Shown in pieces: positions 1 through 64,000 of a stretch of 64,000 nt of DNA; the stretch's first letter is position 1; each line of letters starts with the position of its first letter. Source of the DNA: Billgrantia sulfidoxydans (GTDB taxonomy: Bacteria; Pseudomonadota; Gammaproteobacteria; Pseudomonadales; Halomonadaceae); contig NZ_CP053381.1 in NCBI RefSeq assembly GCF_017868775.1, positions 1,054,001-1,118,000 of the forward strand. The letters are read 5' to 3'. The notes under the pieces were generated by a model. It did no database searches. It was not told the origin of the DNA and saw nothing but the letters and a program-made list of their open reading frames with translations. The translations under genes and the position numbers were made by a program.

Positions 1-95
1 AGTTCACCCCTCCGCGCCCGCTGGAGGAGATCGACGCCGACCTCAAGGCCTGCACCGACCGGATCAAGCAGATGATCGAGGGGCTGTCGGCATGA
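1..95 (+). CDS. hsdM: Type I restriction-modification methyltransferase HsdM, 3' end
   Basis: An open frame enters from the left edge and ends at a TGA at 93-95. The last 30 residues (FTPPRPLEEIDADLKACTDR, continuing to a C-terminal GLSA) are a charged helical tail of the kind that ends the DNA-methylating subunit of type I systems. The stop overlaps the hsdS start as ATGA, so the two are translationally coupled. The catalytic part lies outside the window. The identity therefore rests mainly on position directly before hsdS, and only secondarily on the tail sequence. Confidence 0.7.
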   Translation, partial: FTPPRPLEEIDADLKACTDRIKQMIEGLSA

Positions 96-1489
96 CATTC
101 CCTAAGTATTCCGTGTACAAGGACTCCGGTGTTGATTGGCTGGGGGAGGTACCGGCGCATTGGGAGGTCGTAAAACTTAGCTACCTCGCTATATCGAAGG
201 GTGGTGGAACCCCTCCTAAGGACGAACTCCAGTATTGGAATGGAAGCATTCCGTGGGTTACCCCCAAGGATATGAAGCGACAGTGGATTTCCTCGACCAT
301 TGATACACTTGCCGAGGCGGCGCTCCACGCTTCTCCGGTCAGCATGGTTGAACCAGGCCACGTTTTGATCGTTTTCAGATCTGGCATATTACGCCACAGA
401 ATTCCGGCTGCCATTAATAAAGTGCCAGTGACAGTAAACCAGGATGTTAGGGCGTATAATGTTAGGCCTCGCCTTTCACCTGATTTTTTCTTGAGGCTGA
501 TCCAGGGCTTGAATCGCGAACTTCTTCCGGAGTGGTCAAAACAGGGTGCAACGGTAGAAAGCCTGGATTCTGAACTCGTCAACTCAACCCTGCTTCCTGT
601 GCCGCCGCAGGACGAACAAGAAGCCATCACTGCCTTCCTTGACCACGAAACCGCCCGCATCGACGCTTTGGTGGAGCAGCAGCAGCGCCTGATCGAGCTG
701 CTCAAGGAGAAGCGCCAGGCGGTGATCTCCCATGCCGTCACCAAGGGGTTGGACCCCAATGTAGCGATGAAGGATTCTGGGGTGGAGTGGCTGGGCGAAA
801 TACCGTCGCATTGGGGTGTTGTGGCTTTACGCCGAGTTCTACAGCGAATTGAACAAGGCTGGAGTCCTGAATGCTTTAGCTTTCCAGCGGATGAAGGCAC
901 ATGGGGTGTTCTTAAAGCTGGAGCTGTAAATAATGGGGTTTATCGAGAGGGCGAGAATAAAGCTTTGCCAGAAGGAGCTGAGCCAAGGAATAATATTGAG
1001 GTTATGCCTGGTGACCTGCTGATGTGTCGAGCCAGTGGCTCGTCTGAACTAATAGGTTCAGCGGCCTATGTGGAATCAACAAGGCCAATGTTAATGCTGT
1101 CTGACAAGCTTTTTAGACTTGTAGCAAGTCAAGAAGTGCTCCCCGAGTTTGTTGCTCTTTCTTTTGGCAGTATACCGCTTCGTCGTCAGATCGGACTGTC
1201 AATTAACGGGGCTGAGGGACTTGCAAACAACCTCTCTCAAGCTGCAATAAAAAATCTCAAAATTACGCTCCCGCCAATATCGGAACAGCGCCAAATTGTC
1301 TCAGAAACAGCAATGGTATTGAATGGTCTGAAGGAGCAGGTGGACTTAGCTGTCGTTACTGTCGAATTGCTGCAAGAGCGCCGCTCCGCCCTGGTTTCTG
1401 CGGCCGTTACCGGCAAGATCGACGTGCGTGGCTGGCAGCCACCAGCGGGCTCATCGGTCCCCAAAGCTACACAAACGGAGATGGTATGA
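92..1489 (+). CDS. hsdS: Type I restriction specificity subunit HsdS
   Basis: This 465-aa protein sets the DNA sequence recognised by the HsdM/HsdR complex. It has the two-fold repeat of the family. A KDSGVDWLGEVPAHWEV block at the N terminus recurs near residue 226 as KDSGVEWLGEIPSHWGV. Each block is followed by a target-recognition domain (about 20-165 and 240-385) and then a long helix (about 180-220 and 405-440) rich in E, L, R and Q that spaces the two domains. The DNA of the recognition domains, especially about 830-1330, is clearly more AT-rich than the conserved helix regions, a usual sign of domain exchange. The start overlaps the hsdM stop, and the stop overlaps the next start (ATGA). 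Confidence 0.95.
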   Translation: MTFPKYSVYKDSGVDWLGEVPAHWEVVKLSYLAISKGGGTPPKDELQYWNGSIPWVTPKDMKRQWISSTIDTLAEAALHASPVSMVEPGHVLIVFRSGILRHRIPAAINKVPVTVNQDVRAYNVRPRLSPDFFLRLIQGLNRELLPEWSKQGATVESLDSELVNSTLLPVPPQDEQEAITAFLDHETARIDALVEQQQRLIELLKEKRQAVISHAVTKGLDPNVAMKDSGVEWLGEIPSHWGVVALRRVLQRIEQGWSPECFSFPADEGTWGVLKAGAVNNGVYREGENKALPEGAEPRNNIEVMPGDLLMCRASGSSELIGSAAYVESTRPMLMLSDKLFRLVASQEVLPEFVALSFGSIPLRRQIGLSINGAEGLANNLSQAAIKNLKITLPPISEQRQIVSETAMVLNGLKEQVDLAVVTVELLQERRSALVSAAVTGKIDVRGWQPPAGSSVPKATQTEMV

Positions 1490-2454
1490 CCCAAGGACGC
1501 AGCATACGGCTTTTCTTGGTGGATGGCACGCCCAACGGCCTGCTTACCGCCGAGATCATGAACTGGACCGGCCACGTGCTCACCGGGCCGCGCAGCAAGC
1601 TCAGCGAACTGATCCAGCGCCCCGAGTGCGGCCGCACCGGGATCTACTTCCTGGTCGGTACGGATCCTGATGGTGATTTACGCCCTCTGGTATACATCGG
1701 AGAAAGTGATGATGTCGCTACGCGGCTTAAACAACACAATCGACCGGAAGACAAGGGCGGCAAGGATTTCTGGGAGAAGGTGTGCCTCGTCACGAGCAAA
1801 GACCTGAACCTGACCAAGGCCCATGTGAAGTACCTAGAAAGCTTACTGATACAGAAAGCTAGTGCCGTGGGGCGTTGTAAGCTAGCTAATGGCACAGCAC
1901 ATGATTATGTGGGATTGCCGGAGTCCGATCGTGCCGATATGGCTTTTTTTATCGAACAGGTTCGTACAGTACTTCCCGTTCTTGGTATGGATTTCCTACG
2001 CAGTACTACAAAAATATCCCTAAGCCCTGGGCTTGAGCATAAACTGCACACAGAGCTAGAGACAAGCCAGGGCGGAAGTTCAGTAAGCCCTAGGCTGAAG
2101 ATGGAAGTGAAAAGGCAAAATATTGTCGCCTTCGCCCAAGAAGTAGATGGTGAATTCATCGTTCTTGAAGGTTCTCTCGCCCGGGGAGAATGGATAGACT
2201 TGAAGCATAACTACCGGCATCTCTATAAGCAGCTCTGTGATGAAAAGGTGCTATTGGACGATGGGAACGGATTCAAGAAGTTTACGCATGACTATGCCTT
2301 CACCAGTCCGAGTCCAGCAGCGGCCATAGTCGCTGGGCGTGCCGCTAACGGTCGCGTGGACTGGAAGGTTGAGACGACCGGACAAACCTATGCTGATTGG
2401 CAAGATCAGCAGGTCAGCGCTGCAGCTGCGTATGCCGGGGAGGCTGAGCAGTAG
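1486..2454 (+). CDS. GIY-YIG nuclease family protein with DUF4357
   Basis: This 322-aa protein has an N-terminal GIY-YIG nuclease fold at about residues 45-130. GIYFLVG is followed by LVYIGES, an R in TRLKQH, and a glutamate in the helix KYLESLLIQKA, which are the expected catalytic positions. The C-terminal part (about 215-305) matches the DUF4357 pattern, with FIVLEGSLAR, FTHDYAFTSPSPAAAIVAGR and NGRVDWK. Such genes are often found inside type I restriction operons. The start shares ATGA with the hsdS stop, so it is made with HsdS. Its job is not established; a nicking or accessory nuclease role is inferred from the fold. The middle of the gene (about 1660-2300) is more AT-rich than hsdR. 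Confidence 0.85.
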   Translation: MTQGRSIRLFLVDGTPNGLLTAEIMNWTGHVLTGPRSKLSELIQRPECGRTGIYFLVGTDPDGDLRPLVYIGESDDVATRLKQHNRPEDKGGKDFWEKVCLVTSKDLNLTKAHVKYLESLLIQKASAVGRCKLANGTAHDYVGLPESDRADMAFFIEQVRTVLPVLGMDFLRSTTKISLSPGLEHKLHTELETSQGGSSVSPRLKMEVKRQNIVAFAQEVDGEFIVLEGSLARGEWIDLKHNYRHLYKQLCDEKVLLDDGNGFKKFTHDYAFTSPSPAAAIVAGRAANGRVDWKVETTGQTYADWQDQQVSAAAAYAGEAEQ

Positions 2455-2723
2455 TGATCGGCAAGACTTGGTAGCGGCCGTCCACCTCTTTATGCTCATG
2501 GGTAACAACACCCCCCACGCCTCTCATGGAAGCGCACCTTGGGGGCACTTTTTTCTGGTCAGCGCTGCCGGGTGATCCAGAGGGAGTCGATAGCATGGGA
2601 GAGGGCTTCCCTGATGACTGGCGGCAACGCCCTCTGTGGAATGTCTCAGCCTAAGTAGGCTTCTCCTTCTAACCCTAAAGCGCTAGGCTGTTACGTATAA
2701 TTACGCCAGGCGCAGGGGATCAC
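2455..2723 (+). promoter_or_regulatory. Intergenic region with possible hsdR promoter
   Basis: A 269-bp gap separates the GIY-YIG gene from hsdR, whereas all other junctions in this operon are tight. A TATAAT hexamer lies at 2696-2701, 22 bp before the hsdR start, but no good -35 is visible 17 bp upstream. A weak inverted repeat (7-bp arms AGAGGGC/GCCCTCT, 2600-2635) is present. No complete gene or clear insertion-sequence end is seen. Confidence 0.3.
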
Positions 2724-5700
2724 ATGGCGGACAGCAGGGAAGGCCAATTCCAGCAGGACATCATCAAGGCCATGGTGGCCGGCGGCTGGAAGACTGGCAC
2801 TGCCAGCGGCTACGACCGTACTTCGGCACTCTACACCGAGGACCTGCTCGGCTATGTGCGCGAGGCCTGGCCCGAGCGCTGGGAGAAGTTCTGCAAGGCC
2901 AACCCTCAGGCCCCCGAGCAGGGATTCGTGCAGAAGGTGGTTCGCGAGTTGGAGCGGGCCGGCACCCTGGAGGTGCTGCGCCATGGCTTCAAGGTGCCGG
3001 GGGTGAAGTTCGACCTTTGCAGCTTCCAGCCGGATCACGGCATGAACCCCGATTCCCTGGCCCGCTATCGCGCCAACCGACTGCGGGTGGTACCGGAGGT
3101 CTCCTATTCGCCTCACGCCAGGGAGCAGGGCAAGGGCGGCGAGAGCACCGGCCAAAACTACAATCCCCGCCTCGACCTGGTGCTGTTCGTTAACGGCATC
3201 CCCACCGCCACTCTGGAGCTCAAGAGCCAGTTCAAGCAGACGGTGGAAAACGCCAAGCGACAATATCGCCAGGACCGCCCGATCAAGGACCCCATCACCC
3301 GCAAGCCGGAGCCGCTGCTGACTTTCAATCGCGGCGCCCTGGTCCACTTCGCAGTGAGCCAGGACGAGGTGGCCATGACCACCAAGCTGGCCGGCAAGGA
3401 TACGTACTTTCTGCCCTTTAACCGCGGCGCCGAGGAGGGCGGGGCTGGCAACCCGCCCGCACCGGACGAGCAGAGCTACGCCACCGCCTACCTGTGGGAG
3501 GAGGTGTTCGCCCCGGACGCCTGGCTGAAGGTGCTCGGCCGCTTCCTGCATCTGGAGCAGAAGACCGTCGAGGACTTCCACGGCCGTCGCACCACCAAGA
3601 AAACGCTGACCTTCCCGCGCTATCACCAGTGGGAAGTGGTCAATCGCCTGGTGCAGGCCACCCTGGCCGAGGGGCCCGGGCGCCGCTACCTGGTGCAGCA
3701 CAGCGCCGGCTCGGGCAAGTCCAATTCCATCGCCTGGTGCGCCCATCAGCTGGCCAATCTTTACGGCGATGACGGCAAGAAGCTCTTCAATTCGGTGATC
3801 GTGGTCACCGACCGTACGGTGCTCGACAGCCAGCTGCAGGACACCATCTATCAGTTCGAGCACGCCCACGGCGTGGTGAGGCCCATCACCCGAGACATCG
3901 GCAACCAAAGCAAGTCCGAGCAGCTCGCCGAGGCCCTAGCCAGCAACACCCGTATCATCATCGTCACCATCCAGACCTTCCCGGCGCTCTTCGACGCCTT
4001 GGATAAGCGGCCCCAGCTCGCCGAAGGTAACTATGCGGTGATCGCCGACGAGGCCCACTCCTCGCAAACCGGCAGCTCAGCCAGCAAGCTCAAGGCGCTG
4101 CTGGCGGCCGCGGGAGAGACCACAGAGGGCGATGACGACGAGATCAGTGCGGAGGCCATGCTGGACGCTGCCGTGGCCTCCCGGCGCCCCAGCGAGCGGA
4201 TCAGCTACTACGCCTTCACCGCCACCCCTAAGGCCAAGACCATGGAGCTGTTCGGTCGTCCGTCGGATCCCGATCTGCCGGCCTGCGCCGACAACAAGCC
4301 CGAGCCGTTCCATCTCTACTCCATGCGCCAGGCCATCGAGGAGGGCTTCATCCTCGATGTGCTTAAGAACTACGTCACCTACAGCACCGCCTGGAAGCTC
4401 GCCCACCCGGATGGCGAGGACCAGGAGGTCGATACCAAGAAGGCCTCGCGCACCCTGGCCAAGTGGGTGCGGCTGCACCCCTATAACATCGCCCAGCGGG
4501 TGGAGGTGATCGTCGAGCACTACCGCGACAACGTTCGTCACCTGCTCGACGGCCAGGCCAAGGCCATGGTGGTCACCGCCAGCCGCCAGGAGGCGGTGCG
4601 CTATCAGCTGGCCATGCAGGGCTACATCAAAAACAAGGGCTACGGCGACGTGCACCCTATGGTCGCCTTCTCCGGCAGCGTGCCTGCCGACGAGGTGATC
4701 CCCGAGGAGGTCACCGAGACCAGCCAGCGGCTCAACCCCGGGCTCCAGGGGCGCGACCTGGCCGAGGCATTCGACACCGACGACTTCAACGTGATGATCG
4801 CCGCCAACAAGTTCCAGACCGGCTTTGACCAGCCCAAGCTCTGCGCCATGTACGTGGACAAGAAGCTCCAGGGAGTGGACTGCGTGCAGACCCTCTCGCG
4901 GCTCAACCGGCTGTTCCCCGGCAAGCAGACTTTCATCCTCGACTTCTACAACGACGAGCAGGACATCCTCGACGCCTTCGCCCCCTACTACCGCAAGGCG
5001 GAGCTGGCTGACGTCTCCGATCCCAACGTGGTCTACGACCTGCAGCGAAGCCTGGACGCCAGCGGCATCTACCATTGGCCGGAGGTGAAGGCCTTCGCCA
5101 AGGCCTTCTTCGACCCCAAGGCACCGGCATCGAGCCTCAGTTACTACTGCCGACCCGCCCAGGATCGCTTCAAGCATCGCTACAAGCTGACTCTCGAACA
5201 GCTGCAAACCTGGAAGGAGGCCCGCCGCATTGCCGAGCAGAGCGGCGACGACAAGGGGCTCAAGCGCGCCGAGCAGGAGCTCAAGGAGGCCGGCACCACC
5301 CGCGACGAGCTCGACCTGTTCCGCAAGAACCTGCAGAGCTTCGTGCGCACCTACGAGTTCCTCAGTCAGATAGTCCACTTCGACGACCCCGAGCTGGAGC
5401 AGCTGTGCGTCTACGCCCGCCATCTCTATCCGCTGCTGCGCACCGACCGGTTGTTAGAGGAAGAGAGCATCGACGTCAGCGAGCTGGAGCTGACCCACTA
5501 CCGCCTCACCAAGCGCGAGGAGAAGCGCCTGCGCCTGGAAGAGGCCGAGGGCGACTACGGCCTCACCCCGGTCAGCGACGTGGGTTCAGGCAAGCCCCAC
5601 GACCCCGAGAAGCAGCGCTTGGCCGAGATCATCGATCGGCTCAACGACCTCTACGGAGCCGAGGTCAGTGACGACGACAAGCTGCATTTTGCAAACGGCA

Positions 5701-5945
5701 TCGCCGACCGTATCGAACGTGACGAGGCGGTGATGGCCCAGGTACGCGGCCACAGCGAAGACCAGGTGATGCACGGCCTTTTCCCGAAGAAGGTCACCGA
5801 CGCAGTGCTCGATGCGCTTAGTGACCACGAGAAACTCAGCATGCCGCTGCTGGAGGATGAGGAGACGGGCAGGCAATTTGCGCTGTTGATACTCAAGTTG
5901 TTGGAGGGAAGGGTGGATCACTCTTCCGCTGAAAGGCTTAAATAA
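2724..5945 (+). CDS. hsdR: Type I restriction endonuclease subunit HsdR
   Basis: This 1073-aa motor and nuclease subunit uses ATP to translocate DNA and cuts unmodified DNA. The N-terminal PD-(D/E)xK nuclease is visible, with D151 in RLDLVLFVNG and E165/K167 in LELKSQ. The superfamily 2 helicase core follows: Walker A HSAGSGKS (K332), DEAH box VIADEAHSSQTG (D442), motif III-like YYAFTATPKAKT and later QTGFDQP and QTLSRLNR. The length is normal for the family. GGGG-type ribosome-binding bases lie just before the ATG, and the next gene starts 16 bp after the stop. No inactivating change was noticed. Confidence 0.95.
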   Translation: MADSREGQFQQDIIKAMVAGGWKTGTASGYDRTSALYTEDLLGYVREAWPERWEKFCKANPQAPEQGFVQKVVRELERAGTLEVLRHGFKVPGVKFDLCSFQPDHGMNPDSLARYRANRLRVVPEVSYSPHAREQGKGGESTGQNYNPRLDLVLFVNGIPTATLELKSQFKQTVENAKRQYRQDRPIKDPITRKPEPLLTFNRGALVHFAVSQDEVAMTTKLAGKDTYFLPFNRGAEEGGAGNPPAPDEQSYATAYLWEEVFAPDAWLKVLGRFLHLEQKTVEDFHGRRTTKKTLTFPRYHQWEVVNRLVQATLAEGPGRRYLVQHSAGSGKSNSIAWCAHQLANLYGDDGKKLFNSVIVVTDRTVLDSQLQDTIYQFEHAHGVVRPITRDIGNQSKSEQLAEALASNTRIIIVTIQTFPALFDALDKRPQLAEGNYAVIADEAHSSQTGSSASKLKALLAAAGETTEGDDDEISAEAMLDAAVASRRPSERISYYAFTATPKAKTMELFGRPSDPDLPACADNKPEPFHLYSMRQAIEEGFILDVLKNYVTYSTAWKLAHPDGEDQEVDTKKASRTLAKWVRLHPYNIAQRVEVIVEHYRDNVRHLLDGQAKAMVVTASRQEAVRYQLAMQGYIKNKGYGDVHPMVAFSGSVPADEVIPEEVTETSQRLNPGLQGRDLAEAFDTDDFNVMIAANKFQTGFDQPKLCAMYVDKKLQGVDCVQTLSRLNRLFPGKQTFILDFYNDEQDILDAFAPYYRKAELADVSDPNVVYDLQRSLDASGIYHWPEVKAFAKAFFDPKAPASSLSYYCRPAQDRFKHRYKLTLEQLQTWKEARRIAEQSGDDKGLKRAEQELKEAGTTRDELDLFRKNLQSFVRTYEFLSQIVHFDDPELEQLCVYARHLYPLLRTDRLLEEESIDVSELELTHYRLTKREEKRLRLEEAEGDYGLTPVSDVGSGKPHDPEKQRLAEIIDRLNDLYGAEVSDDDKLHFANGIADRIERDEAVMAQVRGHSEDQVMHGLFPKKVTDAVLDALSDHEKLSMPLLEDEETGRQFALLILKLLEGRVDHSSAERLK

Positions 5946-5961
5946 ACAAGAGGATGGAAGC

Positions 5962-6510
5962 ATGTCTAATTCTACAGCTAAGTCGGCAACACCTTTTGGC
6001 TTCGAAAAAGGCCTTAAGGTCGAAGAAGTTACTTGCGATATAGAAGAAATTAATTTTGGAATTTATGTAACTAGTCAGCCCCCAAAACCTCACTCAAGTT
6101 TTTCTAGCTATGTCCTTAGAATTGCTCCTCAGTCAGGCCTGTACTGGGTCAAAGGGATAAGTGGTGATATTGAAACGGATAGTGCTGGGACTATGCTAAA
6201 GTCAAGGGCAGATAATATGATTGAGAGACTGGCAAAGGTATATGGACCTCCGGAGAGAATTTTATTTTTCAACCCAGGTACAATATGGGGAGAGTCTGAA
6301 GATTTTATGATGGGAATGGCTTGCAATGAAATTCACTATGGGGCTAGCTGGTCGAAGGAGGCGCATGAACTACCTAGCGGTTTAGGTAATATTTATTTTG
6401 CAATAAATGCAAAAAGTTCGAACACTGGTTATATGATTATTGAGTATGAGTTTGATAATCATGAGCAAGGTGAGAGAGAGGTTGAAGAAGTTGAAGATGG
6501 AGCTCTTTAA
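5962..6510 (+). CDS. Hypothetical protein between hsdR and the Hhe-like gene
   Basis: This 182-aa protein starts 16 bp after hsdR behind a GAGGATGGAAG ribosome-binding site, so it belongs to the same transcript. I do not recognise the family. It has no signal peptide or membrane segment. It has mixed alpha/beta character, with several aromatic-rich beta-like stretches (SGLYWVKG, IHYGASW, NIYFAINA, YMIIEYEF) and a very acidic tail (GEREVEEVEDGAL). Codon use is strikingly AT-rich (many AAT, ATA, TTT) compared with hsdR before it, which points to separate recent acquisition. An accessory defence role is inferred only from its position. Confidence 0.75.
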   Translation: MSNSTAKSATPFGFEKGLKVEEVTCDIEEINFGIYVTSQPPKPHSSFSSYVLRIAPQSGLYWVKGISGDIETDSAGTMLKSRADNMIERLAKVYGPPERILFFNPGTIWGESEDFMMGMACNEIHYGASWSKEAHELPSGLGNIYFAINAKSSNTGYMIIEYEFDNHEQGEREVEEVEDGAL

Positions 6511-6595
6511 TCCATGCTTTCAGGGTAATTAAAATGATGTGTGCCAGGTGACAAATTAACAGTAGCTTTTCACGCTTTTTGTTGGTGACCTTATT

Positions 6596-9500
6596 ATGCA
6601 GGGAAATCGTTTGACAACCAAGCTTGAGCTCGCTCGCCATGAGCTCCTTGACATGGGCCTGCGGGGTAATCCACTGCTTCATGTACCCAGCAACAAACGC
6701 TTTCTGGAAATCGTCGATGAGCGATCGACCGAGGTCGCCAACATTCTGGTCGAGGAGCGCAAGGCCATGCGCTTCCTTGCCCTGCCGGAGGCCTACACGC
6801 GGGACGAGGAAGGGGAGGATGCAGAAGCCGAGGGAGAAGATGCTGCTACGGAACCCCTCCCACCCCTGGAGGAATATCTCGAACAGGATAAAGGCGAAGA
6901 CCGTTTCAGTGACCTCTACTTGCAGACCCGTCTGCCGGCCCGAGAGCTCGACACGCGGCTGATCAAGTTGGAGAACGAGGCCCATACCCTGCTGCAGGAG
7001 CAGGGCATCGAAGTGCTCTATCTGGCACTGGGGTTCCTGGAGTGGTACGAGGATGAAAACGCAAATACCCCACGCTTTGCGCCCTTGGTCCTTGTACCCG
7101 TGGAGCTGCAACGGGAATCTGCCCGCGCCGGTTTTACCTTGTCGTTCACCGACGCCGACATGGGCGGCAACCTGGCCTTGACCGCCCGGTTGAAGCAGGA
7201 CTTCCGGCTGATCCTTCCCGACTTCGATGATGCCACACCGCTCATCGACTATTTCGGCCGTGTAGATGAGATGATTGCCGATCGCCCGCGCTGGCGAGTC
7301 CATGCCGACCAGATTCGACTGGGGCTCTTCTCGTTCGGCAAGTTCCAGATGTACACCGATCTTGACCCGGCCAATTGGCCGGAATCCCACGCTCTACTGA
7401 CGCATCCCCAACTCGAAAAACTATTCGAGACGGGATACCGAGAGGATGCCGAACGCCTTGCGGCGTCTTCCGACCATGATCTGCTCAAGGCACCCGAGTC
7501 GCTACACCTGGTCAAAGATGCCGACTCCAGCCAGCTCGAGGCAATACTGGCGGTGATGGAGGGCGCCAGCCTGGTGGTACAGGGGCCGCCGGGGACCGGC
7601 AAGTCACAGACTATTACCAACCTGGTCGGCGAAGCCTTGGCGCGCGGCCAGAAGGTCCTGTTCGTGGCGCAGAAGATGGCCGCCCTGGAGGTCGTCAAAT
7701 CACGCCTAGACGAATGCCATCTCGGCGATGCGGTTCTCGAGCTGCATAGCCACAAGAGCAACAAGAAGGCGGTCCTCGACTCGCTACGGCGGGTATTCGA
7801 GAATGGGCGCCCCAAGATTCCGGACCGTACCCACGAATATCAACGCCTTGGCGAGGTCCGTGAATCTCTGGATGCCTATGTGGAGGACCTCCGCACCCCT
7901 ATCCTGTCCTCACAAACCGACTACGTGACCGCCCTGGGGCGAATGCTAGAGCTCCAGCGCGATGAGCGCCTGCAGGCATTGTCACGGATCGACTTTGAGC
8001 ATCTTCGCAACTGGGGACCTCAGGACCTGGCCCTGGGGCAACGTGTCATGGACGCCATAAGTGACTACCTCGCAGAGTATGGTCCCCCTTCTGAAAACCC
8101 TTTCCATCTTTCCCGTCGTCATGCCTTGTCGCCGGGGGAAGAGCAGGAGCTACGCAAGCTTGTACATCGGGCATCTGATCGGCTAACGGCGCTGACCGAC
8201 AACGCGGTCGCCTTGGCCACGGTCATGCAGCTTCCAATTCCCAAAGACTTTGACGACATCGCCATCCTGCAGCGTGCCGGTACACGGGCACTGCAGGCCC
8301 CCCACCTTGCCGGCGTGCGGGTCAACACCGAGGAGTGGCAGGCAAGACGGGACGAAGTACGCCATGCGATTGCCGCTGGTCAGGCTCTGGCGCGTACGCG
8401 TGATGCCATGCAGTCACGCTTCATTGACGCCGTGTATGACGCCGACCTGCTGCCGGTCCGTACGGGTCTCGCTGGGCGAGCCGACAAGTGGTGGCGGGTC
8501 TTTTCAGGCGAGTACCGACGGGCTACGGGAGCCCTGAAAGGTTACGCCCGTCATCGGCTGACGGGGACTCCGGTGGAGTGGCTAGCCTGGGTGGACGAGC
8601 TGCTGGAAGCCCAGCAGCACCGTCAGACCCTGAAGCGTCTCTCACTGACCTGCCATACCTTGTTCGGCGCACAGTGGCAGGGCGAGGAGAGCGACTGGCC
8701 CGTTCTCGCGCAGCTCGCCGACTGGATCATTGATCTGTACGAGGCAATCGGAAAAGGCGAGCTGCCGGCGGGGCTGGCGGCCTTTCTGGATGGCAACCCC
8801 GATCTTCGCGAACACAGCGAGCAGGTCGAGGCCCTGCAGGCCCAATCCGAGAGTGTCCAGGGATTACTCCAGGAATTGTGCCATCATATCCAATGGCAGG
8901 AGGAGGCATTGTCGATGGCTCTGGGCACCTGGCATCGCCGCTTGAACGAATGGCGAAATACCGAGCAGCTGTACTCGGTGGTGCGTTTCAATCAACTCAA
9001 AGAAGACCTCGAGAAAGCCGGGCTGGGGCACCTGGTCGAGACTCTGGCCGGCTGGCCGCACGCTCCACGTGTGCTCACCTCTTGGCTGGCGCTGAGCTAC
9101 TACGGCGGCCTAGTCGATCATGCCTATGTCGAACGCCCGCGCCTTGGGCGCTTCGATCGACTGAGCCATGAACGCCTAATCCAGGAGTTCAATCAGTTGG
9201 ACGAAGCCTGCTTTCGCTATGCGCAGGAATCGCTGGTCGAGCGATTGCACGATACCCTTCCGTCCTACCATGCGGCCGGAGAGATGGAAATACTACGCCG
9301 GGAATTCACCAAGAAGCGACGTCACCTGCCGATTAGGCGCTTATTGCGTGAGGCTGGCACGGTCATCCAGCAGGCCAAGCCCGTCTTCATGATGAGTCCG
9401 ATGTCGGTAGCCGGTTACCTCGCCCAAGGCAACCTTGAATTCGACCTCGTGATCTTCGACGAGGCCAGCCAGATCCCAGCCCCTGAAGCTTTGGGGGCAA

Positions 9501-11389
9501 TCCTGCGTAGTCGACAGGTGGTGGTGGTTGGTGACAGCAAGCAGATGCCACCTACTAATTTCTTTGGGCAGTCGGTAGAGCTCACCGACGAGGAGGCTGA
9601 CGAGAGCGCTACCGCCGATGTTGAGAGCATTCTTGGCATGATGAAGGCCCGCGGCATGCCGGAACGTATGCTGCGCTGGCATTATCGCAGCCGACATCAT
9701 TCGCTCATCGCGGTCTCCAATGCGCAATTCTATGATAACCAGTTGCTGATCTTTCCCAGCCCCGGCGTGCACCCTCATGCCCGCGGGCTAGGATTCCGCC
9801 ACCTATCTGATACTCATTATGATCGTGGCGGGTCGCGTACCAACGGGGGCGAGGCCAGGGCAGTGGCCGAGGCTGTCATTGAGCATGCGCAGCGTCATCC
9901 TGAGTTGTCGCTAGGCGTTGTGGCCTTCAGCACCGCTCAGCGCGAGGCCATCCTGCTCGAGGTAGAGCGCTTACGGCGCGAGCATGATGAGTTAGAGGAA
10001 TTCTTCCGTCATCACGATGGCGCAGACGAGTTTTTCATCAAGAACCTAGAGAACGTTCAGGGCGATGAGCGCGACGTAATCTTCATTAGTGTTGGCTATG
10101 GACGCACCGTGGCGGGCCGCCTGAGCCAGAACTTCGGCCCTCTCAACAAGCCTGGCGGTGAGCGAAGACTCAACGTGTTGATCTCCCGTGCGCGTCTGGC
10201 TATGGAAGTATTCGCCAACTTCCAAGCTGATGATCTCCGTGTGTCCGAGGATTCCCCTTTTGGTGTGCGTGCCTTCCAGGCATTCCTGAAGTACGCCGAG
10301 ACGGGTGAGCTGCCAGCCTATGAATTTACCGCTAAGGAGCCAGATTCCCCCTTCGAAATCGAGGTCATGCGCGCCATCCAGGATCTGGGCTATGAAGTGC
10401 AGCCCCAAGTCGGCAGCCAAGGATTCTATATCGACCTGGCGGTAAGGGACCCGGAAGCGCCGGGCCGTTTCCTGCTGGCTGTGGAATGCGACGGCGCCAG
10501 CTATCATAGCAGTGCGGTGGCCAGGGATCGCGACCGGCTGCGACAAGCGGTTCTGGAGGGTCTTGGCTGGCGATTCCATAGGATTTGGAGCACAGAATGG
10601 TTCCGAAACGCGCCGGCCGAGACGCAGCGCCTGAAGGAGGCGATCGAAGCTGCCCGCCGCCACCACAAGGCTCTTGAAGCGGGGCGGCTGGAGGCAGCCG
10701 AGCAGGAAGCTGTAGAGGTCACCCGCCAAGGCATAGGAGAGTCAGAGGTCGCAAGCGTAACTTTGGAGCCGGCCTCGGCCAACATCGAGAGAGATGCGCC
10801 CTCACAAGAGCTGCCCAGCATCCCGATGTACTCTCCTGTAGACACGAGTACATTAGGGCTTTCATCAGCCGATTGGCAGTTTGAAGAGATCCCGAGCCAT
10901 AGACTTCAGGAAGCCATTCACCAGGCAGTCGCTCATGAAGGGCCAATGCACCTCAAGATGCTGTTATCACGGCTGACCGATGCCACTGGGTTGCAACGCG
11001 CCGGCGCACGTATCCAACGGCGTGTTGAAGCCGAGAGCCGTACCCTGGAGCGCCAGGGACGCCTGCACCGTCACGGCGAATTTCTGGATACCCCGGAGCG
11101 GGAGGTGCCGCCCCAGCGTGACTGGAGCAACCTACCAGCCAGCCAGCGCAAGTTCGAGCTAGTGCCACCTAGCGAACTGGAGCAAGCCATCCTGCTCACA
11201 GTAAGAGACAGTTTCTCGATCGAGCCAATGGATGCCATGGGGGCCGCTATCAACCTGCTCGGCTTCAAACGCCTGACCCAGCCGATCCGCCAGCGGGTCG
11301 AAGCAGTACTCCATGACCTGCACGAACGTGGTTCGATCCAGGAACGCAACGGGCGATTACAGTTGGCCAAGCACGACGAGACGATATGA
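6596..11389 (+). CDS. Hhe-type defence protein: DUF4011, SF1 helicase, Vsr-like nuclease, DUF3320
   Basis: This is a 1597-aa multidomain protein. The N-terminal about 300 residues look like DUF4011. A split superfamily 1 helicase follows: Walker A QGPPGTGKS (K336), DEAS box VIFDEASQIP (D955, E956) with GDSKQMPPT, and later motifs ENVQGDERDVIFIS and RRLNVLISRAR. A PD-(D/E)xK/Vsr-like nuclease sits at about 1255-1345, with D1280 in YIDLAV and E1297/D1299 in VECDGASYHS. The C terminus (about 1430-1590) carries two DUF3320-like helical repeats. This order matches the single-gene Hhe antiphage proteins (DUF4011-helicase-Vsr) reported in surveys of defence islands. All key residues appear intact. 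A GGTGA sequence precedes the ATG. Confidence 0.85.
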   Translation: MQGNRLTTKLELARHELLDMGLRGNPLLHVPSNKRFLEIVDERSTEVANILVEERKAMRFLALPEAYTRDEEGEDAEAEGEDAATEPLPPLEEYLEQDKGEDRFSDLYLQTRLPARELDTRLIKLENEAHTLLQEQGIEVLYLALGFLEWYEDENANTPRFAPLVLVPVELQRESARAGFTLSFTDADMGGNLALTARLKQDFRLILPDFDDATPLIDYFGRVDEMIADRPRWRVHADQIRLGLFSFGKFQMYTDLDPANWPESHALLTHPQLEKLFETGYREDAERLAASSDHDLLKAPESLHLVKDADSSQLEAILAVMEGASLVVQGPPGTGKSQTITNLVGEALARGQKVLFVAQKMAALEVVKSRLDECHLGDAVLELHSHKSNKKAVLDSLRRVFENGRPKIPDRTHEYQRLGEVRESLDAYVEDLRTPILSSQTDYVTALGRMLELQRDERLQALSRIDFEHLRNWGPQDLALGQRVMDAISDYLAEYGPPSENPFHLSRRHALSPGEEQELRKLVHRASDRLTALTDNAVALATVMQLPIPKDFDDIAILQRAGTRALQAPHLAGVRVNTEEWQARRDEVRHAIAAGQALARTRDAMQSRFIDAVYDADLLPVRTGLAGRADKWWRVFSGEYRRATGALKGYARHRLTGTPVEWLAWVDELLEAQQHRQTLKRLSLTCHTLFGAQWQGEESDWPVLAQLADWIIDLYEAIGKGELPAGLAAFLDGNPDLREHSEQVEALQAQSESVQGLLQELCHHIQWQEEALSMALGTWHRRLNEWRNTEQLYSVVRFNQLKEDLEKAGLGHLVETLAGWPHAPRVLTSWLALSYYGGLVDHAYVERPRLGRFDRLSHERLIQEFNQLDEACFRYAQESLVERLHDTLPSYHAAGEMEILRREFTKKRRHLPIRRLLREAGTVIQQAKPVFMMSPMSVAGYLAQGNLEFDLVIFDEASQIPAPEALGAILRSRQVVVVGDSKQMPPTNFFGQSVELTDEEADESATADVESILGMMKARGMPERMLRWHYRSRHHSLIAVSNAQFYDNQLLIFPSPGVHPHARGLGFRHLSDTHYDRGGSRTNGGEARAVAEAVIEHAQRHPELSLGVVAFSTAQREAILLEVERLRREHDELEEFFRHHDGADEFFIKNLENVQGDERDVIFISVGYGRTVAGRLSQNFGPLNKPGGERRLNVLISRARLAMEVFANFQADDLRVSEDSPFGVRAFQAFLKYAETGELPAYEFTAKEPDSPFEIEVMRAIQDLGYEVQPQVGSQGFYIDLAVRDPEAPGRFLLAVECDGASYHSSAVARDRDRLRQAVLEGLGWRFHRIWSTEWFRNAPAETQRLKEAIEAARRHHKALEAGRLEAAEQEAVEVTRQGIGESEVASVTLEPASANIERDAPSQELPSIPMYSPVDTSTLGLSSADWQFEEIPSHRLQEAIHQAVAHEGPMHLKMLLSRLTDATGLQRAGARIQRRVEAESRTLERQGRLHRHGEFLDTPEREVPPQRDWSNLPASQRKFELVPPSELEQAILLTVRDSFSIEPMDAMGAAINLLGFKRLTQPIRQRVEAVLHDLHERGSIQERNGRLQLAKHDETI

Positions 11390-11778
11390 TATATCTGGTC
11401 TTAGTGCGCTTCGATGTCTCTATCGGCCCCTGCCGGAAGAACCGTAGTGCGACTCTGGCTAAAGCGCACGCAGCTTTGGTTGAGATGCTTGGTAGCATGA
11501 TGGAGCGTAGCTTCCCGGGTATAGCAGAAGCGCTCCTATGGGGGCATAAGCGGGGGCATGATAAACAGTCAAATTTCAAGAAGGCTATATTTATGAAAAA
11601 TTTAAAGCCATTTTTCTCGAGTGAAGCTGGGCCCACCATCTTTAGTTACCTTCCGCTCTTCTCTGCTGCTGAGTTCACTGGTCCTGGTCGGTCAGCGCCT
11701 GAAATATGGTCTCGCTGGAAATTGACTGACCGGGCTATTCGCCATCCGCATGTCGGTAGGCACGGTGTCACAGCCTGA
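11386..11778 (+). CDS. Doubtful small ORF after the Hhe-like gene
   Basis: This 130-aa frame starts in an ATGA overlap with the Hhe-like stop, which would fit translational coupling. I recognise no family. The composition shifts midway from GC-rich to AT-rich (about 11560-11620) and the C-terminal third reads like non-coding sequence. It may be a small coupled gene, a decayed gene end, or chance. The overlap is the only positive evidence. Confidence 0.25.
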   Translation: MIYLVLVRFDVSIGPCRKNRSATLAKAHAALVEMLGSMMERSFPGIAEALLWGHKRGHDKQSNFKKAIFMKNLKPFFSSEAGPTIFSYLPLFSAAEFTGPGRSAPEIWSRWKLTDRAIRHPHVGRHGVTA

Positions 11779-12232
11779 CACTTCGGCCTTAAGCGTTGGT
11801 GAGTCGACGGTGGCCTCAGCCAGGCGCTCGCAGCCCGTCTGGCCAGCATTCAGCACCGTCCAATTGCGGGTTCGTCCAGCGTCCAATTGCGGGTTGACGG
11901 CTCGCCCGAGCCGTTTCGCCACCATCCTCCCAGCTCGCCACCGGATGCCATCAGCTGTCGTCATTTTGATACTCAAGTGCCTGAAATTCTCAAAGAGTGT
12001 GGATCGTTACCCGGTCCATGAACCCTCGTCCTCCCGAAGCTGTATAAGGGATACAGCGCATCGGCAACCAGTGGCCCCCATGACATGCGATTGATGCTGC
12101 GCTGCGCGGTTTCGCCGACTTGCGGTTCGCCAAGGCATCGAGTGGATACCGAGGCCGGGCGCGATTGCCTGGTTGCCAACGAAATCAAACTGGATGATTG
12201 GTCGTAATTGACCCTGCAAGGAGGGAGATGAC
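11779..12232. other. Gene-poor scar at the right end of the defence island
   Basis: About 450 bp with no convincing gene. It holds a 15-bp direct repeat, GTCCAATTGCGGGTT, at 11858-11872 and 11881-11895 (23-bp period), and just upstream a short hairpin GTGTCA-CAGCC-TGACAC at 11765-11781. A short plus-strand frame ending at the TAA of 12205-12207 (tail EAGRDCLVANEIKLDDWS) looks protein-like and may be the 3' remnant of a lost gene. No tRNA, integrase or insertion-sequence end was seen. Confidence 0.4.
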
Positions 12233-12475
12233 ATGCGAATGCTATCTATCGGGCTGTTGACCGGTGTGCTGGCCCTGGGACTCACTGGCTGCGGTACCAC
12301 CACCGGCGAGCGAGCGCTGAGTGGCGCCGGCCTGGGGGCAGCTGCCGGTGCCGGCACCGCGGTCATGACAGGCGGCAGCGTGACCAGGGGGGCGGTGATT
12401 GGTGGTGGCCTGGGCGCTGCCGTCGGCGCGGCCACCAACCGCGACGACATCGACCTGGAACGCTGGCGTCGCTGA
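12233..12475 (+). CDS. Small glycine-zipper lipoprotein
   Basis: This 80-aa protein has a short lipoprotein signal: MRMLSIGLLTGVLALGLTGC, with the lipidated cysteine at residue 20 in an LTGC lipobox. The rest is a glycine/alanine-rich pair of GxxxG-type helices (GAGLGAAAGAGTA and GAVIGGGLGAAVG), typical of small outer-membrane glycine-zipper proteins. It ends in a charged RDDIDLERWRR tail. A strong AAGGAGGG ribosome-binding site precedes the ATG. It is probably membrane-associated; its function is not known. It begins the ordinary chromosomal sequence after the defence island. Confidence 0.85.
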   Translation: MRMLSIGLLTGVLALGLTGCGTTTGERALSGAGLGAAAGAGTAVMTGGSVTRGAVIGGGLGAAVGAATNRDDIDLERWRR

Positions 12476-12552
12476 TTGACGAGTAGGAGCGCTTCCCCGG
12501 AACCGAAAGCCTCATTCCATAATTGCCGGATGCGTCAGCTGCCTTGCTTCTG

Positions 12553-14280
12553 CTAACGCCACTCCAGGTCCACCGCGATGGGATCATGGTCCGAGGAGCG
12601 GAAGGAGTCGGGACGGAAGTGGGGCGCTGCGTTGTCCGGCCCGTCGTAGCCGAGGAATGCGGGCTCGTCGGCATTGATGGGCCACGGGCGCACTTCTTCC
12701 ACTGCCGCGGCCAGCTCGGGGCTTGCCAGGGCATGGTCGAGATAGCCCGACTCACCACGGAACACGTAGCTGTAGCGGCGCTCTGGCGGCAGCTCGCGGG
12801 CTATCAGGTCGACCAGGCCCGCGTGGGCCAGGGTGCGGACCGGGTCTTCGGCGCCGTAGGCGTTGAGGTCGCCGGTCAGCAGTAGGCGTTCGTGCCCCTC
12901 GGCTTCCGCCAGGCGGGCGAGGAAGGCACTCATGGCCTCGGATTGTTCCACCCGGCGCTGGTTCCAGCAGCCCTGGCCGCGGTCGACATCGCCCCGGGGC
13001 GGGCAGCCGGACTTGGACTTGAAGTGGGCGGTAACGACGCCGAAGGCCGGGCCGCCGTCCATGCTGCGGAAGAAGGCCGCCAGCGGCGGGCGGTGATGGG
13101 CGGGGTCGTTGTCGGTATAGAGCTCGCTCATGGCCTCTAACCGGTCCGGCCGGTAGAGCAGGGCGAGCTTGATGGCATCGCTGCCGCGGTCGGCGTTACC
13201 GTCCACCGCACGATAGCGGATGCCGGTCCGTTCGCCGAGCTGCTCGACCAGGTCGGCCAGGGCGCGCGGGTCGTTCTCGACCTCCACCAGGGCCAGGATG
13301 TCGGCCTGCAGGCCCTCGACCGCAGCGGCGAGCTTGGCCCGCTGGCGCTCCAGCTCGGTAGCGTTGGCAGCACCGCGCTGGCCCAGGCTGATGAAATAGT
13401 TCTCGACGTTGAAGGTCGCCACCCGTAGCCGCGCTCCCGGCGCCGGCAGCGGCCCCGGGCGCGGGTTGGCGTCCTCGAAGCGCGGCTCTAGGGTCGGGTG
13501 CAGGCGGTAGGCGTCGAAGGCGTGAGTCAGTATCCCGGTCAGCCCCTCAACGGTGCTGCCGACACGGCGAGTGCCATTGGCATCCAGGTAGGGAATTGGG
13601 TCCGGAAAGGTGCGGTAGCTGCCGTCGTCCAGCGCGAGGGTATCCCGCTGCTGGGTCTCGCCGGGTGTGTTCGTGGGCCGAAACAGGCGGGTGGCGGCCA
13701 GCCTCAGGGAGCCGTAGCGGGCCAGCTCGTCGTTGCCGGTGACGGTCAGCGCCTGCGGAAACGTCAGAAGCAGTCCCTCCTTGCGTGACAGCTGCTCCTC
13801 GCTGAGCGGCCAGTCGACCGCAAGCGGCTCGGGCAGTTGGTCGTGGGCACAGGTCTCTATCCGCTCGACCCGCTGCAGTTGGATCTGGCCGCGGTACTCG
13901 CCGGTGCGGGCGTGGAGTTGCAGGTGTGTGCCGGGAGCGATGAGCGCCCCGTCGCTCGGCGTGGCGCCAGGCATATAGACGAACAGGCCAACGGGGCCAT
14001 GCTTCGTTGCCTGCTGCAAGTAGAAACCGTTCAGCCGTTCGCGGCCGAGAAACTCGCCGGTCACCACGCCGTCGACGATCACCTCACGGTCGGCGGGCAG
14101 GGCCGTGCGTTCACCAATACCCTTGATGGCGGCGAGGTCGGTGCTGGAGGGATCGGGGCAACTGGCTGCCGCCGGTGCGGCCAGCAGCAGCGCCAGCAGC
14201 AGGGTCAGTGGGCCTGCCTGGCGGGTCACGCCAGGGTGTCGGCGCGTGCCGGGAGTGCGCGGCGGGGCGGCGAAGGTCAT
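12553..14280 (-). CDS. Secreted endonuclease/exonuclease/phosphatase family protein
   Basis: This 575-aa protein is read from the ATG at 14280; the longer open frame upstream is an artefact overlapping azlD and azlC. A signal sequence with core LLLALLLAAPAAAS precedes an N-terminal OB-fold-like region (about 60-200, with DREVIVDGVVTGEF). The EEP catalytic domain (about 275-570) shows ATFNVENYF, LALVEVEN, VVTAHFKSK, LLLTGDLNAYG and SSDHDPIAV. These are the metal and phosphate-binding positions of the DNase I-like fold. The layout resembles ExeM/NucH-type extracellular nucleases, so a role in degrading extracellular DNA for phosphate is likely but inferred. It lies 11 bp from azlD on the same strand. 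Confidence 0.85.
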   Translation of the reverse strand: MTFAAPPRTPGTRRHPGVTRQAGPLTLLLALLLAAPAAASCPDPSSTDLAAIKGIGERTALPADREVIVDGVVTGEFLGRERLNGFYLQQATKHGPVGLFVYMPGATPSDGALIAPGTHLQLHARTGEYRGQIQLQRVERIETCAHDQLPEPLAVDWPLSEEQLSRKEGLLLTFPQALTVTGNDELARYGSLRLAATRLFRPTNTPGETQQRDTLALDDGSYRTFPDPIPYLDANGTRRVGSTVEGLTGILTHAFDAYRLHPTLEPRFEDANPRPGPLPAPGARLRVATFNVENYFISLGQRGAANATELERQRAKLAAAVEGLQADILALVEVENDPRALADLVEQLGERTGIRYRAVDGNADRGSDAIKLALLYRPDRLEAMSELYTDNDPAHHRPPLAAFFRSMDGGPAFGVVTAHFKSKSGCPPRGDVDRGQGCWNQRRVEQSEAMSAFLARLAEAEGHERLLLTGDLNAYGAEDPVRTLAHAGLVDLIARELPPERRYSYVFRGESGYLDHALASPELAAAVEEVRPWPINADEPAFLGYDGPDNAAPHFRPDSFRSSDHDPIAVDLEWR

Positions 14281-14291
14281 GCGTTCATTCC

Positions 14292-14630
14292 TCACCCGAG
14301 CAGCATCAGCACCACGCCATAGGCGGCCACGCCCGCGGCCACCGGCCAGCCCAGGGTGCGCTTGTACCACCACACGGCCAGGGTCGCCAGTACGCCGATG
14401 GCGGTGGCCAGCCAGGAGGTGGCGCCGGGCGTCACCGGCATCAGCGACACACCGAAGAGGGCGGCGATCATCAGTGGGCCGAGCAGGCTCAGCCATTGGG
14501 GCATGGCCTCGAGGCCGTCGTCGCCGCCCTGGCGCTCGAGACGGCGCTGCATCCACAGCAGTGGCAGCAGGCGTATCAACAGGGTACCCAGCGCCGAGGC
14601 CAGGACGGCGATCCACAGGGCGCTACTCAT
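14292..14630 (-). CDS. azlD: AzlD family branched-chain amino acid exporter small subunit
   Basis: This 112-aa protein has about four hydrophobic helices and the conserved N-terminal RLLPL segment of AzlD proteins. AzlD is the small subunit that pairs with AzlC to export branched-chain amino acids and analogues. The start at 14630 lies inside the end of azlC (8-bp overlap), showing translational coupling. A longer frame to 14705 has no support because it would run through azlC. Confidence 0.88.
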   Translation of the reverse strand: MSSALWIAVLASALGTLLIRLLPLLWMQRRLERQGGDDGLEAMPQWLSLLGPLMIAALFGVSLMPVTPGATSWLATAIGVLATLAVWWYKRTLGWPVAAGVAAYGVVLMLLG

Positions 14631-15372
14631 GCCGCTCTCCTTGCGCTGCGTGCTCTGTTTTTTCGCCGTGGCCGAACTTGACGAGCTGGAAGCACAGCGC
14701 GCCACAGACGGCGGCGAGGGGAATCGCCACGTTGGTCAGGCCGAGGAACGTCAGCAGCAGGGCGCTGAGGATGGTCAGGCTCAGGGCCAGGCTCCAGCGC
14801 CGCGAGGTGAAGCGCGGCGCCACCAGGACCAGGAAGAGCGCGGGCAGGGCGAAGGGCAGGATCTCACCCATCAGGGCCCAGCGGGCGACCAGTTCACCGC
14901 CGGCCAGGGCGCCCAGCGCCGTGCCGCCGATCCAACTGAGCCAGGCCAGCAGGGCGGCGCCGGTGTACCAGCCAAGGCGCTGGGCGGCGGGCAGTTGCGG
15001 CAGGCGGGCATGGGCCAGGGCGAAGATCTGGTCGGTGAGGCCGTGCATCAGCCAGGGCCACAGGCGGCTGGGCGTCAGCCAGGGGGCCAGGTTGGGGGCG
15101 TAGACCACATGGCGCAGGTTGATCAGCAGGGTCATGGCCACCACCAGCCATAGCGGCGCGCCGGCGGCCACCATGCCGACGAACAGGAACTGCGAGGCAC
15201 CGGCATAGATCAGCGTCGAAATCGCCACGGCTTCCCAGGCGCTGAAGCCGGCCTGGGTCGCGATCAGGCCGAAGGAGATGGCCACCGGGACATAGCCGCC
15301 GAGCAGCGGGATGGCCTCGCTCATGCCGGTCAGCCAGGGGCGGGTGGGCGAAGAGGCGGCTTGCAGGCTCAT
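14623..15372 (-). CDS. azlC: AzlC family branched-chain amino acid exporter large subunit
   Basis: This 249-aa membrane protein has the AzlC signature near the N terminus, IPLLGGYVPVAISFGLIATQ, and the conserved YAGASQFLF and INLRHVVYA segments. It is predicted to form the transport path of the AzlCD branched-chain amino acid exporter in the inner membrane. The ATG at 15372 is coupled to the regulator stop (ATGA) and has GAGGAA 8 bp upstream. The order regulator, azlC, azlD indicates one operon controlled by the XRE-cupin protein. Confidence 0.92.
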   Translation of the reverse strand: MSLQAASSPTRPWLTGMSEAIPLLGGYVPVAISFGLIATQAGFSAWEAVAISTLIYAGASQFLFVGMVAAGAPLWLVVAMTLLINLRHVVYAPNLAPWLTPSRLWPWLMHGLTDQIFALAHARLPQLPAAQRLGWYTGAALLAWLSWIGGTALGALAGGELVARWALMGEILPFALPALFLVLVAPRFTSRRWSLALSLTILSALLLTFLGLTNVAIPLAAVCGALCFQLVKFGHGEKTEHAAQGERHE

Positions 15373-15896
15373 GACGTGGATTCCTCGTGGTAGACGACGC
15401 TGAGCAGCAGCGTGGCCCAGGTGTCTCCGGTGCGGTAGAGGTGGGGGCGGTCCGCGGCGAAGGTGAAAGTCTCGCCGGCCGACAGGGTGCGGGTCTCGCC
15501 TTCCGGGCCGGCCTCCAGCGTGCCGCTGATCAGGGTCAGCGACTCCCGGGCACCGGGGGTGTGGGGCTCGGCAAGACGCAGGGTATGCGGCGCGCAGCGC
15601 ATCCAGTAGGCGTCGACCTGAGGGCGATCCTTGCCCTGGTCGAGCAGGCGGACCTCCACGCCATCCTCGCCCAGGGGCACGGCGATGGGCGCCACCAGGG
15701 TGCCGAAGGGCACCTTCAACTGCACCGCCAGGCGCCAGATGGTATCCAGGGTGGGGTTGCCGTTGCCCTGCTCGAGGCGGCACAGGTTCGACTTGGCGAT
15801 GCCGGCGGCGGCGGCCAATTGCGACAGCGACCAACCTTGCGCCTGGCGCAGGTCCTGAAGATGGCGGCCCAGGGTGCCGAGCGAGAGCTTGTCCAA
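15369..15896 (-). CDS. XRE-family regulator with C-terminal cupin domain
   Basis: This protein of about 175 aa has an N-terminal helix-turn-helix (GWSLSQLAAAAGIAKSNLCR, with the following LEQG) and a C-terminal cupin sensor (about 90-175, with HTPGARESLTLISGTLEAGP and FTFAADRPHLYR). Such proteins often control AzlCD exporters. I chose the TTG at 15896 because GGAGA lies 9 bp upstream. The longer frame to 15959 would begin at the TTG of a perfect TTGACA promoter box and would translate the operator palindrome, so it is unlikely. The stop overlaps the azlC start. Autoregulation through the palindrome at 15915-15946 is expected. Confidence 0.85.
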   Translation of the reverse strand: MDKLSLGTLGRHLQDLRQAQGWSLSQLAAAAGIAKSNLCRLEQGNGNPTLDTIWRLAVQLKVPFGTLVAPIAVPLGEDGVEVRLLDQGKDRPQVDAYWMRCAPHTLRLAEPHTPGARESLTLISGTLEAGPEGETRTLSAGETFTFAADRPHLYRTGDTWATLLLSVVYHEESTS

Positions 15897-15914
15897 GGGA
15901 GGTGGTCTCCAGCT

Positions 15915-15959
15915 GTTCCTTTTAATGAACGTTCTATAAAAGGAACGACTGGCTGTCAA
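15915..15959 (-). promoter_or_regulatory. Promoter and palindromic operator of the azl operon
   Basis: Reading the minus strand, a consensus TTGACA lies at 15954-15959. It is followed 17 bp later by a TAGAAC -10 (TATAGA at a 15-bp spacing is the alternative). Overlapping the -10 is a perfect inverted repeat, GTTCCTTTTA at 15915-15924 and TAAAAGGAAC at 15937-15946, with an inner palindrome GAACGTTC at 15927-15934. The site sits 19 bp before the TTG start, as expected for an operator bound by the regulator itself. Confidence 0.7.
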
Positions 15960-16021
15960 CCCTCACGCTCGGCTCTTGTCGCTTAGCACAGGTCGCTCGG
16001 CTCTGGTGTCGTGCGGAACCG

Positions 16022-16267
16022 TCAGACGAACTCCGAATCGTCGGTTCTCACGGTCACGCCACCCTCCTCGCCGGGCACCATGATCATGAACTCGCCGTTG
16101 CCGAGGTAGGTAGCGTCGTGGCCGTCATGGGTACGAAAGGCGGACGCGCCACCGGTGGCGCCGGCATGCTGCATTTCGCTGAGCTCGCGGGCGCTGGTGA
16201 AGATGTCGATCATGTACTCGCGGCCCTGGTCGTCGAAGGCCATCACGGTCCTCTCGCGCTGGGTCAT
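16022..16267 (-). CDS. Small hypothetical protein
   Basis: This 81-aa protein is read from the ATG at 16267, which has a good GGGAGG ribosome-binding site; a longer frame upstream lacks one. It has no signal or membrane segment. It looks like a small beta-rich cytoplasmic protein (MAFDDQGREYMIDIFT, GNGEFMIMVPGEEGGVTVRT). I do not recognise a named family. It stands alone between the azl regulator and the siderophore receptor, with its own upstream spacer. Confidence 0.75.
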   Translation of the reverse strand: MTQRERTVMAFDDQGREYMIDIFTSARELSEMQHAGATGGASAFRTHDGHDATYLGNGEFMIMVPGEEGGVTVRTDDSEFV

Positions 16268-16383
16268 GGCGTTATCCTCCCGGAAAGCTGCCTCCCTTAC
16301 CCATAGCAACACGGCGCCGGCTTGGCGAGCGCCGCGTCACTTGCAGCAGCAGAGTGCTAGCGTGCCTTCCGGTCGGCCAGAAA

Positions 16384-16413
16384 CGACACGGCGGCCCGCA
16401 GGCCGCCGTGTCG
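16384..16413 (-). terminator. Terminator after the siderophore receptor gene
   Basis: A perfect 13-bp stem (CGACACGGCGGCC and its complement) with a 4-nt loop lies 22 bp beyond the receptor stop. Reading the minus strand it is followed by TTTCT. It probably ends the siderophore locus. Confidence 0.75.
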
Positions 16414-16435
16414 AGGGGTTGGCTGTCCTGCCGGA

Positions 16436-18535
16436 TCAGAACTCGAGGCGGGCCTCCAGCATGTAGGCGCGCCCCGGCATCGGGACACGGCCCACCGGAC
16501 TGACGTCGGTGCCGCGGAAGTAGGCGTCGTCATCGAGCAGGTTGGTGGCCGCGAGGCCCAGGTTCAGGGTGGTGTCGGCATCCAGGCGGAAATCGCGACC
16601 GATGCGGGCGTTGACCAGGGTGTAGGCGGGCAGCTCGCCGGCATCGCCGTTGACGGTTTCGTCCCGGGTATTGAGGGCGTCGCTGTAGCTCTCGCTGACC
16701 CGGTTGACGCTCACGCTCGCCAGCCACTGCTCCATCTCGTAGCGGGCATTGGCGCTGACGTGGTGCCTCGGCGCGTTGGGCAGATCGTTGCCGGCGTTGT
16801 CCCCGGTGAGCTGCTCGGTCGCGAGGTAGGTGTAGCCAAGGCCCAGCGACAGGCGGTCGGTGGCCTGCCAGTCGGTACCCAGCTCGATCCCCTGGTGGCG
16901 TGTCTCACCCAGGTTGACGAAGCGATCGCCTGCCTTGTTGAACTGGATCTGGTCTTCGTAATCGATGCGGAACAGGGTCGCCGAGGTGGTCAGGCGCGGC
17001 GTCACGTCGACGCGTGCACCCAGCTCGTAGTTCCAGGCGGTCTCGTTGGCCACGTCGCCCTCCAGCGTGGCCTGGGCGATCTGCACCGGCACCAGCGATT
17101 TCTGGGCGTTGGCGAACAGGAAGAGCTCGTCGGTGGCGGCGAAGCCCACCGTCAGGCCCGGCAGGATCTCGTCGGTATCGTTGGTCGAGGCGGTATCGTT
17201 CACTTCGTCCCGGAAGTCCATGCGCACGTCTTCGTAGCGTACCCCGGGGGTGATCTCCAGACGGCCATCCATCAGGCTCAGGGTATCGCTGGCGTAGAGC
17301 GCCACGGCGTCGGTTTCCAGGTCCCAGCGGCGCACCTCGGTGTAGCTGTCGTCGCTCAGGTTGCGGCGATTGACGTCGAAATCGACGTCCTCGTTCACGT
17401 AGCGGGCGCCCAGGGTTACGGTGTGGATGCCCTCGCGCACGGTCAGGCGCGGCTCGGTGCCCCAGACGCGGAAGATCCGCGGTGAATCGGCCACGTGGCT
17501 CGATTCGGCCTCGGGGTCGGACCAGGCGCCGCCGCTGACCAGGTCCTGACCGAAGAAGAAGGTGCGATCCGCGCGGTGGGCGAAGTTGCGCCAGGTGAAC
17601 TCGACGTCGTCGCTGGGGTTGAACGTCCACGCCAGCGTGCCGCGCAGCATGTCCGCTTCATAGGCTTCGTAGGGGCGCTGGGAGTCGGTGCGGTCGCGCT
17701 CATAGGCCTGGGGGCTGAGCGCGCCGGGCAGGTCGGCGTCCACCTCGTAGTACTGCAGGCTCGCGTCCAGCGTGTGGCGGTCGTCGATGTAGTACTCGGC
17801 GTCGAGCTGGAAGTTCTGGACGTCGGTATCGGCGTGCTCGCGGAAGCCTTCGCCACCCTGGAGGTTGGCCTGGAACTGCAGCGCCAGGTCGTTGCTGACG
17901 AAGCCGCCGACGCGGTAATAGGTGTCATGGAAGACGTTGCCGGTCTCCTCGGCAATGGTCACCCGCTCCGACAGGGTCTGCGTGACTTCCCCTGGGATCG
18001 GCTTGGTCAGGAAGTTGACCACCCCGCCGACGTTGTTGGGGCCGTAGTGGACCGCCGCCCCGCCCCGCACCACGTCGATGGTGTCGATGCTCTGCAGCGT
18101 CACCGGGAACAGCGAGACCCCCACGTTGCTGTAGGGGCCGATGGCGATCGGGTAGCCGTCCAGCATCATCTTGAGACGCTCGCTGCGCAGCGGATTGAGG
18201 CCGCGCAGGCCGATGTTGGGCAGCACGCCGGTGCCGGTCTCGTCGAGTACCTGAACGCCAGGCACCGAGCGCATCGCGTCCTCGAGGTTCAGGGCGCCGC
18301 TGTCGTGAAGTTGTTCCGGTTCGATGACGGTGCGGGCACCTGGGTAGACGCGCACTGCGTCTTCGGTGGGGTTGCCGAGCCAGTCGCCCTGGACGACCAG
18401 CGTGTCGAGCTCGGCGGCATCCTGGGCCAGGGCGCCGGCGCCGACCAGGGCGGAGGCAAGGCCAACGGCGGCGGCAAGGGGAGTCCTGCGGGAAAAGCCT
18501 GCGCGGGAGGAGCTGACGAAGCGGGAGTCTGTCAT
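16436..18535 (-). CDS. pvuA: TonB-dependent ferric-siderophore receptor (PvuA-like)
   Basis: This 699-aa outer-membrane receptor has a signal sequence ending near ALAQDA (residue 40). A plug domain spans about 55-175, with NLEDAMRSVPGVQV, GLRGLNPLRSERLKMMLDGY and VVRGGAAVHYGPNNVGGVVN. A beta barrel follows and closes with the usual terminal aromatic residue (LEARLEF). It would import the ferric siderophore using TonB energy. It is the last gene of the locus and is set apart by 97 bp from the ATPase gene, which leaves room for its own iron-regulated promoter. The vibrioferrin assignment comes from the neighbours; the receptor alone would be called FecA-like. Confidence 0.85.
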   Translation of the reverse strand: MTDSRFVSSSRAGFSRRTPLAAAVGLASALVGAGALAQDAAELDTLVVQGDWLGNPTEDAVRVYPGARTVIEPEQLHDSGALNLEDAMRSVPGVQVLDETGTGVLPNIGLRGLNPLRSERLKMMLDGYPIAIGPYSNVGVSLFPVTLQSIDTIDVVRGGAAVHYGPNNVGGVVNFLTKPIPGEVTQTLSERVTIAEETGNVFHDTYYRVGGFVSNDLALQFQANLQGGEGFREHADTDVQNFQLDAEYYIDDRHTLDASLQYYEVDADLPGALSPQAYERDRTDSQRPYEAYEADMLRGTLAWTFNPSDDVEFTWRNFAHRADRTFFFGQDLVSGGAWSDPEAESSHVADSPRIFRVWGTEPRLTVREGIHTVTLGARYVNEDVDFDVNRRNLSDDSYTEVRRWDLETDAVALYASDTLSLMDGRLEITPGVRYEDVRMDFRDEVNDTASTNDTDEILPGLTVGFAATDELFLFANAQKSLVPVQIAQATLEGDVANETAWNYELGARVDVTPRLTTSATLFRIDYEDQIQFNKAGDRFVNLGETRHQGIELGTDWQATDRLSLGLGYTYLATEQLTGDNAGNDLPNAPRHHVSANARYEMEQWLASVSVNRVSESYSDALNTRDETVNGDAGELPAYTLVNARIGRDFRLDADTTLNLGLAATNLLDDDAYFRGTDVSPVGRVPMPGRAYMLEARLEF

Positions 18536-18554
18536 GTCGAGTCCGTTTTTTAGA

Positions 18555-18582
18555 AATCTAAATGAAAAAGCGTCTCAATACT
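18555..18582 (-). promoter_or_regulatory. Weak Fur-box-like site before the receptor gene
   Basis: The AT-rich gap between pvuE and pvuA contains an AATGAAAAAGCGTCTCAAT stretch (18561-18579) with TGA/TCA half-sites spaced as in a Fur box. The match to the 19-bp consensus is only about half by eye, so this is a candidate only. Confidence 0.3.
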
Positions 18583-18632
18583 ATATGAGGCAAAGCATGT
18601 TGTACAGACTCGCGTGGGCGTCTCGGCCTTCG

Positions 18633-19478
18633 CTACAGCGTCGGCGGGGCGAGTGAGGAGAGCGCCACGAAGTAGGGCGCGGAGGATGCCGCCGCATTGC
18701 CCAGGGTCGCTGAGGCGTCATCGACGATACGCGCCCGGATGCGGAAGACGTCGAGCAGCAGGCGTTCGGTCAGCACCTCGGCGGGCGGCCCCGCCTGAAC
18801 CAGCTGGCCCGAGCGCATGGCGACCAGGCGGTGGCCCACCTGGGCCGCCTGGTTGAGGTCGTGCAGCGACATGATCACCGTGAGCCCCTGCTCGCGGTTG
18901 AGTGCCTGCAGCAGCTCCAGGATCTCCAACTGGTGGCCCAGGTCCAGGTAGGTGGTGGGTTCGTCCAGGATCAGCAGGTCGGACTGCTGGGCCAGGCACA
19001 GGGCAATCCAGGCACGCTGGCGCTCGCCGCCGGACAGGGCCGACAGCGGGCGAGCCTCGTAACCGGCCAGGCCCGTGACCCGTATCGCCCAGCGTACCTG
19101 GGCGTGGTCATGCTCGGTGAGCGGGGCAAACAGGCGCTGGTGGGGAAAGCGGCCGTAGCGAACCAACTGTTCGACGCTGAGCCCCTCCGGGGCCTGGGGA
19201 TGCTGGGGCAGCATGGCCAGGCGCCGGGCCAGGTGGCGGCGTGGCCAGGCCGTGACCGGGCGACCGTCGAGCAGCGCCTCACCGGCCTGGGGGCGCATCA
19301 GCCCGGCAAGCGCACGCAGCAGGGTACTCTTGCCACAGCCGTTGGGGCCGATCAGGCAGTGAATGCGCGCCGGTTCGAAATCCAGCGTCATGTCCGGCAC
19401 GATGACCTTGTCGGCGTAGCCCAGGCGCAGGTTGCGCGTCGCGAGCCGCGGGGCCTCGGCGTCGGTACGGAGCGTCAT
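18633..19478 (-). CDS. pvuE: Ferric-siderophore ABC transporter ATPase (PvuE-like)
   Basis: This 281-aa ATPase is of the FecE/FepC class and powers uptake of the ferric siderophore through PvuC/PvuD. It shows Walker A GPNGCGKST (K50), Q-loop LPQHPQAPEG, signature LSGGERQRAW, Walker B LLILDEPTTYLD and the H-loop in IMSLHDLNQA. AGGAGG lies about 10 bp before the ATG at 19478, and the start is 3 bp from the permease stop, so it belongs to the same operon. Confidence 0.9.
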   Translation of the reverse strand: MTLRTDAEAPRLATRNLRLGYADKVIVPDMTLDFEPARIHCLIGPNGCGKSTLLRALAGLMRPQAGEALLDGRPVTAWPRRHLARRLAMLPQHPQAPEGLSVEQLVRYGRFPHQRLFAPLTEHDHAQVRWAIRVTGLAGYEARPLSALSGGERQRAWIALCLAQQSDLLILDEPTTYLDLGHQLEILELLQALNREQGLTVIMSLHDLNQAAQVGHRLVAMRSGQLVQAGPPAEVLTERLLLDVFRIRARIVDDASATLGNAAASSAPYFVALSSLAPPTL

Positions 19479-19481
19479 CGT

Positions 19482-20573
19482 CTAGGGCCTCCTGGCCAGC
19501 AGAGCGAGGAAGAAGGGCACGCCGAGCAGCGAGGTGACCACGCCGATGGGCAGTTCGGCGGGCACCAGCACGACGCGTCCGATCAGGTCGGAGGCGAGCA
19601 CCAGCAGGGCACCGCACAAGGGGCTGACGATCAGCTGGCGCCCGAGCGAGGGGCCGACCAGCAGCCGCGCCACGTGCGCGACGATCAGGCCGACGAAGCC
19701 CACGGGGCCGGCGATGCCGACGGCGCTGGCGGCGAACAGCACCGCCACCAGCAGCAGCGCGAAGCGCGAACGCTCGACGCCGAGCCCGCGGGTGGCGGCG
19801 ACGTCGTCGCCGAGCTGTAGCAGGTTGCCGCCCCGCACCAGCGGCGGTAGCAGGATGAGGCTGACCGCCGTCCACGGCAGCAGCGCGGCGAGATGCTCCC
19901 AGTCGCGGCCATACAGGCTGCCCGAGAGCCAGGCCAGTACCGTCTCGGTGGTGGCCTGGGCCCAGCCGGCCAGGACCCCGGTGGTCAGGGCGCTCAGCAG
20001 GCCCGCCACGGCGATGCCGCACAGGACCAGCCGCACCGGGGTCGAGCCGCGGTTCCAGCTCAGGCGGTAGACCGCCGCCGCCGCCGCCAGCCCGCCGCCG
20101 CAAGCGATCAGCGGCAGCCAGTCGAGGCTCAGGGCCGCCCGCAGATAGGGATTGCCGTCGCCGGCGAGGCGCTCCGCGGCGGCGAAGGCCAGCACCGCCG
20201 CGAGGCTCGCGCCGGCATTGATGCCCATCACTCCCGAATCGGCCAGGGGATTGCGCATGACGGCCTGGAGCAGTGACCCGGCAATGGCGAAGTGCACCCC
20301 GATCAGCGCCCCCAGCAACAGGCGCGGTAGGCGCAGGTTCCAGATGATGTCCTGGGCCACCGGGTCGCCGGCCGCCGGGCCGCTGGCGCCGATCAGCGCC
20401 AGCCACACGCGGCCGGGCGACAGGGTGACGGCGCCGAACAGCAGGTTGGCGAGTGCCCCCAGGATCACCAGGCCCATCAGCACGACGACCAGAAGCCCCA
20501 GGCGGTCCCGTGCGGGCGAGTCGGCGGTGTGGTAGGGCTGCGGAGGTGTCCCGGCATGAGCGGAGAGGGTCAT
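19482..20573 (-). CDS. pvuD: Ferric-siderophore ABC permease (PvuD-like, FecCD family)
   Basis: This 363-aa inner-membrane permease of the FecCD/BtuC family has about nine to ten helices. It shows the family signature segments RLPRLLLGALIGVHFAIAGS, QAVMRNPLADSGVMGINAGA and GPVGFVGLIVAHVARLLVG. It pairs with the next upstream permease to form the channel for the ferric siderophore. The start overlaps the pvuC stop (ATGA). Confidence 0.88.
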   Translation of the reverse strand: MTLSAHAGTPPQPYHTADSPARDRLGLLVVVLMGLVILGALANLLFGAVTLSPGRVWLALIGASGPAAGDPVAQDIIWNLRLPRLLLGALIGVHFAIAGSLLQAVMRNPLADSGVMGINAGASLAAVLAFAAAERLAGDGNPYLRAALSLDWLPLIACGGGLAAAAAVYRLSWNRGSTPVRLVLCGIAVAGLLSALTTGVLAGWAQATTETVLAWLSGSLYGRDWEHLAALLPWTAVSLILLPPLVRGGNLLQLGDDVAATRGLGVERSRFALLLVAVLFAASAVGIAGPVGFVGLIVAHVARLLVGPSLGRQLIVSPLCGALLVLASDLIGRVVLVPAELPIGVVTSLLGVPFFLALLARRP

Positions 20574-21598
20574 GGCGTTCTCGAGCGAATCAGGGCGATG
20601 AACAGGGGGCCACCGATCAGCGCGGTGAACAGTCCCAGCGGCAGTTCCTGTGGCGCCGCCAGGGTGCGGGCGAGCAGATCGCTCAGGGTGACCAGCAAGG
20701 CGCCGGTCAAGGCCACCAGGGGCAGCGCCTGGCGCTGGTCGACTCCGGCCACCAGGCGCACCAGGTGGGGGGCGATCAGGCCGATGAATCCCACCGGGCC
20801 GGCGACCGCCACCGAGGCTGCGGTCAGCGCCACGGCGAGCGTTACGAAGCCCAGGCGCAGCAGGGTGACGGCGCCGCCCAGGGAGCGCGCCACGCTATCT
20901 TCCAGGTGCATCAGGTTGAGCCAGCGGCCGGTGGCGAGCGACAGCACGAGGCCGCCAGCGGCCCAGGGCAGGATCTGGCCGACATGGGCCCAGCCGCGCC
21001 CCTGCAGGCCACCGGCCAGCCAGCCGTAGAGCTGCTGTGCCTGGGCACCGGAGAACAACAGGAAGGCCGTGACCAGGGCCGACGCCAGGGCGGTGACCGC
21101 CATGCCGGCCAGGGCCAGCATCAGCGGCGAGAAGCCGCTGCGTGCCGCCAGCAGGAAGGTCAGGGCGGCGGCGCCCGCGCCGCCGAGCATGCCGATGGCG
21201 GGGAGCCAGGTGGCGTCCACCCGCCAGCCGACTTGTGCCATGACCACCGCCATCGAGGCCCCGGCAACGACGCCGGTGATACCGGGTGACGCCAGGGGAT
21301 TGCGGGTCACCGTCTGCATCAGCTGGCCGGCGAGACCCAGGCTCGCGCCTACCAGCAGGCCGGCGACGAAGCGGGGCAGGCGCAGCTCCATGACCAGGAC
21401 CGCGGCCATGCCATCGACCCGGCCGGCCAGCACCTCGAGCAGTTCGTGGGGCGACAGCGGCACGCCGCCGACCGACAAGGCCAGCGCCCCGGTAGCGGCG
21501 ATGGCCACGCCGAGCAGGGTGCAGCCAAGGGCGAGGCTCGGGCGGCTTGGCCCCGGGGCCAAGCCCGTACTGGGCGAGGGCAGTGGGGCGGTGCTCAT
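20570..21598 (-). CDS. pvuC: Ferric-siderophore ABC permease (PvuC-like, FecCD family)
   Basis: This is a 342-aa FecCD-family permease read from the ATG at 21598, which is coupled to the pvuB stop by ATGA; the longer upstream frame would run into pvuB. Signature segments are RLPRFVAGLLVGASLGLAGQ, QTVTRNPLASPGITGVVAGA and GPVGFIGLIAPHLVRLVAG. It forms a heterodimeric channel with PvuD. Confidence 0.88.
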   Translation of the reverse strand: MSTAPLPSPSTGLAPGPSRPSLALGCTLLGVAIAATGALALSVGGVPLSPHELLEVLAGRVDGMAAVLVMELRLPRFVAGLLVGASLGLAGQLMQTVTRNPLASPGITGVVAGASMAVVMAQVGWRVDATWLPAIGMLGGAGAAALTFLLAARSGFSPLMLALAGMAVTALASALVTAFLLFSGAQAQQLYGWLAGGLQGRGWAHVGQILPWAAGGLVLSLATGRWLNLMHLEDSVARSLGGAVTLLRLGFVTLAVALTAASVAVAGPVGFIGLIAPHLVRLVAGVDQRQALPLVALTGALLVTLSDLLARTLAAPQELPLGLFTALIGGPLFIALIRSRTP

Positions 21599-22641
21599 GG
21601 ATAGGGGCGACTGGCAATGGAGGGGGGGAGCTCGGGGCGCTCGAAGGCCTCGGGATAGAGCCGCCAGGCCATCTCGTCGAGAATCAGGCGGCGAGCGATG
21701 GGACCGCCGCCCTCCTTCCAGTGAGGGCCGACCTCGTAGACCCGATCGTTCTTCACCGCCTCGAGATAGGGCCACACCGGATTGTTGGCGAAGGCCCGCT
21801 CGCTGCCGGTGTTGAACAGGAAGATGACGTCGGGATCCAGGGCCAGCAGCTGCTCCAGGTTTATCGCATAGCCGAAGGGGATGGTCTGGCCCGGCGTCGG
21901 CGACGGGCCGGCGGCGTTGGTCGCCTTCAGGCGTTCGAGCAGCGCGGCGCTCAGGAAGTGATCGTAGTAGGCGAAGGGTGACTCGCCGGCGCCGGCCAGC
22001 AGGATGGCACTGACGCCCCCGGGGGCCTGCTCGCCGAGCTCGGCGAGGCGCGCGTCGAAGGCCTGGTTCAGCGCATCGCCCTCGGCTCGCATGCCGAGTA
22101 CGGCGGCGATGCCCGCCACCGCTCGCCGGCTGTCCTCCAGGCCGACCACGTCGAAGGCGTAGAACGGGGCGATGGCCTCGAGCTGGCGGGCGTGGGGCTC
22201 GGTGTAGCGGTGAATGCCGACGATCAGGTCGGGGTCGAGCTCGGCGAGCAGCTCCAGGTTGGTGCTGGCGCGCTGGCCGAGGCTTCGAGTGCCGGCCAGC
22301 GGGTTGTCAGGAGTGCCGGCCAGCGGATCCTCTGAAGCGCCGTCCAGCGGGGCGCCAAGATAGCTGGGCAGCGGTTCGCTGCCGAAGGTCGAGGCGCCGA
22401 CCGGCGAGATGCCGAGCGCCACCAGGGTATCGGCGGCGAACGTCGAGATGGCCGCCACCCGCTCGACCGACATGGTGTCGATCGGGGTACCCCGGTCGTC
22501 GTGCAGGGCATCGGAAGCAGCGGGCGCCGGCTGTTCCTCGGCCAGGGCCGCTTGACCCGTGCCGATGGCCACGGCGAGCCCCAGGGCGATGACGACCCCG
22601 AGCCGCACGCGACACAGGCGGGAGAGAAACTCGCAGGGCAT
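21595..22641 (-). CDS. pvuB: Periplasmic ferric-siderophore binding protein (PvuB-like)
   Basis: This is a 348-aa FecB/FhuD-type binding protein. I prefer the ATG at 22641, which has GGAAGGA about 8 bp upstream; the open frame extends to a TTG at 22659. A Sec signal (LGVVIALGLAVAIG...AALAEE) precedes the mature protein, which has ERVAAISTFAADTLVALGI, a PDLIVG segment near residue 145 and the C-terminal DPDVIFLFN. It hands the ferric siderophore to PvuCD. The 152-bp gap upstream holds AT-rich sequence that may be a separate iron-regulated promoter. Confidence 0.88.
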   Translation of the reverse strand: MPCEFLSRLCRVRLGVVIALGLAVAIGTGQAALAEEQPAPAASDALHDDRGTPIDTMSVERVAAISTFAADTLVALGISPVGASTFGSEPLPSYLGAPLDGASEDPLAGTPDNPLAGTRSLGQRASTNLELLAELDPDLIVGIHRYTEPHARQLEAIAPFYAFDVVGLEDSRRAVAGIAAVLGMRAEGDALNQAFDARLAELGEQAPGGVSAILLAGAGESPFAYYDHFLSAALLERLKATNAAGPSPTPGQTIPFGYAINLEQLLALDPDVIFLFNTGSERAFANNPVWPYLEAVKNDRVYEVGPHWKEGGGPIARRLILDEMAWRLYPEAFERPELPPSIASRPYP

Positions 22642-22691
22642 GCGTCGTCTTCCTTCCAACAGGCATGGAGCATGGAGCGCAATATGGCGGG

Positions 22692-22730
22692 GAATTGTAA
22701 TTCAAACATGAATGGTTTGCATTGGTATTT
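22692..22730 (-). promoter_or_regulatory. Candidate iron-regulated promoter of pvuB
   Basis: This AT-rich island in otherwise GC-rich DNA contains a palindrome GAATT-GT-AATTC (22692-22703) and an AATG-N5-CATT core (22711-22723) like the centre of a Fur box. The overall match to the 19-bp consensus is weak. It lies in the only sizeable gap between the synthesis and uptake halves of the locus. Confidence 0.3.
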
Positions 22731-22793
22731 GTAAAATCCCCGGCCACATGCCTGCGACCCGGGACAGAGCGTGACGAATGGGACTGGCTGCCG

Positions 22794-23612
22794 TCAGGGC
22801 TTGTCGTCCATCGGCGGGCTCCCGATGGCCGCGGCCGGCGCCGCTGGGTCGGGGTCGAAGGAGCGGCGCAGGTCGCGTAGGCGCCGGAACAGGATGCCGC
22901 GGTCCTCGCCGACCAGGAAGCTCGCCACTCCCCGTTCCCGCCAGTAGCGGTGCTGGCCCTCTGCCCGGGGAATCGCACAGAACCGGCGCTGCGCGCGAGC
23001 GCAGGCCCGGGCCACCCTATCCAGTGCCTGGCGCACACTGTCGTGCCCCGTATCCGGGGCCACCCCCAGATCGTGGGCCAGGTCCATGGCCCCCTCGAGC
23101 ACCCAGTCCACCCCGGCTACCTCGACGATGGCATCGATGTTCTCCACTCCGGGGGTCGATTCGATCATCACCACCACCAGGATCTCGTCGTTGGCACGCT
23201 TCAGGTAGTCGCCGAGCGGCAGCCGCCCGAAGCCGGTGGTTCTGCCCCCGGTGACGCCGCGTCGGCCGAGGGGCTGAAAGCGGGCCGCCGCGACCGCCTC
23301 GCGGGCCTGGTCGGCGCTCTCGACCCGCGGCACCACCACCCCCATGGCGCCGGCGTCCAGGGCGCGCTGGATCGCCCCCGCGTCGACCCCGGGCACCCGC
23401 ACCAGCGGCGTGATGCCGGCACACTCGGCGGCACGGATCATATGCTCCACGGACTCCGGATTGACGCTCAGGTGCTCCATGTCGAGCACCACGAAGTCAT
23501 AGCCCGCGTAGCCCAGCATCTCGACGAGCCAGGGCGTCGGCACCGAGTTGAGCATGCCGTAGACGCACTCCCCTTGTTCGAGACGACGCTTGAGCGGATT
23601 GGCGCCGAGCAT
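22794..23612 (-). CDS. HpcH/HpaI aldolase family protein (SbnG-like, possible citrate synthase)
   Basis: This 272-aa protein belongs to the class II pyruvate-dependent aldolase fold. Conserved active-site positions are visible: D and H in FVVLDMEHLS, R in PLVRVPG, the metal glutamate in VMIESTPGV and the metal aspartate in EGAMDLAHDLG. In staphyloferrin B clusters a member of this family (SbnG) makes citrate from oxaloacetate and acetyl-CoA. Here it sits between pvsE and pvuB and overlaps the pvsE stop, so a role in supplying citrate for the siderophore is likely but inferred. The ATG at 23612 has GAGGAGG 7 bp upstream; a GTG 3 bp earlier is possible. Confidence 0.82.
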   Translation of the reverse strand: MLGANPLKRRLEQGECVYGMLNSVPTPWLVEMLGYAGYDFVVLDMEHLSVNPESVEHMIRAAECAGITPLVRVPGVDAGAIQRALDAGAMGVVVPRVESADQAREAVAAARFQPLGRRGVTGGRTTGFGRLPLGDYLKRANDEILVVVMIESTPGVENIDAIVEVAGVDWVLEGAMDLAHDLGVAPDTGHDSVRQALDRVARACARAQRRFCAIPRAEGQHRYWRERGVASFLVGEDRGILFRRLRDLRRSFDPDPAAPAAAIGSPPMDDKP

Positions 23613-24829
23613 CACGCGCCCTCCTCGTCGTCGATCGATTCATCGTCGATAAAGCGCATGATCGGTGCCGGATGGCACAGGAAGTGCTGGTGGGAGATGT
23701 TCCAGGCGTAGGCGCCGGCCAGAGTGAACAGCAGCATGTCGCCAATGGCCAGGCGCTCGACCTCGACCTGGCGCGCCAGCACGTCCTTGGGCGTGCACAG
23801 CTGGCCGACGACGCTGACTTTGGCGTTGGTCAGCCCCTCCGCGCCGTCGAGTCCGGGCAGGCGCACGAAGGGGTGGTCGTGGTTCTGTGCCGCCGGGGTG
23901 CGGAAATGATGGGTGCCGCCACGGCACACCGCGAACCACTGGCCGTGGTTGCGCTTCAGGTCCATCACCTCCATCAGGTAGTAGCCGCAGGGGGCGGTCA
24001 GGTAGCGGCCACATTCGAAGCGGATGCGATAGCGCTGCAGGCGCGGCTCGGCGAGACGCCGCGCGAGCCCGCGGCAGAAGCCCTCCCAGTCGAATTGCCG
24101 GCCGGGCTCGCGGTAGTTGATGCCGATGCCGCCGCCGACGTTGATCTGGTCGATGTCCAGGCGGTGCTGCTCGCGCCAGTGCTCGACCTGGCGAAACAGG
24201 TCGCCGAGGAGCCTGAGCTGGGCGTCGGCATCGAGCTGGTGGGAGATCAGATGGAAATGGAAGCCGCGCAGTTCGATCCTGGGATGGCGGGCGAGGAAGG
24301 CGAGACAGGTCTCCAGGTCCTCGGGATCGATGCCGAAGGGGGTGGGCACGCCACCCATGGTCAGGGGCGTGGAGGGCAGGTTGTCGGTCGCCAGGTTCAT
24401 GCGCAGCAGCACCCCCTGGCGTCGCTCGCTCCGTTCCAGCAGGTGGGCCAGGCGCTCGAGCTCGGTCAAGCTCTCCACGTGGATGAGTTCGACGCCGAGC
24501 TCGAGGGCGAGAGAGAGTTCCGAGACCAGCTTGCCCGGGCCGCCGAACAGCAGGGGGGCCTCGGGGAAGCGCTCGCGGATCAGCGCCAGCTCACCGCCGG
24601 AAGCGGCTTCGAAGCCGGCCACCCGGCCCGCCAGGGCGTCCAGGATCGGTGCCTCGGCATTGGCCTTGACGGCGTAGAACATCTCGCAGCGCTCGGGCAG
24701 TGCCGCCACCACACGCTCGACGTGGCGACGCAAGGCCGGAAGGTCGTACAGATAGGCGCACAGGGGATCGACGCTCGCCGCCTGCAGGCGAGCCGCTTCC
24801 CGGGCCATGGAGTCGAGTCGGAGTTGCAT
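23612..24829 (-). CDS. pvsE: PLP-dependent decarboxylase for siderophore synthesis (PvsE-like)
   Basis: This 405-aa enzyme has the fold type III of diaminopimelate/ornithine decarboxylases. The PLP lysine sits in MFYAVKANAEAPIL, followed by GFEAASGGEL, the glycine-rich INVGGGIGINY and the C-terminal AGAYAWNISHQHFL. In the vibrioferrin pathway PvsE provides the ethanolamine-derived part by decarboxylating a serine unit. The ATG at 24829 has AGGAG upstream. The frame running further upstream is antisense noise over pvsD. It is separated from pvsD by 29 bp and overlaps the aldolase gene. Confidence 0.85.
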   Translation of the reverse strand: MQLRLDSMAREAARLQAASVDPLCAYLYDLPALRRHVERVVAALPERCEMFYAVKANAEAPILDALAGRVAGFEAASGGELALIRERFPEAPLLFGGPGKLVSELSLALELGVELIHVESLTELERLAHLLERSERRQGVLLRMNLATDNLPSTPLTMGGVPTPFGIDPEDLETCLAFLARHPRIELRGFHFHLISHQLDADAQLRLLGDLFRQVEHWREQHRLDIDQINVGGGIGINYREPGRQFDWEGFCRGLARRLAEPRLQRYRIRFECGRYLTAPCGYYLMEVMDLKRNHGQWFAVCRGGTHHFRTPAAQNHDHPFVRLPGLDGAEGLTNAKVSVVGQLCTPKDVLARQVEVERLAIGDMLLFTLAGAYAWNISHQHFLCHPAPIMRFIDDESIDDEEGA

Positions 24830-24858
24830 TGCTTGCTCCTGAAGCAGGGAGTCCCGGG

Positions 24859-26688
24859 TCACTGGGTGTCGCGTGGTTGAGCGAAAGGGCTGGCCAGCGG
24901 CACGTACTCGGAAGCGCGGTCGGCGCGCTTGAGGACCCGGTTGAGCAGGTTGGTCTTGTTGGGCCAGGGCTCGCCCTCGAGCCATCGCTCGATCAGCCGT
25001 GCAGAGAAGGCGTTGCCGTGACGCTGCTGGTAGCGCACCAGGCTCGACTCGAGGCAGCGCCATAGCCGCGGCTCGAGCCCGGCATCGTCGCGCGCCAGGA
25101 AAAACACCGCCTGGGCGAGGTTGTTGATCAGCAGGCAGTAGCCGATGCGCTTGATCCCCAGCTCCTCGGGGTAGCGTACCGAGGCCCTGGCGCGCTCGGT
25201 GAGGCTGGTCAGACGCTCATCGGGCCACGGCTCGGGCAGCAGCTTGGTGCCTTCCAGGTCGCGGATATAGATATGGCTGGGCAAGCCGTGGCGCAGCCCC
25301 ACCACGACGTTCTGCAGATGCGGCTCGAACACCACGCCGAGCCGGCACAGGGCGAACAGCATGGGGTGGACCAGGTGCTCGACGTAGGCCTCGAACCAGT
25401 GCAGTGCCGCCTCTTCCCGCGACAGGCCGCGATGACGGGCCAGGCGCATGACCTCGCGCTCCAGCGGTGAACCTCCCGAGGCGGTATCGGCGAACAGCGC
25501 CGCTGCCAGCAGCGGTGTCTCGCCCTCCCCCCAGGCCGGGGTCTGGCGCAGGATCAGGCCAAAGGCCTCCTGCAAGGCGATGCGCGCCTCCCGCGGCTGG
25601 TCGCGGAAGTCGGCGGTGACGAAACCGGGCTCGGTCATCAACGTCAGCGCCGGGAAGGTCTCGCCCAAGGCGCCGGCCTCGGCATCGAGCAGGCGGCTCA
25701 AGCCGACGGCGCTCTCGAGTTCGTACCAGGCATTCTTGCGCACGCAGTTGGTCAGGCGTACGTGCAGCGAGCACTTCAGGAAGCGATCGCGGCCGGGCTG
25801 GAACAGGGTGCGCACCGAGGCGGTGGGATACCAGGGCTCGCCGGCCGGCCCCAGGTCGAGCAGGCGGCCGCTGTCGAGCGCCTGGCGCACCACGTCCAGG
25901 CTGCGAATATGCTCCACCTGCCAGGGGTGCACCGGCAGCGCCCGATAACCGGGCGGCAAGGGAAGGTCGGGTAGCTGACGCTCCAGCTGCGCATAAGCGT
26001 CTTCAGCGAGATGGGAGGCCTGGGCGAGATCGCTTGCCGCCGCGGCGAAGTAGTGCAGCGGGAAGGCTGCGCCGAGCTCGGGCGAGTAGCGCCGGATGGC
26101 GTCGAGCGCGACCCCCTCGCGGCTCTTGGGGGTGGGGTGAAAGGCGTGGCCGAAGGTCAGCGACTGCTCCGAACGCAGGTACGCCACCTCGCCCTGGCCC
26201 CAGTCGTCGTCACTGGCGGCGGCGATGAACTCCCCCATCAGCTCGACGCTGTTGCCGATCTGGGCCAGCAGCTCCTCGTTGAACGGCTGATCGAAGCGCA
26301 GGGCCAGCTCGCAGAGCAGCATCCGTGCCAGGTGCTGCCAGTCCAGTGCCTGCCAGGGCTTGCCGAAGCAGGCGCCGAAGGGCTCGGAGCGGTAGGCATG
26401 GTTGAGGGTGATCGAGGGGCGCTCGACCGCGATCAGCAGCAGCTGGCCGCTGAGCGGCAGCGAGACCTGCAGCACATGGCCGCCCCTGAGGCGCCGGTGT
26501 TGCTGGATCACCTGCGGCCAGGCGCGGGCACCGAAGGGGCTGTCCCAGGTGAGCTCGCCGGCCGGCGCGGCGACCTCGCGGCAGTAGGCGTTGAGCAGCG
26601 CCCAGATCGAGCGGGTGCTGGCCTGGTCGTGCCTGTCCTGGAGCTTGAAGGCCCGGTGCAGGGCGATGGCGGAAGAACCAAGGGTCAT
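24859..26688 (-). CDS. pvsD: IucA/IucC-family siderophore synthetase (PvsD-like)
   Basis: This 609-aa NRPS-independent siderophore (NIS) synthetase is read from the ATG at 26688. It adenylates a carboxylate of citrate and joins it to an amine or alcohol. Family segments include HPTPKSREG, ALPVHPWQVEHI, PTASVRTLF, KCSLHVRLTNCVRK and the C-terminal FEPHLQNVVVGLRHGLPSHI with YIRDLEG, which hold the ATP and citrate contacts. It is one of two NIS synthetases in the operon, as in Vibrio pvs loci. The start is coupled to the pvsC stop (ATGA). Confidence 0.88.
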   Translation of the reverse strand: MTLGSSAIALHRAFKLQDRHDQASTRSIWALLNAYCREVAAPAGELTWDSPFGARAWPQVIQQHRRLRGGHVLQVSLPLSGQLLLIAVERPSITLNHAYRSEPFGACFGKPWQALDWQHLARMLLCELALRFDQPFNEELLAQIGNSVELMGEFIAAASDDDWGQGEVAYLRSEQSLTFGHAFHPTPKSREGVALDAIRRYSPELGAAFPLHYFAAAASDLAQASHLAEDAYAQLERQLPDLPLPPGYRALPVHPWQVEHIRSLDVVRQALDSGRLLDLGPAGEPWYPTASVRTLFQPGRDRFLKCSLHVRLTNCVRKNAWYELESAVGLSRLLDAEAGALGETFPALTLMTEPGFVTADFRDQPREARIALQEAFGLILRQTPAWGEGETPLLAAALFADTASGGSPLEREVMRLARHRGLSREEAALHWFEAYVEHLVHPMLFALCRLGVVFEPHLQNVVVGLRHGLPSHIYIRDLEGTKLLPEPWPDERLTSLTERARASVRYPEELGIKRIGYCLLINNLAQAVFFLARDDAGLEPRLWRCLESSLVRYQQRHGNAFSARLIERWLEGEPWPNKTNLLNRVLKRADRASEYVPLASPFAQPRDTQ

Positions 26689-27908
26689 GTTCGCGTCCTT
26701 TGCGAGGAAGTGGAGAGAGAGTGGGTGAGGCCCGGCGCCAGGCTCAGGCCGAGTGCGGCCAGCACCCAGGCCGAGGCCAGCAGCGGGCTGGCCAGGCCGA
26801 AGCGCGAGGCCAGGACGCCGGCGCCGAGGCCGGCCGCGACGCCGGCCCACTTGGCGGCGGCGTCGAGGCGCCCGAACAGGCGGCCGGCCCGCTGCCGGCT
26901 CGCGCCGCTCATCAGCCGATGGAGCGCGACGAAGGCGGCGGTCATGGCGAGCCCCATCGCCAGCCGTGCCAGCCACATGCCGGCCTGGGCCTGCCAGTCG
27001 CTGCCCGCGAGGCCGTACTGCGCCCAGCAGGCGAGCGCCATGACGGCGAAGGCGAGCGTCAGGGTGCGCCGCGGGCAGTGGCCGGCCAGCGCCTTGCCCA
27101 GCGGCGCGGAGAACGCGAGGTACACCAGGTGAGGCAGGCTGAACAGGGTGGCCAGCGTAACCGTGGAGAGCCCGGCGAAGCGGCCCTGGAGGTCGGCGAT
27201 GAAGTAGGGGTAGGTGACCACGCAGGCGAAGGAGAAGCCGAATTGCAGCCACAACAGGAGCCCGGGATGCACCGCTTCGCTGGCGCTCGGCGGCTCGTGG
27301 TGCCTGTCGCCGCTCGCCGAATCCGCGGCCTGCACCGCCTCACGGGGCGAGCCGGAGGCCGGGACGGTGGCCACCAGGGCCGCCGCCGCCAGCGGCAGCA
27401 GGGTGAGCCAGGCGTACAGGGTCAGCGGGGAAATCCCGCCGATCAGGTAGCCGAACAGGATCGGGGCGACGACCAGGGCGGCCCGTGCCGAGGCCTGCAT
27501 GGCGGTGAGCGCCCGGGCCAGGCGCTCCCCCTGGAGTTCGCCGGCGAGCCAGGTATTGGAGGCGGCAAAGGTGCCGCCGAGCAGCCCCTGCACGGTCAGG
27601 GCCAGGGCAAAGCCGCCCACCGAGGTGGCCTGGCTCGCCAGCAGGAAGCCCAGGGCCAGGCCGACCTGGGCGCGCAGCAGGGAGCGTCGGGCGCCGTAGC
27701 GGTCGGCGAAGCGCCCCCACCAGGGCGCCGCCAGGGCGGAAAACACCGTCGGCAGCACATACAGCCAGCCGACCAGATGAAGCTGCGTGGAGGCGAACTC
27801 CTCGCTCAACAGGATGGCGAAGAAGGGCGGCATGCCCAGTGCCGCCAGGGACGCCACGAAGTGGCACAGCATGACGCCCCGCACCCGCCGTCTTTCGTCC
27901 CGACTCAT
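26685..27908 (-). CDS. pvsC: MFS exporter, probable siderophore efflux (PvsC-like)
   Basis: This 407-aa twelve-helix major facilitator protein is read from the ATG at 27908 (the ATGA overlap with pvsB). The conserved loop after helix 2, WWGRFADRYGARRSLL, marks the family. Its place between the two NIS synthetase genes is that of PvsC, the vibrioferrin exporter of Vibrio parahaemolyticus. Export of the newly made siderophore to the periplasm is the likely function; the substrate is inferred from context. Confidence 0.85.
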   Translation of the reverse strand: MSRDERRRVRGVMLCHFVASLAALGMPPFFAILLSEEFASTQLHLVGWLYVLPTVFSALAAPWWGRFADRYGARRSLLRAQVGLALGFLLASQATSVGGFALALTVQGLLGGTFAASNTWLAGELQGERLARALTAMQASARAALVVAPILFGYLIGGISPLTLYAWLTLLPLAAAALVATVPASGSPREAVQAADSASGDRHHEPPSASEAVHPGLLLWLQFGFSFACVVTYPYFIADLQGRFAGLSTVTLATLFSLPHLVYLAFSAPLGKALAGHCPRRTLTLAFAVMALACWAQYGLAGSDWQAQAGMWLARLAMGLAMTAAFVALHRLMSGASRQRAGRLFGRLDAAAKWAGVAAGLGAGVLASRFGLASPLLASAWVLAALGLSLAPGLTHSLSTSSQRTRT

Positions 27909-29776
27909 GGCGTCGCCTCGAGCCGGGCAACCGACGATGCCTGCTCGAACTCGGTGCCGAGGCTCACCTGTTTCAGGAAGTTCGGCGCCGTCCTGCCGTA
28001 GAACTTGTTGATGTCCGAGGCTCCGGTGCTCGCCTTGCTGGCCAGGGTGCCGGCGGTCAGCAGGTACTTGGCGTCGAGGAAATCGCGTTCCATCAACTGC
28101 ATCACGGGCGATCCGTCTTCTTCCGGCATGGCGGCCAGGCTCTGGGCCATGGCTCGGCGCACTTCGCCATACAGCTCGGCTCGTTCGCCGTGGCCGCGCG
28201 CGGCCAGGTGCTCGATCAGCGGCGCGACGTTGAGTTGCAGGGTGATGGTGACGAACATCTGCTCGAGCGCCTGGGGCGACTCGCACCAGATGCGCGGGTC
28301 CTCGAGCGTCTCCACCAGGCGATACAGCGCCGGCCAGCGGGTTTCGAGCCTGGCGCGGTCCAGGCGCGGCGCGTCGTTATCCTTGAGCAACAGGCGCATC
28401 TCGCCGCCCTGGCGCAGCAGCAGCATCGAGTTCTGCTGATTGGACTCCAGTGCCACGCCATAGCGCAGCCACAGGGGCAGATGGATGTCGAAGGTGAGCC
28501 GCAGGTAGGCCCACAGGAAGGCGCGGACATCGGCGTCGAAGAAACGCTCGGCCAGCTCCTCGTAGACCACGGCACCGCTGGGGCAGGCCGCGACGAGCCC
28601 CGCCACCGAGACCAGGGTGGCGTCCTCGACCGCCGGCGGGTAGCGGCGCAGGATGAAGCCGAGGAAGGGGCGACCCGCGACATGGCCGCCCTGGTGCTCA
28701 TCGGTGAGAAGCAGGCGCCCGGCGAGCCGCTCATCCTGCTCGGCGATGGCGCCGAGTAGACGCTGGACGCGGTGGCCGTCGCCGATGGTGCTGGGCTTGA
28801 TGGTGCGGATGTTGCGGCTGCCCAGGGTGCGGATGGTCAGCGGCAGCTTGATATGGGTAGCGGGCCGCGCGGTGAGCATCAGGCTGCGCACCGAGAGGGT
28901 GGGTTGGACCTCGACGGCTGCCAGGGGGGCCTTGATCACGGTCTCGGCCAGGCCCGCCTCCTCGAGCATGGCGTCGAGCCCCGATGCCCACAGGAAGGGG
29001 TGCACGGGCAACAGCCGATAGTCATGGGCCAGGCGAGTGTCGAGCCCCACCCGCTCGACGCTCGGCCACCAGTCGGGCAGCGCCGTATCGCTCAGGTGGA
29101 AGAGTGCCTTCGGCACCGCCAGCCAGCGCAGCGCGAAGCGCGGCTGGAATTCGGGAGCGAAGCGCCGGAGCGCCGCCCCATCGAAGCCCAGCTTGGCCCT
29201 GGCGGTGGGGTAGTAGGGGTGATCCTGGAACGATGCCAGGCGGTCGTAGTGGGCGAAGCGGGCCGACCACTCGGCGGGGTGGCTGCCGTTCGCATCCTGG
29301 GCCGCGCAGCGGGCAAAGTAGTCACCCTGGGCCTCGCGGCAGGCGAGCCGGTGGATCTCGGCCTGGCGGCATTCGTCGGCGAAGGCGAAGTAGTAGTCGC
29401 GCGCCTCCGGCGCCAGGCCCTCGCCGAGCCAGGTGACAAGACTCGCCGCATCCGTCAGCTCCCTCGCCGCCCCAGCCTCGGACATCGCGCTGGCCGCCAC
29501 CACCGGCCCCGGGCGATAGCGCCACGGCTGCATGAAGCGTTCCGGCGCCACCGGCAACCACAGGGTGCCCGAGGCCAGCGTCGTGACTTCGAGCCAGGGC
29601 CCCGGCGTGAGGGGGCCGATATCCAGGCGGGACAGCGCCGGAGGCACCCCGTCCAGCACCCGTGCCTGTCGCGTGATGCCTTGAACGTCCTCGCGCAGCA
29701 GGGCGTCGATGACACGGGCCAGGAGGTAGCCGCGCGCCTCGTCGGTCTCGGTCGCCGGGCTCGCTTCGCGGGTCAT
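27905..29776 (-). CDS. pvsB: IucA/IucC-family siderophore synthetase (PvsB-like)
   Basis: This 623-aa NIS synthetase has the family motifs HPAEWSARF, LLPVHPFLWASGL, PTLSVRSLMLTARPATHIKL and, in the C-terminal ferric-reductase-like half, WLRYGVALESNQQNSMLLLR and LLLKDNDAPR. In vibrioferrin synthesis one synthetase loads the citrate half and the other joins it to the alanine/2-oxoglutarate half. Which does which cannot be told from sequence here. It is coupled at both ends by ATGA overlaps with pvsA and pvsC. Confidence 0.88.
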   Translation of the reverse strand: MTREASPATETDEARGYLLARVIDALLREDVQGITRQARVLDGVPPALSRLDIGPLTPGPWLEVTTLASGTLWLPVAPERFMQPWRYRPGPVVAASAMSEAGAARELTDAASLVTWLGEGLAPEARDYYFAFADECRQAEIHRLACREAQGDYFARCAAQDANGSHPAEWSARFAHYDRLASFQDHPYYPTARAKLGFDGAALRRFAPEFQPRFALRWLAVPKALFHLSDTALPDWWPSVERVGLDTRLAHDYRLLPVHPFLWASGLDAMLEEAGLAETVIKAPLAAVEVQPTLSVRSLMLTARPATHIKLPLTIRTLGSRNIRTIKPSTIGDGHRVQRLLGAIAEQDERLAGRLLLTDEHQGGHVAGRPFLGFILRRYPPAVEDATLVSVAGLVAACPSGAVVYEELAERFFDADVRAFLWAYLRLTFDIHLPLWLRYGVALESNQQNSMLLLRQGGEMRLLLKDNDAPRLDRARLETRWPALYRLVETLEDPRIWCESPQALEQMFVTITLQLNVAPLIEHLAARGHGERAELYGEVRRAMAQSLAAMPEEDGSPVMQLMERDFLDAKYLLTAGTLASKASTGASDINKFYGRTAPNFLKQVSLGTEFEQASSVARLEATP

Positions 29777-30984
29777 GGCTGAACCTCCCAGCTCAGCGAG
29801 GCCAGCGTCGCCGCCACGCGCTCCTTGAGCTGAATGGCGCTGTCACCGGCGGCGCGCAGCACGCCGAGATAGTCCTTGTTGGAGTGGCTCAGGGTCAGCC
29901 GCTCGCCGGCCTGGCGCAGGGGGTGGAAGTCGACGAAGCCGTCCTCCCAGCGGCGGCGAAACGCTTCGGGGACCTGCACCAGTTGACCGGAGCGGGTGGC
30001 CCTGACGTACTCGATGTGCAACCCCTTGCTGGCGATATCGAGCCGGGGCAGGGCCTCACCCAGGTGGAGGCGCAGGATGGTGCGGAACAGCTCGATGCCA
30101 AGCGCTTCATCGAGGAGGAATTCGCGGCCATCGCCGATGGTGCGGTAGTTGATCTCGATCAGTCGCGGGCCCGTCGGGGTCAGCACGAACTCGCTATGGC
30201 AGGAGCCGAAGCCGATGCCGAAGCGACGAATCTGATCGGTGACGTCGTCGATCACCGAGGGGGCGAGGTCGGGCCCCCAGTGGGCGGCCAGCTCGATGAA
30301 ATGCGGCGGTGGCGACAGCTCGACACGAAAGCCGCCGAGGACCTCGAGGCGCTCGCCGTCGCCCAGGGTTTCCAGGGTATAGAGTTCGCCCTCCAGGTAC
30401 TCCTCGACCAGCAGTGCCTGGCCGGGCTGGCGCTGCCACAGGCCTTCGCAGCAGGCGATCAGCGCCTCGCGGGTGTCGGCCCGGCTGACGTCCAGGCTTG
30501 CCACGCCCTCGCGCGGCTTGACCACGCAGGGTAGGGGGCAGCTCGGAAGGATCTCGCCGAGCTCCTCCGGCGTGGTCACCAGGCGGTGCCAGCAGGAGGA
30601 CAGCGCCAGTTCGTCGAGACGCTGGCGCATCGCCGCCTTGTTCTTGGCCGCGAAGCAGACTCGCCAATCCTTGCCCGGCAAGCCGAAGTAGTCCGCCACC
30701 AGGGCCGTGGCGGCCTGCAGGTGATCGCTGTGGGAGAACACCGCCAGCGGCGCGATGCCGGCCTCCTGCAGCGCTTCGAGAATGGCAATGGGGCTGAACA
30801 CGTCACAGCCGAGCACCGCTTCGGGGTAAGCGGCGAGGTTTTCCTGGGCGAAGTGGCGACGGTGGTCGTTGGGCAGGTCGGTGACGATCACCGGGTCGAG
30901 ACCCAGTTCCCGTGCCGCAGGCAGGAAGCCCTCGTTGAGGACCTCCGTGACCACGTGGGCCACGAAGACGATGGGTTGTGGCAT
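29773..30984 (-). CDS. pvsA: ATP-grasp ligase of siderophore synthesis (PvsA-like)
   Basis: This 403-aa ATP-grasp protein, first gene of the operon, has an N-terminal Rossmann-like domain (IVFVAHVVTEVLNEGF). The ATP-grasp fold covers about 110-310, with CVVKPREGVASLDVS, ALLVEEYLEGELYTLE and the metal-binding RLIEINYRTIGDGREF. PvsA in Vibrio is the ligase that joins amino-acid and oxo-acid units of vibrioferrin. An AAGGAA ribosome-binding site precedes the ATG at 30984. Downstream genes are all tightly coupled to it. Confidence 0.87.
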   Translation of the reverse strand: MPQPIVFVAHVVTEVLNEGFLPAARELGLDPVIVTDLPNDHRRHFAQENLAAYPEAVLGCDVFSPIAILEALQEAGIAPLAVFSHSDHLQAATALVADYFGLPGKDWRVCFAAKNKAAMRQRLDELALSSCWHRLVTTPEELGEILPSCPLPCVVKPREGVASLDVSRADTREALIACCEGLWQRQPGQALLVEEYLEGELYTLETLGDGERLEVLGGFRVELSPPPHFIELAAHWGPDLAPSVIDDVTDQIRRFGIGFGSCHSEFVLTPTGPRLIEINYRTIGDGREFLLDEALGIELFRTILRLHLGEALPRLDIASKGLHIEYVRATRSGQLVQVPEAFRRRWEDGFVDFHPLRQAGERLTLSHSNKDYLGVLRAAGDSAIQLKERVAATLASLSWEVQP

Positions 30985-31091
30985 GGCGTCGGTTCCTTGT
31001 AACGCGAGGGTCGATAGCGCAGCGCCTGGCCCTGTCGGGAGCAGAGCGTCCTCATGGGCCGGCGGGGGACATGCTAGAGCAAATGGTAAAA

Positions 31092-31110
31092 CAGAATCAA
31101 TATCATTTAC
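31092..31110 (-). promoter_or_regulatory. Fur-box-like site upstream of the siderophore operon
   Basis: The minus strand reads GTAAATGATATTGATTCTG here, which by eye agrees with the 19-bp Fur consensus at about 13 positions. It lies about 110 bp before pvsA in an AT-rich patch (31080-31125) that stands out from the surrounding DNA. A TTGATT with a TAGCAT 18 bp further on could serve as the promoter, so the box would overlap the -35. Iron repression of the synthesis genes is therefore likely. Confidence 0.5.
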
Positions 31111-31213
31111 ATTAATAATAGTTGGCAGTGCTCATGAGCGCCCGCCCAACGCCACCGGGCCGCATCATCTAGGCTGTAGGCGTGTCGGGTCATTTCGAAG
31201 TCAAGGGAGGCAT

Positions 31214-31408
31214 ATGCGGAAGGACAAGCGTGGGCAGGGAAAGGGGATCTGGCTGCTCTGGGTGGTGGTCGCGCTGTGCTATGCAGTGCCCTACACGCTG
31301 CTCGCCGGCGTGACGCGGTGGTACGGCAGCTTCCTGTTCTGGGCGTTGGCAGGGCTCGCCGTGATCGCGCTGAACGTCTTTCTCACCCGCGACTTCAAGG
31401 ACCGCTGA
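31214..31408 (+). CDS. Small two-helix membrane protein partnered with a sodium:solute symporter
   Basis: This 64-aa protein has a charged N terminus (MRKDKRGQGKG) and two hydrophobic helices (about 12-33 and 39-58). It ends in RDFKDR one base before the symporter start. Small DUF3311/YhdT-type proteins of this shape often precede sodium:solute symporter genes and are thought to be accessory subunits. An AAGGGAGG ribosome-binding site precedes the ATG at 31214; earlier in-frame starts have no support. Confidence 0.8.
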   Translation: MRKDKRGQGKGIWLLWVVVALCYAVPYTLLAGVTRWYGSFLFWALAGLAVIALNVFLTRDFKDR

Positions 31409-31409
31409 A

Positions 31410-32906
31410 ATGACCGTTTCCCTCGTGTGGTGGGCGATTGCGGGCTACCTGGCGATCGCCATCGTCATCGCCATCCTGTCGCGCCAGGGCAGGACGCAGG
31501 ACATGTCGGGCTACTTTCTCGGCAACCGCCAGATGAGCGGCTTCGTCTCCGCGCTCAGCTACAGCGCCACCACCTACAGCGCCTTCATGATGGTGGGGCT
31601 GGCGGGGCTGACCTACGCCGGCGGCGTCGGCGCGCTGGGGTTCGAGATCGTCTATTTCGCCGGGGTCTCGCTGGTGGCGGTGTTCGGGCCGCGCTTCTGG
31701 GCCGTGGGCAAGGCGTTCGGCGTCGTCACGCCGAGCGAGATGCTGGGCCGGCGCTACGACAGCCGGGCCGTGGCGATCGTGGTGGCACTCTCCAACTGCC
31801 TGTTCCTCATTCCCTATGCGGCGGTGCAGCTCGCCGGCATCGGCTACCTGCTGCAGGGCACCACCGACGGCGCGGTGCCGTTCACCGCCGGGGTGGTGCT
31901 GGCCACGGCGCTGGCGCTGTTCTTCTCCTACGTCGCCGGCATCCGCTCGGTCATGTGGACCGACTCGCTGCAGGCGATCATGATGATCGTCGCCGCCACC
32001 CTGGTGACCTACCTGGTCATCCAGGGGCTGGGCGGCTTTCGTGTGCTGTTCGATACGCTGGCCACGGAGCGTCCCGAGATGCTGGTGGTGCCGGGCGAGG
32101 GGCTGTTCACCTTCACCACCTTCCTCGGCCTGACCATTCCCTGGTTCTTCTTCAGTCTCTCCAACCCCCAGGTCAGCCAGCGCCTGTTCATGCCGGCCTC
32201 GCTCGCGGCGATGCGCCGGATGCTGCTCGGCTTCCTGGTCTTCGGCTTCGTCTACACCCTGGTCTCGGTGCTGTGGGGGCTCTCCGCCGTGGTCGCCTTC
32301 CCGGGGCTGGACAACGCCGACCTGGCCACGCCTGCGCTGCTCACCTCCGGCCACGTGCCGCCGCTGCTGGGGGCGATGGTGATGATCGGCATCCTGGCAG
32401 CGGCCGTCTCGACCATCGATTCGATCATGCTGACGCTCTCCTCGATGGTGGCCCGCGACGTCTACGGCAACCTCAGGCCGGGCAGCAGCGAGGCGCGCCA
32501 GCTCGCGGTCGGCAAGTGGGTCATTCCGGTCATCGCGCTGCTGGCACTGGGCTTTGCCGAGCTGCAGCTGAGCCTGATCGCGGTGCTTTCGGTGGCGGCG
32601 TCGGCGGGGCTGGTCGCCGTGGTGCCGGCCATCGTCGGCGCCTTCTACTGGCGCCGGGGCACGGCGGCCGGCGTGCTGGCCAGCGTCATCGTCGCCAGTG
32701 CCTTCGTGCTGTTCGTCTATGCCGGCGGCAACCGCTTCCTGGGGCTGCCGGCGGGGGTGTGGGGAATCGTCGTGGCCAGCCTGGTCTTCCTCGGCGTCAG
32801 CCTGGCGAGCCGGCCGCCTCATGCGGCGACGGAGGCCTTCCTGGCAGCGGCCTCCGGCGAGCGGGAAGAGCCGGGGCGGGTGGTCGCGGGCCGCCGCGAG
32901 CGCTAG
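31410..32906 (+). CDS. Sodium:solute symporter family transporter
   Basis: This 498-aa protein has about thirteen membrane helices of the SSS/PanF family. Recognisable segments are [20 protein letters not shown] with [14 protein letters not shown] (sodium-site region), [13 protein letters not shown], and [21 protein letters not shown] in helix 8. It would import an organic solute with Na+. The substrate cannot be read from sequence. However, pncB follows 46 bp later on the same strand, making nicotinate or a related vitamin a reasonable guess. A second long frame overlaps it but is a high-GC shadow. Confidence 0.88.
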
Positions 32907-32952
32907 CCTGACAGGAGACGCAAGCACATCGACCAAGCAAACGGAAGGCGAC

Positions 32953-34152
32953 ATGGGCGAGACCTACCGCGACGGGCCGATCATCCGCTCGCTGCTGGAT
33001 ACCGACTGGTACAAGCTGACCATGATGCAGGGCGTGCATCACCAGTACCCGAACGCCAGCGTCACCTGGGAGTTCCGCTGTCGGGACGCCGAGCCCCTGG
33101 AGCGCTACATCCCCGAGATCCGCGAGCAGATCGACCGCCTGGCCACGTTGCAGCTGTCCCGTGAGGAGTCGGCCTACCTGGCGAGCTTCCCTTACATGTC
33201 GCCCGACTTCATCCGCTTCCTGGAGCTGTTCCGCTTCCGCCCGGAGTACGTGAAGGTCGGCATGCAGGGCAGCGAGCTGTGCATCGTCATCGACGGGCCC
33301 TGGTCGCACAGCATCCTGTTCGAGATCGTGATCCTCGCCATCATCAGCGAGGTGCGCAATCGAACCCTCTATCCCGAGGTCGAGATCGATCAGGCCGTGG
33401 CGCAGCTACGCCACAAGCTCGCGGCGCTGCGCGAGGCCTATACGCCCGAACAGCTGGCCGGCTTCAACCTGGCCGACTTCGGTACGCGACGGCGGCTCTC
33501 CCAACCGGTGCAGGAGGCGATCGTCGAAGTCATGGAGGCGGAGTTCCCGGGCCACTTCGTCGGCACCAGCAACGTCGACATCGCGCGTCGCCACGATATC
33601 AGCCCGATGGGCACCATGGCCCACGAGTGGGTGATGGCGCATCAGCAGTTGGGGAGCCGCCTGGTGGACAGCCAGCGTGCCGCGCTGGAGGCCTGGGTGC
33701 AGGAGTATCGCGGTTATCTCGGCATCGCGCTGACCGATACCGTCACCCTCGATGCCTTCCTGCGCGATTTCGACCTCTACTTCGCCAAGCTCTTCGATGG
33801 GCTACGCCACGACAGCGGCGACCCGCTGTGGTTCGCCGAGAAGTGCATTCGCCACTATGAGTCGTTGGGCATCGATCCGATGACCAAGACGCTGATCTTC
33901 AGCGACAGCCTGACCTTCGACAAGGCCATGCACATCAAGACGGCGCTGGAGGGGCGGATCCGCACCAGCTTCGGCATCGGCACCCACCTGACCTGCGACG
34001 TGCCGGGAGTGAAGCCGATGAATATCGTGATCAAGATGGTCTCGTGCAACGGCCAGCCGGTGGCCAAGATCTCGGATTCGCCGGGCAAGACCATGTCGCG
34101 CGACGAGAGCTACGTGAGCTATCTCAAGCACGTCTTCGGCGTGAAGGGGTAA
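32953..34152 (+). CDS. pncB: Nicotinate phosphoribosyltransferase
   Basis: This 399-aa enzyme makes nicotinate mononucleotide from nicotinate and PRPP, the first step of NAD salvage by the Preiss-Handler route. Family motifs are [31 protein letters not shown], the autophosphorylated histidine H224 in [26 protein letters not shown] and [10 protein letters not shown] with [10 protein letters not shown]. The ATG at 32953 has GGAAGG upstream; the longer frame from 32698 lies inside the symporter gene. It is co-directional with the symporter. Confidence 0.95.
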
Positions 34153-34232
34153 CGACGCCTCGGGGCCGGGGCGAAGCGCGTCAGAGGGAAGGGAGGCAGG
34201 CCGCAGACCGACCTGCCCGAGCGGAGCGGACG

Positions 34233-34724
34233 TCAGCCGGCCCGCTTGTTGACGTCCTGCTTGGCCAGCTTGCTCAGCTTGTCGTCGGTGGATTTCTCCT
34301 CCTTCAGCGTCTCGGCGAGGATCTCCTTGGCCTTGGTGTGGCCCAGTTGCTCGGCCAGTTCGCAGAGGGTGCCGTAGGCGGCGATCTCGAAATGCTCTAC
34401 CTTCTGGGCCGCGGCGATCAGGCCGGCATCGCGAACCGGGCCCTTCTCCGTGGCGTCGATCAGTTCCTCGCCCTCCTGGATCAGGCTCTCCATCGCATGG
34501 CTCTTGATGCGCTTGACGCGAATGTCGGGGATGGAGTCAGCGGCCTGCTCGATGCGCTCCAACTGGCCCTGTGTCTCTTCGAGGTGATGCTGGAAGGCCT
34601 CGACCAGCTTCTCGTTGTCGGCGGCGCGAGCCATCTTGGGCAGCGCGCGGGTGATCTGCTTCTCGGCGCTGTTGGTTTCGGAAAGCAGGCGCACGAACAG
34701 TTCCTGGGCGTTCTTGATGACCAT
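34233..34724 (-). CDS. Ferritin-like DUF892/YciE-family stress protein
   Basis: This 163-aa all-helical protein has the four-helix ferritin-like pattern of the DUF892 (YciE/YciF) family. Carboxylate and histidine positions include ETNSAEKQI, HHLEETQGQ, EGEEL, the KVEHFEIAAYGTL helix and EEKSTDD. Relatives are made in stationary phase and under osmotic stress, and may bind a di-iron centre. The start at 34724 has GGAGGAA upstream. The end of pncB is convergent 80 bp away. Confidence 0.9.
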   Translation of the reverse strand: MVIKNAQELFVRLLSETNSAEKQITRALPKMARAADNEKLVEAFQHHLEETQGQLERIEQAADSIPDIRVKRIKSHAMESLIQEGEELIDATEKGPVRDAGLIAAAQKVEHFEIAAYGTLCELAEQLGHTKAKEILAETLKEEKSTDDKLSKLAKQDVNKRAG

Positions 34725-34985
34725 GATGAGGTTCCTCCTCCTAGCTGGGTTCCAGATCCATCTACCTTCACGGCTTCTCTAACGTAGCAGTCACCCGCCC
34801 GTCCGTTCTTTGCAGGATGGCGACGATATGTGTAGGAGTGAAAGCGAGCGCTCCTGTTGGCATGCGCCCCGCCGCTCGAATCCGGCCGGTATCGCGTTGC
34901 GTGGCCGTCATGAGCGATAGCGCAGCCTCCTCCTGGCTTCTATAACTGTGGCAAGACGGATGATTTGGTGGCGAAAGGAGTCGTT

Positions 34986-36476
34986 ATGGAAGCGATCTGG
35001 ACACTGGGTAGCCGCGGCGTGGCCGAGCATCCTTCCCTGGCAGAGGATGCCGAGGTGGATGTTGCCATCGTCGGGGCGGGCATCACCGGGCTCACCGCGG
35101 CGCTGCCGCTGGCCGAGGCCGGTCTCAGGGTCATGGTGCTCGAGGCGGGGAGGGTGGGGGGCGGCGCCACGGGCGGCTCCACCGGCAATCTCTACGCCAC
35201 GCTGGCCTCGGGGCAGGCGCCGTTGCGCCATAAATGGGGCGATGACGTGGCCGCCGACGTGGTGCGGGCCAGGGCCGAGGCGGTCGACCACGTCGAGGCG
35301 CTGGTGCAGCGCTTCGCCATCGACTGCCAGTTCCGGCGCCAGCCGGCCTATCGCCTGGTAAGCGACGAGCGCCAGCATGCCGATCACGACCTGAACGAAG
35401 AGCTCGATGCGCTGATCAGCGCCGGGCTCGACGTCGAGATGGTGGACAGCGCCGGCCTGCCCTTCGACAGTTGGGGCATCCGTATCGCCCAGCAGGCCCA
35501 GTTCAACCCGCTGCACTATGTCCAGGGGCTGGCCTGCGCGCTGCTCGGCGAAGGCGTGGTGATTCACCAACATGCCCCCGTGCGCGAGATCGACCCTGGC
35601 AGGGGGGTGGTGCGAACCGATGAGGCCAGCGTCACCGCTAAGCACATCGTGCAGGCGACCCATACGCCCAAGGGCATCAGCCTGGTCCAGGCGGGCATGC
35701 CGGTATCGCGTGAGTACGCGGTCAGCGCGCGACTGAGAAGCGGCGAGTACCCCGAGGGCATCCACTGGGTGCTCGACCCCTTCCACTCGCTGCGCAGCTA
35801 CCGTCACGGCGACGATCGCTACCTGATGGTCATTGGCGAGAAGCACCCGACCGGCGAGCACCGCGGCGACCATTACCAGTTGTTGCGCGAATACCTGGCG
35901 GCACGCTTCGACGTGGCGGCTTTCACCCACCACTGGTCGGCCCAGCAGTACACCTCTCCGGACGGATTGCCTTACATCGGCCGCATGCATGGCCACGGCA
36001 ATCTCTACATGGCCACCGGCTTCGCCGCCGACGGCCTGGTGTGGGGCACCGTGGCCGGCACGCTCATCGCCGACCAGATTCTCGACCGCGACAACCCCTG
36101 GCAGGCACGCTTCGGCGCGCGGCGCATCACCCCGGGAAAATCGGCGCTGCAGTATGCCAAGGAAAATGCCACCGTCACCAAGCACATGGTCAAGGACTAC
36201 CTGGGCACCGAGAAACTCGATGGCTTCGACGCCATCGCGCCGGGGCACGGCCGGGTTGCCACCGTGGAAGGCGAGAAGCTCGCCATCCATCGTACCGAGG
36301 CCGGCGAACTCAAGGTGCTCTCCGCGGTGTGTCCGCACATGAAGTGCATCGTGCACTGGAACGCCAGCGAATCGACCTGGGACTGCCCCTGCCACGGTAG
36401 CCGATTCGACACCGAAGGCGAGGTGATCGAAGGTCCTTCCCTCCATCCATTGGCCAAGCTCGAAGGACACCGCTAG
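34986..36476 (+). CDS. FAD-dependent oxidoreductase with C-terminal Rieske domain
   Basis: This 496-aa two-domain protein has an N-terminal DAO-type FAD domain starting with the nucleotide-binding DVAIVGAGITGLTAALPLAE. The conserved GGGATGGSTGNLY and YMATGFAADGLVWGTVAG, near residue 350, complete the FAD site. The last about 85 residues form a Rieske [2Fe-2S] domain: CPHMKCIVHWN and, 16 residues on, CPCHGSRFD. Relatives are annotated as glycine/D-amino-acid oxidases with Rieske domains; the substrate is unknown. The ATG at 34986 has AAAGGAG upstream. Confidence 0.88.
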   Translation: MEAIWTLGSRGVAEHPSLAEDAEVDVAIVGAGITGLTAALPLAEAGLRVMVLEAGRVGGGATGGSTGNLYATLASGQAPLRHKWGDDVAADVVRARAEAVDHVEALVQRFAIDCQFRRQPAYRLVSDERQHADHDLNEELDALISAGLDVEMVDSAGLPFDSWGIRIAQQAQFNPLHYVQGLACALLGEGVVIHQHAPVREIDPGRGVVRTDEASVTAKHIVQATHTPKGISLVQAGMPVSREYAVSARLRSGEYPEGIHWVLDPFHSLRSYRHGDDRYLMVIGEKHPTGEHRGDHYQLLREYLAARFDVAAFTHHWSAQQYTSPDGLPYIGRMHGHGNLYMATGFAADGLVWGTVAGTLIADQILDRDNPWQARFGARRITPGKSALQYAKENATVTKHMVKDYLGTEKLDGFDAIAPGHGRVATVEGEKLAIHRTEAGELKVLSAVCPHMKCIVHWNASESTWDCPCHGSRFDTEGEVIEGPSLHPLAKLEGHR

Positions 36477-36504
36477 GGCGCAGGCGGGGGGGCAGCCCGG
36501 GCTA

Positions 36505-37308
36505 CTAGCGAAGAGGCGGAAATGTCAGCAGCGATTCCCGTCGCGCGGCTGAGGCCAGCCACAGCAATGCCACCGCCAGCAGCAGCTCGGCCAGGTCGCC
36601 GCCGTAGTACATGAGCTGGGCGGCGGCTTGGATCTCTTCCGCGGGGTGGCCGGCACCGCGCGGCCACAGGTAGCCGTACATGAGCTTGCCCAGCAAGGCG
36701 TGGGCGGCCATGGAAACGAACAGCACGCCCAGGCGCAAGCGCAGGCCGAGCCGGTGCGGCGAGGCGTCCGGGCCCGCCAGTACGGCCCAGCAGAACAGGT
36801 AGCCCGCCGCCAGGAAGTGCAGATGGACCCAGCCATGCAGCAGGCCGCTGTGCCGCGAGGCGGCATACAGCGGGGTGAAGTAGAGCAGGGCCATGCCGCC
36901 GACGTTGAGCAGCAAGGCGGCAATCGGGTGCGACACGATCCGCAGCGGCAGGCTCCGGAGAGCGCCAACGAGCCGGCGCGCCGCGGCGGTCGGCAGGCTC
37001 CTGAGGGTCAGCGTCACCGGGGCGGCCAGTGCCCAGGCCAGCGGCGCCAGCATGCCGATCAGCAGGTGCTGGGCCATGTGGCCGCGCAGGTCGTGATGCG
37101 CCCAGGCCGTGACCGGCGGGGCCACGGCCACGGCGAGCAGCAGGCTGCCCAGAGCGAAGAGGGCGCAGCGCCAGCCGCTCCAGCCGTTGCCGCGACGCTG
37201 CTGGCGTCCGGCCGCGCCAAGATAGCCCAGGGTCGCCAGGCCGAGCAGGCCAAGCGGGAACCATGCCAACAGCGCCGAGGCGCCGCCAGCGGCAACGCTG
37301 CCGTGCAT
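36505..37308 (-). CDS. CtaG-like cytochrome c oxidase assembly membrane protein
   Basis: This 267-aa protein has about seven helices of the caa3-type CtaG family. It carries the conserved histidines: HHDLRGHMAQHLLIGMLAPL, HPIAALLLN, HGWVHLHFL and HALLGKLMYG. Family members help assemble copper-containing cytochrome oxidase. No oxidase subunit is present in the window. It is 3 bp downstream of the DUF2243 gene on the same strand, suggesting a two-gene operon. Confidence 0.87.
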   Translation of the reverse strand: MHGSVAAGGASALLAWFPLGLLGLATLGYLGAAGRQQRRGNGWSGWRCALFALGSLLLAVAVAPPVTAWAHHDLRGHMAQHLLIGMLAPLAWALAAPVTLTLRSLPTAAARRLVGALRSLPLRIVSHPIAALLLNVGGMALLYFTPLYAASRHSGLLHGWVHLHFLAAGYLFCWAVLAGPDASPHRLGLRLRLGVLFVSMAAHALLGKLMYGYLWPRGAGHPAEEIQAAAQLMYYGGDLAELLLAVALLWLASAARRESLLTFPPLR

Positions 37309-37311
37309 GGC

Positions 37312-37782
37312 TCAGCCCCGCTCTAGCCGCCTGGCTCGGCGGTAGAGGGCCAGGCCCACCAGCAGCAGCGCCAGGGCGGAGAGGTTCCAGCTCAGGTCAT
37401 AGGCGAGCAGGTCGACGCCGTAGCGGATCTGGTGGATGCCCAGCAGCTTGTGGCTGACGATGCCGTCGAACAGCTGGAAGCCGCCCATGCCGAGGAAGGC
37501 GCCGGCCCAGGCCCAGCGCGCCACCAGCCGGCGGCGCTGGGTCTGCTCGATCAGCAGGAAGGCGCCGATCGCGATGGCGAGCAGCTCGGCCGCGTGTAGC
37601 AGGCCGTCCGACAGAATGCCGACGGCCGGCGTCGCGCGGTCGAAGAAGTGATGCCACTGCAGCAACTGGTGGAAGACGATCTCGTCGACGGCGGCCATCA
37701 CGCCGGCGCCGGCCATCGCGGCAAGCCAGAGTGTTCGGCGTGAATCCTGTGCGGCGGCCGGGGTGGGGCGGGGTGAGGTCAT
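37312..37782 (-). CDS. DUF2243 family membrane protein
   Basis: This 156-aa protein has four predicted helices and conserved histidines (DEIVFHQLLQWHHFFDR, SDGLLHAAELLAI, DGIVSHKLLGIHQIRYG). These features are typical of DUF2243, which is often found beside CtaG-like genes. The histidine pattern suggests metal or haem contact, but no function is established. It is coupled to the CtaG-like gene downstream. Confidence 0.87.
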   Translation of the reverse strand: MTSPRPTPAAAQDSRRTLWLAAMAGAGVMAAVDEIVFHQLLQWHHFFDRATPAVGILSDGLLHAAELLAIAIGAFLLIEQTQRRRLVARWAWAGAFLGMGGFQLFDGIVSHKLLGIHQIRYGVDLLAYDLSWNLSALALLLVGLALYRRARRLERG

Positions 37783-37841
37783 GGCATCCGTGCTCTGGTG
37801 GGTCTGCCCTCAAGCTAGGCCCGCACTGGCATAAAGACAAA

Positions 37842-37872
37842 CCGCCCGCCGACTTCACTCCCTGGCGGGCGG
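37842..37872 (-). terminator. Terminator overlapping the end of the PhoD-like gene
   Basis: A 9-bp perfect stem, CCGCCCGCC/GGCGGGCGG, with a 13-nt loop spans the stop codon. Reading the minus strand it is followed by TTTGTCTTT. The stem's first arm encodes the last residues of the protein. Confidence 0.7.
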
Positions 37873-39777
37873 GAAGCCGACCTCGAATCCGCGCGCATCG
37901 AGGTAGCGAATGTCGCGGGGTCGCCCCGCCTCGTCGAAGTCGACCAGGCCGAGGCCGCAGCCGTTCCACAGCCGCTCGCCGGCCCGGGCGCGATCGGGGT
38001 CGCGGGGGTGAATCGCCAGGCGGCGGCGCTTGGTGAACCAGTTGAGCGGCGAGCGCGGGGCGTAGAGCCAGCGGTTGAGCCGGTCGAACCAGTCCAGCAG
38101 GGTGACGGGAAAGGCGTTCTTGATGCCGCTGGCGGTGATCTGCCACAGCCGTGGGCCTTGCTCGCGGTGCCGCAGGTGGATGTCGTAGGCGAACGAGTAG
38201 TGCACGTCGCCGGAGAGAATCACGTAGTTGCCCGGCGTGCGCGAGTGGCGAAAGATGTTGAGCATGACGCTGGCGGCGCCGCGATGGGCCATCCAGTTCT
38301 CGGCATCCACCAGCAGGGGCTTGCCCGCCAGGGCGAAGAGCCGCTGCACCGCCTCGATGAGCTTGACGCCGAACATGGGGGCCGGCGAGACGATGATGGC
38401 CGCGGGCGCGTCGAGCATGGCCTCCTGCAGTTCGATCAGCGCCTCCCAGTCCATCAGGCCCGAGGGGCGGGTCGGGTGGCGCTCGCTGCGCCAGCGCCGC
38501 GTGCGGGTATCCAGCACGATCAGGGGAGGCGGCCCGGGGATGCGGTACTCCCAGCCCTGGAAGCGCTGCAGCCGCTGCAGCAGGGCGTCGTGCGCCTGTC
38601 TTGGCAGCTGGCCCTCCTGCCGCTGCGCCTCGGTCATCAGTTCCGCCGCCTGTGCGCACAGGCCATCCAGGCGCTCGGGATCGTTGCCCCAGCCTTGGCA
38701 GAGCAGGTAGGCCAGCAGGGCATTGCCGATGATGCGTCGCGAGAAGGGGTGGCCGTAGGCGACCTGCTCCCAGTCGGCGGTCAGGTTCCAGTCGTCGGTC
38801 ACGTCGTGATCGTCGAAGATCATCAGGCTGGGCAGGTGGGCCAGCAGGCGGGAGCAGGCGGGCAAGCCTTCGACGAAGCGCTCGAGGATGGCCTGTTCGG
38901 CCAGGAAGCGCTGGGGCCATTCGGCGTCCAGCGCAGGAGGGGAGATTTCGATCAGCCGCCACGGCACCGGCGACCAGACCAGCAGGTACATGGCCATCAC
39001 CTCGGCGAAGGTGATCAGGTGATTGTGTGCATTGGCCGTGGTGAACACCGGCTTGCGTACGCCGCCGAAGAAGCGTTCGCGCAGGGCGCTGCCGCTCTCG
39101 GTGTCCGGCAGCAGCGCCTCGCGCCGGTAATAGGTGGCCGCGTCGCGATAGAGTGCCTGGCTGTCGGGCACCGTGGCGCCCTCCAGCGCCTCGTCGAACA
39201 GGCCCAGCCGTGCGATCAGGGCGTGGATCGCCACCAGCGTGGGGCCGGCCACGTCGTCGGCGTAGACCTGGTCGCCCGTCATCAGCAGCCAGGCCGGCCA
39301 CTCCTGTGGCGCCCGGCGCCGCTCGGCGAGCCAGGCATCGGCGCCCACCAGGCCGTCGGGGCCGTCATGGTGGGGCTTGCGGCAGGAGCCGTGCAGCAGG
39401 CGGTGGTGGCGTTCGGCCAGCACGAAGCTCGGGTAGTGCGTGCCCGCGTGGAGCAGGTGCGGTGCCCAGTCGGCGATGCCGCGCTCCTCGGCTTCGCTGC
39501 GCACCTTCAGGTCATAGTCGACGAGCGTGCCGGTGGGCAGCGGCGTGGCGAGGGGAACGTCGATCAGGTGCAGCCAGGCATGCTGACCGACCGGGATGCG
39601 CTCGAGCCGCTCGTCGCCCAGCCGCAGGCGACGCGGCGGGTGGCTCTCGGGGTGCAGCATGAGCGTGAGTTCGAGCGGCCGCGTGGCCACCAGCCACAGC
39701 ACCAGGCGCTCGGCCGACAGGCGTCGCAGCAAGGGGCCGGCCAGGACGTCGGGCAGGGGCGGGGCGTCGTCGGTCAT
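37855..39777 (-). CDS. PhoD-like alkaline phosphatase D family protein
   Basis: This 640-aa protein is read from the ATG at 39777 (AGGAG upstream). It shows the metal-binding motifs of PhoD-like phosphatases: LLMTGDQVYADDV, LMIFDDHDVTDDWN and VILSGDVHYSFAYD. No signal peptide is visible, so unlike classical secreted PhoD it may act in the cytoplasm. The substrate is unknown; a phosphodiesterase or phosphatase activity follows from the fold. It is divergent from the nnrU-like gene. Confidence 0.85.
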   Translation of the reverse strand: MTDDAPPLPDVLAGPLLRRLSAERLVLWLVATRPLELTLMLHPESHPPRRLRLGDERLERIPVGQHAWLHLIDVPLATPLPTGTLVDYDLKVRSEAEERGIADWAPHLLHAGTHYPSFVLAERHHRLLHGSCRKPHHDGPDGLVGADAWLAERRRAPQEWPAWLLMTGDQVYADDVAGPTLVAIHALIARLGLFDEALEGATVPDSQALYRDAATYYRREALLPDTESGSALRERFFGGVRKPVFTTANAHNHLITFAEVMAMYLLVWSPVPWRLIEISPPALDAEWPQRFLAEQAILERFVEGLPACSRLLAHLPSLMIFDDHDVTDDWNLTADWEQVAYGHPFSRRIIGNALLAYLLCQGWGNDPERLDGLCAQAAELMTEAQRQEGQLPRQAHDALLQRLQRFQGWEYRIPGPPPLIVLDTRTRRWRSERHPTRPSGLMDWEALIELQEAMLDAPAAIIVSPAPMFGVKLIEAVQRLFALAGKPLLVDAENWMAHRGAASVMLNIFRHSRTPGNYVILSGDVHYSFAYDIHLRHREQGPRLWQITASGIKNAFPVTLLDWFDRLNRWLYAPRSPLNWFTKRRRLAIHPRDPDRARAGERLWNGCGLGLVDFDEAGRPRDIRYLDARGFEVGFPPARE

Positions 39778-39882
39778 CGGGCTCTCCTGTCTGGCGGCGC
39801 TCGCGCCATCGCTGGCGCATGACACTCCAAGTGAGTAGGCTGGGCTGCGATTCGTTCAATTCCTGCTGATGGAGACGGCAAC

Positions 39883-40449
39883 ATGCTCGTCATGATTCTG
39901 GGGCTTGTGCTCTTCCTGGGCACCCACTCCGTACGCATCTTCGCCGACGACTGGCGCAGCAAGCAGATCCAGCGCCTGGGCGAGATGCGCTGGAAGGGCT
40001 TGTTCTCGCTCGTCTCCATCGTGGGGCTGGCACTGGCCATCTGGGGCTTCGGGCGCATGCGCCTCGATCCCACCTGGGTCTGGTTCCCGCCGGTGGGAAT
40101 GCGCCACGCGGTGGCGCTGCTGATGCTCCCCGCCTTCCTCCTGCTGGTGGCGGCCTACGTTCCCCATAACCACATCAAGGCCAAACTGGGCCATCCCATG
40201 GTACTGGCGGTCAAGGTGTGGGCGTTTGCCCACCTGCTGGCCAACGGGCGCCTCGGCGACATCGTCTTCTTCGGTGCCTTCCTGCTCTGGGCCGTGCTCG
40301 ACTTCCGTTCTGCCCGGCGGCGCCAGCCCGCCCCGGCCGTGAGCCCGCGCGCCTCCGGCACCCTCATCACGCTGGGCGTCGGGCTGGTCGCGTACTACCT
40401 GTTCGCCTTCCATCTGCATGTGTGGGTCACCGGTGTACCGGTGATGTAG
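39883..40449 (+). CDS. NnrU family membrane protein
   Basis: This 188-aa protein has about five helices and the NnrU hallmarks GTHSVRIFADDWR, RWKGLFSLVSIVGL, VGMRHAVALLMLPAF and HPMVLAVKVWAFAHLLANGR. Family members are linked to nitric-oxide reduction in denitrifiers and to carotenoid isomerisation in plants, but occur widely. No denitrification genes are present here. The next gene downstream has an FNR-type site in its promoter. Confidence 0.88.
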   Translation: MLVMILGLVLFLGTHSVRIFADDWRSKQIQRLGEMRWKGLFSLVSIVGLALAIWGFGRMRLDPTWVWFPPVGMRHAVALLMLPAFLLLVAAYVPHNHIKAKLGHPMVLAVKVWAFAHLLANGRLGDIVFFGAFLLWAVLDFRSARRRQPAPAVSPRASGTLITLGVGLVAYYLFAFHLHVWVTGVPVM

Positions 40450-40468
40450 CGGCTGGCGCCCGGCGGCA

Positions 40469-40482
40469 TTGACATGGGTCAA
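40469..40482 (+). promoter_or_regulatory. Perfect FNR/Anr-type site before the alcohol dehydrogenase
   Basis: TTGAC-ATGG-GTCAA is a perfect inverted repeat matching the TTGAY-N4-RTCAA pattern of FNR/Anr/Dnr-family regulators. It is centred about 81 bp before the ATG at 40557 and 27 bp after the nnrU-like stop. At a usual -41.5 position the transcript would start near 40517, giving a leader of about 40 nt. Confidence 0.6.
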
Positions 40483-40556
40483 GGCGCTGCCGGCGATATT
40501 GATCGACCCTGATGGGACGTTGCCGGCCACCGGCATCACGACCATGAGGAAACCCC

Positions 40557-41636
40557 ATGCCTGCCATGATGAAAGCCGCGATCTTCGTCGAGCCGGGGCG
40601 CATCGAGATCGACGACAAGCCCATCCCGGACATCGGCCCCAACGACGCCCTGATCCGTGTCACCACCACCACCATCTGCGGCACCGACGTGCACATCCTC
40701 AAGGGCGAGTACCCGGTCGAAAAGGGGCTCACCATCGGCCACGAGCCGGTCGGCGTGATCGAGAAGCTGGGCGCCAACGTACAGGGCTACCGCGAGGGCC
40801 AGCGGGTCATCGCCGGCGCCATCTGCCCGAGCTTCACCTCCTACGCCTGCCAGGACGGCTGCAGCGCCCAGGACGGCGGCCACCACGCCCACGGCTACAA
40901 GCCGATGGGCGGCTGGCGCTTCGGCAACACCATCGACGGCGCCCAGGCCGAGTACCTGAGGGTGCCCGACGCCCAGGCCAACCTGGCGCCGGTGCCCGAC
41001 GGCCTGACCGACGAGCAGGTGCTGATGTGTCCCGACATCATGTCGACCGGCTTCGCCGGCGCCGAGTCCGCCGGCATCAAGATCGGCGACAGCGTGGCGG
41101 TGTTCGCCCAGGGGCCGATCGGTCTGTGCGCCACGGCCGGGGCCCGGCTGCGCGGTGCTGGGTTGATCATCGCCGTGGACGGCGTCGATGAGCGCCTGGC
41201 CATGGCGCGGCAGATGGGCGCGGACGTCACCCTCGACTTCCGCAAGGTCGACGTGGTCGAGGAGATCCTGCGCCTGACCGGCGGGCGCGGCGTGGACGCC
41301 TCCATCGAGGCGCTGGGGTTGCAGTCCACCTTCGAGGCGGCGCTGCGGGTGATCAAGCCGGGCGGCACCCTGTCGAGCCTGGGGGTCTACTCCGGCGACC
41401 TGACGATCCCGCTCGGGGCGTTCTGCGCCGGCCTCGGCGATCACAAGATCGTCACCTCGCTGTGCCCCGGCGGCAAGGAGCGTATGCGCCGGCTGATGCA
41501 GGTGATCGAGACCGGGCGGCTGGACCTCGGCCCCATGGTCACGCATCGCTACGCGCTGGAGAACATCGTCGAGGCGTACGACCTCTTCTCGCACCAGCGC
41601 GACGGCGTGCTGAAGGTGGCGATCCAGGCGAGCTGA
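40557..41636 (+). CDS. Zinc-dependent NAD(P) alcohol dehydrogenase
   Basis: This 359-aa medium-chain dehydrogenase has catalytic zinc ligands in TTICGTDVH and GHEPVG, and the Rossmann segment VAVFAQGPIGLCATAGARLRG. The usual four-cysteine structural zinc lobe is absent; in its place is the segment ACQDGCSAQDGGHHAHGYKP. This resembles the secondary-alcohol and glutathione-independent group of bacterial enzymes. Substrate unknown. AGGAAA lies just before the ATG. The FNR-type site upstream suggests induction when oxygen is low. Confidence 0.9.
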   Translation: MPAMMKAAIFVEPGRIEIDDKPIPDIGPNDALIRVTTTTICGTDVHILKGEYPVEKGLTIGHEPVGVIEKLGANVQGYREGQRVIAGAICPSFTSYACQDGCSAQDGGHHAHGYKPMGGWRFGNTIDGAQAEYLRVPDAQANLAPVPDGLTDEQVLMCPDIMSTGFAGAESAGIKIGDSVAVFAQGPIGLCATAGARLRGAGLIIAVDGVDERLAMARQMGADVTLDFRKVDVVEEILRLTGGRGVDASIEALGLQSTFEAALRVIKPGGTLSSLGVYSGDLTIPLGAFCAGLGDHKIVTSLCPGGKERMRRLMQVIETGRLDLGPMVTHRYALENIVEAYDLFSHQRDGVLKVAIQAS

Positions 41637-41727
41637 GGGCGCATCGCGCCGCGCCAGCAGGGGCGAAACAGCGTTGAAACGGCGTGCGGATTTTTCCTGA
41701 CAGGCTGCTACTCTTTGTTACACAGGG

Positions 41728-41745
41728 ATTGAACGGTCATTCAAT
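41728..41745 (+). promoter_or_regulatory. TetR-type palindromic operator before the polyamine transporter
   Basis: ATTGAA-CGGTCA-TTCAAT is a perfect 6-bp inverted repeat around a 6-bp spacer, resembling BetI/TetR-family sites. It lies about 97 bp before the binding-protein start in a short AT-richer patch. No TetR gene is in the window, so the regulator would act from elsewhere. Confidence 0.45.
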
Positions 41746-41841
41746 GTTCATCCCTTCGTCATGGAGTCGCGCGATAAGGGTCGGGGGCCAGGTCCCGCTG
41801 GCCCCTGTCACCTTGTGCAGGACCCTCATGGAGAACCCCTC

Positions 41842-42957
41842 ATGTCGTTCACACGTCGCCGTTTCCTCAAGGGCACCCTGGCTGCCGGCGCCGCCGCCAG
41901 CGTGCCGTCGTTCTACATCAACAAGGTACTGGCCCAGGAGCAGACCCTGCGCATCTATGCGTGGGCGGGCTATTTCACCGACGAGATGCTGGCCGACTTC
42001 ACCGAGAAGACCGGCATCCGCGCGACCTTTACCCCCTACGGCACCAACGACGAGCTGATGAACTCGCTGCGGGCCACCGACGGCACCGGCTTTGACGTGA
42101 TCATGCCTACCGTGGACCGGGTGCCGGGCTACCTGGACTACGACCTGGTGCAGCCGCTCGACGAGTCGCGCATCAACTGGTCCGGCGCGCTCGACAGCGC
42201 CATCGAGGGCTCCGAGGTGGGCGGCGTGGTCGACGGCAAGCGCTACTTTGCCCCCAGCGACTGGGGCACCGAGGCGATCACCTGGCACCGTCGCGACGCC
42301 AAGGTCGACCGCGCCAACCTCAGCTACGCCGACCTGTGGAACCCCGAGCACGGCCAGGGCGTGACGGTGCGCGGGCACTCGGCGCTGGTGGGTATCGGCC
42401 TGTGGCTCGAGCGCGAGGGCCGGCTGCCGCATCCGCTGCTCGACTCCTACAAGAGCGAGGAGGCCATGCGCGCCAACTTCGACGTCATCCTCGAGGAGGC
42501 GATCAAGCACAAGCACATGCTGGTGCAGTTCTGGGACACCGAGAACGACGCCCAGGCGGCCTTCCGCACCAACGGCGCCATCATCGGCCAGACCTGGGAT
42601 TCCACCGCCTTCCGCCTGCAGCAGGAGGGCGAGGACATCGCCTACGGCGCACCCAAGGAGGGCGCCCTGGCGTGGATGGAGGGCTTCGTGATCCCCAAGA
42701 ACGCTCAGAACCCGGACGCCGTCTACGAGCTGATCAACTGGTACTACACGCCGGAGGCGGGTGCCCTGTTCGTCAAGGCGACCGGCTACAACTCCACCTC
42801 CAAGGGCGCTACCGAACTGCTGCCCGACGAGACGCGCCAGTTCTTCACCGACTCCTACACCGAGGAAGACCTGGCTAACCTGTGGTGGTGGCCGATCCAG
42901 GAGCCGTGGTACGTGGCGCTACGCAATGAATACCAGGATCGCTACCTATCGGCATAA
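41842..42957 (+). CDS. Polyamine ABC transporter substrate-binding protein (PotD-like)
   Basis: This 371-aa periplasmic binding protein has a twin-arginine-type signal (RRRFLKGTLAAGAAASVPSF). The mature part begins with LRIYAWAGYFTDEMLADFTE and has the PotD/PotF pattern (FDVIMPTVDRVP, DWGTEAI, FVIPKNAQNPDAVYELINWY). Spermidine, putrescine or a related amine is the likely ligand. GGAGAA lies before the ATG at 41842. It is the first gene of a potDABC-like operon. Confidence 0.88.
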   Translation: MSFTRRRFLKGTLAAGAAASVPSFYINKVLAQEQTLRIYAWAGYFTDEMLADFTEKTGIRATFTPYGTNDELMNSLRATDGTGFDVIMPTVDRVPGYLDYDLVQPLDESRINWSGALDSAIEGSEVGGVVDGKRYFAPSDWGTEAITWHRRDAKVDRANLSYADLWNPEHGQGVTVRGHSALVGIGLWLEREGRLPHPLLDSYKSEEAMRANFDVILEEAIKHKHMLVQFWDTENDAQAAFRTNGAIIGQTWDSTAFRLQQEGEDIAYGAPKEGALAWMEGFVIPKNAQNPDAVYELINWYYTPEAGALFVKATGYNSTSKGATELLPDETRQFFTDSYTEEDLANLWWWPIQEPWYVALRNEYQDRYLSA

Positions 42958-42980
42958 AGCGACGGATAAAGAGAATAAGA

Positions 42981-43011
42981 GGGAAGAGGGGCGCGCAGCG
43001 CCGCTCTTCCC
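42981..43011 (+). terminator. Attenuator-like hairpin between the binding protein and ATPase genes
   Basis: A 14-bp stem with one mismatch (GGGAAGAGGGGCGC against GCGCCGCTCTTCCC) and a 3-nt loop is followed by GCTTCGTTTT. It lies within the operon, 23 bp after the binding-protein stop. It would partly terminate transcription and raise the ratio of binding protein to membrane complex. Confidence 0.7.
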
Positions 43012-43056
43012 GCTTCGTTTTAGCCGCGTAGCGGCGATCTTGCGTATGAGGTTTTG

Positions 43057-44218
<1,162 letters not shown>

Positions 44219-44226
<8 letters not shown>

Positions 44227-45106
44227 GCAGCTGCAGGCGCGCTTCGGCGGGCCGCTGGCGATGGCCATCGTCACCCTGCTGGGGATCTGGCTGATCGTGA
44301 TGGTCACCCTGCCGCAGCTGCAGATGATCGAGTATTCGCTCAAGCCCAACCTGCTGCCGGCCCAGGTCGGCGGGCCCGACGACCGGCTGACCCTGGCCAA
44401 CTATGCCACCCTGTTCAACAACGACATCCACCGTGGAATCTTCTTCAAGACCATCTGGTCGAGCGTGCTGGTCACGCTGCTCACGCTCGCGGTGAGCTAC
44501 CCGCTGGCCTGGTACCTGGCCAAGGTCGCCACCCCGCGCCAGGCGGCGCTGTGCATCCTGTTGCTGATCGTACCGTTCTGGATCAACGAGATCCTGCGCA
44601 CCTACTCCTGGTTCATCATCCTGGCGTTTCGCGGCCCGCTCAATGAAGTGCTGATGATGCTGGGGCTGATCGAGCGGCCGATTCGCTTCCTCAGCGGCAA
44701 CGGCGGGGTGATGGTCGGCATGGTCTATGCCTACATCCTGTTCATGGTGTTCCCGGTCTACAACGCCATCGAGAGCCTCGACGACAATCAGGTGCGCGCG
44801 GCCCGGGATCTCGGCGCCGGCACCCTGCGCACCCATCGGCGCATCGTCATTCCCCACGCCAAGCCGGGCATCGCCACCGGCTGCATCATGACCTTCATGC
44901 TCGCCGCGGGCAGCTACGCGGTGCCGGCGCTGCTCGGCTCGCCGGGCAGCCGCTGGTTCACCCAGATCATCTACAACTGGTTCTTCGAGGGCGGCAACTG
45001 GAACCAGGGCGCGGCCTACGCCTTCCTGCTGCTGGTGCTGTGCATCGGCTTCATGTCGCTGGTCATGAAAATCTTCAAGGTGGGCCTGGGGGACATCGGG
45101 CGATGA
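44219..45106 (+). CDS. Polyamine ABC transporter permease (PotB-like)
   Basis: This is a 295-aa inner-membrane permease with six helices and the EAA loop in the form AARDLGAGTLRTHRRIVIPH. The start at 44219 (GGGAGG upstream) overlaps the ATPase gene; the longer frame from 44108 has no ribosome-binding site. It forms the channel with the next permease. Confidence 0.9.
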
Positions 45107-45909
45107 ACTCGCAACGCTTCCTGGCCCTCGGCCTGCGCTTCTACGTGGTGGTCTTCTTCGCCTACCTGTTCCTGCCGCTGCTCGTCATGGCGGCCGCCAC
45201 CTTCAACGACAGCCGCTTTCCCACGGTGACGCCGTGGGACGGCACCACGCTGCGCTGGTTCGGCGAGCTGGCGGCGGACGGCGGGATGTGGCAGGCGCTC
45301 GGCAACAGCCTGGTCGTGGCGGCCGGCGTGCTGGTCGTCGCCGTGCCCATCGGCATCGCCACCGCGCTGTTCCTCAACACCGTGTCGAGCCGCGCCAAGC
45401 CGTTCCTCTATGCGCTGATCCTGTCGCCGCTGCTCACCCCCGGGGTGATCATCGGTATCTCGACGCTGATCTTCTGGCGCCAGTTCGGCGTCAGCGGCGG
45501 CATCTTCCTCACCGTGCTGGGGCAGGCGACCTTCATCGCCGCCTACGTCATGCTGATGGTCACCGCACGGCTGCAGCGCTTCGATCGCACCCTGGAGCGC
45601 GCGGCGCTGGACCTCGGCGCCAGCCCCTGGCAGGCATTCCGCCGCATTCTGCTGCCCTACCTCAAGCCGGCGCTCTACTCGGCGGCCGTGATCGCCTTCC
45701 TGCAGTCCTTCGAGAACTACAACACCACCCTGTTCGTGGTCGGCTACGACACCACGCTGACGGTCTACATCGCCTCCAAGGTGCGCACCGGGCTCACCCC
45801 GGCGGTGAACGCCCTGGGGCTGGTCCTGATTCTCGTCACGGTGGCGTTCGCAGTGGTCTACGAGCTCAAGCGGCGGCGGGAGGCGGCGCGGGTGGTGAAA
45901 GGCGTCTAG
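45103..45909 (+). CDS. Polyamine ABC transporter permease (PotC-like)
   Basis: This 268-aa permease has the EAA loop AALDLGASPWQAFRRILLPY and a segment LLTPGVIIGISTL typical of PotC-type proteins. It starts in an ATGA overlap with the first permease. Its TAG stop shares the palindrome CTAG with the stop of the convergent histidine kinase gene. Confidence 0.9.
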   Translation: MNSQRFLALGLRFYVVVFFAYLFLPLLVMAAATFNDSRFPTVTPWDGTTLRWFGELAADGGMWQALGNSLVVAAGVLVVAVPIGIATALFLNTVSSRAKPFLYALILSPLLTPGVIIGISTLIFWRQFGVSGGIFLTVLGQATFIAAYVMLMVTARLQRFDRTLERAALDLGASPWQAFRRILLPYLKPALYSAAVIAFLQSFENYNTTLFVVGYDTTLTVYIASKVRTGLTPAVNALGLVLILVTVAFAVVYELKRRREAARVVKGV

Positions 45910-47270
45910 TCCTGGCCTGACGGCACTCCGGCAAGCGGCCGCGCCGGCAGCCAGACCCGGGCGCACAGGCCGCCGAGGGTAGAGGCTTCCAGCGCCAGCC
46001 GGCCGCCGTGCAAGGCCACCAGGTCGGCGACGATGGCCAGCCCCAGCCCGTTGCCGGAGCGCTGCTCGTCCAGGCGGGCGCCGCGCGCCATGGCGGTCTC
46101 GCGCTGGGCTGCGTTCATGCCGGGTCCGTCGTCCTCCACGCAGAGCCAGGCCCCGTCGTCCCCGCTGTGTCCGTGCAGGCGGACTCGGCCATTCGCCCAG
46201 CGCAGGGCGTTGTCCAGCAGGTTGCCGACGAGTTCCTGCAGGTCCTGGGGCGCCATGCGCACGTGCAGGCCGGCCTCCAGCTCATGCTCCAGGGCCACGC
46301 CGCGGCGCCCGGCGAGCCGCCCCAGGCCCTCGAGGATGGGCGCGAGGGCCTCGGCGGCGTCGATCCGGGGAGCCAGGCCGGCGTCGCCCGCCGCGGTGGC
46401 CCGGGCCAGGTGGTGACGCACGGCGGTGTCGATGCGGGCGAGCTCGTCGCGAATCCGGCTGCGGCGCGGCTCCTCGACACCATCGGCCAGGGTGGTCAGC
46501 ACGCTCACCGGGGTCTTCAATGCATGCGCCAGGTTCCCGGCGGCGTGGCGGGCGTGCTCCATCAGCCGCCGGTCGCGGGCCAGCACGGCGTTCATGGCTT
46601 CGGCCAGGCGTGCCAGCTCGGCGGGCAGGCGGGCATCGAGGCGTTCGGCGTCGCCGTTCTCGACCTGCGCCAGGTCGCCCTGCAATCGCCGCAGCGGCGC
46701 CAGGCCCCAGCGCACCTGCAGCGCCAGCATGACCAACACCAGCAGGCCCAGGCCGGCGAGCGACAGCGCCACCAGCCGGGTGAAGCGGTCCAGCTCGAGC
46801 TCCAGCGTCTCCCGCGGTGCCGCCACGCTGACGTGCAGCGGCGACTCCAGCGGGGCCAGGTGGATGTCCCGCTCGACGACCCGCAGCGGGGTGTCGCGAG
46901 GTCCCGCCAGGTCACGCCGGGTCACCTCGGGTCTCTCCTGTACGGGCAGGCGCTGGTCCCACAGCGAGCGTGAGGTGAGCACCCGCTCGCCGCCGTCGCT
47001 GACCTGCCAGTACCAGCCGGAGAAGACCCGTTCGAAGCGCGGGTCGCCGAGGTCGCGCTCCTGTACCAGCTGCTGCGCCACGTCGTCCCAGGCGACACCG
47101 GCGATCACCACGTTGAGCAGCGCCTCCAACTGGCGGTCGAAGGCGCCGGTGGCGGTGGCGCGAAAGTGCTGGGCGAGGCCGAGGCCGGCCAGCGGCAGGG
47201 TAAGCGCCAGCATCAGCAGGGTGGCCAGTATCAGCCGGCTGGCCAGCGACAGCCGCTGCAGTCGTTTCAT
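45906..47270 (-). CDS. Sensor histidine kinase (PhoQ-like, PepSY-associated)
   Basis: This 454-aa membrane kinase has two helices (about 10-32 and 165-188) flanking a periplasmic sensor of about 130 residues (AWDDVAQQL, VFSGWYWQVSD). After a HAMP-like linker it has the H-box AAGNLAHALKTPVSVL, N-box NLLDNALRWANG, G1 CVEDDGPGM and G2 NGLGLAIVADLVALHGG. It should phosphorylate the adjacent response regulator. Its start overlaps the regulator stop. The signal is unknown; relatives sense divalent cations or antimicrobial peptides. Confidence 0.88.
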   Translation of the reverse strand: MKRLQRLSLASRLILATLLMLALTLPLAGLGLAQHFRATATGAFDRQLEALLNVVIAGVAWDDVAQQLVQERDLGDPRFERVFSGWYWQVSDGGERVLTSRSLWDQRLPVQERPEVTRRDLAGPRDTPLRVVERDIHLAPLESPLHVSVAAPRETLELELDRFTRLVALSLAGLGLLVLVMLALQVRWGLAPLRRLQGDLAQVENGDAERLDARLPAELARLAEAMNAVLARDRRLMEHARHAAGNLAHALKTPVSVLTTLADGVEEPRRSRIRDELARIDTAVRHHLARATAAGDAGLAPRIDAAEALAPILEGLGRLAGRRGVALEHELEAGLHVRMAPQDLQELVGNLLDNALRWANGRVRLHGHSGDDGAWLCVEDDGPGMNAAQRETAMARGARLDEQRSGNGLGLAIVADLVALHGGRLALEASTLGGLCARVWLPARPLAGVPSGQD

Positions 47271-47938
47271 GAGGCCTCGGTGCTGCCGATGAGGCGGTAA
47301 CCCTGGCCGCGGCGGGTTTCGATGCGCTCGGCGCCCAGCTTGCGCCTCAGGCGGCTGATCTGGACGTCGATGACGTTGGAGTCGGGTTCGTGGTCGCGAT
47401 CGTAGACATGCTCGGCCAGCTCGCTACGGCTGACCACCCGCGGGGCGGCGTGGGCCAAGTAGGCGAGCAGGCGCGACTCCTGGGCGGTGAGGCTCACCGG
47501 GCGACCGGCCAGGGTGACGCTGCCGGTATGGGTGTCGAAGGCCAGCTCGCCGATGCGCAGCACCGGATGGGCGTGGCCGTGGCTGCGGCGCACCAGGGCG
47601 CGCAGGCGGAACAGCACCTCGGCGGTCTCGAACGGCTTGGTGACGTAGTCGTCGGCGCCGGCGGAGAAGCCGGTGGCCTTGTCGGCCCAGCGGGTACGCG
47701 CGGTCAGCACCAGCACCGGCAATTCGATGGCGTCCTTGCGCCACTCGGCGAGCCAACGGCTGCCGTCGCCATCGGGCAGCCCGAGGTCGAGGATCACGGC
47801 GTCGTACACCTCCGTGCGCACCAGGAAATCGGCCTCGCCGCCGCAGCCGGTCCGCTCGACCAGCACCCCGGCCTCGTGCAGTGCCTCCGCCAGCGCCGTG
47901 GCCAGTGCGTCGTCATCTTCCACCAGGAGCACCTTCAT
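47267..47938 (-). CDS. OmpR-family response regulator (PhoP-like)
   Basis: This 223-aa regulator has a receiver domain with acidic pair VEDDD, phospho-acceptor D51 in VILDLGLPDGDG, T in LVLTAR and K in DYVTKPF. A winged-helix DNA-binding domain follows (about 125-220, with LTAQESRLLAYLAHAAPRVV, EHVYDRDHEPDSNVIDVQIS and RRGQGYRL). It is coupled to the kinase downstream and the PepSY gene upstream. A direct repeat upstream of the PepSY gene may be its binding site. Confidence 0.92.
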   Translation of the reverse strand: MKVLLVEDDDALATALAEALHEAGVLVERTGCGGEADFLVRTEVYDAVILDLGLPDGDGSRWLAEWRKDAIELPVLVLTARTRWADKATGFSAGADDYVTKPFETAEVLFRLRALVRRSHGHAHPVLRIGELAFDTHTGSVTLAGRPVSLTAQESRLLAYLAHAAPRVVSRSELAEHVYDRDHEPDSNVIDVQISRLRRKLGAERIETRRGQGYRLIGSTEAS

Positions 47939-48315
47939 CGCGCCTCCTCCTTGCGCCGCATGCCGTCGATGTTGACGCCCTCCATGCCGATCAGCTCGCC
48001 GCTCGCGGCATCGAACTCGAACTCCACTACCTGACCCTGGGGGCCGAGCATCTCCACCTCGTAGATTGTCCGGCCATCATCGCGCTCCAGCTCGACTTCG
48101 AGCACCTGGCCCTCGTAGCGCGCCTCGAGCCAGTCGAGGATCTGCGGCAGCGCGACCAGCCGGCCGCTGCGGACGGCCTCGTGCAGGTCGTGCCAGTGCC
48201 TGTCGGCGAACGCCGGGGCGGCGGCCAGCAGCGACAGCCACAGGGCCGCCAGGGCGCGGCGGGCGAAGGCGCGGCGCGACAGGTATTTGCGTGGAGACGG
48301 GAGTGAAGGCTTCAT
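47935..48315 (-). CDS. PepSY-domain periplasmic protein
   Basis: This 126-aa protein has a signal sequence (RALAALWLSLLAAAPAFA) and a single PepSY domain: ALPQILDWLEARYEGQVLEV, YEVEMLGPQGQVVEFEFDA and SGELIGMEGV. Small PepSY proteins of this kind sit in front of PhoP/PhoQ-like pairs and may modulate the sensor in the periplasm. The ATG at 48315 was chosen because the signal sequence fits; its ribosome-binding site is weak. It is the first gene of the three-gene operon. Confidence 0.82.
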   Translation of the reverse strand: MKPSLPSPRKYLSRRAFARRALAALWLSLLAAAPAFADRHWHDLHEAVRSGRLVALPQILDWLEARYEGQVLEVELERDDGRTIYEVEMLGPQGQVVEFEFDAASGELIGMEGVNIDGMRRKEEAR

Positions 48316-48337
48316 GAAGCAAGAGTGCCGGGCCCGA

Positions 48338-48354
48338 CATGAATACAGCATGAA
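48338..48354 (-). promoter_or_regulatory. Direct-repeat box for an OmpR-family regulator
   Basis: CATGAA-TACAG-CATGAA is a perfect hexamer direct repeat with an 11-bp period. It lies between the divergent PepSY gene (start 48315) and the gene at 48448. A third CATGAA occurs at 48313-48318 over the start codon. This geometry is typical of OmpR-family regulators, here probably the neighbouring PhoP-like protein. Confidence 0.5.
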
Positions 48355-48447
48355 CGGGGCTGTCAGCATGGGGCAAGGTGGCCGGTGCTAAAACCTGATC
48401 TGTGTCCAGAAACGTGACACTTGCCACAAGCCACAGAGGAAAGACCC

Positions 48448-48921
48448 ATGAAACGCAACATACTCGCAGCCGGTTCGCTGGCTACCCTGATGCTCGCCTT
48501 CACCTCGGCACAGGCTTCCGACGGTCGCCTGGCGACGGATCGCCTCGACGAGGTGCTGGAGCAGGTCACGGCCTTCGGCTTTCAGCACATCCAGGAGATC
48601 GAGGCCAAGGGGCGCGACAGCGTCGAGGTCGAAGGCTGGCTCGACGACGAATGGCAGGCCGAGGTGCGCCTGTCGCTGGAGAACGGCGAATCCCTCGAAG
48701 AGGAGCGCAAGCGCCGCGACGGCGGGGCCTGGGGCATGAGCGAAGAGGACATCCGCCTGGCCATGGAAGCCGCCGTGGCCGAGGGACTGGCCGAGTTCGA
48801 GGAGATCCAGGTCGACCGCGACGGACGCATCGAGATCGAGGGCCGCGACGCCGACGGCCGCGAGATCGAGGTGCGGACTCGCCAGGGAGAGAGCGGGGCG
48901 ACCGACGTGGAACGCGACTGA
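48448..48921 (+). CDS. Secreted PepSY-like acidic protein
   Basis: This 157-aa protein has a cleavable signal (MKRNILAAGSLATLMLAFTS, then AQAS). The rest is acidic and has two PepSY-like alpha/beta units (FGFQHIQEIEAKGRDSVEVE and LAEFEEIQVDRDGRIEIEGR). It is divergent from the PepSY/two-component operon and shares its control region, so it is probably a target of that system. It may be a periplasmic metal- or peptide-binding modulator; this is inference. Confidence 0.82.
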   Translation: MKRNILAAGSLATLMLAFTSAQASDGRLATDRLDEVLEQVTAFGFQHIQEIEAKGRDSVEVEGWLDDEWQAEVRLSLENGESLEEERKRRDGGAWGMSEEDIRLAMEAAVAEGLAEFEEIQVDRDGRIEIEGRDADGREIEVRTRQGESGATDVERD

Positions 48922-48965
48922 GCAGCCAGCGAATTCACCTCAAGCCCTTCGCCTGTCCGCCCATT

Positions 48966-49000
48966 GTAAGGCCCGCCGCGCCCTGCGCGGCGGGCCTTAC
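48966..49000. terminator. Bidirectional terminator
   Basis: A perfect 15-bp stem (GTAAGGCCCGCCGCG and complement) with a 5-nt loop lies between the convergent ends of the PepSY-like gene and eptA. There is no long T run on either side, but the stem is very strong. Confidence 0.75.
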
Positions 49001-49023
49001 GCTTGACCAGCGCACGGTAAGGC

Positions 49024-50724
49024 TCAACGATCGCCGTCGTGGGCATCGAGCTGGGCCATGAGGCTCGGCTCGAGGCGTCGGCAGTGCTGGGTGATGTCCA
49101 GGCGAACGTCGATCACGGAGCTCTCCACCCCCAGTACGCCGAGCAGGGTATGAAACAGATGATCATGGCTCACGGTACGCTCGGACTGGCGCGCCAGGCA
49201 GTCGCTGTCGAGCCCGGCGCCGCGGTCGAAGCTTGGTGACGACCACCAGATCATGGGGACGCGAGTCTGCTCGTCCGGTGCGATGGCGTACGGCAGGCCA
49301 TGCAGAAAGATCCCACCCTCACCGAGCGACTCGCCGTGATCCGAAACGTAGAGCAGCGCCGCGTCCAGTGAGGGCCGGCGCTCGAGCGCCTCGATCATGG
49401 CATCCAGTACGTTGTCCGTGTAGCGCACGGCATTGTCGTAGCTGTTCACGATGGATTCTCGCGTGCATCTCGCCAGGTCGGCCTCCTCGCAGGTCGGTGT
49501 GAAGACGCGTTGCGCCTCAGGGTAGCGTTGGGAGTAGCTCGGACCATGGTTGCCGAGCATGTGTAGCACGACCACCGTGTCCTCCTCGATGCTGGCCGCC
49601 TGGCGCTCGAGTTCATCGACGAGAACCTCGTCCAGGCAGGTACCGTCGCGACATTTCTCGGGATAATCCTTGGGAGAGAGCGTGCGGCGTTCCACGCCGT
49701 CGCAGACCCCCTTGCACCCCGACTGGTTGTCGATCCACAACACGCGGAAGCCGGCATGGCGCAGCACGTCCAGCAGCGACTCGTGGCTGAGAATATCGCG
49801 CTCGTCGTAATCGCGCCGGCCGCGTCGGGCGAACATGCAGGGCAGCGATACCGCCGTGCTGGTGCCGCAGCTCGAAACCCGCGGGAAGTTGACCAGCTCG
49901 CGCTCTGCCAGCTTCGGGGTGGTCTGGCGAGCATAGCCGGAGAGCCCCCAGTTGGCCGCACGCACGGTCTCGCCTACCACTAGCACCATCAGACGCGGCG
50001 CCCCGGTCGCGCTTGGCTGGCGGCGGGCGTCCTCGCCGATGGGAAGACGCTCGCTGGGCAGCGGGTCGTCGGCTGCGAGAACCTGCCCGGTTGAGACGAT
50101 GGCGTTGCCCGGCGTAACCAGGAAGCGCAGCTCATGATGGTTGCGCATCAACGGAGACAAGCTCTGGAACGAGAGCAGCAGTGCCACGACCAAGACGACG
50201 ACGGCACCGGCCAGCCACAGCAGCGACATGCCCAGGCCGCGTCGCCAGGAGCGGTGGCGCAATGGCCAGAGCCACAGCAGCGCAAGCGGCAGCGCCGCGT
50301 AGAGCACCAGGTATCTGGCAAGACCCGGGGTCAGCAGTTCGGTGGCCTCGCGGGTATCGGTCTGGACGACATTGTCGATCATGTGGGTGTCGAAGTAGAC
50401 CCCGTAGTGACCGGTGAAATAGCTGACGCCGGCGGCCAGCAGCAGCAGCGCCGAGAGCAAAGGCTTGGCGGTGACGCGGTTGATGAACGGCAGAAAGACC
50501 ACGCAGTGCAGCAGGGTCAGGATCACGCCGTAGCCGATCATATGGCCCCACTCAACCAGACTGCCGGGTGGCTCGGCGGCGAGCGTCTCCGCCCAGAACC
50601 GCTGGTTGTAGAAGAAGGTGAAGGCCAGGCAGACCATCAAGGTAAGCGCCTGGGGCGACAGGGCAGGGAGCCGCCAAGGTCGGCATCGGCGCTCGGTGTG
50701 GACGAGTGGGGGGCGTTCTGGCAT
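49024..50724 (-). CDS. eptA: Lipid A phosphoethanolamine transferase
   Basis: This 566-aa inner-membrane enzyme adds phosphoethanolamine from phosphatidylethanolamine to lipid A, lowering negative surface charge and binding of cationic peptides. Five N-terminal helices (about 25-190) are followed by a periplasmic sulfatase-like domain with VVGETVRAANWGLSGY (metal glutamate), CGTSTAVSLPCMF (acceptor threonine about 290), LHMLGNHGPSYSQRYP and LYVSDHGESLGE. Disulfide-type cysteines (SGCKGVC, KCRDGTC, TCEEADLARC) match EptA/MCR-type enzymes. A PmrA-like box lies 48 bp before the start. It is downstream of its likely two-component regulators. Confidence 0.93.
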   Translation of the reverse strand: MPERPPLVHTERRCRPWRLPALSPQALTLMVCLAFTFFYNQRFWAETLAAEPPGSLVEWGHMIGYGVILTLLHCVVFLPFINRVTAKPLLSALLLLAAGVSYFTGHYGVYFDTHMIDNVVQTDTREATELLTPGLARYLVLYAALPLALLWLWPLRHRSWRRGLGMSLLWLAGAVVVLVVALLLSFQSLSPLMRNHHELRFLVTPGNAIVSTGQVLAADDPLPSERLPIGEDARRQPSATGAPRLMVLVVGETVRAANWGLSGYARQTTPKLAERELVNFPRVSSCGTSTAVSLPCMFARRGRRDYDERDILSHESLLDVLRHAGFRVLWIDNQSGCKGVCDGVERRTLSPKDYPEKCRDGTCLDEVLVDELERQAASIEEDTVVVLHMLGNHGPSYSQRYPEAQRVFTPTCEEADLARCTRESIVNSYDNAVRYTDNVLDAMIEALERRPSLDAALLYVSDHGESLGEGGIFLHGLPYAIAPDEQTRVPMIWWSSPSFDRGAGLDSDCLARQSERTVSHDHLFHTLLGVLGVESSVIDVRLDITQHCRRLEPSLMAQLDAHDGDR

Positions 50725-50771
50725 GGATGAATCGTCACGGGAAGTCGATTCACCCAGCCTTGCTTGGCAAC

Positions 50772-50788
50772 CTTAACGCTCGCTTATG
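50772..50788 (-). promoter_or_regulatory. PmrA-like box before eptA
   Basis: The plus strand reads CTTAAC-GCTCG-CTTATG, two near-CTTAAG hexamers with a 5-bp spacer as in PmrA/BasR boxes. It lies 48 bp before the eptA start. Confidence 0.55.
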
Positions 50789-50794
50789 GCGCCA

Positions 50795-52171
50795 TCACTT
50801 GGTGCGTGGCAGTGTAGCCAGGGCACGCAGCCCCCCTCCGGGCGCCTCCTGCAGCTGCAGCCGCCCGCCGTGACGGGCCAGCAGGCGCTCGACGATGGAT
50901 AGGCCCAGGCCAGCGCCGGCGCCCGGGCCGGCGCGATGGAAGCGCTCGGTAACGCGCTGGCGCTCGGCGGCGGGAATGCCAGGCCCTTGGTCGTCAACGC
51001 GCAGTGTCATTCGGTCATCGTCCGCGTCCAGCGCGACGGTGATGACACTGCCGTCAGGGGAGTGGCGCAGTGCATTGCCGACCAGGTTCTGTAGCAGCGT
51101 CGCGATGGCTCCGGGTTCGGTTCGCAGCGTCCAATCGGTAGCCTCGTCGGCCTCGAGGTCCAGCCTCTGGCGTCGCTCGGCGGCGAGCGGCGTCAGCTCG
51201 GCCAACGCCTCACGCACTTCGAGGAGCAGGTCGATCTCGTGCCGCTTGGGTTCTGCCTCCTCCGGGTCCAGGCGGGCGAGCGTCAGCAGCTGCGCCACCA
51301 GGCGGGTGGTCCGTGCCACGCCGGTGCGCAGCTCCTCGAGCGCTTCGCGACGATCTTCGGGGCTCTCCGCGGCGAGGGCATTCTGGGCATGCAGATCGAG
51401 CACTGCCAGCGGGGTGCGCAGCTCGTGGGCGGCGTCAGCGATGAAGCGCTTCTCGCGCACCCGGAGCTCGCGGATCCGCTCGAGCAGGCGGTTCAGCGCG
51501 CCGACGATGGTCGCCAGCTCACGCGGCAGCGGCTGCAGCGCCAGCGGCTGCAGGGTGTGCGGGTCGCGGTGACGGATCGCCTCGGCCAGGCGCGACAGCG
51601 GGCGCAGCCCCCGGCCGGTAGCCCACCACAGCAGCAGCGCCAACAGCGGCAGGCCGAACAGGTCCGGCAGCAGGGTGCGCAGGGCGACGGCGCGGGTCAG
51701 CTCGCCGCGCACGTCGCTGCGCTCGGCGACCATCACCCGGCGCGGCGAATCGGTCACGTCAAGCACGTAAATGCGCCAGTCATGCCCGGCCATGCGGTTG
51801 TCGGTGTAGCCCGGTGGGCGGTCGGTGAACGGCTGCTCCGGGGCGCTGGCGGAGCGCAGCAGCAGGCGCTCCCCCTCCCACAGCTGGAAGGCCAGCTTGC
51901 TCTCGTAGCGGTGCCCGGCGAGGCGCTTGTCCGACTGCTCGGCACGCAGCAGTGCGCTCTCGAGGCTTTCGAGCAGAGCTTCACGCTCTCCGCTCGGCAG
52001 CGGTGACTGGGCCAGGCCCTCCAGCAGGCGGGCATTCTGCGCCAGGCTGGCGTCGTAGAGCTCCTCGATCTCGTGGGCGGCGTAGCGATAGCTGACCAGC
52101 CCGATAGCCAGCATGCTGGTGGAGAACACCAGCAAAACCAGAACCAGGGTGCGGCGGCGGATCGAGGTCAT
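50795..52171 (-). CDS. Sensor histidine kinase (PmrB/QseC-like)
   Basis: This 458-aa membrane kinase has two helices (about 8-28 and 163-185) around a periplasmic sensor. It shows H-box FIADAAHELRTPLAVL, N-box LLQNLVGNALRHSPDG, G1 RVDDQGPGIPAAE and G2 GAGLGLSIVERLLARHGG. It is the partner of the regulator that overlaps its start. By position upstream of eptA and by the PmrA-like boxes it is probably the PmrB of this organism. The PmrB-type ExxE iron-sensing motif was not clearly seen, so QseC-like is the alternative. Confidence 0.87.
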   Translation of the reverse strand: MTSIRRRTLVLVLLVFSTSMLAIGLVSYRYAAHEIEELYDASLAQNARLLEGLAQSPLPSGEREALLESLESALLRAEQSDKRLAGHRYESKLAFQLWEGERLLLRSASAPEQPFTDRPPGYTDNRMAGHDWRIYVLDVTDSPRRVMVAERSDVRGELTRAVALRTLLPDLFGLPLLALLLWWATGRGLRPLSRLAEAIRHRDPHTLQPLALQPLPRELATIVGALNRLLERIRELRVREKRFIADAAHELRTPLAVLDLHAQNALAAESPEDRREALEELRTGVARTTRLVAQLLTLARLDPEEAEPKRHEIDLLLEVREALAELTPLAAERRQRLDLEADEATDWTLRTEPGAIATLLQNLVGNALRHSPDGSVITVALDADDDRMTLRVDDQGPGIPAAERQRVTERFHRAGPGAGAGLGLSIVERLLARHGGRLQLQEAPGGGLRALATLPRTK

Positions 52172-52839
52172 GGGGCGTCGGCCTCATCCAGCACGTAGCC
52201 GATCCCCCGCACCGTGCGGATCAGGTCCGGGAACAGCTTACGGCGCAGGTGGTGGACATGAACCTCGATGGCATTGCTCTCGACGTCCGCTTCCCAGCCG
52301 TAGACCAGCCGGGTCAGGGTATCGCGGGTGAAGACGCGCCCCGGGTGGCTCATGAACTCGTGCAGCAGGGTGAACTCGCGACGCGACAGCACCACCGGCC
52401 GGCCGCGGTAGCTGACACCGAGGGTGGCCGGATCGAGGCGGATGTCGCGACACTCCAGCACGGGGCTCGCCTGGCCCTGGCTGCGGCGCAGCAGCGCGCG
52501 CAGGCGCGCCTTGAGCTCGGCTACCTCGAAGGGCTTGATCAGATAATCGTCAGCGCCGGCGTCCAGGCCGGCGATGCGGTCGTCGACGGCATCCCGGGCG
52601 GTGAGCACCAGCACTGGCACCCGGTTGCCCCGTCGGCGAGCGCTCTCCAGTACCCGCATACCGTCCAGCCCGGGCAGGCCCAGGTCGAGAATCACGGCAT
52701 CGAACGGTTCGTCGCCGTGCAGCGCGTTCAGGGCCGCGGTACCGTCGGCCAGATGATCGACGGTGTAGTGCTCGGGCTTGAGAGCCAGGCGGATGCCCGA
52801 GGCCAGGCTCGGGTCATCCTCCACCAGCAGGATGCGCAT
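52168..52839 (-). CDS. OmpR-family response regulator (PmrA/QseB-like)
   Basis: This 223-aa regulator starts at the ATG at 52839. The receiver has VEDDP, phospho-acceptor D52 in VILDLGLPGLDGM, LVLTARDAVDDRI and K in DYLIKPFEVAEL. The winged-helix domain has VVLSRREFTLLHEFMSHPGR, YGWEADVESNAIEVHVHHLR and TVRGIGYVLDE. The start lies 26 bp inside the end of the heptosyltransferase-like gene. It probably binds the three CTTAAG-type boxes nearby, including one in front of its own operon. Confidence 0.92.
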   Translation of the reverse strand: MRILLVEDDPSLASGIRLALKPEHYTVDHLADGTAALNALHGDEPFDAVILDLGLPGLDGMRVLESARRRGNRVPVLVLTARDAVDDRIAGLDAGADDYLIKPFEVAELKARLRALLRRSQGQASPVLECRDIRLDPATLGVSYRGRPVVLSRREFTLLHEFMSHPGRVFTRDTLTRLVYGWEADVESNAIEVHVHHLRRKLFPDLIRTVRGIGYVLDEADAP

Positions 52840-53995
52840 GCAGGCGATCTCGTCTTCGGTCGTCGTGGCCCGGGTGTGCCGGGGCTGCATGTCCATGCGC
52901 TTCGCGGCTCGGCTGCGGCGCGGGTCGCGCGGCTTCCTGGCGATGCGACACACGCTCGGCCACCGTCTCCGGGTCTGGTTGGAAAAGTACCAGATCCGCG
53001 GGGCCCTCGGGAGCGAATCTGCGTGACCCAGGCACGTTGAGCAGTGCCACCACGGGCACCGCCAGGGCGGCTGCCATGTGCATGGGGCCCGTATCCGGCG
53101 TGACGAGCCGTGGGAGCTGAGAGAGCACGGCCGCGAACTCGCGCAGTGGCAGTGGCGGCAGGAGGCGGCCGTGAACGCCGCAGGCAGATGCCAGGGCGGG
53201 AAGGTGGCGTGCCTCCTCTGGCCCCAGCAGGACCAGATAGGGCTGGCAGCGTGCCTCGAGCGCCCGCAACAGGGCCTGCCAGAAGGGGAGAGGCAGGCGC
53301 TTGTCGAGGTGGCCGCCAACGAAGATGCCGATGGCGCTGGGCGGCAGCGACTGCCTCGCCAGCAGCGCCAGTGCGGCGTCATGCTCCTGCGGGGACAGCA
53401 CCAGCCAGGGGCGCGGCTCGCAGGCCAGGCCCAGGGGCGCCGCCAGGCTGTTGGCCAGTGCATGGGCGCGGGCCGGGGCAGGCCCCGCCACCCAGTCATA
53501 GGTGGCTTGCAGCCGACCGCATTGCCCCATCGTCTGCCGTGCGCCGCAAAGCTGGACGAATAGCCAACTGGTGAGGGAGCCCTCGCCGACCTGAACGGCC
53601 AGGTCGTACTCACGCCGCCGCAGTTCGATCAGCAGCCGCCACAGACGCCAGGGGCGCAGTACCATGCTGCGGCTCAGGGAGTAGTAATGCGCCAGCGGCA
53701 TACCGACGAACAGCGTCTGGGTCGCGTCCGTCCCCAGGTAGTCGAGCTCGATCTCAGACCGCTGCTGTGTCAACGCCTGGATCAGGCGAGCACCGATGAC
53801 GGCATTGCCGATCCGAAAGTTGGGACGCACCAGCAGGATTCGCCGTGCTCCCAGCAGGGTTTCGGGTGTGGCGGGCCGTCCGGCTCGGGCATGTTTCGTC
53901 AATGCTCGGTAGAGCCAGGCCTTGGCGCCACGCTCCAGGCGCTTTCCCAGCTTGCGCATGGCCGGGTGGCGGCGGATCGAAGTCAGCAGGAACAT
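52814..53995 (-). CDS. Glycosyltransferase family 9 (heptosyltransferase-like)
   Basis: This 393-aa protein shows the GT9 N-terminal RRILLVRPNFRIGNAVIG and the C-terminal nucleotide-sugar segment VTPDTGPMHMAAALAVPVVAL, as in LPS heptosyltransferases (RfaF/WaaC/WaaQ). It probably adds a sugar to the LPS core at the inner membrane. The last about 35 residues are unusual: rich in H, R, A and P, and overlapping the regulator gene by 26 bp. This tail may be a read-through extension of a shorter ancestral protein. It is first in an operon with the PmrA/B-like genes and eptA. Confidence 0.87.
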   Translation of the reverse strand: MFLLTSIRRHPAMRKLGKRLERGAKAWLYRALTKHARAGRPATPETLLGARRILLVRPNFRIGNAVIGARLIQALTQQRSEIELDYLGTDATQTLFVGMPLAHYYSLSRSMVLRPWRLWRLLIELRRREYDLAVQVGEGSLTSWLFVQLCGARQTMGQCGRLQATYDWVAGPAPARAHALANSLAAPLGLACEPRPWLVLSPQEHDAALALLARQSLPPSAIGIFVGGHLDKRLPLPFWQALLRALEARCQPYLVLLGPEEARHLPALASACGVHGRLLPPLPLREFAAVLSQLPRLVTPDTGPMHMAAALAVPVVALLNVPGSRRFAPEGPADLVLFQPDPETVAERVSHRQEAARPAPQPSREAHGHAAPAHPGHDDRRRDRLHAHPAGGG

Positions 53996-54041
53996 GCAGG
54001 CGCTCCTTGATGGGGTGACGCCTGCACTTTCCCCGCTCGGT

Positions 54042-54058
54042 CTTATCGCAGCCTTAAG
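54042..54058 (-). promoter_or_regulatory. PmrA-like box before the heptosyltransferase operon
   Basis: The plus strand reads CTTATC-GCAGC-CTTAAG: one perfect CTTAAG and one near match with a 5-bp spacer. It lies 47 bp before the glycosyltransferase start and so would control the whole operon including the regulator. Confidence 0.6.
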
Positions 54059-54068
54059 CGATCGCCAC

Positions 54069-54590
54069 TCAGGCCATGCGCTTGAGGCTTCGCTCGCCTA
54101 GCCACCACTGATGGGCGAGGGCGGCGATCACATGCCCGCCGATCAGCAGCCACATCAAGTTGGCGAGTACTTCATGAGTTTCCTCGAAGGCCTCTTCGAT
54201 CCACTCGATCTCTGGGCCAGCCGGAATCAGCGGCAGGCCGAAGAAGGCCACGCCGTGGCCGCTGCCCCAGGCGGTGAGCACGCCGCTCACCGGAATCGCC
54301 AGCAGGAGCAGATAGAGCGCCAGGTGGCCGAGGCGGGCGGCACGGCGCCAGTGCGCCGGTGGCGCCACCCGGCCGTGGTTATGCCAGCGCCAGGCCAGGC
54401 GGAAGACGAGCAGCACGAGCAGCGCTATGCCGAGGCTCTTGTGCAGGCCCATCAGGTTGGCCTTGCCGAGTTCCTCAAGCGCTTCCATCCACCAGTCGCT
54501 GGCAAGCAGGAACAGCACCAGCACGGCCATGGACCAGTGCAGGACGCGGGAGACGAGACCATAGCGGTTTTCGGTATCGAGCCAGTTCAT
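54069..54590 (-). CDS. Cytochrome b561 family protein
   Basis: This 173-aa four-helix membrane protein has the haem-ligand histidines of bacterial cytochrome b561: RVLHWSMAVLVLF, LMGLHKSLGI, EETHEVLANLMW and HVIAALAHQWW. It would pass electrons from ubiquinol, and family members can quench superoxide. It carries its own PmrA-like box and lies just upstream of the glycosyltransferase operon, so it may belong to the same regulon. Confidence 0.9.
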   Translation of the reverse strand: MNWLDTENRYGLVSRVLHWSMAVLVLFLLASDWWMEALEELGKANLMGLHKSLGIALLVLLVFRLAWRWHNHGRVAPPAHWRRAARLGHLALYLLLLAIPVSGVLTAWGSGHGVAFFGLPLIPAGPEIEWIEEAFEETHEVLANLMWLLIGGHVIAALAHQWWLGERSLKRMA

Positions 54591-54636
54591 CGGGTCACTC
54601 CTTGAAGGGGTACGTGACCGTTTTACCCGGCGCTAC

Positions 54637-54653
54637 CTTGCGGGAGCCTTAAG
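54637..54653 (-). promoter_or_regulatory. PmrA-like box before cytochrome b561
   Basis: The plus strand reads CTTGCG-GGAGC-CTTAAG. One hexamer is perfect and one has two mismatches. The spacing to the start codon (47 bp) equals that of the box before the heptosyltransferase gene. Confidence 0.5.
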
Positions 54654-54688
54654 GCTTCGTTCATGTCGCGTTCATCCGGCGCCAGCGC

Positions 54689-55594
54689 TCAGCGCTGACC
54701 GCCCCAGACACTCTCCAGCACCTCGAGTGCGGCGGCGATGGCCGGTTCCTCGCTGCGCTCGCGTCGCCACACGAAGCACAGCGCACAGGGCAGGCGCAGC
54801 CCCTCGACCACCACCAGGCCGCGTTCCTGGCGCTCGGCCATGGCCAAGGCGTCGCGGGCCAGGCTCAGGCCCACGCCGGCGCGCACCAGGTCGAGCATGC
54901 ACGCCTCCTGGTCCACCTGGGCCACGCCGTTGGGCGTGACGCCGAGCGGGTCGAGCACGCCATGCAGCAGCCGGTAATGGGCCGAAAGCGTCGGTGTGAC
55001 GATCCACGGCAGGGCGGCCAGGCTCGCCCAGTTGCTGGCGGCCACTCGGCTGCCCCAGCCGGGCGGTGCCACCAAGTGATAATCGAAGTGGGTCAGCTCA
55101 CGATAATCGATCTCCGGCGCCTCCGGGCCGGGGCCTTCACCGGGCGGCGCGAGGAAGAAGCCCACATCGAGTTCCTCGCGGCGAATCCACTCCAGCACGC
55201 TGCCGCTCATGCCGTGCTGCAGCTCGGTCTCGAGCTGTGGGGCGCGCTCCACCAGGCGATGCAGGAAGGCACCCAGACGAATGAACTCAGGATCGACGAT
55301 GGTGCCGATGCGCAGCCTGCCGTGAAGGGTGCTGTGCAGGGCGCGGGCGCTCTGCTCGAAGGCGGCCATGGCCGCCAGTGCCCGCTCCGCCGCGGGCAGC
55401 AGGGCGTGGCCGTCGGCGGTCAGCGCCAGGCCCTGGGGGCGGCGACGAAACAGCGTCAGCCCCAGCGCCTCCTGCAGGTGCTTGAGCTTGAGACTGACGG
55501 CGGGCTGGGTCAGGTGCAGGCGCTCGGCGGCGCGGGAGACGCTGCCTTCTCGGGCCACGGTGACGAAGGCGCGCAGGGTGGGAAGATCGTGCAT
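54689..55594 (-). CDS. LysR-family transcriptional regulator
   Basis: This 301-aa regulator has an N-terminal winged helix-turn-helix (GSVSRAAERLHLTQPAVSLK) and a periplasmic-binding-like effector domain (about 90-295). It is divergent from mmsA, and the shared 172-bp region holds a perfect palindrome next to its own start. This points to autoregulation and control of mmsA and the GMC gene. The effector is unknown; related loci respond to 3-hydroxypropionate. Confidence 0.9.
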   Translation of the reverse strand: MHDLPTLRAFVTVAREGSVSRAAERLHLTQPAVSLKLKHLQEALGLTLFRRRPQGLALTADGHALLPAAERALAAMAAFEQSARALHSTLHGRLRIGTIVDPEFIRLGAFLHRLVERAPQLETELQHGMSGSVLEWIRREELDVGFFLAPPGEGPGPEAPEIDYRELTHFDYHLVAPPGWGSRVAASNWASLAALPWIVTPTLSAHYRLLHGVLDPLGVTPNGVAQVDQEACMLDLVRAGVGLSLARDALAMAERQERGLVVVEGLRLPCALCFVWRRERSEEPAIAAALEVLESVWGGQR

Positions 55595-55611
55595 GGCGGC
55601 TGCCGCTGAGA

Positions 55612-55630
55612 ATATAAGTAGAGCTTATAT
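55612..55630. promoter_or_regulatory. LysR-type operator palindrome
   Basis: ATATAAG-TAGAG-CTTATAT is a perfect 7-bp inverted repeat with a 5-bp spacer, 18 bp before the LysR start and 137 bp before mmsA. It fits the T-N11-A style of LysR sites. Confidence 0.6.
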
Positions 55631-55766
55631 CTGGCTTTTGGATTTCTCAATTGATTGTGGCGCACGACACGGTAGGCTTGATGATCAAAGTACCGCCTGT
55701 GCTGAATGAAAGCCGCGCACGACGCGACAGCCAGCGACATCAGCCAACGACAAGACGAGAACCCTC

Positions 55767-57278
<1,512 letters not shown>

Positions 57279-57297
57279 GCCGGTCGGGAGAATCCTC

Positions 57298-58950
57298 ATG
57301 GCAGAGCAGGAATTCGACTACATCGTGGTGGGCGCCGGCACTGCCGGCTGCCTGCTGGCCAACCGCCTCAGCGCCGACCCGGCCAACCGGGTGCTGCTGA
57401 TCGAGGCGGGCGGGCGCGACAACTACCACTGGGTGCACATCCCGGTGGGCTACCTCTACTGCATCAACAACCCGCGCATCGACTGGTGCTTCAAGACCGA
57501 GCCCGACGAGGGGCTCAACGGGCGCTCGCTGATCTACCCGCGCGGCAAGACCCTGGGCGGCTGCTCCAGCATCAACGGCATGCTTTACATGCGCGGCCAG
57601 GCCCGCGACTACGACGGCTGGGCCGAGCAGGTGGGCGACGACGACTGGCGCTGGGAGAACTGCCTGCCCGACTTCATGAAGCACGAGGACCACTACCGCC
57701 TGGACGAGGGCGGCGACGCCGATGCCGCCCACCGCGACTTTCACGGCCACGGCGGCGAATGGCGCATCGAGAAGCAGCGTCTCAAGTGGGAAGTGCTCGA
57801 CGACTTCGCCGAAGCCGCGGTGCAGGCGGGCATCCCGCGTACGCGAGACTTCAACCGCGGCGACAACGAGGGCGTCGACTATTTCGAGGTCAACCAGCGC
57901 TCGGGCTGGCGCTGGAACGCGGCCAAGGCCTTCTTGCGCCCGGTGTGCGAGAAGCGCAGCAACTTCACGCTATGGCACTCCGCCCAGGTGCATCGACTGC
58001 TGTTCGAGGAAGGCAGCGGCGGCAAGCCCCGCGCCAGCGGGGTCGAGCTCGAACGTGACGGTGCCGTTACCCAGGTCAAGGCCAGGCGCGAGGTGATCCT
58101 GGCCGCCGGCGCCATCGGCTCGCCTCAGCTGCTGCAGCTCTCCGGCATCGGCCCGGCGGGGCTGCTCGCCGAGCACGACATCCCGCTGGTGCACGAGCTT
58201 CCCGGCGTCGGCGAGAACCTGCAGGATCACCTGCAGATCCGCTCGGTCTACAGGGTCACCGGCGCCAAGACCCTCAACACCCTGGCCGCCTCGTGGCTGG
58301 GCAAGGCGGCCATCGGCGTCGAATACCTGCTGCGCCGCACCGGGCCCATGAGCATGGCGCCCTCGCAGTTGTGCATCTTCACCCGCAGCAGCGACGAGTA
58401 CACACACCCCAACATCGAGTACCACGTCCAGCCGTTGAGCCTGGAGGCCTTCGGCCAGCCGCTGCACGACTACCCGGCGATCACCGCCAGCGTGTGCAAC
58501 CTCAACCCCACCAGCCGCGGCAGCGTGCGCATCAAGAGCCGCGACCCGCGCCAGGCCCCGGCCATCGCGCCCAACTACCTCAGTACCGAAGAGGATCGCA
58601 AGGTGGCGGCAGACTCGCTGCGGGTCACCCGGCGCATCGCCGAGCAGCCGGCCTTCGCCAAGTACCGCCCCGAGGAGGTCAAGCCCGGCGTGCAATACCA
58701 GAGCGACGACGAGCTGGCACGGCTGGCCGGCGACATCGGCACCACCATCTTTCATCCGGTGGGCACGGCCAGGATGGGGCGCGACGACGACCCCATGGCG
58801 GTGGTGGACTCGCACCTGCGCGTGCGCGGCATCGAGGGGCTGCGGGTGGTGGATGCCAGCATCATGCCCACCATCACCAGCGGCAACACCAACTCGCCGA
58901 CACTGATGATTGCCGAGAAGGCAGCGGGCTGGATTCTCACGGGCGGGTGA
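57298..58950 (+). CDS. GMC-family FAD oxidoreductase, probable 3-hydroxypropionate dehydrogenase
   Basis: This 550-aa flavoprotein starts at the ATG at 57298 (GGGAG upstream). It shows the FAD fold YIVVGAGTAGCLLANRLS, the GMC signatures YPRGKTLGGCSSINGMLYMR and AAGAIGSPQLLQLSGIGPAG, and the catalytic C-terminal FHPVGTARMG and SGNTNSPTLMIAEKAA. Such genes are often annotated as choline dehydrogenase. Paired with mmsA and a divergent LysR gene it matches the hpdH-mmsA arrangement for 3-hydroxypropionate oxidation in Pseudomonas. The substrate is inferred from that context. Confidence 0.88.
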   Translation: MAEQEFDYIVVGAGTAGCLLANRLSADPANRVLLIEAGGRDNYHWVHIPVGYLYCINNPRIDWCFKTEPDEGLNGRSLIYPRGKTLGGCSSINGMLYMRGQARDYDGWAEQVGDDDWRWENCLPDFMKHEDHYRLDEGGDADAAHRDFHGHGGEWRIEKQRLKWEVLDDFAEAAVQAGIPRTRDFNRGDNEGVDYFEVNQRSGWRWNAAKAFLRPVCEKRSNFTLWHSAQVHRLLFEEGSGGKPRASGVELERDGAVTQVKARREVILAAGAIGSPQLLQLSGIGPAGLLAEHDIPLVHELPGVGENLQDHLQIRSVYRVTGAKTLNTLAASWLGKAAIGVEYLLRRTGPMSMAPSQLCIFTRSSDEYTHPNIEYHVQPLSLEAFGQPLHDYPAITASVCNLNPTSRGSVRIKSRDPRQAPAIAPNYLSTEEDRKVAADSLRVTRRIAEQPAFAKYRPEEVKPGVQYQSDDELARLAGDIGTTIFHPVGTARMGRDDDPMAVVDSHLRVRGIEGLRVVDASIMPTITSGNTNSPTLMIAEKAAGWILTGG

Positions 58951-59168
58951 GGAAGGGGGTAGGTAAAAATTACGTCATCGACGCAAAATAGTATTTGACG
59001 TGGGTGCCTGAACAGAGCAAGATGCGTGCAGTTGGTTAGCAAGTCGAACATCGCAGGTGGTCATCGAAACGCTCATGGCGTCTTGATTTCCCGGTGAAAA
59101 GTTTCTTGTTTTACCCACTGCAACTCGGGTATTTCCCGGAAAATCAATGCTATTAGAGGAATTCGATA

Positions 59169-59375
59169 ATGGCTACCGGTACTGTCAAGTGGTTCAACGA
59201 CACCAAGGGCTTCGGCTTCATCTCTCCGGACGACAACGGCGACGACCTGTTCGCTCACTTCTCCGAGATCCAGGCTGACGGCTTCAAGACTCTGCAGGAC
59301 GGTCAGAAGGTCTCCTTCGACGTCACTCAGGGCAAGAAAGGCCTCCAGGCTTCCAACATCAAGGTCATCGGCTAA
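59169..59375 (+). CDS. CspA-family cold-shock protein
   Basis: This 68-aa single-stranded nucleic acid binding protein has both RNA-binding motifs, KGFGFI and DLFAHF, in [19 protein letters not shown]. It melts RNA structure and acts as an RNA chaperone. GAGGAA lies before the ATG. The 218-bp region upstream is AT-richer and contains repeated TTTCCCGG segments (59088-59095 and 59130-59137) that could form leader structures, as in other csp mRNAs. A terminator follows. Confidence 0.96.
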
Positions 59376-59400
59376 GCTTCAGCTTGCCCTGATCTGATGT

Positions 59401-59441
59401 GCCACCTCGGTGGCGAAAAGGCCCGCGCAAGCGGGCCTTTT
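59401..59441 (+). terminator. Terminator after the cold-shock gene
   Basis: An 11-bp perfect stem AAAAGGCCCGC/GCGGGCCTTTT with a GCAA tetraloop (59416-59441) ends in TTTT. A smaller hairpin GCCACC-TC-GGTGGC (59401-59414) lies just before it. This is a classic intrinsic terminator. Confidence 0.9.
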
Positions 59442-59562
59442 GCATTTCTGCACGCCTGGGTCATATTCAATTTGGATCTTAATGGATTTCTAAAAATAAC
59501 TTTTTAGAATATGAGGCTGCCGTCACAATGGACTCAGCTCCCTGTGAACGGAACCCTCGACC

Positions 59563-61332
59563 ATGCCGCTGGATGCCTGGATCTCCCTCGCCGTCGTCCT
59601 TGTCGTTTTCCCCCTGATGGCCTTCTCCCGCCTCGGCCCCGACATCGTCCTGCTGGGGGCGGTCATCCTGCTGCTGACCCTCGGCGTGATCGATCCGGCC
59701 CAGGCCCTGGGCGGCTTCTCCAGCACCGGCCTGTTCACCGTGGCCTTCATGTACGTGCTGGTGGCCAGTATCCGCGAGACCGGCGGCATCGACCTGATCA
59801 TTCGTCACGTGCTCGGCCGGCCCCGTAGCGAGGGTCGCGCCATGGCGCGGCTGCTGCTGCCAGTGGCGAGCCTGAGCGGTTTCCTCAACAACACGCCCGT
59901 GGTCGCCACCTTCATCCCCGCGGTGCTGAGCTGGAGCCGACGCCTGCAGCTGTCTGCCCATCGCCTGCTGATGCCGCTCAGCTTCGCTTCCATTCTAGGT
60001 GGCACCATTACCCTGTTCGGTACCAGCACCAACCTGGTGGTGCATGGGTTACTGGTCGAACGCCGCCCCGACCTGGACATGGGGCTGTTCGACATCGCCT
60101 GGGTCGGGGTGCCGGTGGCGGTGGCCGGGTTGCTCTACCTGCTGCTGATGGCGCCGCGCCTGCTACCGGCGCGACGCGACGTGGCCAGCCCCTTCGCCAA
60201 CCCGCGCGAGTACACCATCGAGATGGAGGTCGATCCCGCCGGGCCGCTGGTCAACCGCAGCGTGGAGGAGGCCGGGCTGCGCCACCTGCAGGAACTGTTC
60301 CTGGTAGAGATCGAGCGCGACGGCAACGTGGTCAGCGTGGTGGGCCCCGGGGAGCGACTCAAGGGTGGCGACCGGCTGGTGTTCGCCGGGACCAGCGAAG
60401 GAGCGGTGGAGCTGCAGCAGATGCGTGGCCTGGTGCCGTCGCGGCATGGCGAGTCGAGCCTGGAGAAGGAGTTCAAGGAGCGCCGCCTGGTGGAGGCGGT
60501 GGTGTCGGATCAATGCCAGTTTGTCGGCCAGCGCATTCGCGACGGCCACTTCCGCACCCTCTACGGCGCTGCCGTGCTGGCGGTATGTCGCGGCGGCGAG
60601 CGGGTCGCCGGCAACCTGGGGCAGGTGCGCCTGCAGCCCGCCGACGTGTTGCTGCTGGAGGTGCGCCCCCCGTTCATCGAGCGCCATCGGCAGTCTCGCG
60701 ATTTCCTGCTGATCAGCCAGGTCAACGGCCAGGCGCGTCCCAACCACGAGAAGGCCTGGCTCGCCTGGAGCATTCTCGCCGCAGTGGTCGCGCTCGCCAC
60801 CCTCGGCGTGATGAGCATGATGAACGCCGCCATGCTGGGCGCGGCAGCGGCGCTCATCACCGGCTGCTGCTCGGTGGGTGCGGCCAAGCGGGGACTCGAT
60901 ACCCAGGTATTGCTGACCATCGCCGCCTCCTTCGGCCTGGGTGCCGCGCTGGAGCACTCCGGCGCGGCGCAGGCCCTGGCCAGCGGCGTGTTGGGGCTGG
61001 CGGGCAGTTCCCCCTGGGCGCTGCTGGTGGCGGTCTACGTGCTGGTGAGCCTGCTCACCTCGGTCATTACCAATAATGCCGCGGCGGTCATCACCTTCCC
61101 GGTGGTCATGGCCGGCGCCGAGGCGCTCGGCGTCAATCCGATGCCCTACGTGGTGGCGGTGATGTTTGCCGCCTCGGCCAGCTTCCTCACGCCGATCGGC
61201 TACCAGACCAACCTGATGGTGCTCGGCCCCGGCGGCTACCGCTTCGGCGACTTCCTGCGCGTGGGAGGGCTGCTCAACCTGACCACCGCGGCGGTGGCGC
61301 TGGTGCTGATTCCCCTGGTGTGGCCTTTCTGA
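59563..61332 (+). CDS. SLC13-family permease with two RCK C-terminal domains
   Basis: This 589-aa inner-membrane carrier has a split membrane part (about 1-195 and 395-589) and two soluble TrkA-C/RCK domains between them (about 205-290 and 300-385, with NRSVEEAGLRHLQELFLVEI and GQRIRDGHFRTLYGAAVLAV). The conserved SNT-type motifs FLNNTPVVATFIPAV, FGTSTNLVVHGLL, ITNNAAAVITFPV and IGYQTNLMVLGPGGY mark the sodium:sulfate/dicarboxylate group. Sulfate or another anion is the likely substrate. It follows an AT-rich gap of 187 bp. Confidence 0.9.
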   Translation: MPLDAWISLAVVLVVFPLMAFSRLGPDIVLLGAVILLLTLGVIDPAQALGGFSSTGLFTVAFMYVLVASIRETGGIDLIIRHVLGRPRSEGRAMARLLLPVASLSGFLNNTPVVATFIPAVLSWSRRLQLSAHRLLMPLSFASILGGTITLFGTSTNLVVHGLLVERRPDLDMGLFDIAWVGVPVAVAGLLYLLLMAPRLLPARRDVASPFANPREYTIEMEVDPAGPLVNRSVEEAGLRHLQELFLVEIERDGNVVSVVGPGERLKGGDRLVFAGTSEGAVELQQMRGLVPSRHGESSLEKEFKERRLVEAVVSDQCQFVGQRIRDGHFRTLYGAAVLAVCRGGERVAGNLGQVRLQPADVLLLEVRPPFIERHRQSRDFLLISQVNGQARPNHEKAWLAWSILAAVVALATLGVMSMMNAAMLGAAAALITGCCSVGAAKRGLDTQVLLTIAASFGLGAALEHSGAAQALASGVLGLAGSSPWALLVAVYVLVSLLTSVITNNAAAVITFPVVMAGAEALGVNPMPYVVAVMFAASASFLTPIGYQTNLMVLGPGGYRFGDFLRVGGLLNLTTAAVALVLIPLVWPF

Positions 61333-61408
61333 GGCGCGTCGCTCTCGCCGTCGTCATGGCTTTGCGGTAGGGTGTCGGCTTTGCAGACTGCGACGAAGGA
61401 AGCCAGCC

Positions 61409-62074
61409 ATGAGCCACCCCGGCGAACTGATCATCGAGCCGAAGAGCGGTCGCGCGGCCGATGCCTGTGTCTTCATCCTGCACGGCCTGGGCGCCGATGG
61501 GCATGACTTCGAGCCCCTGGTGCCGGCGCTGCCGCTGAGAGCAGGACTCGACGTTCGCTTCATCCTGCCCCATGCGCCGCGGCTGCCGGTGACGATCAAC
61601 GGCGGCATGGTGATGCCAGCGTGGTACGACATCCACGAGATGAGCCTCGACCGGCGCGTCGACACGGCGCAGCTGGTGGCCTCCGCCGAGCGCATCCAGG
61701 CGCTGATGCAGGAGCAGATCGGCCACGGCATCGACAGCCGGCGTATCATCCTCGCCGGTTTCTCCCAGGGTGGGGCGGTGGCCTATCAGGCCGCGCTTTC
61801 GTTCGACGCCCCGCTGGGCGGGCTGCTGGCCATGTCCACCTACTTCGCCACCGCCGAGACCGTCGCGCTGGCCGAGGCCAACCGCGAACTGCCGATCGAA
61901 ATTCACCACGGCACCTTCGACCCGGTGGTACCCGAGTCGCTGGGCAAGGCGGCCTACCAGCGCCTGCAGGCGTTGGGTTACGCGGTGCACTACCAGACCT
62001 ATCCCATGGCCCACGCGGTGTGCCCGCAGCAGGTGGGTGACATCGCCGACTGGCTGAACGCACGGCTGGGCTGA
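61409..62074 (+). CDS. Alpha/beta-hydrolase carboxylesterase (YpfH/EstB-like)
   Basis: This 221-aa hydrolase is of the phospholipase/carboxylesterase family. The oxyanion segment is FILHGLGADGHDFEPL and the nucleophile serine is in LAGFSQGGAVAYQ. The aspartate is in HHGTFDPVVP and the histidine in PMAHAVCP. It is cytoplasmic, with no signal. It acts on short esters or thioesters, or removes acyl groups from proteins. It is 5 bp before the prenyltransferase gene, so the two are co-transcribed. Confidence 0.92.
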   Translation: MSHPGELIIEPKSGRAADACVFILHGLGADGHDFEPLVPALPLRAGLDVRFILPHAPRLPVTINGGMVMPAWYDIHEMSLDRRVDTAQLVASAERIQALMQEQIGHGIDSRRIILAGFSQGGAVAYQAALSFDAPLGGLLAMSTYFATAETVALAEANRELPIEIHHGTFDPVVPESLGKAAYQRLQALGYAVHYQTYPMAHAVCPQQVGDIADWLNARLG

Positions 62075-62079
62075 ATGCG

Positions 62080-63012
62080 GTGAGCGACGCCACGGCCGAG
62101 GCCTCCCTGATACGGACCTGCCTGCGCAGCAGCCGGCCGAACTTCCTGGTCCTGGCGCCGCTGTGCGCGGGCCTGGCGATGACCGCGGCCTGGGCAGAAG
62201 GCCTGGCGTTCGCCCCGCTCGATGCGCTGCTGGTACTGTTCGGCGCGCTGCTGGCCCATGCCGCGGTGAACCTGTTCAATGAGCACCACGACTTTCACTC
62301 CGGCCTCGATGCGCTGACCGAGCGCACACCGTTCTCCGGCGGCAGCGGCGCGCTGCCCGAGCGGCCCGAGGCCGCCCGTGCCGTGCGGGTGGCGGCCTGG
62401 GCCTGCCTGGCGGGGGTGATGCTGATCGGTGCCTGGTTCCTGTGGCGGGCGGGGCCGGTGATGCTGCTGTATGGCCTGGCGGGGCTCGGCCTGGTGCTGG
62501 CCTACACCGGTTGGCTGACGCGCCGGCCCTGGCTCTGCCTGCTCGCCCCGGGGGCGGGTTTCGGCCTGCTGATGGTACCGGGCGCCCATCAGGCGCTGAC
62601 CGGCACGCTGTCGGCCACGGTGGTGGCGGCAGCGCTGGTGCCCACGCTGATGGTCAGCGCACTGTTGCTGATCAACCAGGTGCCCGACATCGACGCCGAC
62701 CGCCGGGTGGGGCGCGATCATCTGGCGATCCGCCTGGGGCCGCTGCGGGCCGCCCGGCTGGTGGCGCTGCTGCTGGCGGCCGCCTTCGCGGTGGTGCCCC
62801 TGGCCTGGTGGGCCGGGGCGTTGCCCACCACGGCCTGGCTGATGTGGCTGGCGCTGCCGGTCCTGGCGTGGCTGCTGCGTGGCCTGTGGCGCTTGCCGGC
62901 GGGCGTGGCGCAGGGCGAGCTGGCGCCGCTGCTGCCCTTGATGGGACTCAACGTCGTGCTGCTGCTGGCGAGCCTGGCGCTGCTCAACGTCGGGCTATGG
63001 CTGGCGGGTTGA
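62080..63012 (+). CDS. UbiA-family prenyltransferase
   Basis: This 310-aa protein has about eight helices and both aspartate-rich motifs that hold the prenyl diphosphate: NEHHDFHSGLD (about residue 68) and QVPDIDADRRVGRDHLAIRL (about 202). It resembles the MenA/UbiA-like group, but no quinone or haem O genes are nearby, so the acceptor is unknown. It uses a GTG start at 62080; the ATG 5 bp earlier is followed at once by a stop. Confidence 0.87.
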   Translation: MSDATAEASLIRTCLRSSRPNFLVLAPLCAGLAMTAAWAEGLAFAPLDALLVLFGALLAHAAVNLFNEHHDFHSGLDALTERTPFSGGSGALPERPEAARAVRVAAWACLAGVMLIGAWFLWRAGPVMLLYGLAGLGLVLAYTGWLTRRPWLCLLAPGAGFGLLMVPGAHQALTGTLSATVVAAALVPTLMVSALLLINQVPDIDADRRVGRDHLAIRLGPLRAARLVALLLAAAFAVVPLAWWAGALPTTAWLMWLALPVLAWLLRGLWRLPAGVAQGELAPLLPLMGLNVVLLLASLALLNVGLWLAG

Positions 63013-63115
63013 GGTGCGCCGAAGCCCGGTGACGCGCCATCCTGCGCGGCGGAGAGGGATTCCAAGTGGCAGACGAGCTCGGACTCTGACAGGCTTGGGG
63101 TAGCAGGGTCCTGCT

Positions 63116-63134
63116 CCCCGGGCGTAGCCCGGGG
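63116..63134 (+). terminator. Hairpin after the prenyltransferase gene
   Basis: A perfect 8-bp stem CCCCGGGC/GCCCGGGG with a 3-nt loop is preceded by the palindrome AGCAGG-GT-CCTGCT (63102-63115). There is only a short TT after the stem, so termination is uncertain. It lies in a 190-bp gap without a gene. Confidence 0.4.
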
Positions 63135-63202
63135 TTGAGTCGAGCGGGATCGATCCCAAGGTGTACAGGTGGTACCTGGCCAGTCAGCACAAGGAGACCG
63201 TG

Positions 63203-63430
63203 ATGATGCCCGATATTTCCGAGGAGCTGCGTCTGCCGGTGGCCTGCCCGAACTGCGGCAGCCACCTCTATCGTGTCTCGAAGGTTCATAACCCCGACGA
63301 CAAGGTGTTCTGTGCCTCCTGCAAGCGTTTCCTGTGTCTCTACCATGAAGCGCAGGGCATGCTGGACAAGGGGCCGGGCGATGAGCTCGAGGCCATGATC
63401 GAAGAGGTCGTCAACCGAAACCACCACTAA
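63203..63430 (+). CDS. Small zinc-ribbon protein
   Basis: This 75-aa cytoplasmic protein has two CxxC knuckles (ACPNCGSHLY and VFCASCKRFLC) that form a zinc ribbon, then an acidic helical tail (GPGDELEAMIEEVVN). AAGGAGA lies 5 bp before the ATG at 63203; the ATG at 63206 is also possible. The function is unknown. It precedes the antiporter-like gene by 14 bp. Confidence 0.8.
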   Translation: MMPDISEELRLPVACPNCGSHLYRVSKVHNPDDKVFCASCKRFLCLYHEAQGMLDKGPGDELEAMIEEVVNRNHH

Positions 63431-63444
63431 GGCGCGCGTCGCGT

Positions 63445-64000
63445 ATGCCGCCATTCGGTGAGTCGCTGCTGGCCGTGGCCTTGCTGCTGCTGGCGGTGGT
63501 GACGCTGCTCGAACGTCGCCTGGTGCGAGCCTGCATAGGGTTCGTGCTCTTTGCGCTGACGGTGGCGCTGGCCTGGGCCCGGCTTGGGCTGGTGTGGCTG
63601 GCGCTGCTCGAGCTGGTGCTGGGAGCCGTGCTGACCGGAGCCTTCCTGTTCCATGCCCTGGGGGTGTCGCTGCAGGCCAGGCCCCGCGGGGGCCGCCGGT
63701 ATGACCCCGAACCGCTGGCCTGTCGGCCTGCCCTGGCATGCCTGCTGCCGGCCGCGGCGGTTCCTACCCTGATCGGCGTGGCCCTCGTTGCCCAGGAGGT
63801 GAGCCTCCTGGACGCGCTGCGTCCCGCCGGGCTTGGCCTGCTCGGGGCTGGGCTGTGGGCCTTCTCGCTGCATCGCCACTTGCTGCGGCGCCTGCTGGCC
63901 TTCAACGTCATCGGCACGGGAATTTTCCTGCTCCTCATGTCCCTGGCCGGGGACGGGGCCAGAGCGGCTGCCCATGGGCTGGTCATCTCCGGCCTGCTGG
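63445..64000 (+). CDS. Mrp/Mbh-like antiporter subunit (DUF4040 plus NuoK/MnhC-like), 5' part
   Basis: An open frame without stops runs from the ATG at 63445 to the window edge (185 codons). The first about 75 residues form three hydrophobic helices with LLELVLGAVLTGAFLFHALG, as in the DUF4040/MbhD domain. A second membrane part (about 95-185) contains LGLLGAGLWAFSLHRHLLRR and FNVIGTGIFLLLMSLAGD, as in NuoK/MnhC-type subunits. Both are parts of Mrp-type Na+/H+ antiporters and related hydrogenase complexes. Having both in one chain suggests a fused subunit. The right end is cut. Confidence 0.7.
   Translation, partial: MPPFGESLLAVALLLLAVVTLLERRLVRACIGFVLFALTVALAWARLGLVWLALLELVLGAVLTGAFLFHALGVSLQARPRGGRRYDPEPLACRPALACLLPAAAVPTLIGVALVAQEVSLLDALRPAGLGLLGAGLWAFSLHRHLLRRLLAFNVIGTGIFLLLMSLAGDGARAAAHGLVISGLL

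Follow-up and report, generated by a model that had tools for sequence, protein, structure and literature searches.

A candidate local QseB/PmrA-type LPS regulon, probably autoregulated, that adjoins the regulon of a second two-component system in Billgrantia sulfidoxydans

Three similar boxes precede an eptA gene, a glycosyltransferase operon and a cytochrome b561 gene in a 64,000-nucleotide stretch (the window) of Billgrantia sulfidoxydans: do they define one regulon, governed by the response regulator encoded among these genes? The host is a salt-loving bacterium of the Halomonas group, and the sensor system considered here is small and apparently self-controlled. Among the titles listed by a literature search, none concerned an LPS-remodelling system of this sort in Halomonadaceae. 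The sequence points to a local LPS regulon of the QseB/PmrA type, probably autoregulated and adjoining the regulon of a second system; it would be one lineage's version of a familiar arrangement. Coordinates are those of the window and all features lie on the minus strand, except PepSY2.

The boxes in the window and in relatives

The eptA-type phosphoethanolamine-lipid A transferase (49024..50724; EptA_B_N and Sulfatase domains, 551.5 bits with NF028537 for a cut-off of 500) follows a QseC-like sensor histidine kinase (50795..52171), in which 2CSK_N, HisKA and HATPase exceed the Pfam cut-offs and HAMP falls slightly under. The regulator gene, RR1 (52168..52839, QseB/PmrA type), does lie within the interval as initially annotated. 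It is overlapped by 26 bp by the leading gene of the operon, a GT9 (heptosyltransferase-like) glycosyltransferase (52814..53995), whose product reached none of the NCBIfam cut-offs for heptosyltransferases I, II and III in a profile search. Cytochrome b561 (54069..54590) matches PF01292 with 106 bits, under the PRK11513 cut-off.

The three announced boxes of the CTTAAG-N5-CTTAAG type are all present, each with 2 mismatches out of 12 and none of them perfect: CATAAG-CGAGC-GTTAAG, the candidate operator of eptA, in the 70-bp gap between kinase and eptA (50772..50788); CTTAAG-GCTGC-GATAAG, the candidate operator of the GT9-RR1-kinase operon (54042..54058); and CTTAAG-GCTCC-CGCAAG before cytochrome b561 (54637..54653). 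They stand 47, 46 and 46 bp from the respective ATGs (50724, 53995 and 54590); the 48, 47 and 47 bp given in the initial annotation are the same distances, counted with a shift of one base. This shared spacing had been thought hard to explain by chance. Equal spacing is not diagnostic per se, the GT9 box being found 44-50 bp from the start in relatives, but chance can be rejected on other grounds. Certainly no box is perfect, and the window shows no enrichment at up to 3 mismatches: it has 7 sites, shuffled sequences lead one to expect 5.4, and 27 in 100 of them reach as many. At up to 2 mismatches, on the other hand, the whole 4.49 Mb genome holds 12 sites (48 for the mirror-image control pattern), three of which fall within 3.9 kb: with the other 9 sites as background, the clustering of at least three sites has P ~8e-8, a value computed after the motif was chosen. 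Because of this clustering, of conservation with changing spacers and of a constant -10 offset, chance or compositional matches are an extremely improbable origin, one that conservation already disfavours strongly.

The offset concerns an element of the form xAnnnT, placed 10 bp past both the eptA and the GT9 boxes: AAGGCT (50756..50761) and GAAAGT (54026..54031) are the predicted -10 elements. That of cytochrome b561, TAAAAC (54620..54625), is predicted 11 bp past its box. An A at +11 and a T at +15 after the box occur in 14 of 14 GT9 promoters (those with a box; L015, a duplicate, and the six loci that lack a box at the gene do not enter) and at 18 of 18 sites behind the kinase. Where two boxes overlap, as in L275 and L278-L281, the downstream one was taken, and two 3-mismatch sites were excluded, one fitting the rule by eye (L255) and one not (L044). 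The same rule fits 8 of 11 hand-picked sites before RR genes. With both -10 bases required, boxes at up to one mismatch occupy three places of the genome—eptA, GT9 and one at 1730133—for none with the control. The site at 1730133 was set aside as a further target; it sits in a copper-resistance-like cluster with TTCAG-N6-TTCAG repeats of its own.

The initial annotation had staked its reading on conservation in relatives, and the boxes of GT9 and behind the kinase do recur there. A GT9 box with up to 2 mismatches, at the distance given above, was found at 12 of 18 family GT9 loci with differing spacers, and three of the boxed loci (L048, L051, L055) carry no RR1-like gene in the 15-17 kb fetched. 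At the other six the gene lacks one: four are Salinicola promoters with a single half-site, two of these coming from the same strain, and in two the match does not reach far enough for the start to be located. Of 35 orthologs sharing at least 74% identity, 17 have a box directly behind the kinase stop and 2 have the mirror pattern there; none of 14 more distant RRs has such a box. L106 (G032) has such a box too and stays outside the 17 as its kinase frame is broken. The gene that follows varies among close orthologs: eptA, PAP2, a CBS-domain type or a small membrane protein. The conserved item is the box behind the kinase, not eptA behind the box. That about half of the close orthologs keep this box while the next gene changes bears on target swapping by local regulons.

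The other counts delimit this conservation. An eptA homolog is present in only 2 of the 40 stretches picked from the RR match list, and 2 of 29 family eptA genes have a box at up to 3 mismatches within 170 bp, which is not above random windows of the same loci (7.6%); for this footprint 29 of 33 eptA matches were used (L143 is partial and three lack loci), together with 28 of 30 loci of the cytochrome. Among the same 40 stretches, 30 contain at least one box (mirror: 6) and 10 none at up to 2 mismatches; in L255, L265 and L270 the sole box lies at least 3.8 kb away or within the RR gene. Of the 151 family genomes, 36 have an RR1 ortholog at no less than about 75%; there, at one mismatch, the box is commoner than its mirror (134 to 74, with relatedness and base composition not controlled), as it is not in the other 115 (369 to 394). 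Over all 151 genomes it is scarcely commoner (503 to 468). Some genomes or strains appear under several ids (L044, L015 and G006; L049 and L054; probably L050 and L253, L047 and L273), hence the cases counted are not independent. L103-L105, fetched for their box clusters, enter no count.

RR1 and its kinase

RR1 is 50% identical to QseB of E. coli and 42% to PmrA/BasR, and the kinase is 33% identical to QseC over its length. The RR1 homologs fall with QseB in a tree that includes five regulators of E. coli, the support being only 82.1/71. None of the NCBIfam equivalog cut-offs is reached: 229.1 bits for PmrA (330), 182.3 for PmrB (314), 229.2 for QseB (345) and 261.3 for QseC (475). Among the base-contacting residues of PmrA (T187, N188, V192, H195, N196, R210), RR1 is identical at four, N188, V192, H195 and R210; its S187 and H196 are the QseB states. 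The best PDB matches of RR1 are two BasR (PmrA) chains. The kinase has a 2CSK_N sensor domain, a type found in QseC-like kinases. Plain PmrAB was rejected as the family, the scores lying under the cut-offs and RR1 being nearer to QseB. The first description as PmrAB-like is supported as to the PmrA-type operator and the local regulator. It was too narrow, however: in its sequence and in the architecture of the sensor the pair comes closer to QseBC. These data suggest that a sensor of QseBC type is connected here to operators of PmrA type and to eptA.

Could the pair rather be an Fe(II) sensor like BqsRS/CarRS? The operator TTAAG-N6-TTAAG is identical and the promoter layout similar in the published descriptions, where a periplasmic, Fe(II)-binding ExxE motif is also reported for BqsS; after its first membrane helix the kinase has an HExxE, aligned with that of E. 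coli BasS. This motif is, however, found in nearly all the distant paralogs examined, and several close orthologs have an altered form (HEIEA, HEIQR and others); moreover the sensor domain is of the 2CSK_N type and the CarR receiver matches RR1 with 107 bits only. Such a sensor seems to us improbable, and iron sensing through HExxE is not claimed, the motif being common to paralogs and altered in some orthologs.

We consider quite probable that RR1 and its kinase form a self-regulating two-component system of the QseB/PmrA type whose regulon is very local, activating its own operon with GT9 and the gene behind the kinase, here eptA, cytochrome b561 going mainly with the neighbouring PhoP-like system. 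The boxes with their constant -10 offset and their conservation, the kinship of the regulators and the second repeat described below are there to be read in the DNA; from them we infer RR1 and RR2 as the binding proteins, activation, the contact with polymerase and the signal. Phosphorylated RR1 would bind as a head-to-tail dimer to two CTTAAG-like half-sites 11 bp apart, over the -35 region, and recruit the sigma-70 polymerase to the -10 element located 10 bp further on. It would turn on its own operon, including the GT9 glycosyltransferase of LPS-core type, as well as eptA behind the kinase; changes of core sugar and of lipid A phosphoethanolamine would then rise jointly under an envelope or cation signal.

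The cytochrome b561 promoter and the neighbouring system

Here the promoter of cytochrome b561 carries four half-sites that follow each other every 11 bp, in two pairs of different kinds: an ATGAAC-N5-ATGAAC repeat (54659..54675) followed by half-sites 3 and 4, which make up the third box. This box is one half of the array, whose best-kept element is the probable operator of a neighbouring PhoP-like system. The latter comprises RR2 (47267..47938), which groups with E. coli PhoP (support 88.8/95), and the sensor kinase HK2 (45906..47270), whose catalytic part matches PhoQ best. Neither reaches an NCBIfam cut-off (PhoP 163.2 bits for 336; PhoQ 131.7 for 497), the best score of RR2 being with PmrA, 191.5. 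A PepSY protein, PepSY1 (47935..48369; PF03413, real start probably at 48315, by eye), leads the RR2-HK2 operon, and the divergent PepSY2 (48421..48921, plus strand; PF13670) probably starts at 48448, by eye. Before PepSY1 stands GTTCAT-N5-ATTCAT (48339..48355), a probable operator that reads ATGAAT-N5-ATGAAC toward PepSY2; an ATGAAC/GTTCAT repeat is found upstream of RR2 in 29 of 30 RR2 orthologs at up to 2 mismatches. Its unit, GTTCAT, differs from the PhoP box.

The initial annotation predicted coordinated LPS remodelling with a redox protein, that is, three equal targets of one PmrAB-like regulon under RR1. Common control of eptA and of the GT9-regulator-kinase operon is likely, but at cytochrome b561 the full CTTAAG box is found in just 5 of 24 promoters at up to 2 mismatches (11 at up to 3), against 23 of 24 for the ATGAAC repeat, 11 of them perfect; 24 genomes of the genus have a cytochrome ortholog, and these counts cover 23 of them (L331 is at a contig edge) plus G147. 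In favour of a role of RR1, TTAAG is kept at half-site 3 in 22 of 24 cytochrome promoters, compared with none of 29 promoters of RR2 operons when these are read toward PepSY2 (by eye; L304, where cytochrome b561 is apparently in the expected place of PepSY1, was excluded), and the relative G226 (L320) even has TTTAAG-N5-GTTAAG. On the other hand this TTAAG does not track RR1: of the three genomes in which no RR1 ortholog reaches E 1e-90, two keep it (G005, G209), and G235, which does have RR1, has lost it. Three equal targets appear unlikely to us, and the third site seems to belong mainly to the neighbouring sensor system.

A division of the promoter, RR2 on the distal ATGAAC pair and RR1 on the proximal TTAAG pair, would agree with the four regularly spaced half-sites and with a half-site 3 consistently unlike the own promoters of RR2; we hold it for a serious possibility, if short of an even chance, half-site 4 being degenerate in most orthologs and TTAAG not tracking RR1. 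Only tentatively might one go on to a two-input switch, in which the regulator of the PhoP-like, PepSY-linked system would read the outer half-sites and the QseB/PmrA-like one the inner half-sites: this membrane cytochrome would then be expressed upon both envelope signals, and the lipid A and core changes upon one. In the model that we prefer, cytochrome b561 would be mainly under the PhoP-like system, via the probable ATGAAC/GTTCAT operator just upstream of the third box, and RR1 may add an input via the TTAAG half-site. The two adjacent two-component regulons could be distinguished by their half-sites, and the whole gives LPS remodelling in Halomonadaceae a model of operators and promoters that can be tested.

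Comparison with known systems

With PmrAB/BasRS of E. coli, Salmonella and Klebsiella the locus shares eptA near the regulator genes and a CTTAAG/CTTAAT-N5 operator at the -35 region. The PmrAB consensus, (C/T)TTAA(G/T)-N5-(C/T)TTAA(G/T) (PMC10729948), is matched at the eptA and GT9 promoters, 2 positions off CTTAAG-N5-CTTAAG, and recurs in relatives; with its box and -10-like element, eptA is predicted to be under PmrA-type control. In E. coli eptA precedes the regulator, whereas here it has a box of its own and follows the kinase. The kinase moreover has a long sensor domain of QseC type, the operon is led by a GT9 gene and the identity of RR1 to BasR is modest.

The closest E. coli sequences compared are those of QseBC, and the recognition-helix residues are the same save for the H of QseB at 210. 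The E. coli neighbours ygiW, ygiV and mdaB differ from those found here, however, and the QseB consensus in PMC10729948 is not CTTAAG-N5-CTTAAG. RR2/HK2 resemble PhoPQ by the tree, the HK2 core and a direct-repeat operator with a 5-bp gap; they differ by the PepSY proteins in and beside the operon, the scores under the cut-offs and the higher score of the PmrA model. As for BqsRS/CarRS of Pseudomonas aeruginosa, the eptA and GT9 boxes are one mismatch off its TTAAG-N6-TTAAG operator, and additional upstream half-sites there form an 11-bp ladder, the last one over the -35. The promoter layout proposed here is one already known experimentally for PmrA and BqsR.

Three boxes and their promoters

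The initial annotation placed three CTTAAG-N5-CTTAAG-like boxes before eptA, a heptosyltransferase operon and a cytochrome b561 gene. All three are found there, at 50772-50788, 54042-54058 and 54637-54653 respectively (minus strand), with spacings of 47, 46 and 46 bp to the start codons. Read on the gene strand they are CATAAG-N5-GTTAAG (eptA), CTTAAG-N5-GATAAG (GT9 operon) and CTTAAG-N5-CGCAAG (cytochrome b561), each with 2 mismatches in 12 positions. The eptA product scores above the NF028537 cut-off; the protein leading the operon has a GT9 domain and falls short of the cut-offs for heptosyltransferases I, II and III. Domain scans identify an OmpR-type response regulator (RR1, 52168-52839), a 2CSK_N-containing histidine kinase (50795-52171), a cytochrome b561 domain protein and, in a second system adjoining the first, a regulator (RR2), a kinase (HK2) and two PepSY proteins. 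Since the RR1 gene shares 26 bp with the GT9 gene and 4 bp with the kinase gene, the three likely form one operon.

The boxes are clustered in the genome. The single contig of 4,491,948 bases holds 12 boxes at 2 mismatches and none better, three of them within 3.9 kb (P ~8e-8, calculated post hoc with the motif already chosen and the other nine boxes as background); the mirror-image control pattern has 48 sites genome-wide. For none of the other nine does a plausible gene's ATG lie 40-55 bp downstream (longest frames only, by eye), and at 3 mismatches the window is not enriched (7 boxes, 5.4 expected).

An A at offset 11 and a T at offset 15 after the box, the second and sixth bases of a -10 hexamer beginning 10 bp downstream, are present in 14/14 of the GT9 promoters and 18/18 of the sites behind the kinase that were used; by eye, 8 of 11 sites before RR genes also fit. 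As a standard spacer would put the -35 on the gap between half-sites, the box covers this position. With these two bases added (at most 1 mismatch), the motif occurs at three places in the genome, the control at none. Two of the three are the boxes of eptA and GT9; the third lies in a cluster that is copper-resistance-like by eye. This cluster (L362, G000:C1:1719000-1738900) has genes for a response regulator and a kinase besides multicopper-oxidase-like and efflux genes. It contains four TTCAG-N6-TTCAG repeats and one TTAAG-N6-TTCAG; these could represent a third operator of OmpR type, with an 11-bp period like that of the boxes.

Recurrence of the boxes in relatives

RR homologs, paralogs counted, reach E 1e-55 or better in 125 of the 151 family genomes, and about 75% identity or more at 36 places. 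Among 40 stretches fetched from the homolog list, 30 carry at least one box (at most 2 mismatches, 49 sites), against 6 for the mirror (8 sites); in three of the 30 (L255, L265, L270) the sole box is either within the RR gene or at least 3.8 kb away. Directly after the kinase stop the box is found in 17/35 orthologs (at least 74% identity) versus 2/35 for the mirror, and in 0/14 other RR homologs; one locus with a broken kinase frame (L106, genome G032) has it too. The gene that follows varies between genomes: eptA in the window and in G108 (L270, at 3 mismatches), a PAP2 protein then eptA in G154 (L271), a CBS-domain-type protein in L275, L276 and L278-L288 (one of these scanned), and a small membrane protein with no Pfam match in L272, L273 and L289. 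Boxes also lie upstream of GT2 and PAP2 genes and, in other genera, 41-45 bp before the start of RR1-like genes themselves. At 1 mismatch, raw counts that ignore relatedness and base composition give 503 boxes versus 468 mirrors over the 151 genomes, 134 versus 74 in the 36 with a close RR1 ortholog, and 369 versus 394 in the other 115.

The GT9 box was compared in 18 of the 30 loci from a protein search (L043-L060, 52-84% identity), whose names we take to be placed in Halomonadaceae, or to denote a gammaproteobacterium without further name. Twelve of them have it 44-50 bp upstream of the gene (at most 2 mismatches), its half-sites constant across genera and its spacers changing. Of the other six, four are promoters from Salinicola (two belonging to the same strain) with a single half-site only, and in two the match is too short for placing the start. 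L048, L051 and L055 keep the box with no RR1-like gene within the fetched 15-17 kb, so linkage alone is insufficient to explain its conservation. Strong GT9-gene matches are rare in the sampled neighbours (3/58 genomes, own genome counted).

Counts at eptA speak against such conservation: a box within 170 bp (at most 3 mismatches) was found at only 2/29 genes, random windows in the same loci giving 7.6%, and only 2/40 RR stretches hold an eptA homolog. Compared with the window, G032 and L043 indicate that eptA came or went at the spot behind the kinase: L106 (G032) keeps the box, the promoter and the first eptA codons, with a 68-bp remnant as all that is left of the remaining gene; L043 lacks both eptA and its box, homology to the window stopping at the kinase end. 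Elsewhere, L103 and L105 (genus g23) have six boxes each (at most 2 mismatches), spread over about 6 and 12 kb. The boxes surround RR1-like genes together with eptA, PAP2 and GT2-like genes and one for a protein of 201 residues that matches no Pfam model. Three loci of more distant RR homologs (L257, L258, L261; 63-64%) have perfect boxes between two divergent genes, one DsbD-like by eye, the other encoding a protein of about 175-190 residues.

A second repeat at cytochrome b561

The cytochrome b561 promoter consists of four half-sites with an 11-bp period, then TAAAAC. The third box corresponds to half-sites 3 and 4: TTAAG is present at half-site 3 in 22/24 promoters, the full CTTAAG box in only 5/24. 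By contrast the outer pair, ATGAAC-N5-ATGAAC (54659-54675), perfect in the window, occurs in 23/24 (at most 2 mismatches, 11 perfect). Three genomes lack RR1 at E 1e-90, and two of these retain TTAAG; one genome that has RR1 has lost it. The second, PhoP-like system (RR2) is therefore the likelier main regulator of this gene, for which RR1 would be an optional second input.

In 29/30 RR2 orthologs (18 perfect) the ATGAAC direct repeat, read as GTTCAT-N5-GTTCAT, also stands 378-579 bp ahead of the regulator gene, a position that is the promoter of PepSY1, first gene of the RR2 operon, in the window (48339-48355); mirror controls and the CTTAAG box are each at 0/30. Read toward the divergent PepSY2 gene it mostly shows the same four-step layout (29 promoters). 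The repeat at 48339-48355 and 54659-54675 is apparently the operator of the PepSY-linked PhoP-like system. The window has 8 such repeats (at most 2 mismatches) versus 1.6 expected, a number attained in 0/100 shuffles, and the genome 13 (at most 1 mismatch) versus 2 mirrors, those beyond the promoter pair being mostly inside reading frames. G147 (L304) has nothing matching RR1 at E 1e-55; there a cytochrome b561 gene that seems to be shortened directly precedes RR2 and overlaps its start, where PepSY1 would be expected.

The regulator and its known counterparts

RR1 shares 50% identity with E. coli QseB and 42% with BasR; its kinase is 33% identical to QseC over its length, the BasS match being confined to the later part. 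NCBIfam scores are tied (QseB 229.2, PmrA 229.1), both far under the cut-offs, and a tree of 38 sequences places RR1 homologs with QseB with modest support (82.1/71) and RR2 with PhoP (88.8/95). RR1 shares N188, V192, H193, H195 and R210 with PmrA, and S187 and H196 with QseB. By sequence RR1 is nearer QseB, and PmrAB-like is too narrow a label. As RR2 has Q193, S195 and R196 at matching positions, RR1 rather than RR2 is expected to read CTTAAG. An HExxE motif follows the first membrane helix of the kinase (an ExxE of BqsS is discussed in PMC12666569); it is common to distant paralogs and altered in several close orthologs, so iron sensing is not claimed on its account.

In literature searches by title that covered few subscription papers, nothing on this regulon appeared among papers on Halomonas with PmrA or with phosphoethanolamine transferases and two-component systems, and no paper linked PmrA with cytochrome b561 and eptA, or PepSY with cytochrome b561 and a two-component response regulator. 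The GT9 operon and eptA most likely constitute a local, autoregulated QseB/PmrA-type regulon, beside a PhoP-like one that would claim cytochrome b561. We infer binding, direction and signal; the regulon would be of a known kind, in a lineage-specific variant. In E. coli, according to PMC10729948, which quotes both consensus sequences, PmrAB and QseBC cross-talk at LPS genes. PmrA half-sites are given in PMC3973317, and PMC4660055 puts the -35 of the PmrA-bound pbgP promoter at half-site 1. BqsR operators, according to PMC4682146, are TTAAG-N6-TTAAG, with ladders of up to five pentamers and, at one promoter, a last pentamer that overlaps the -35.
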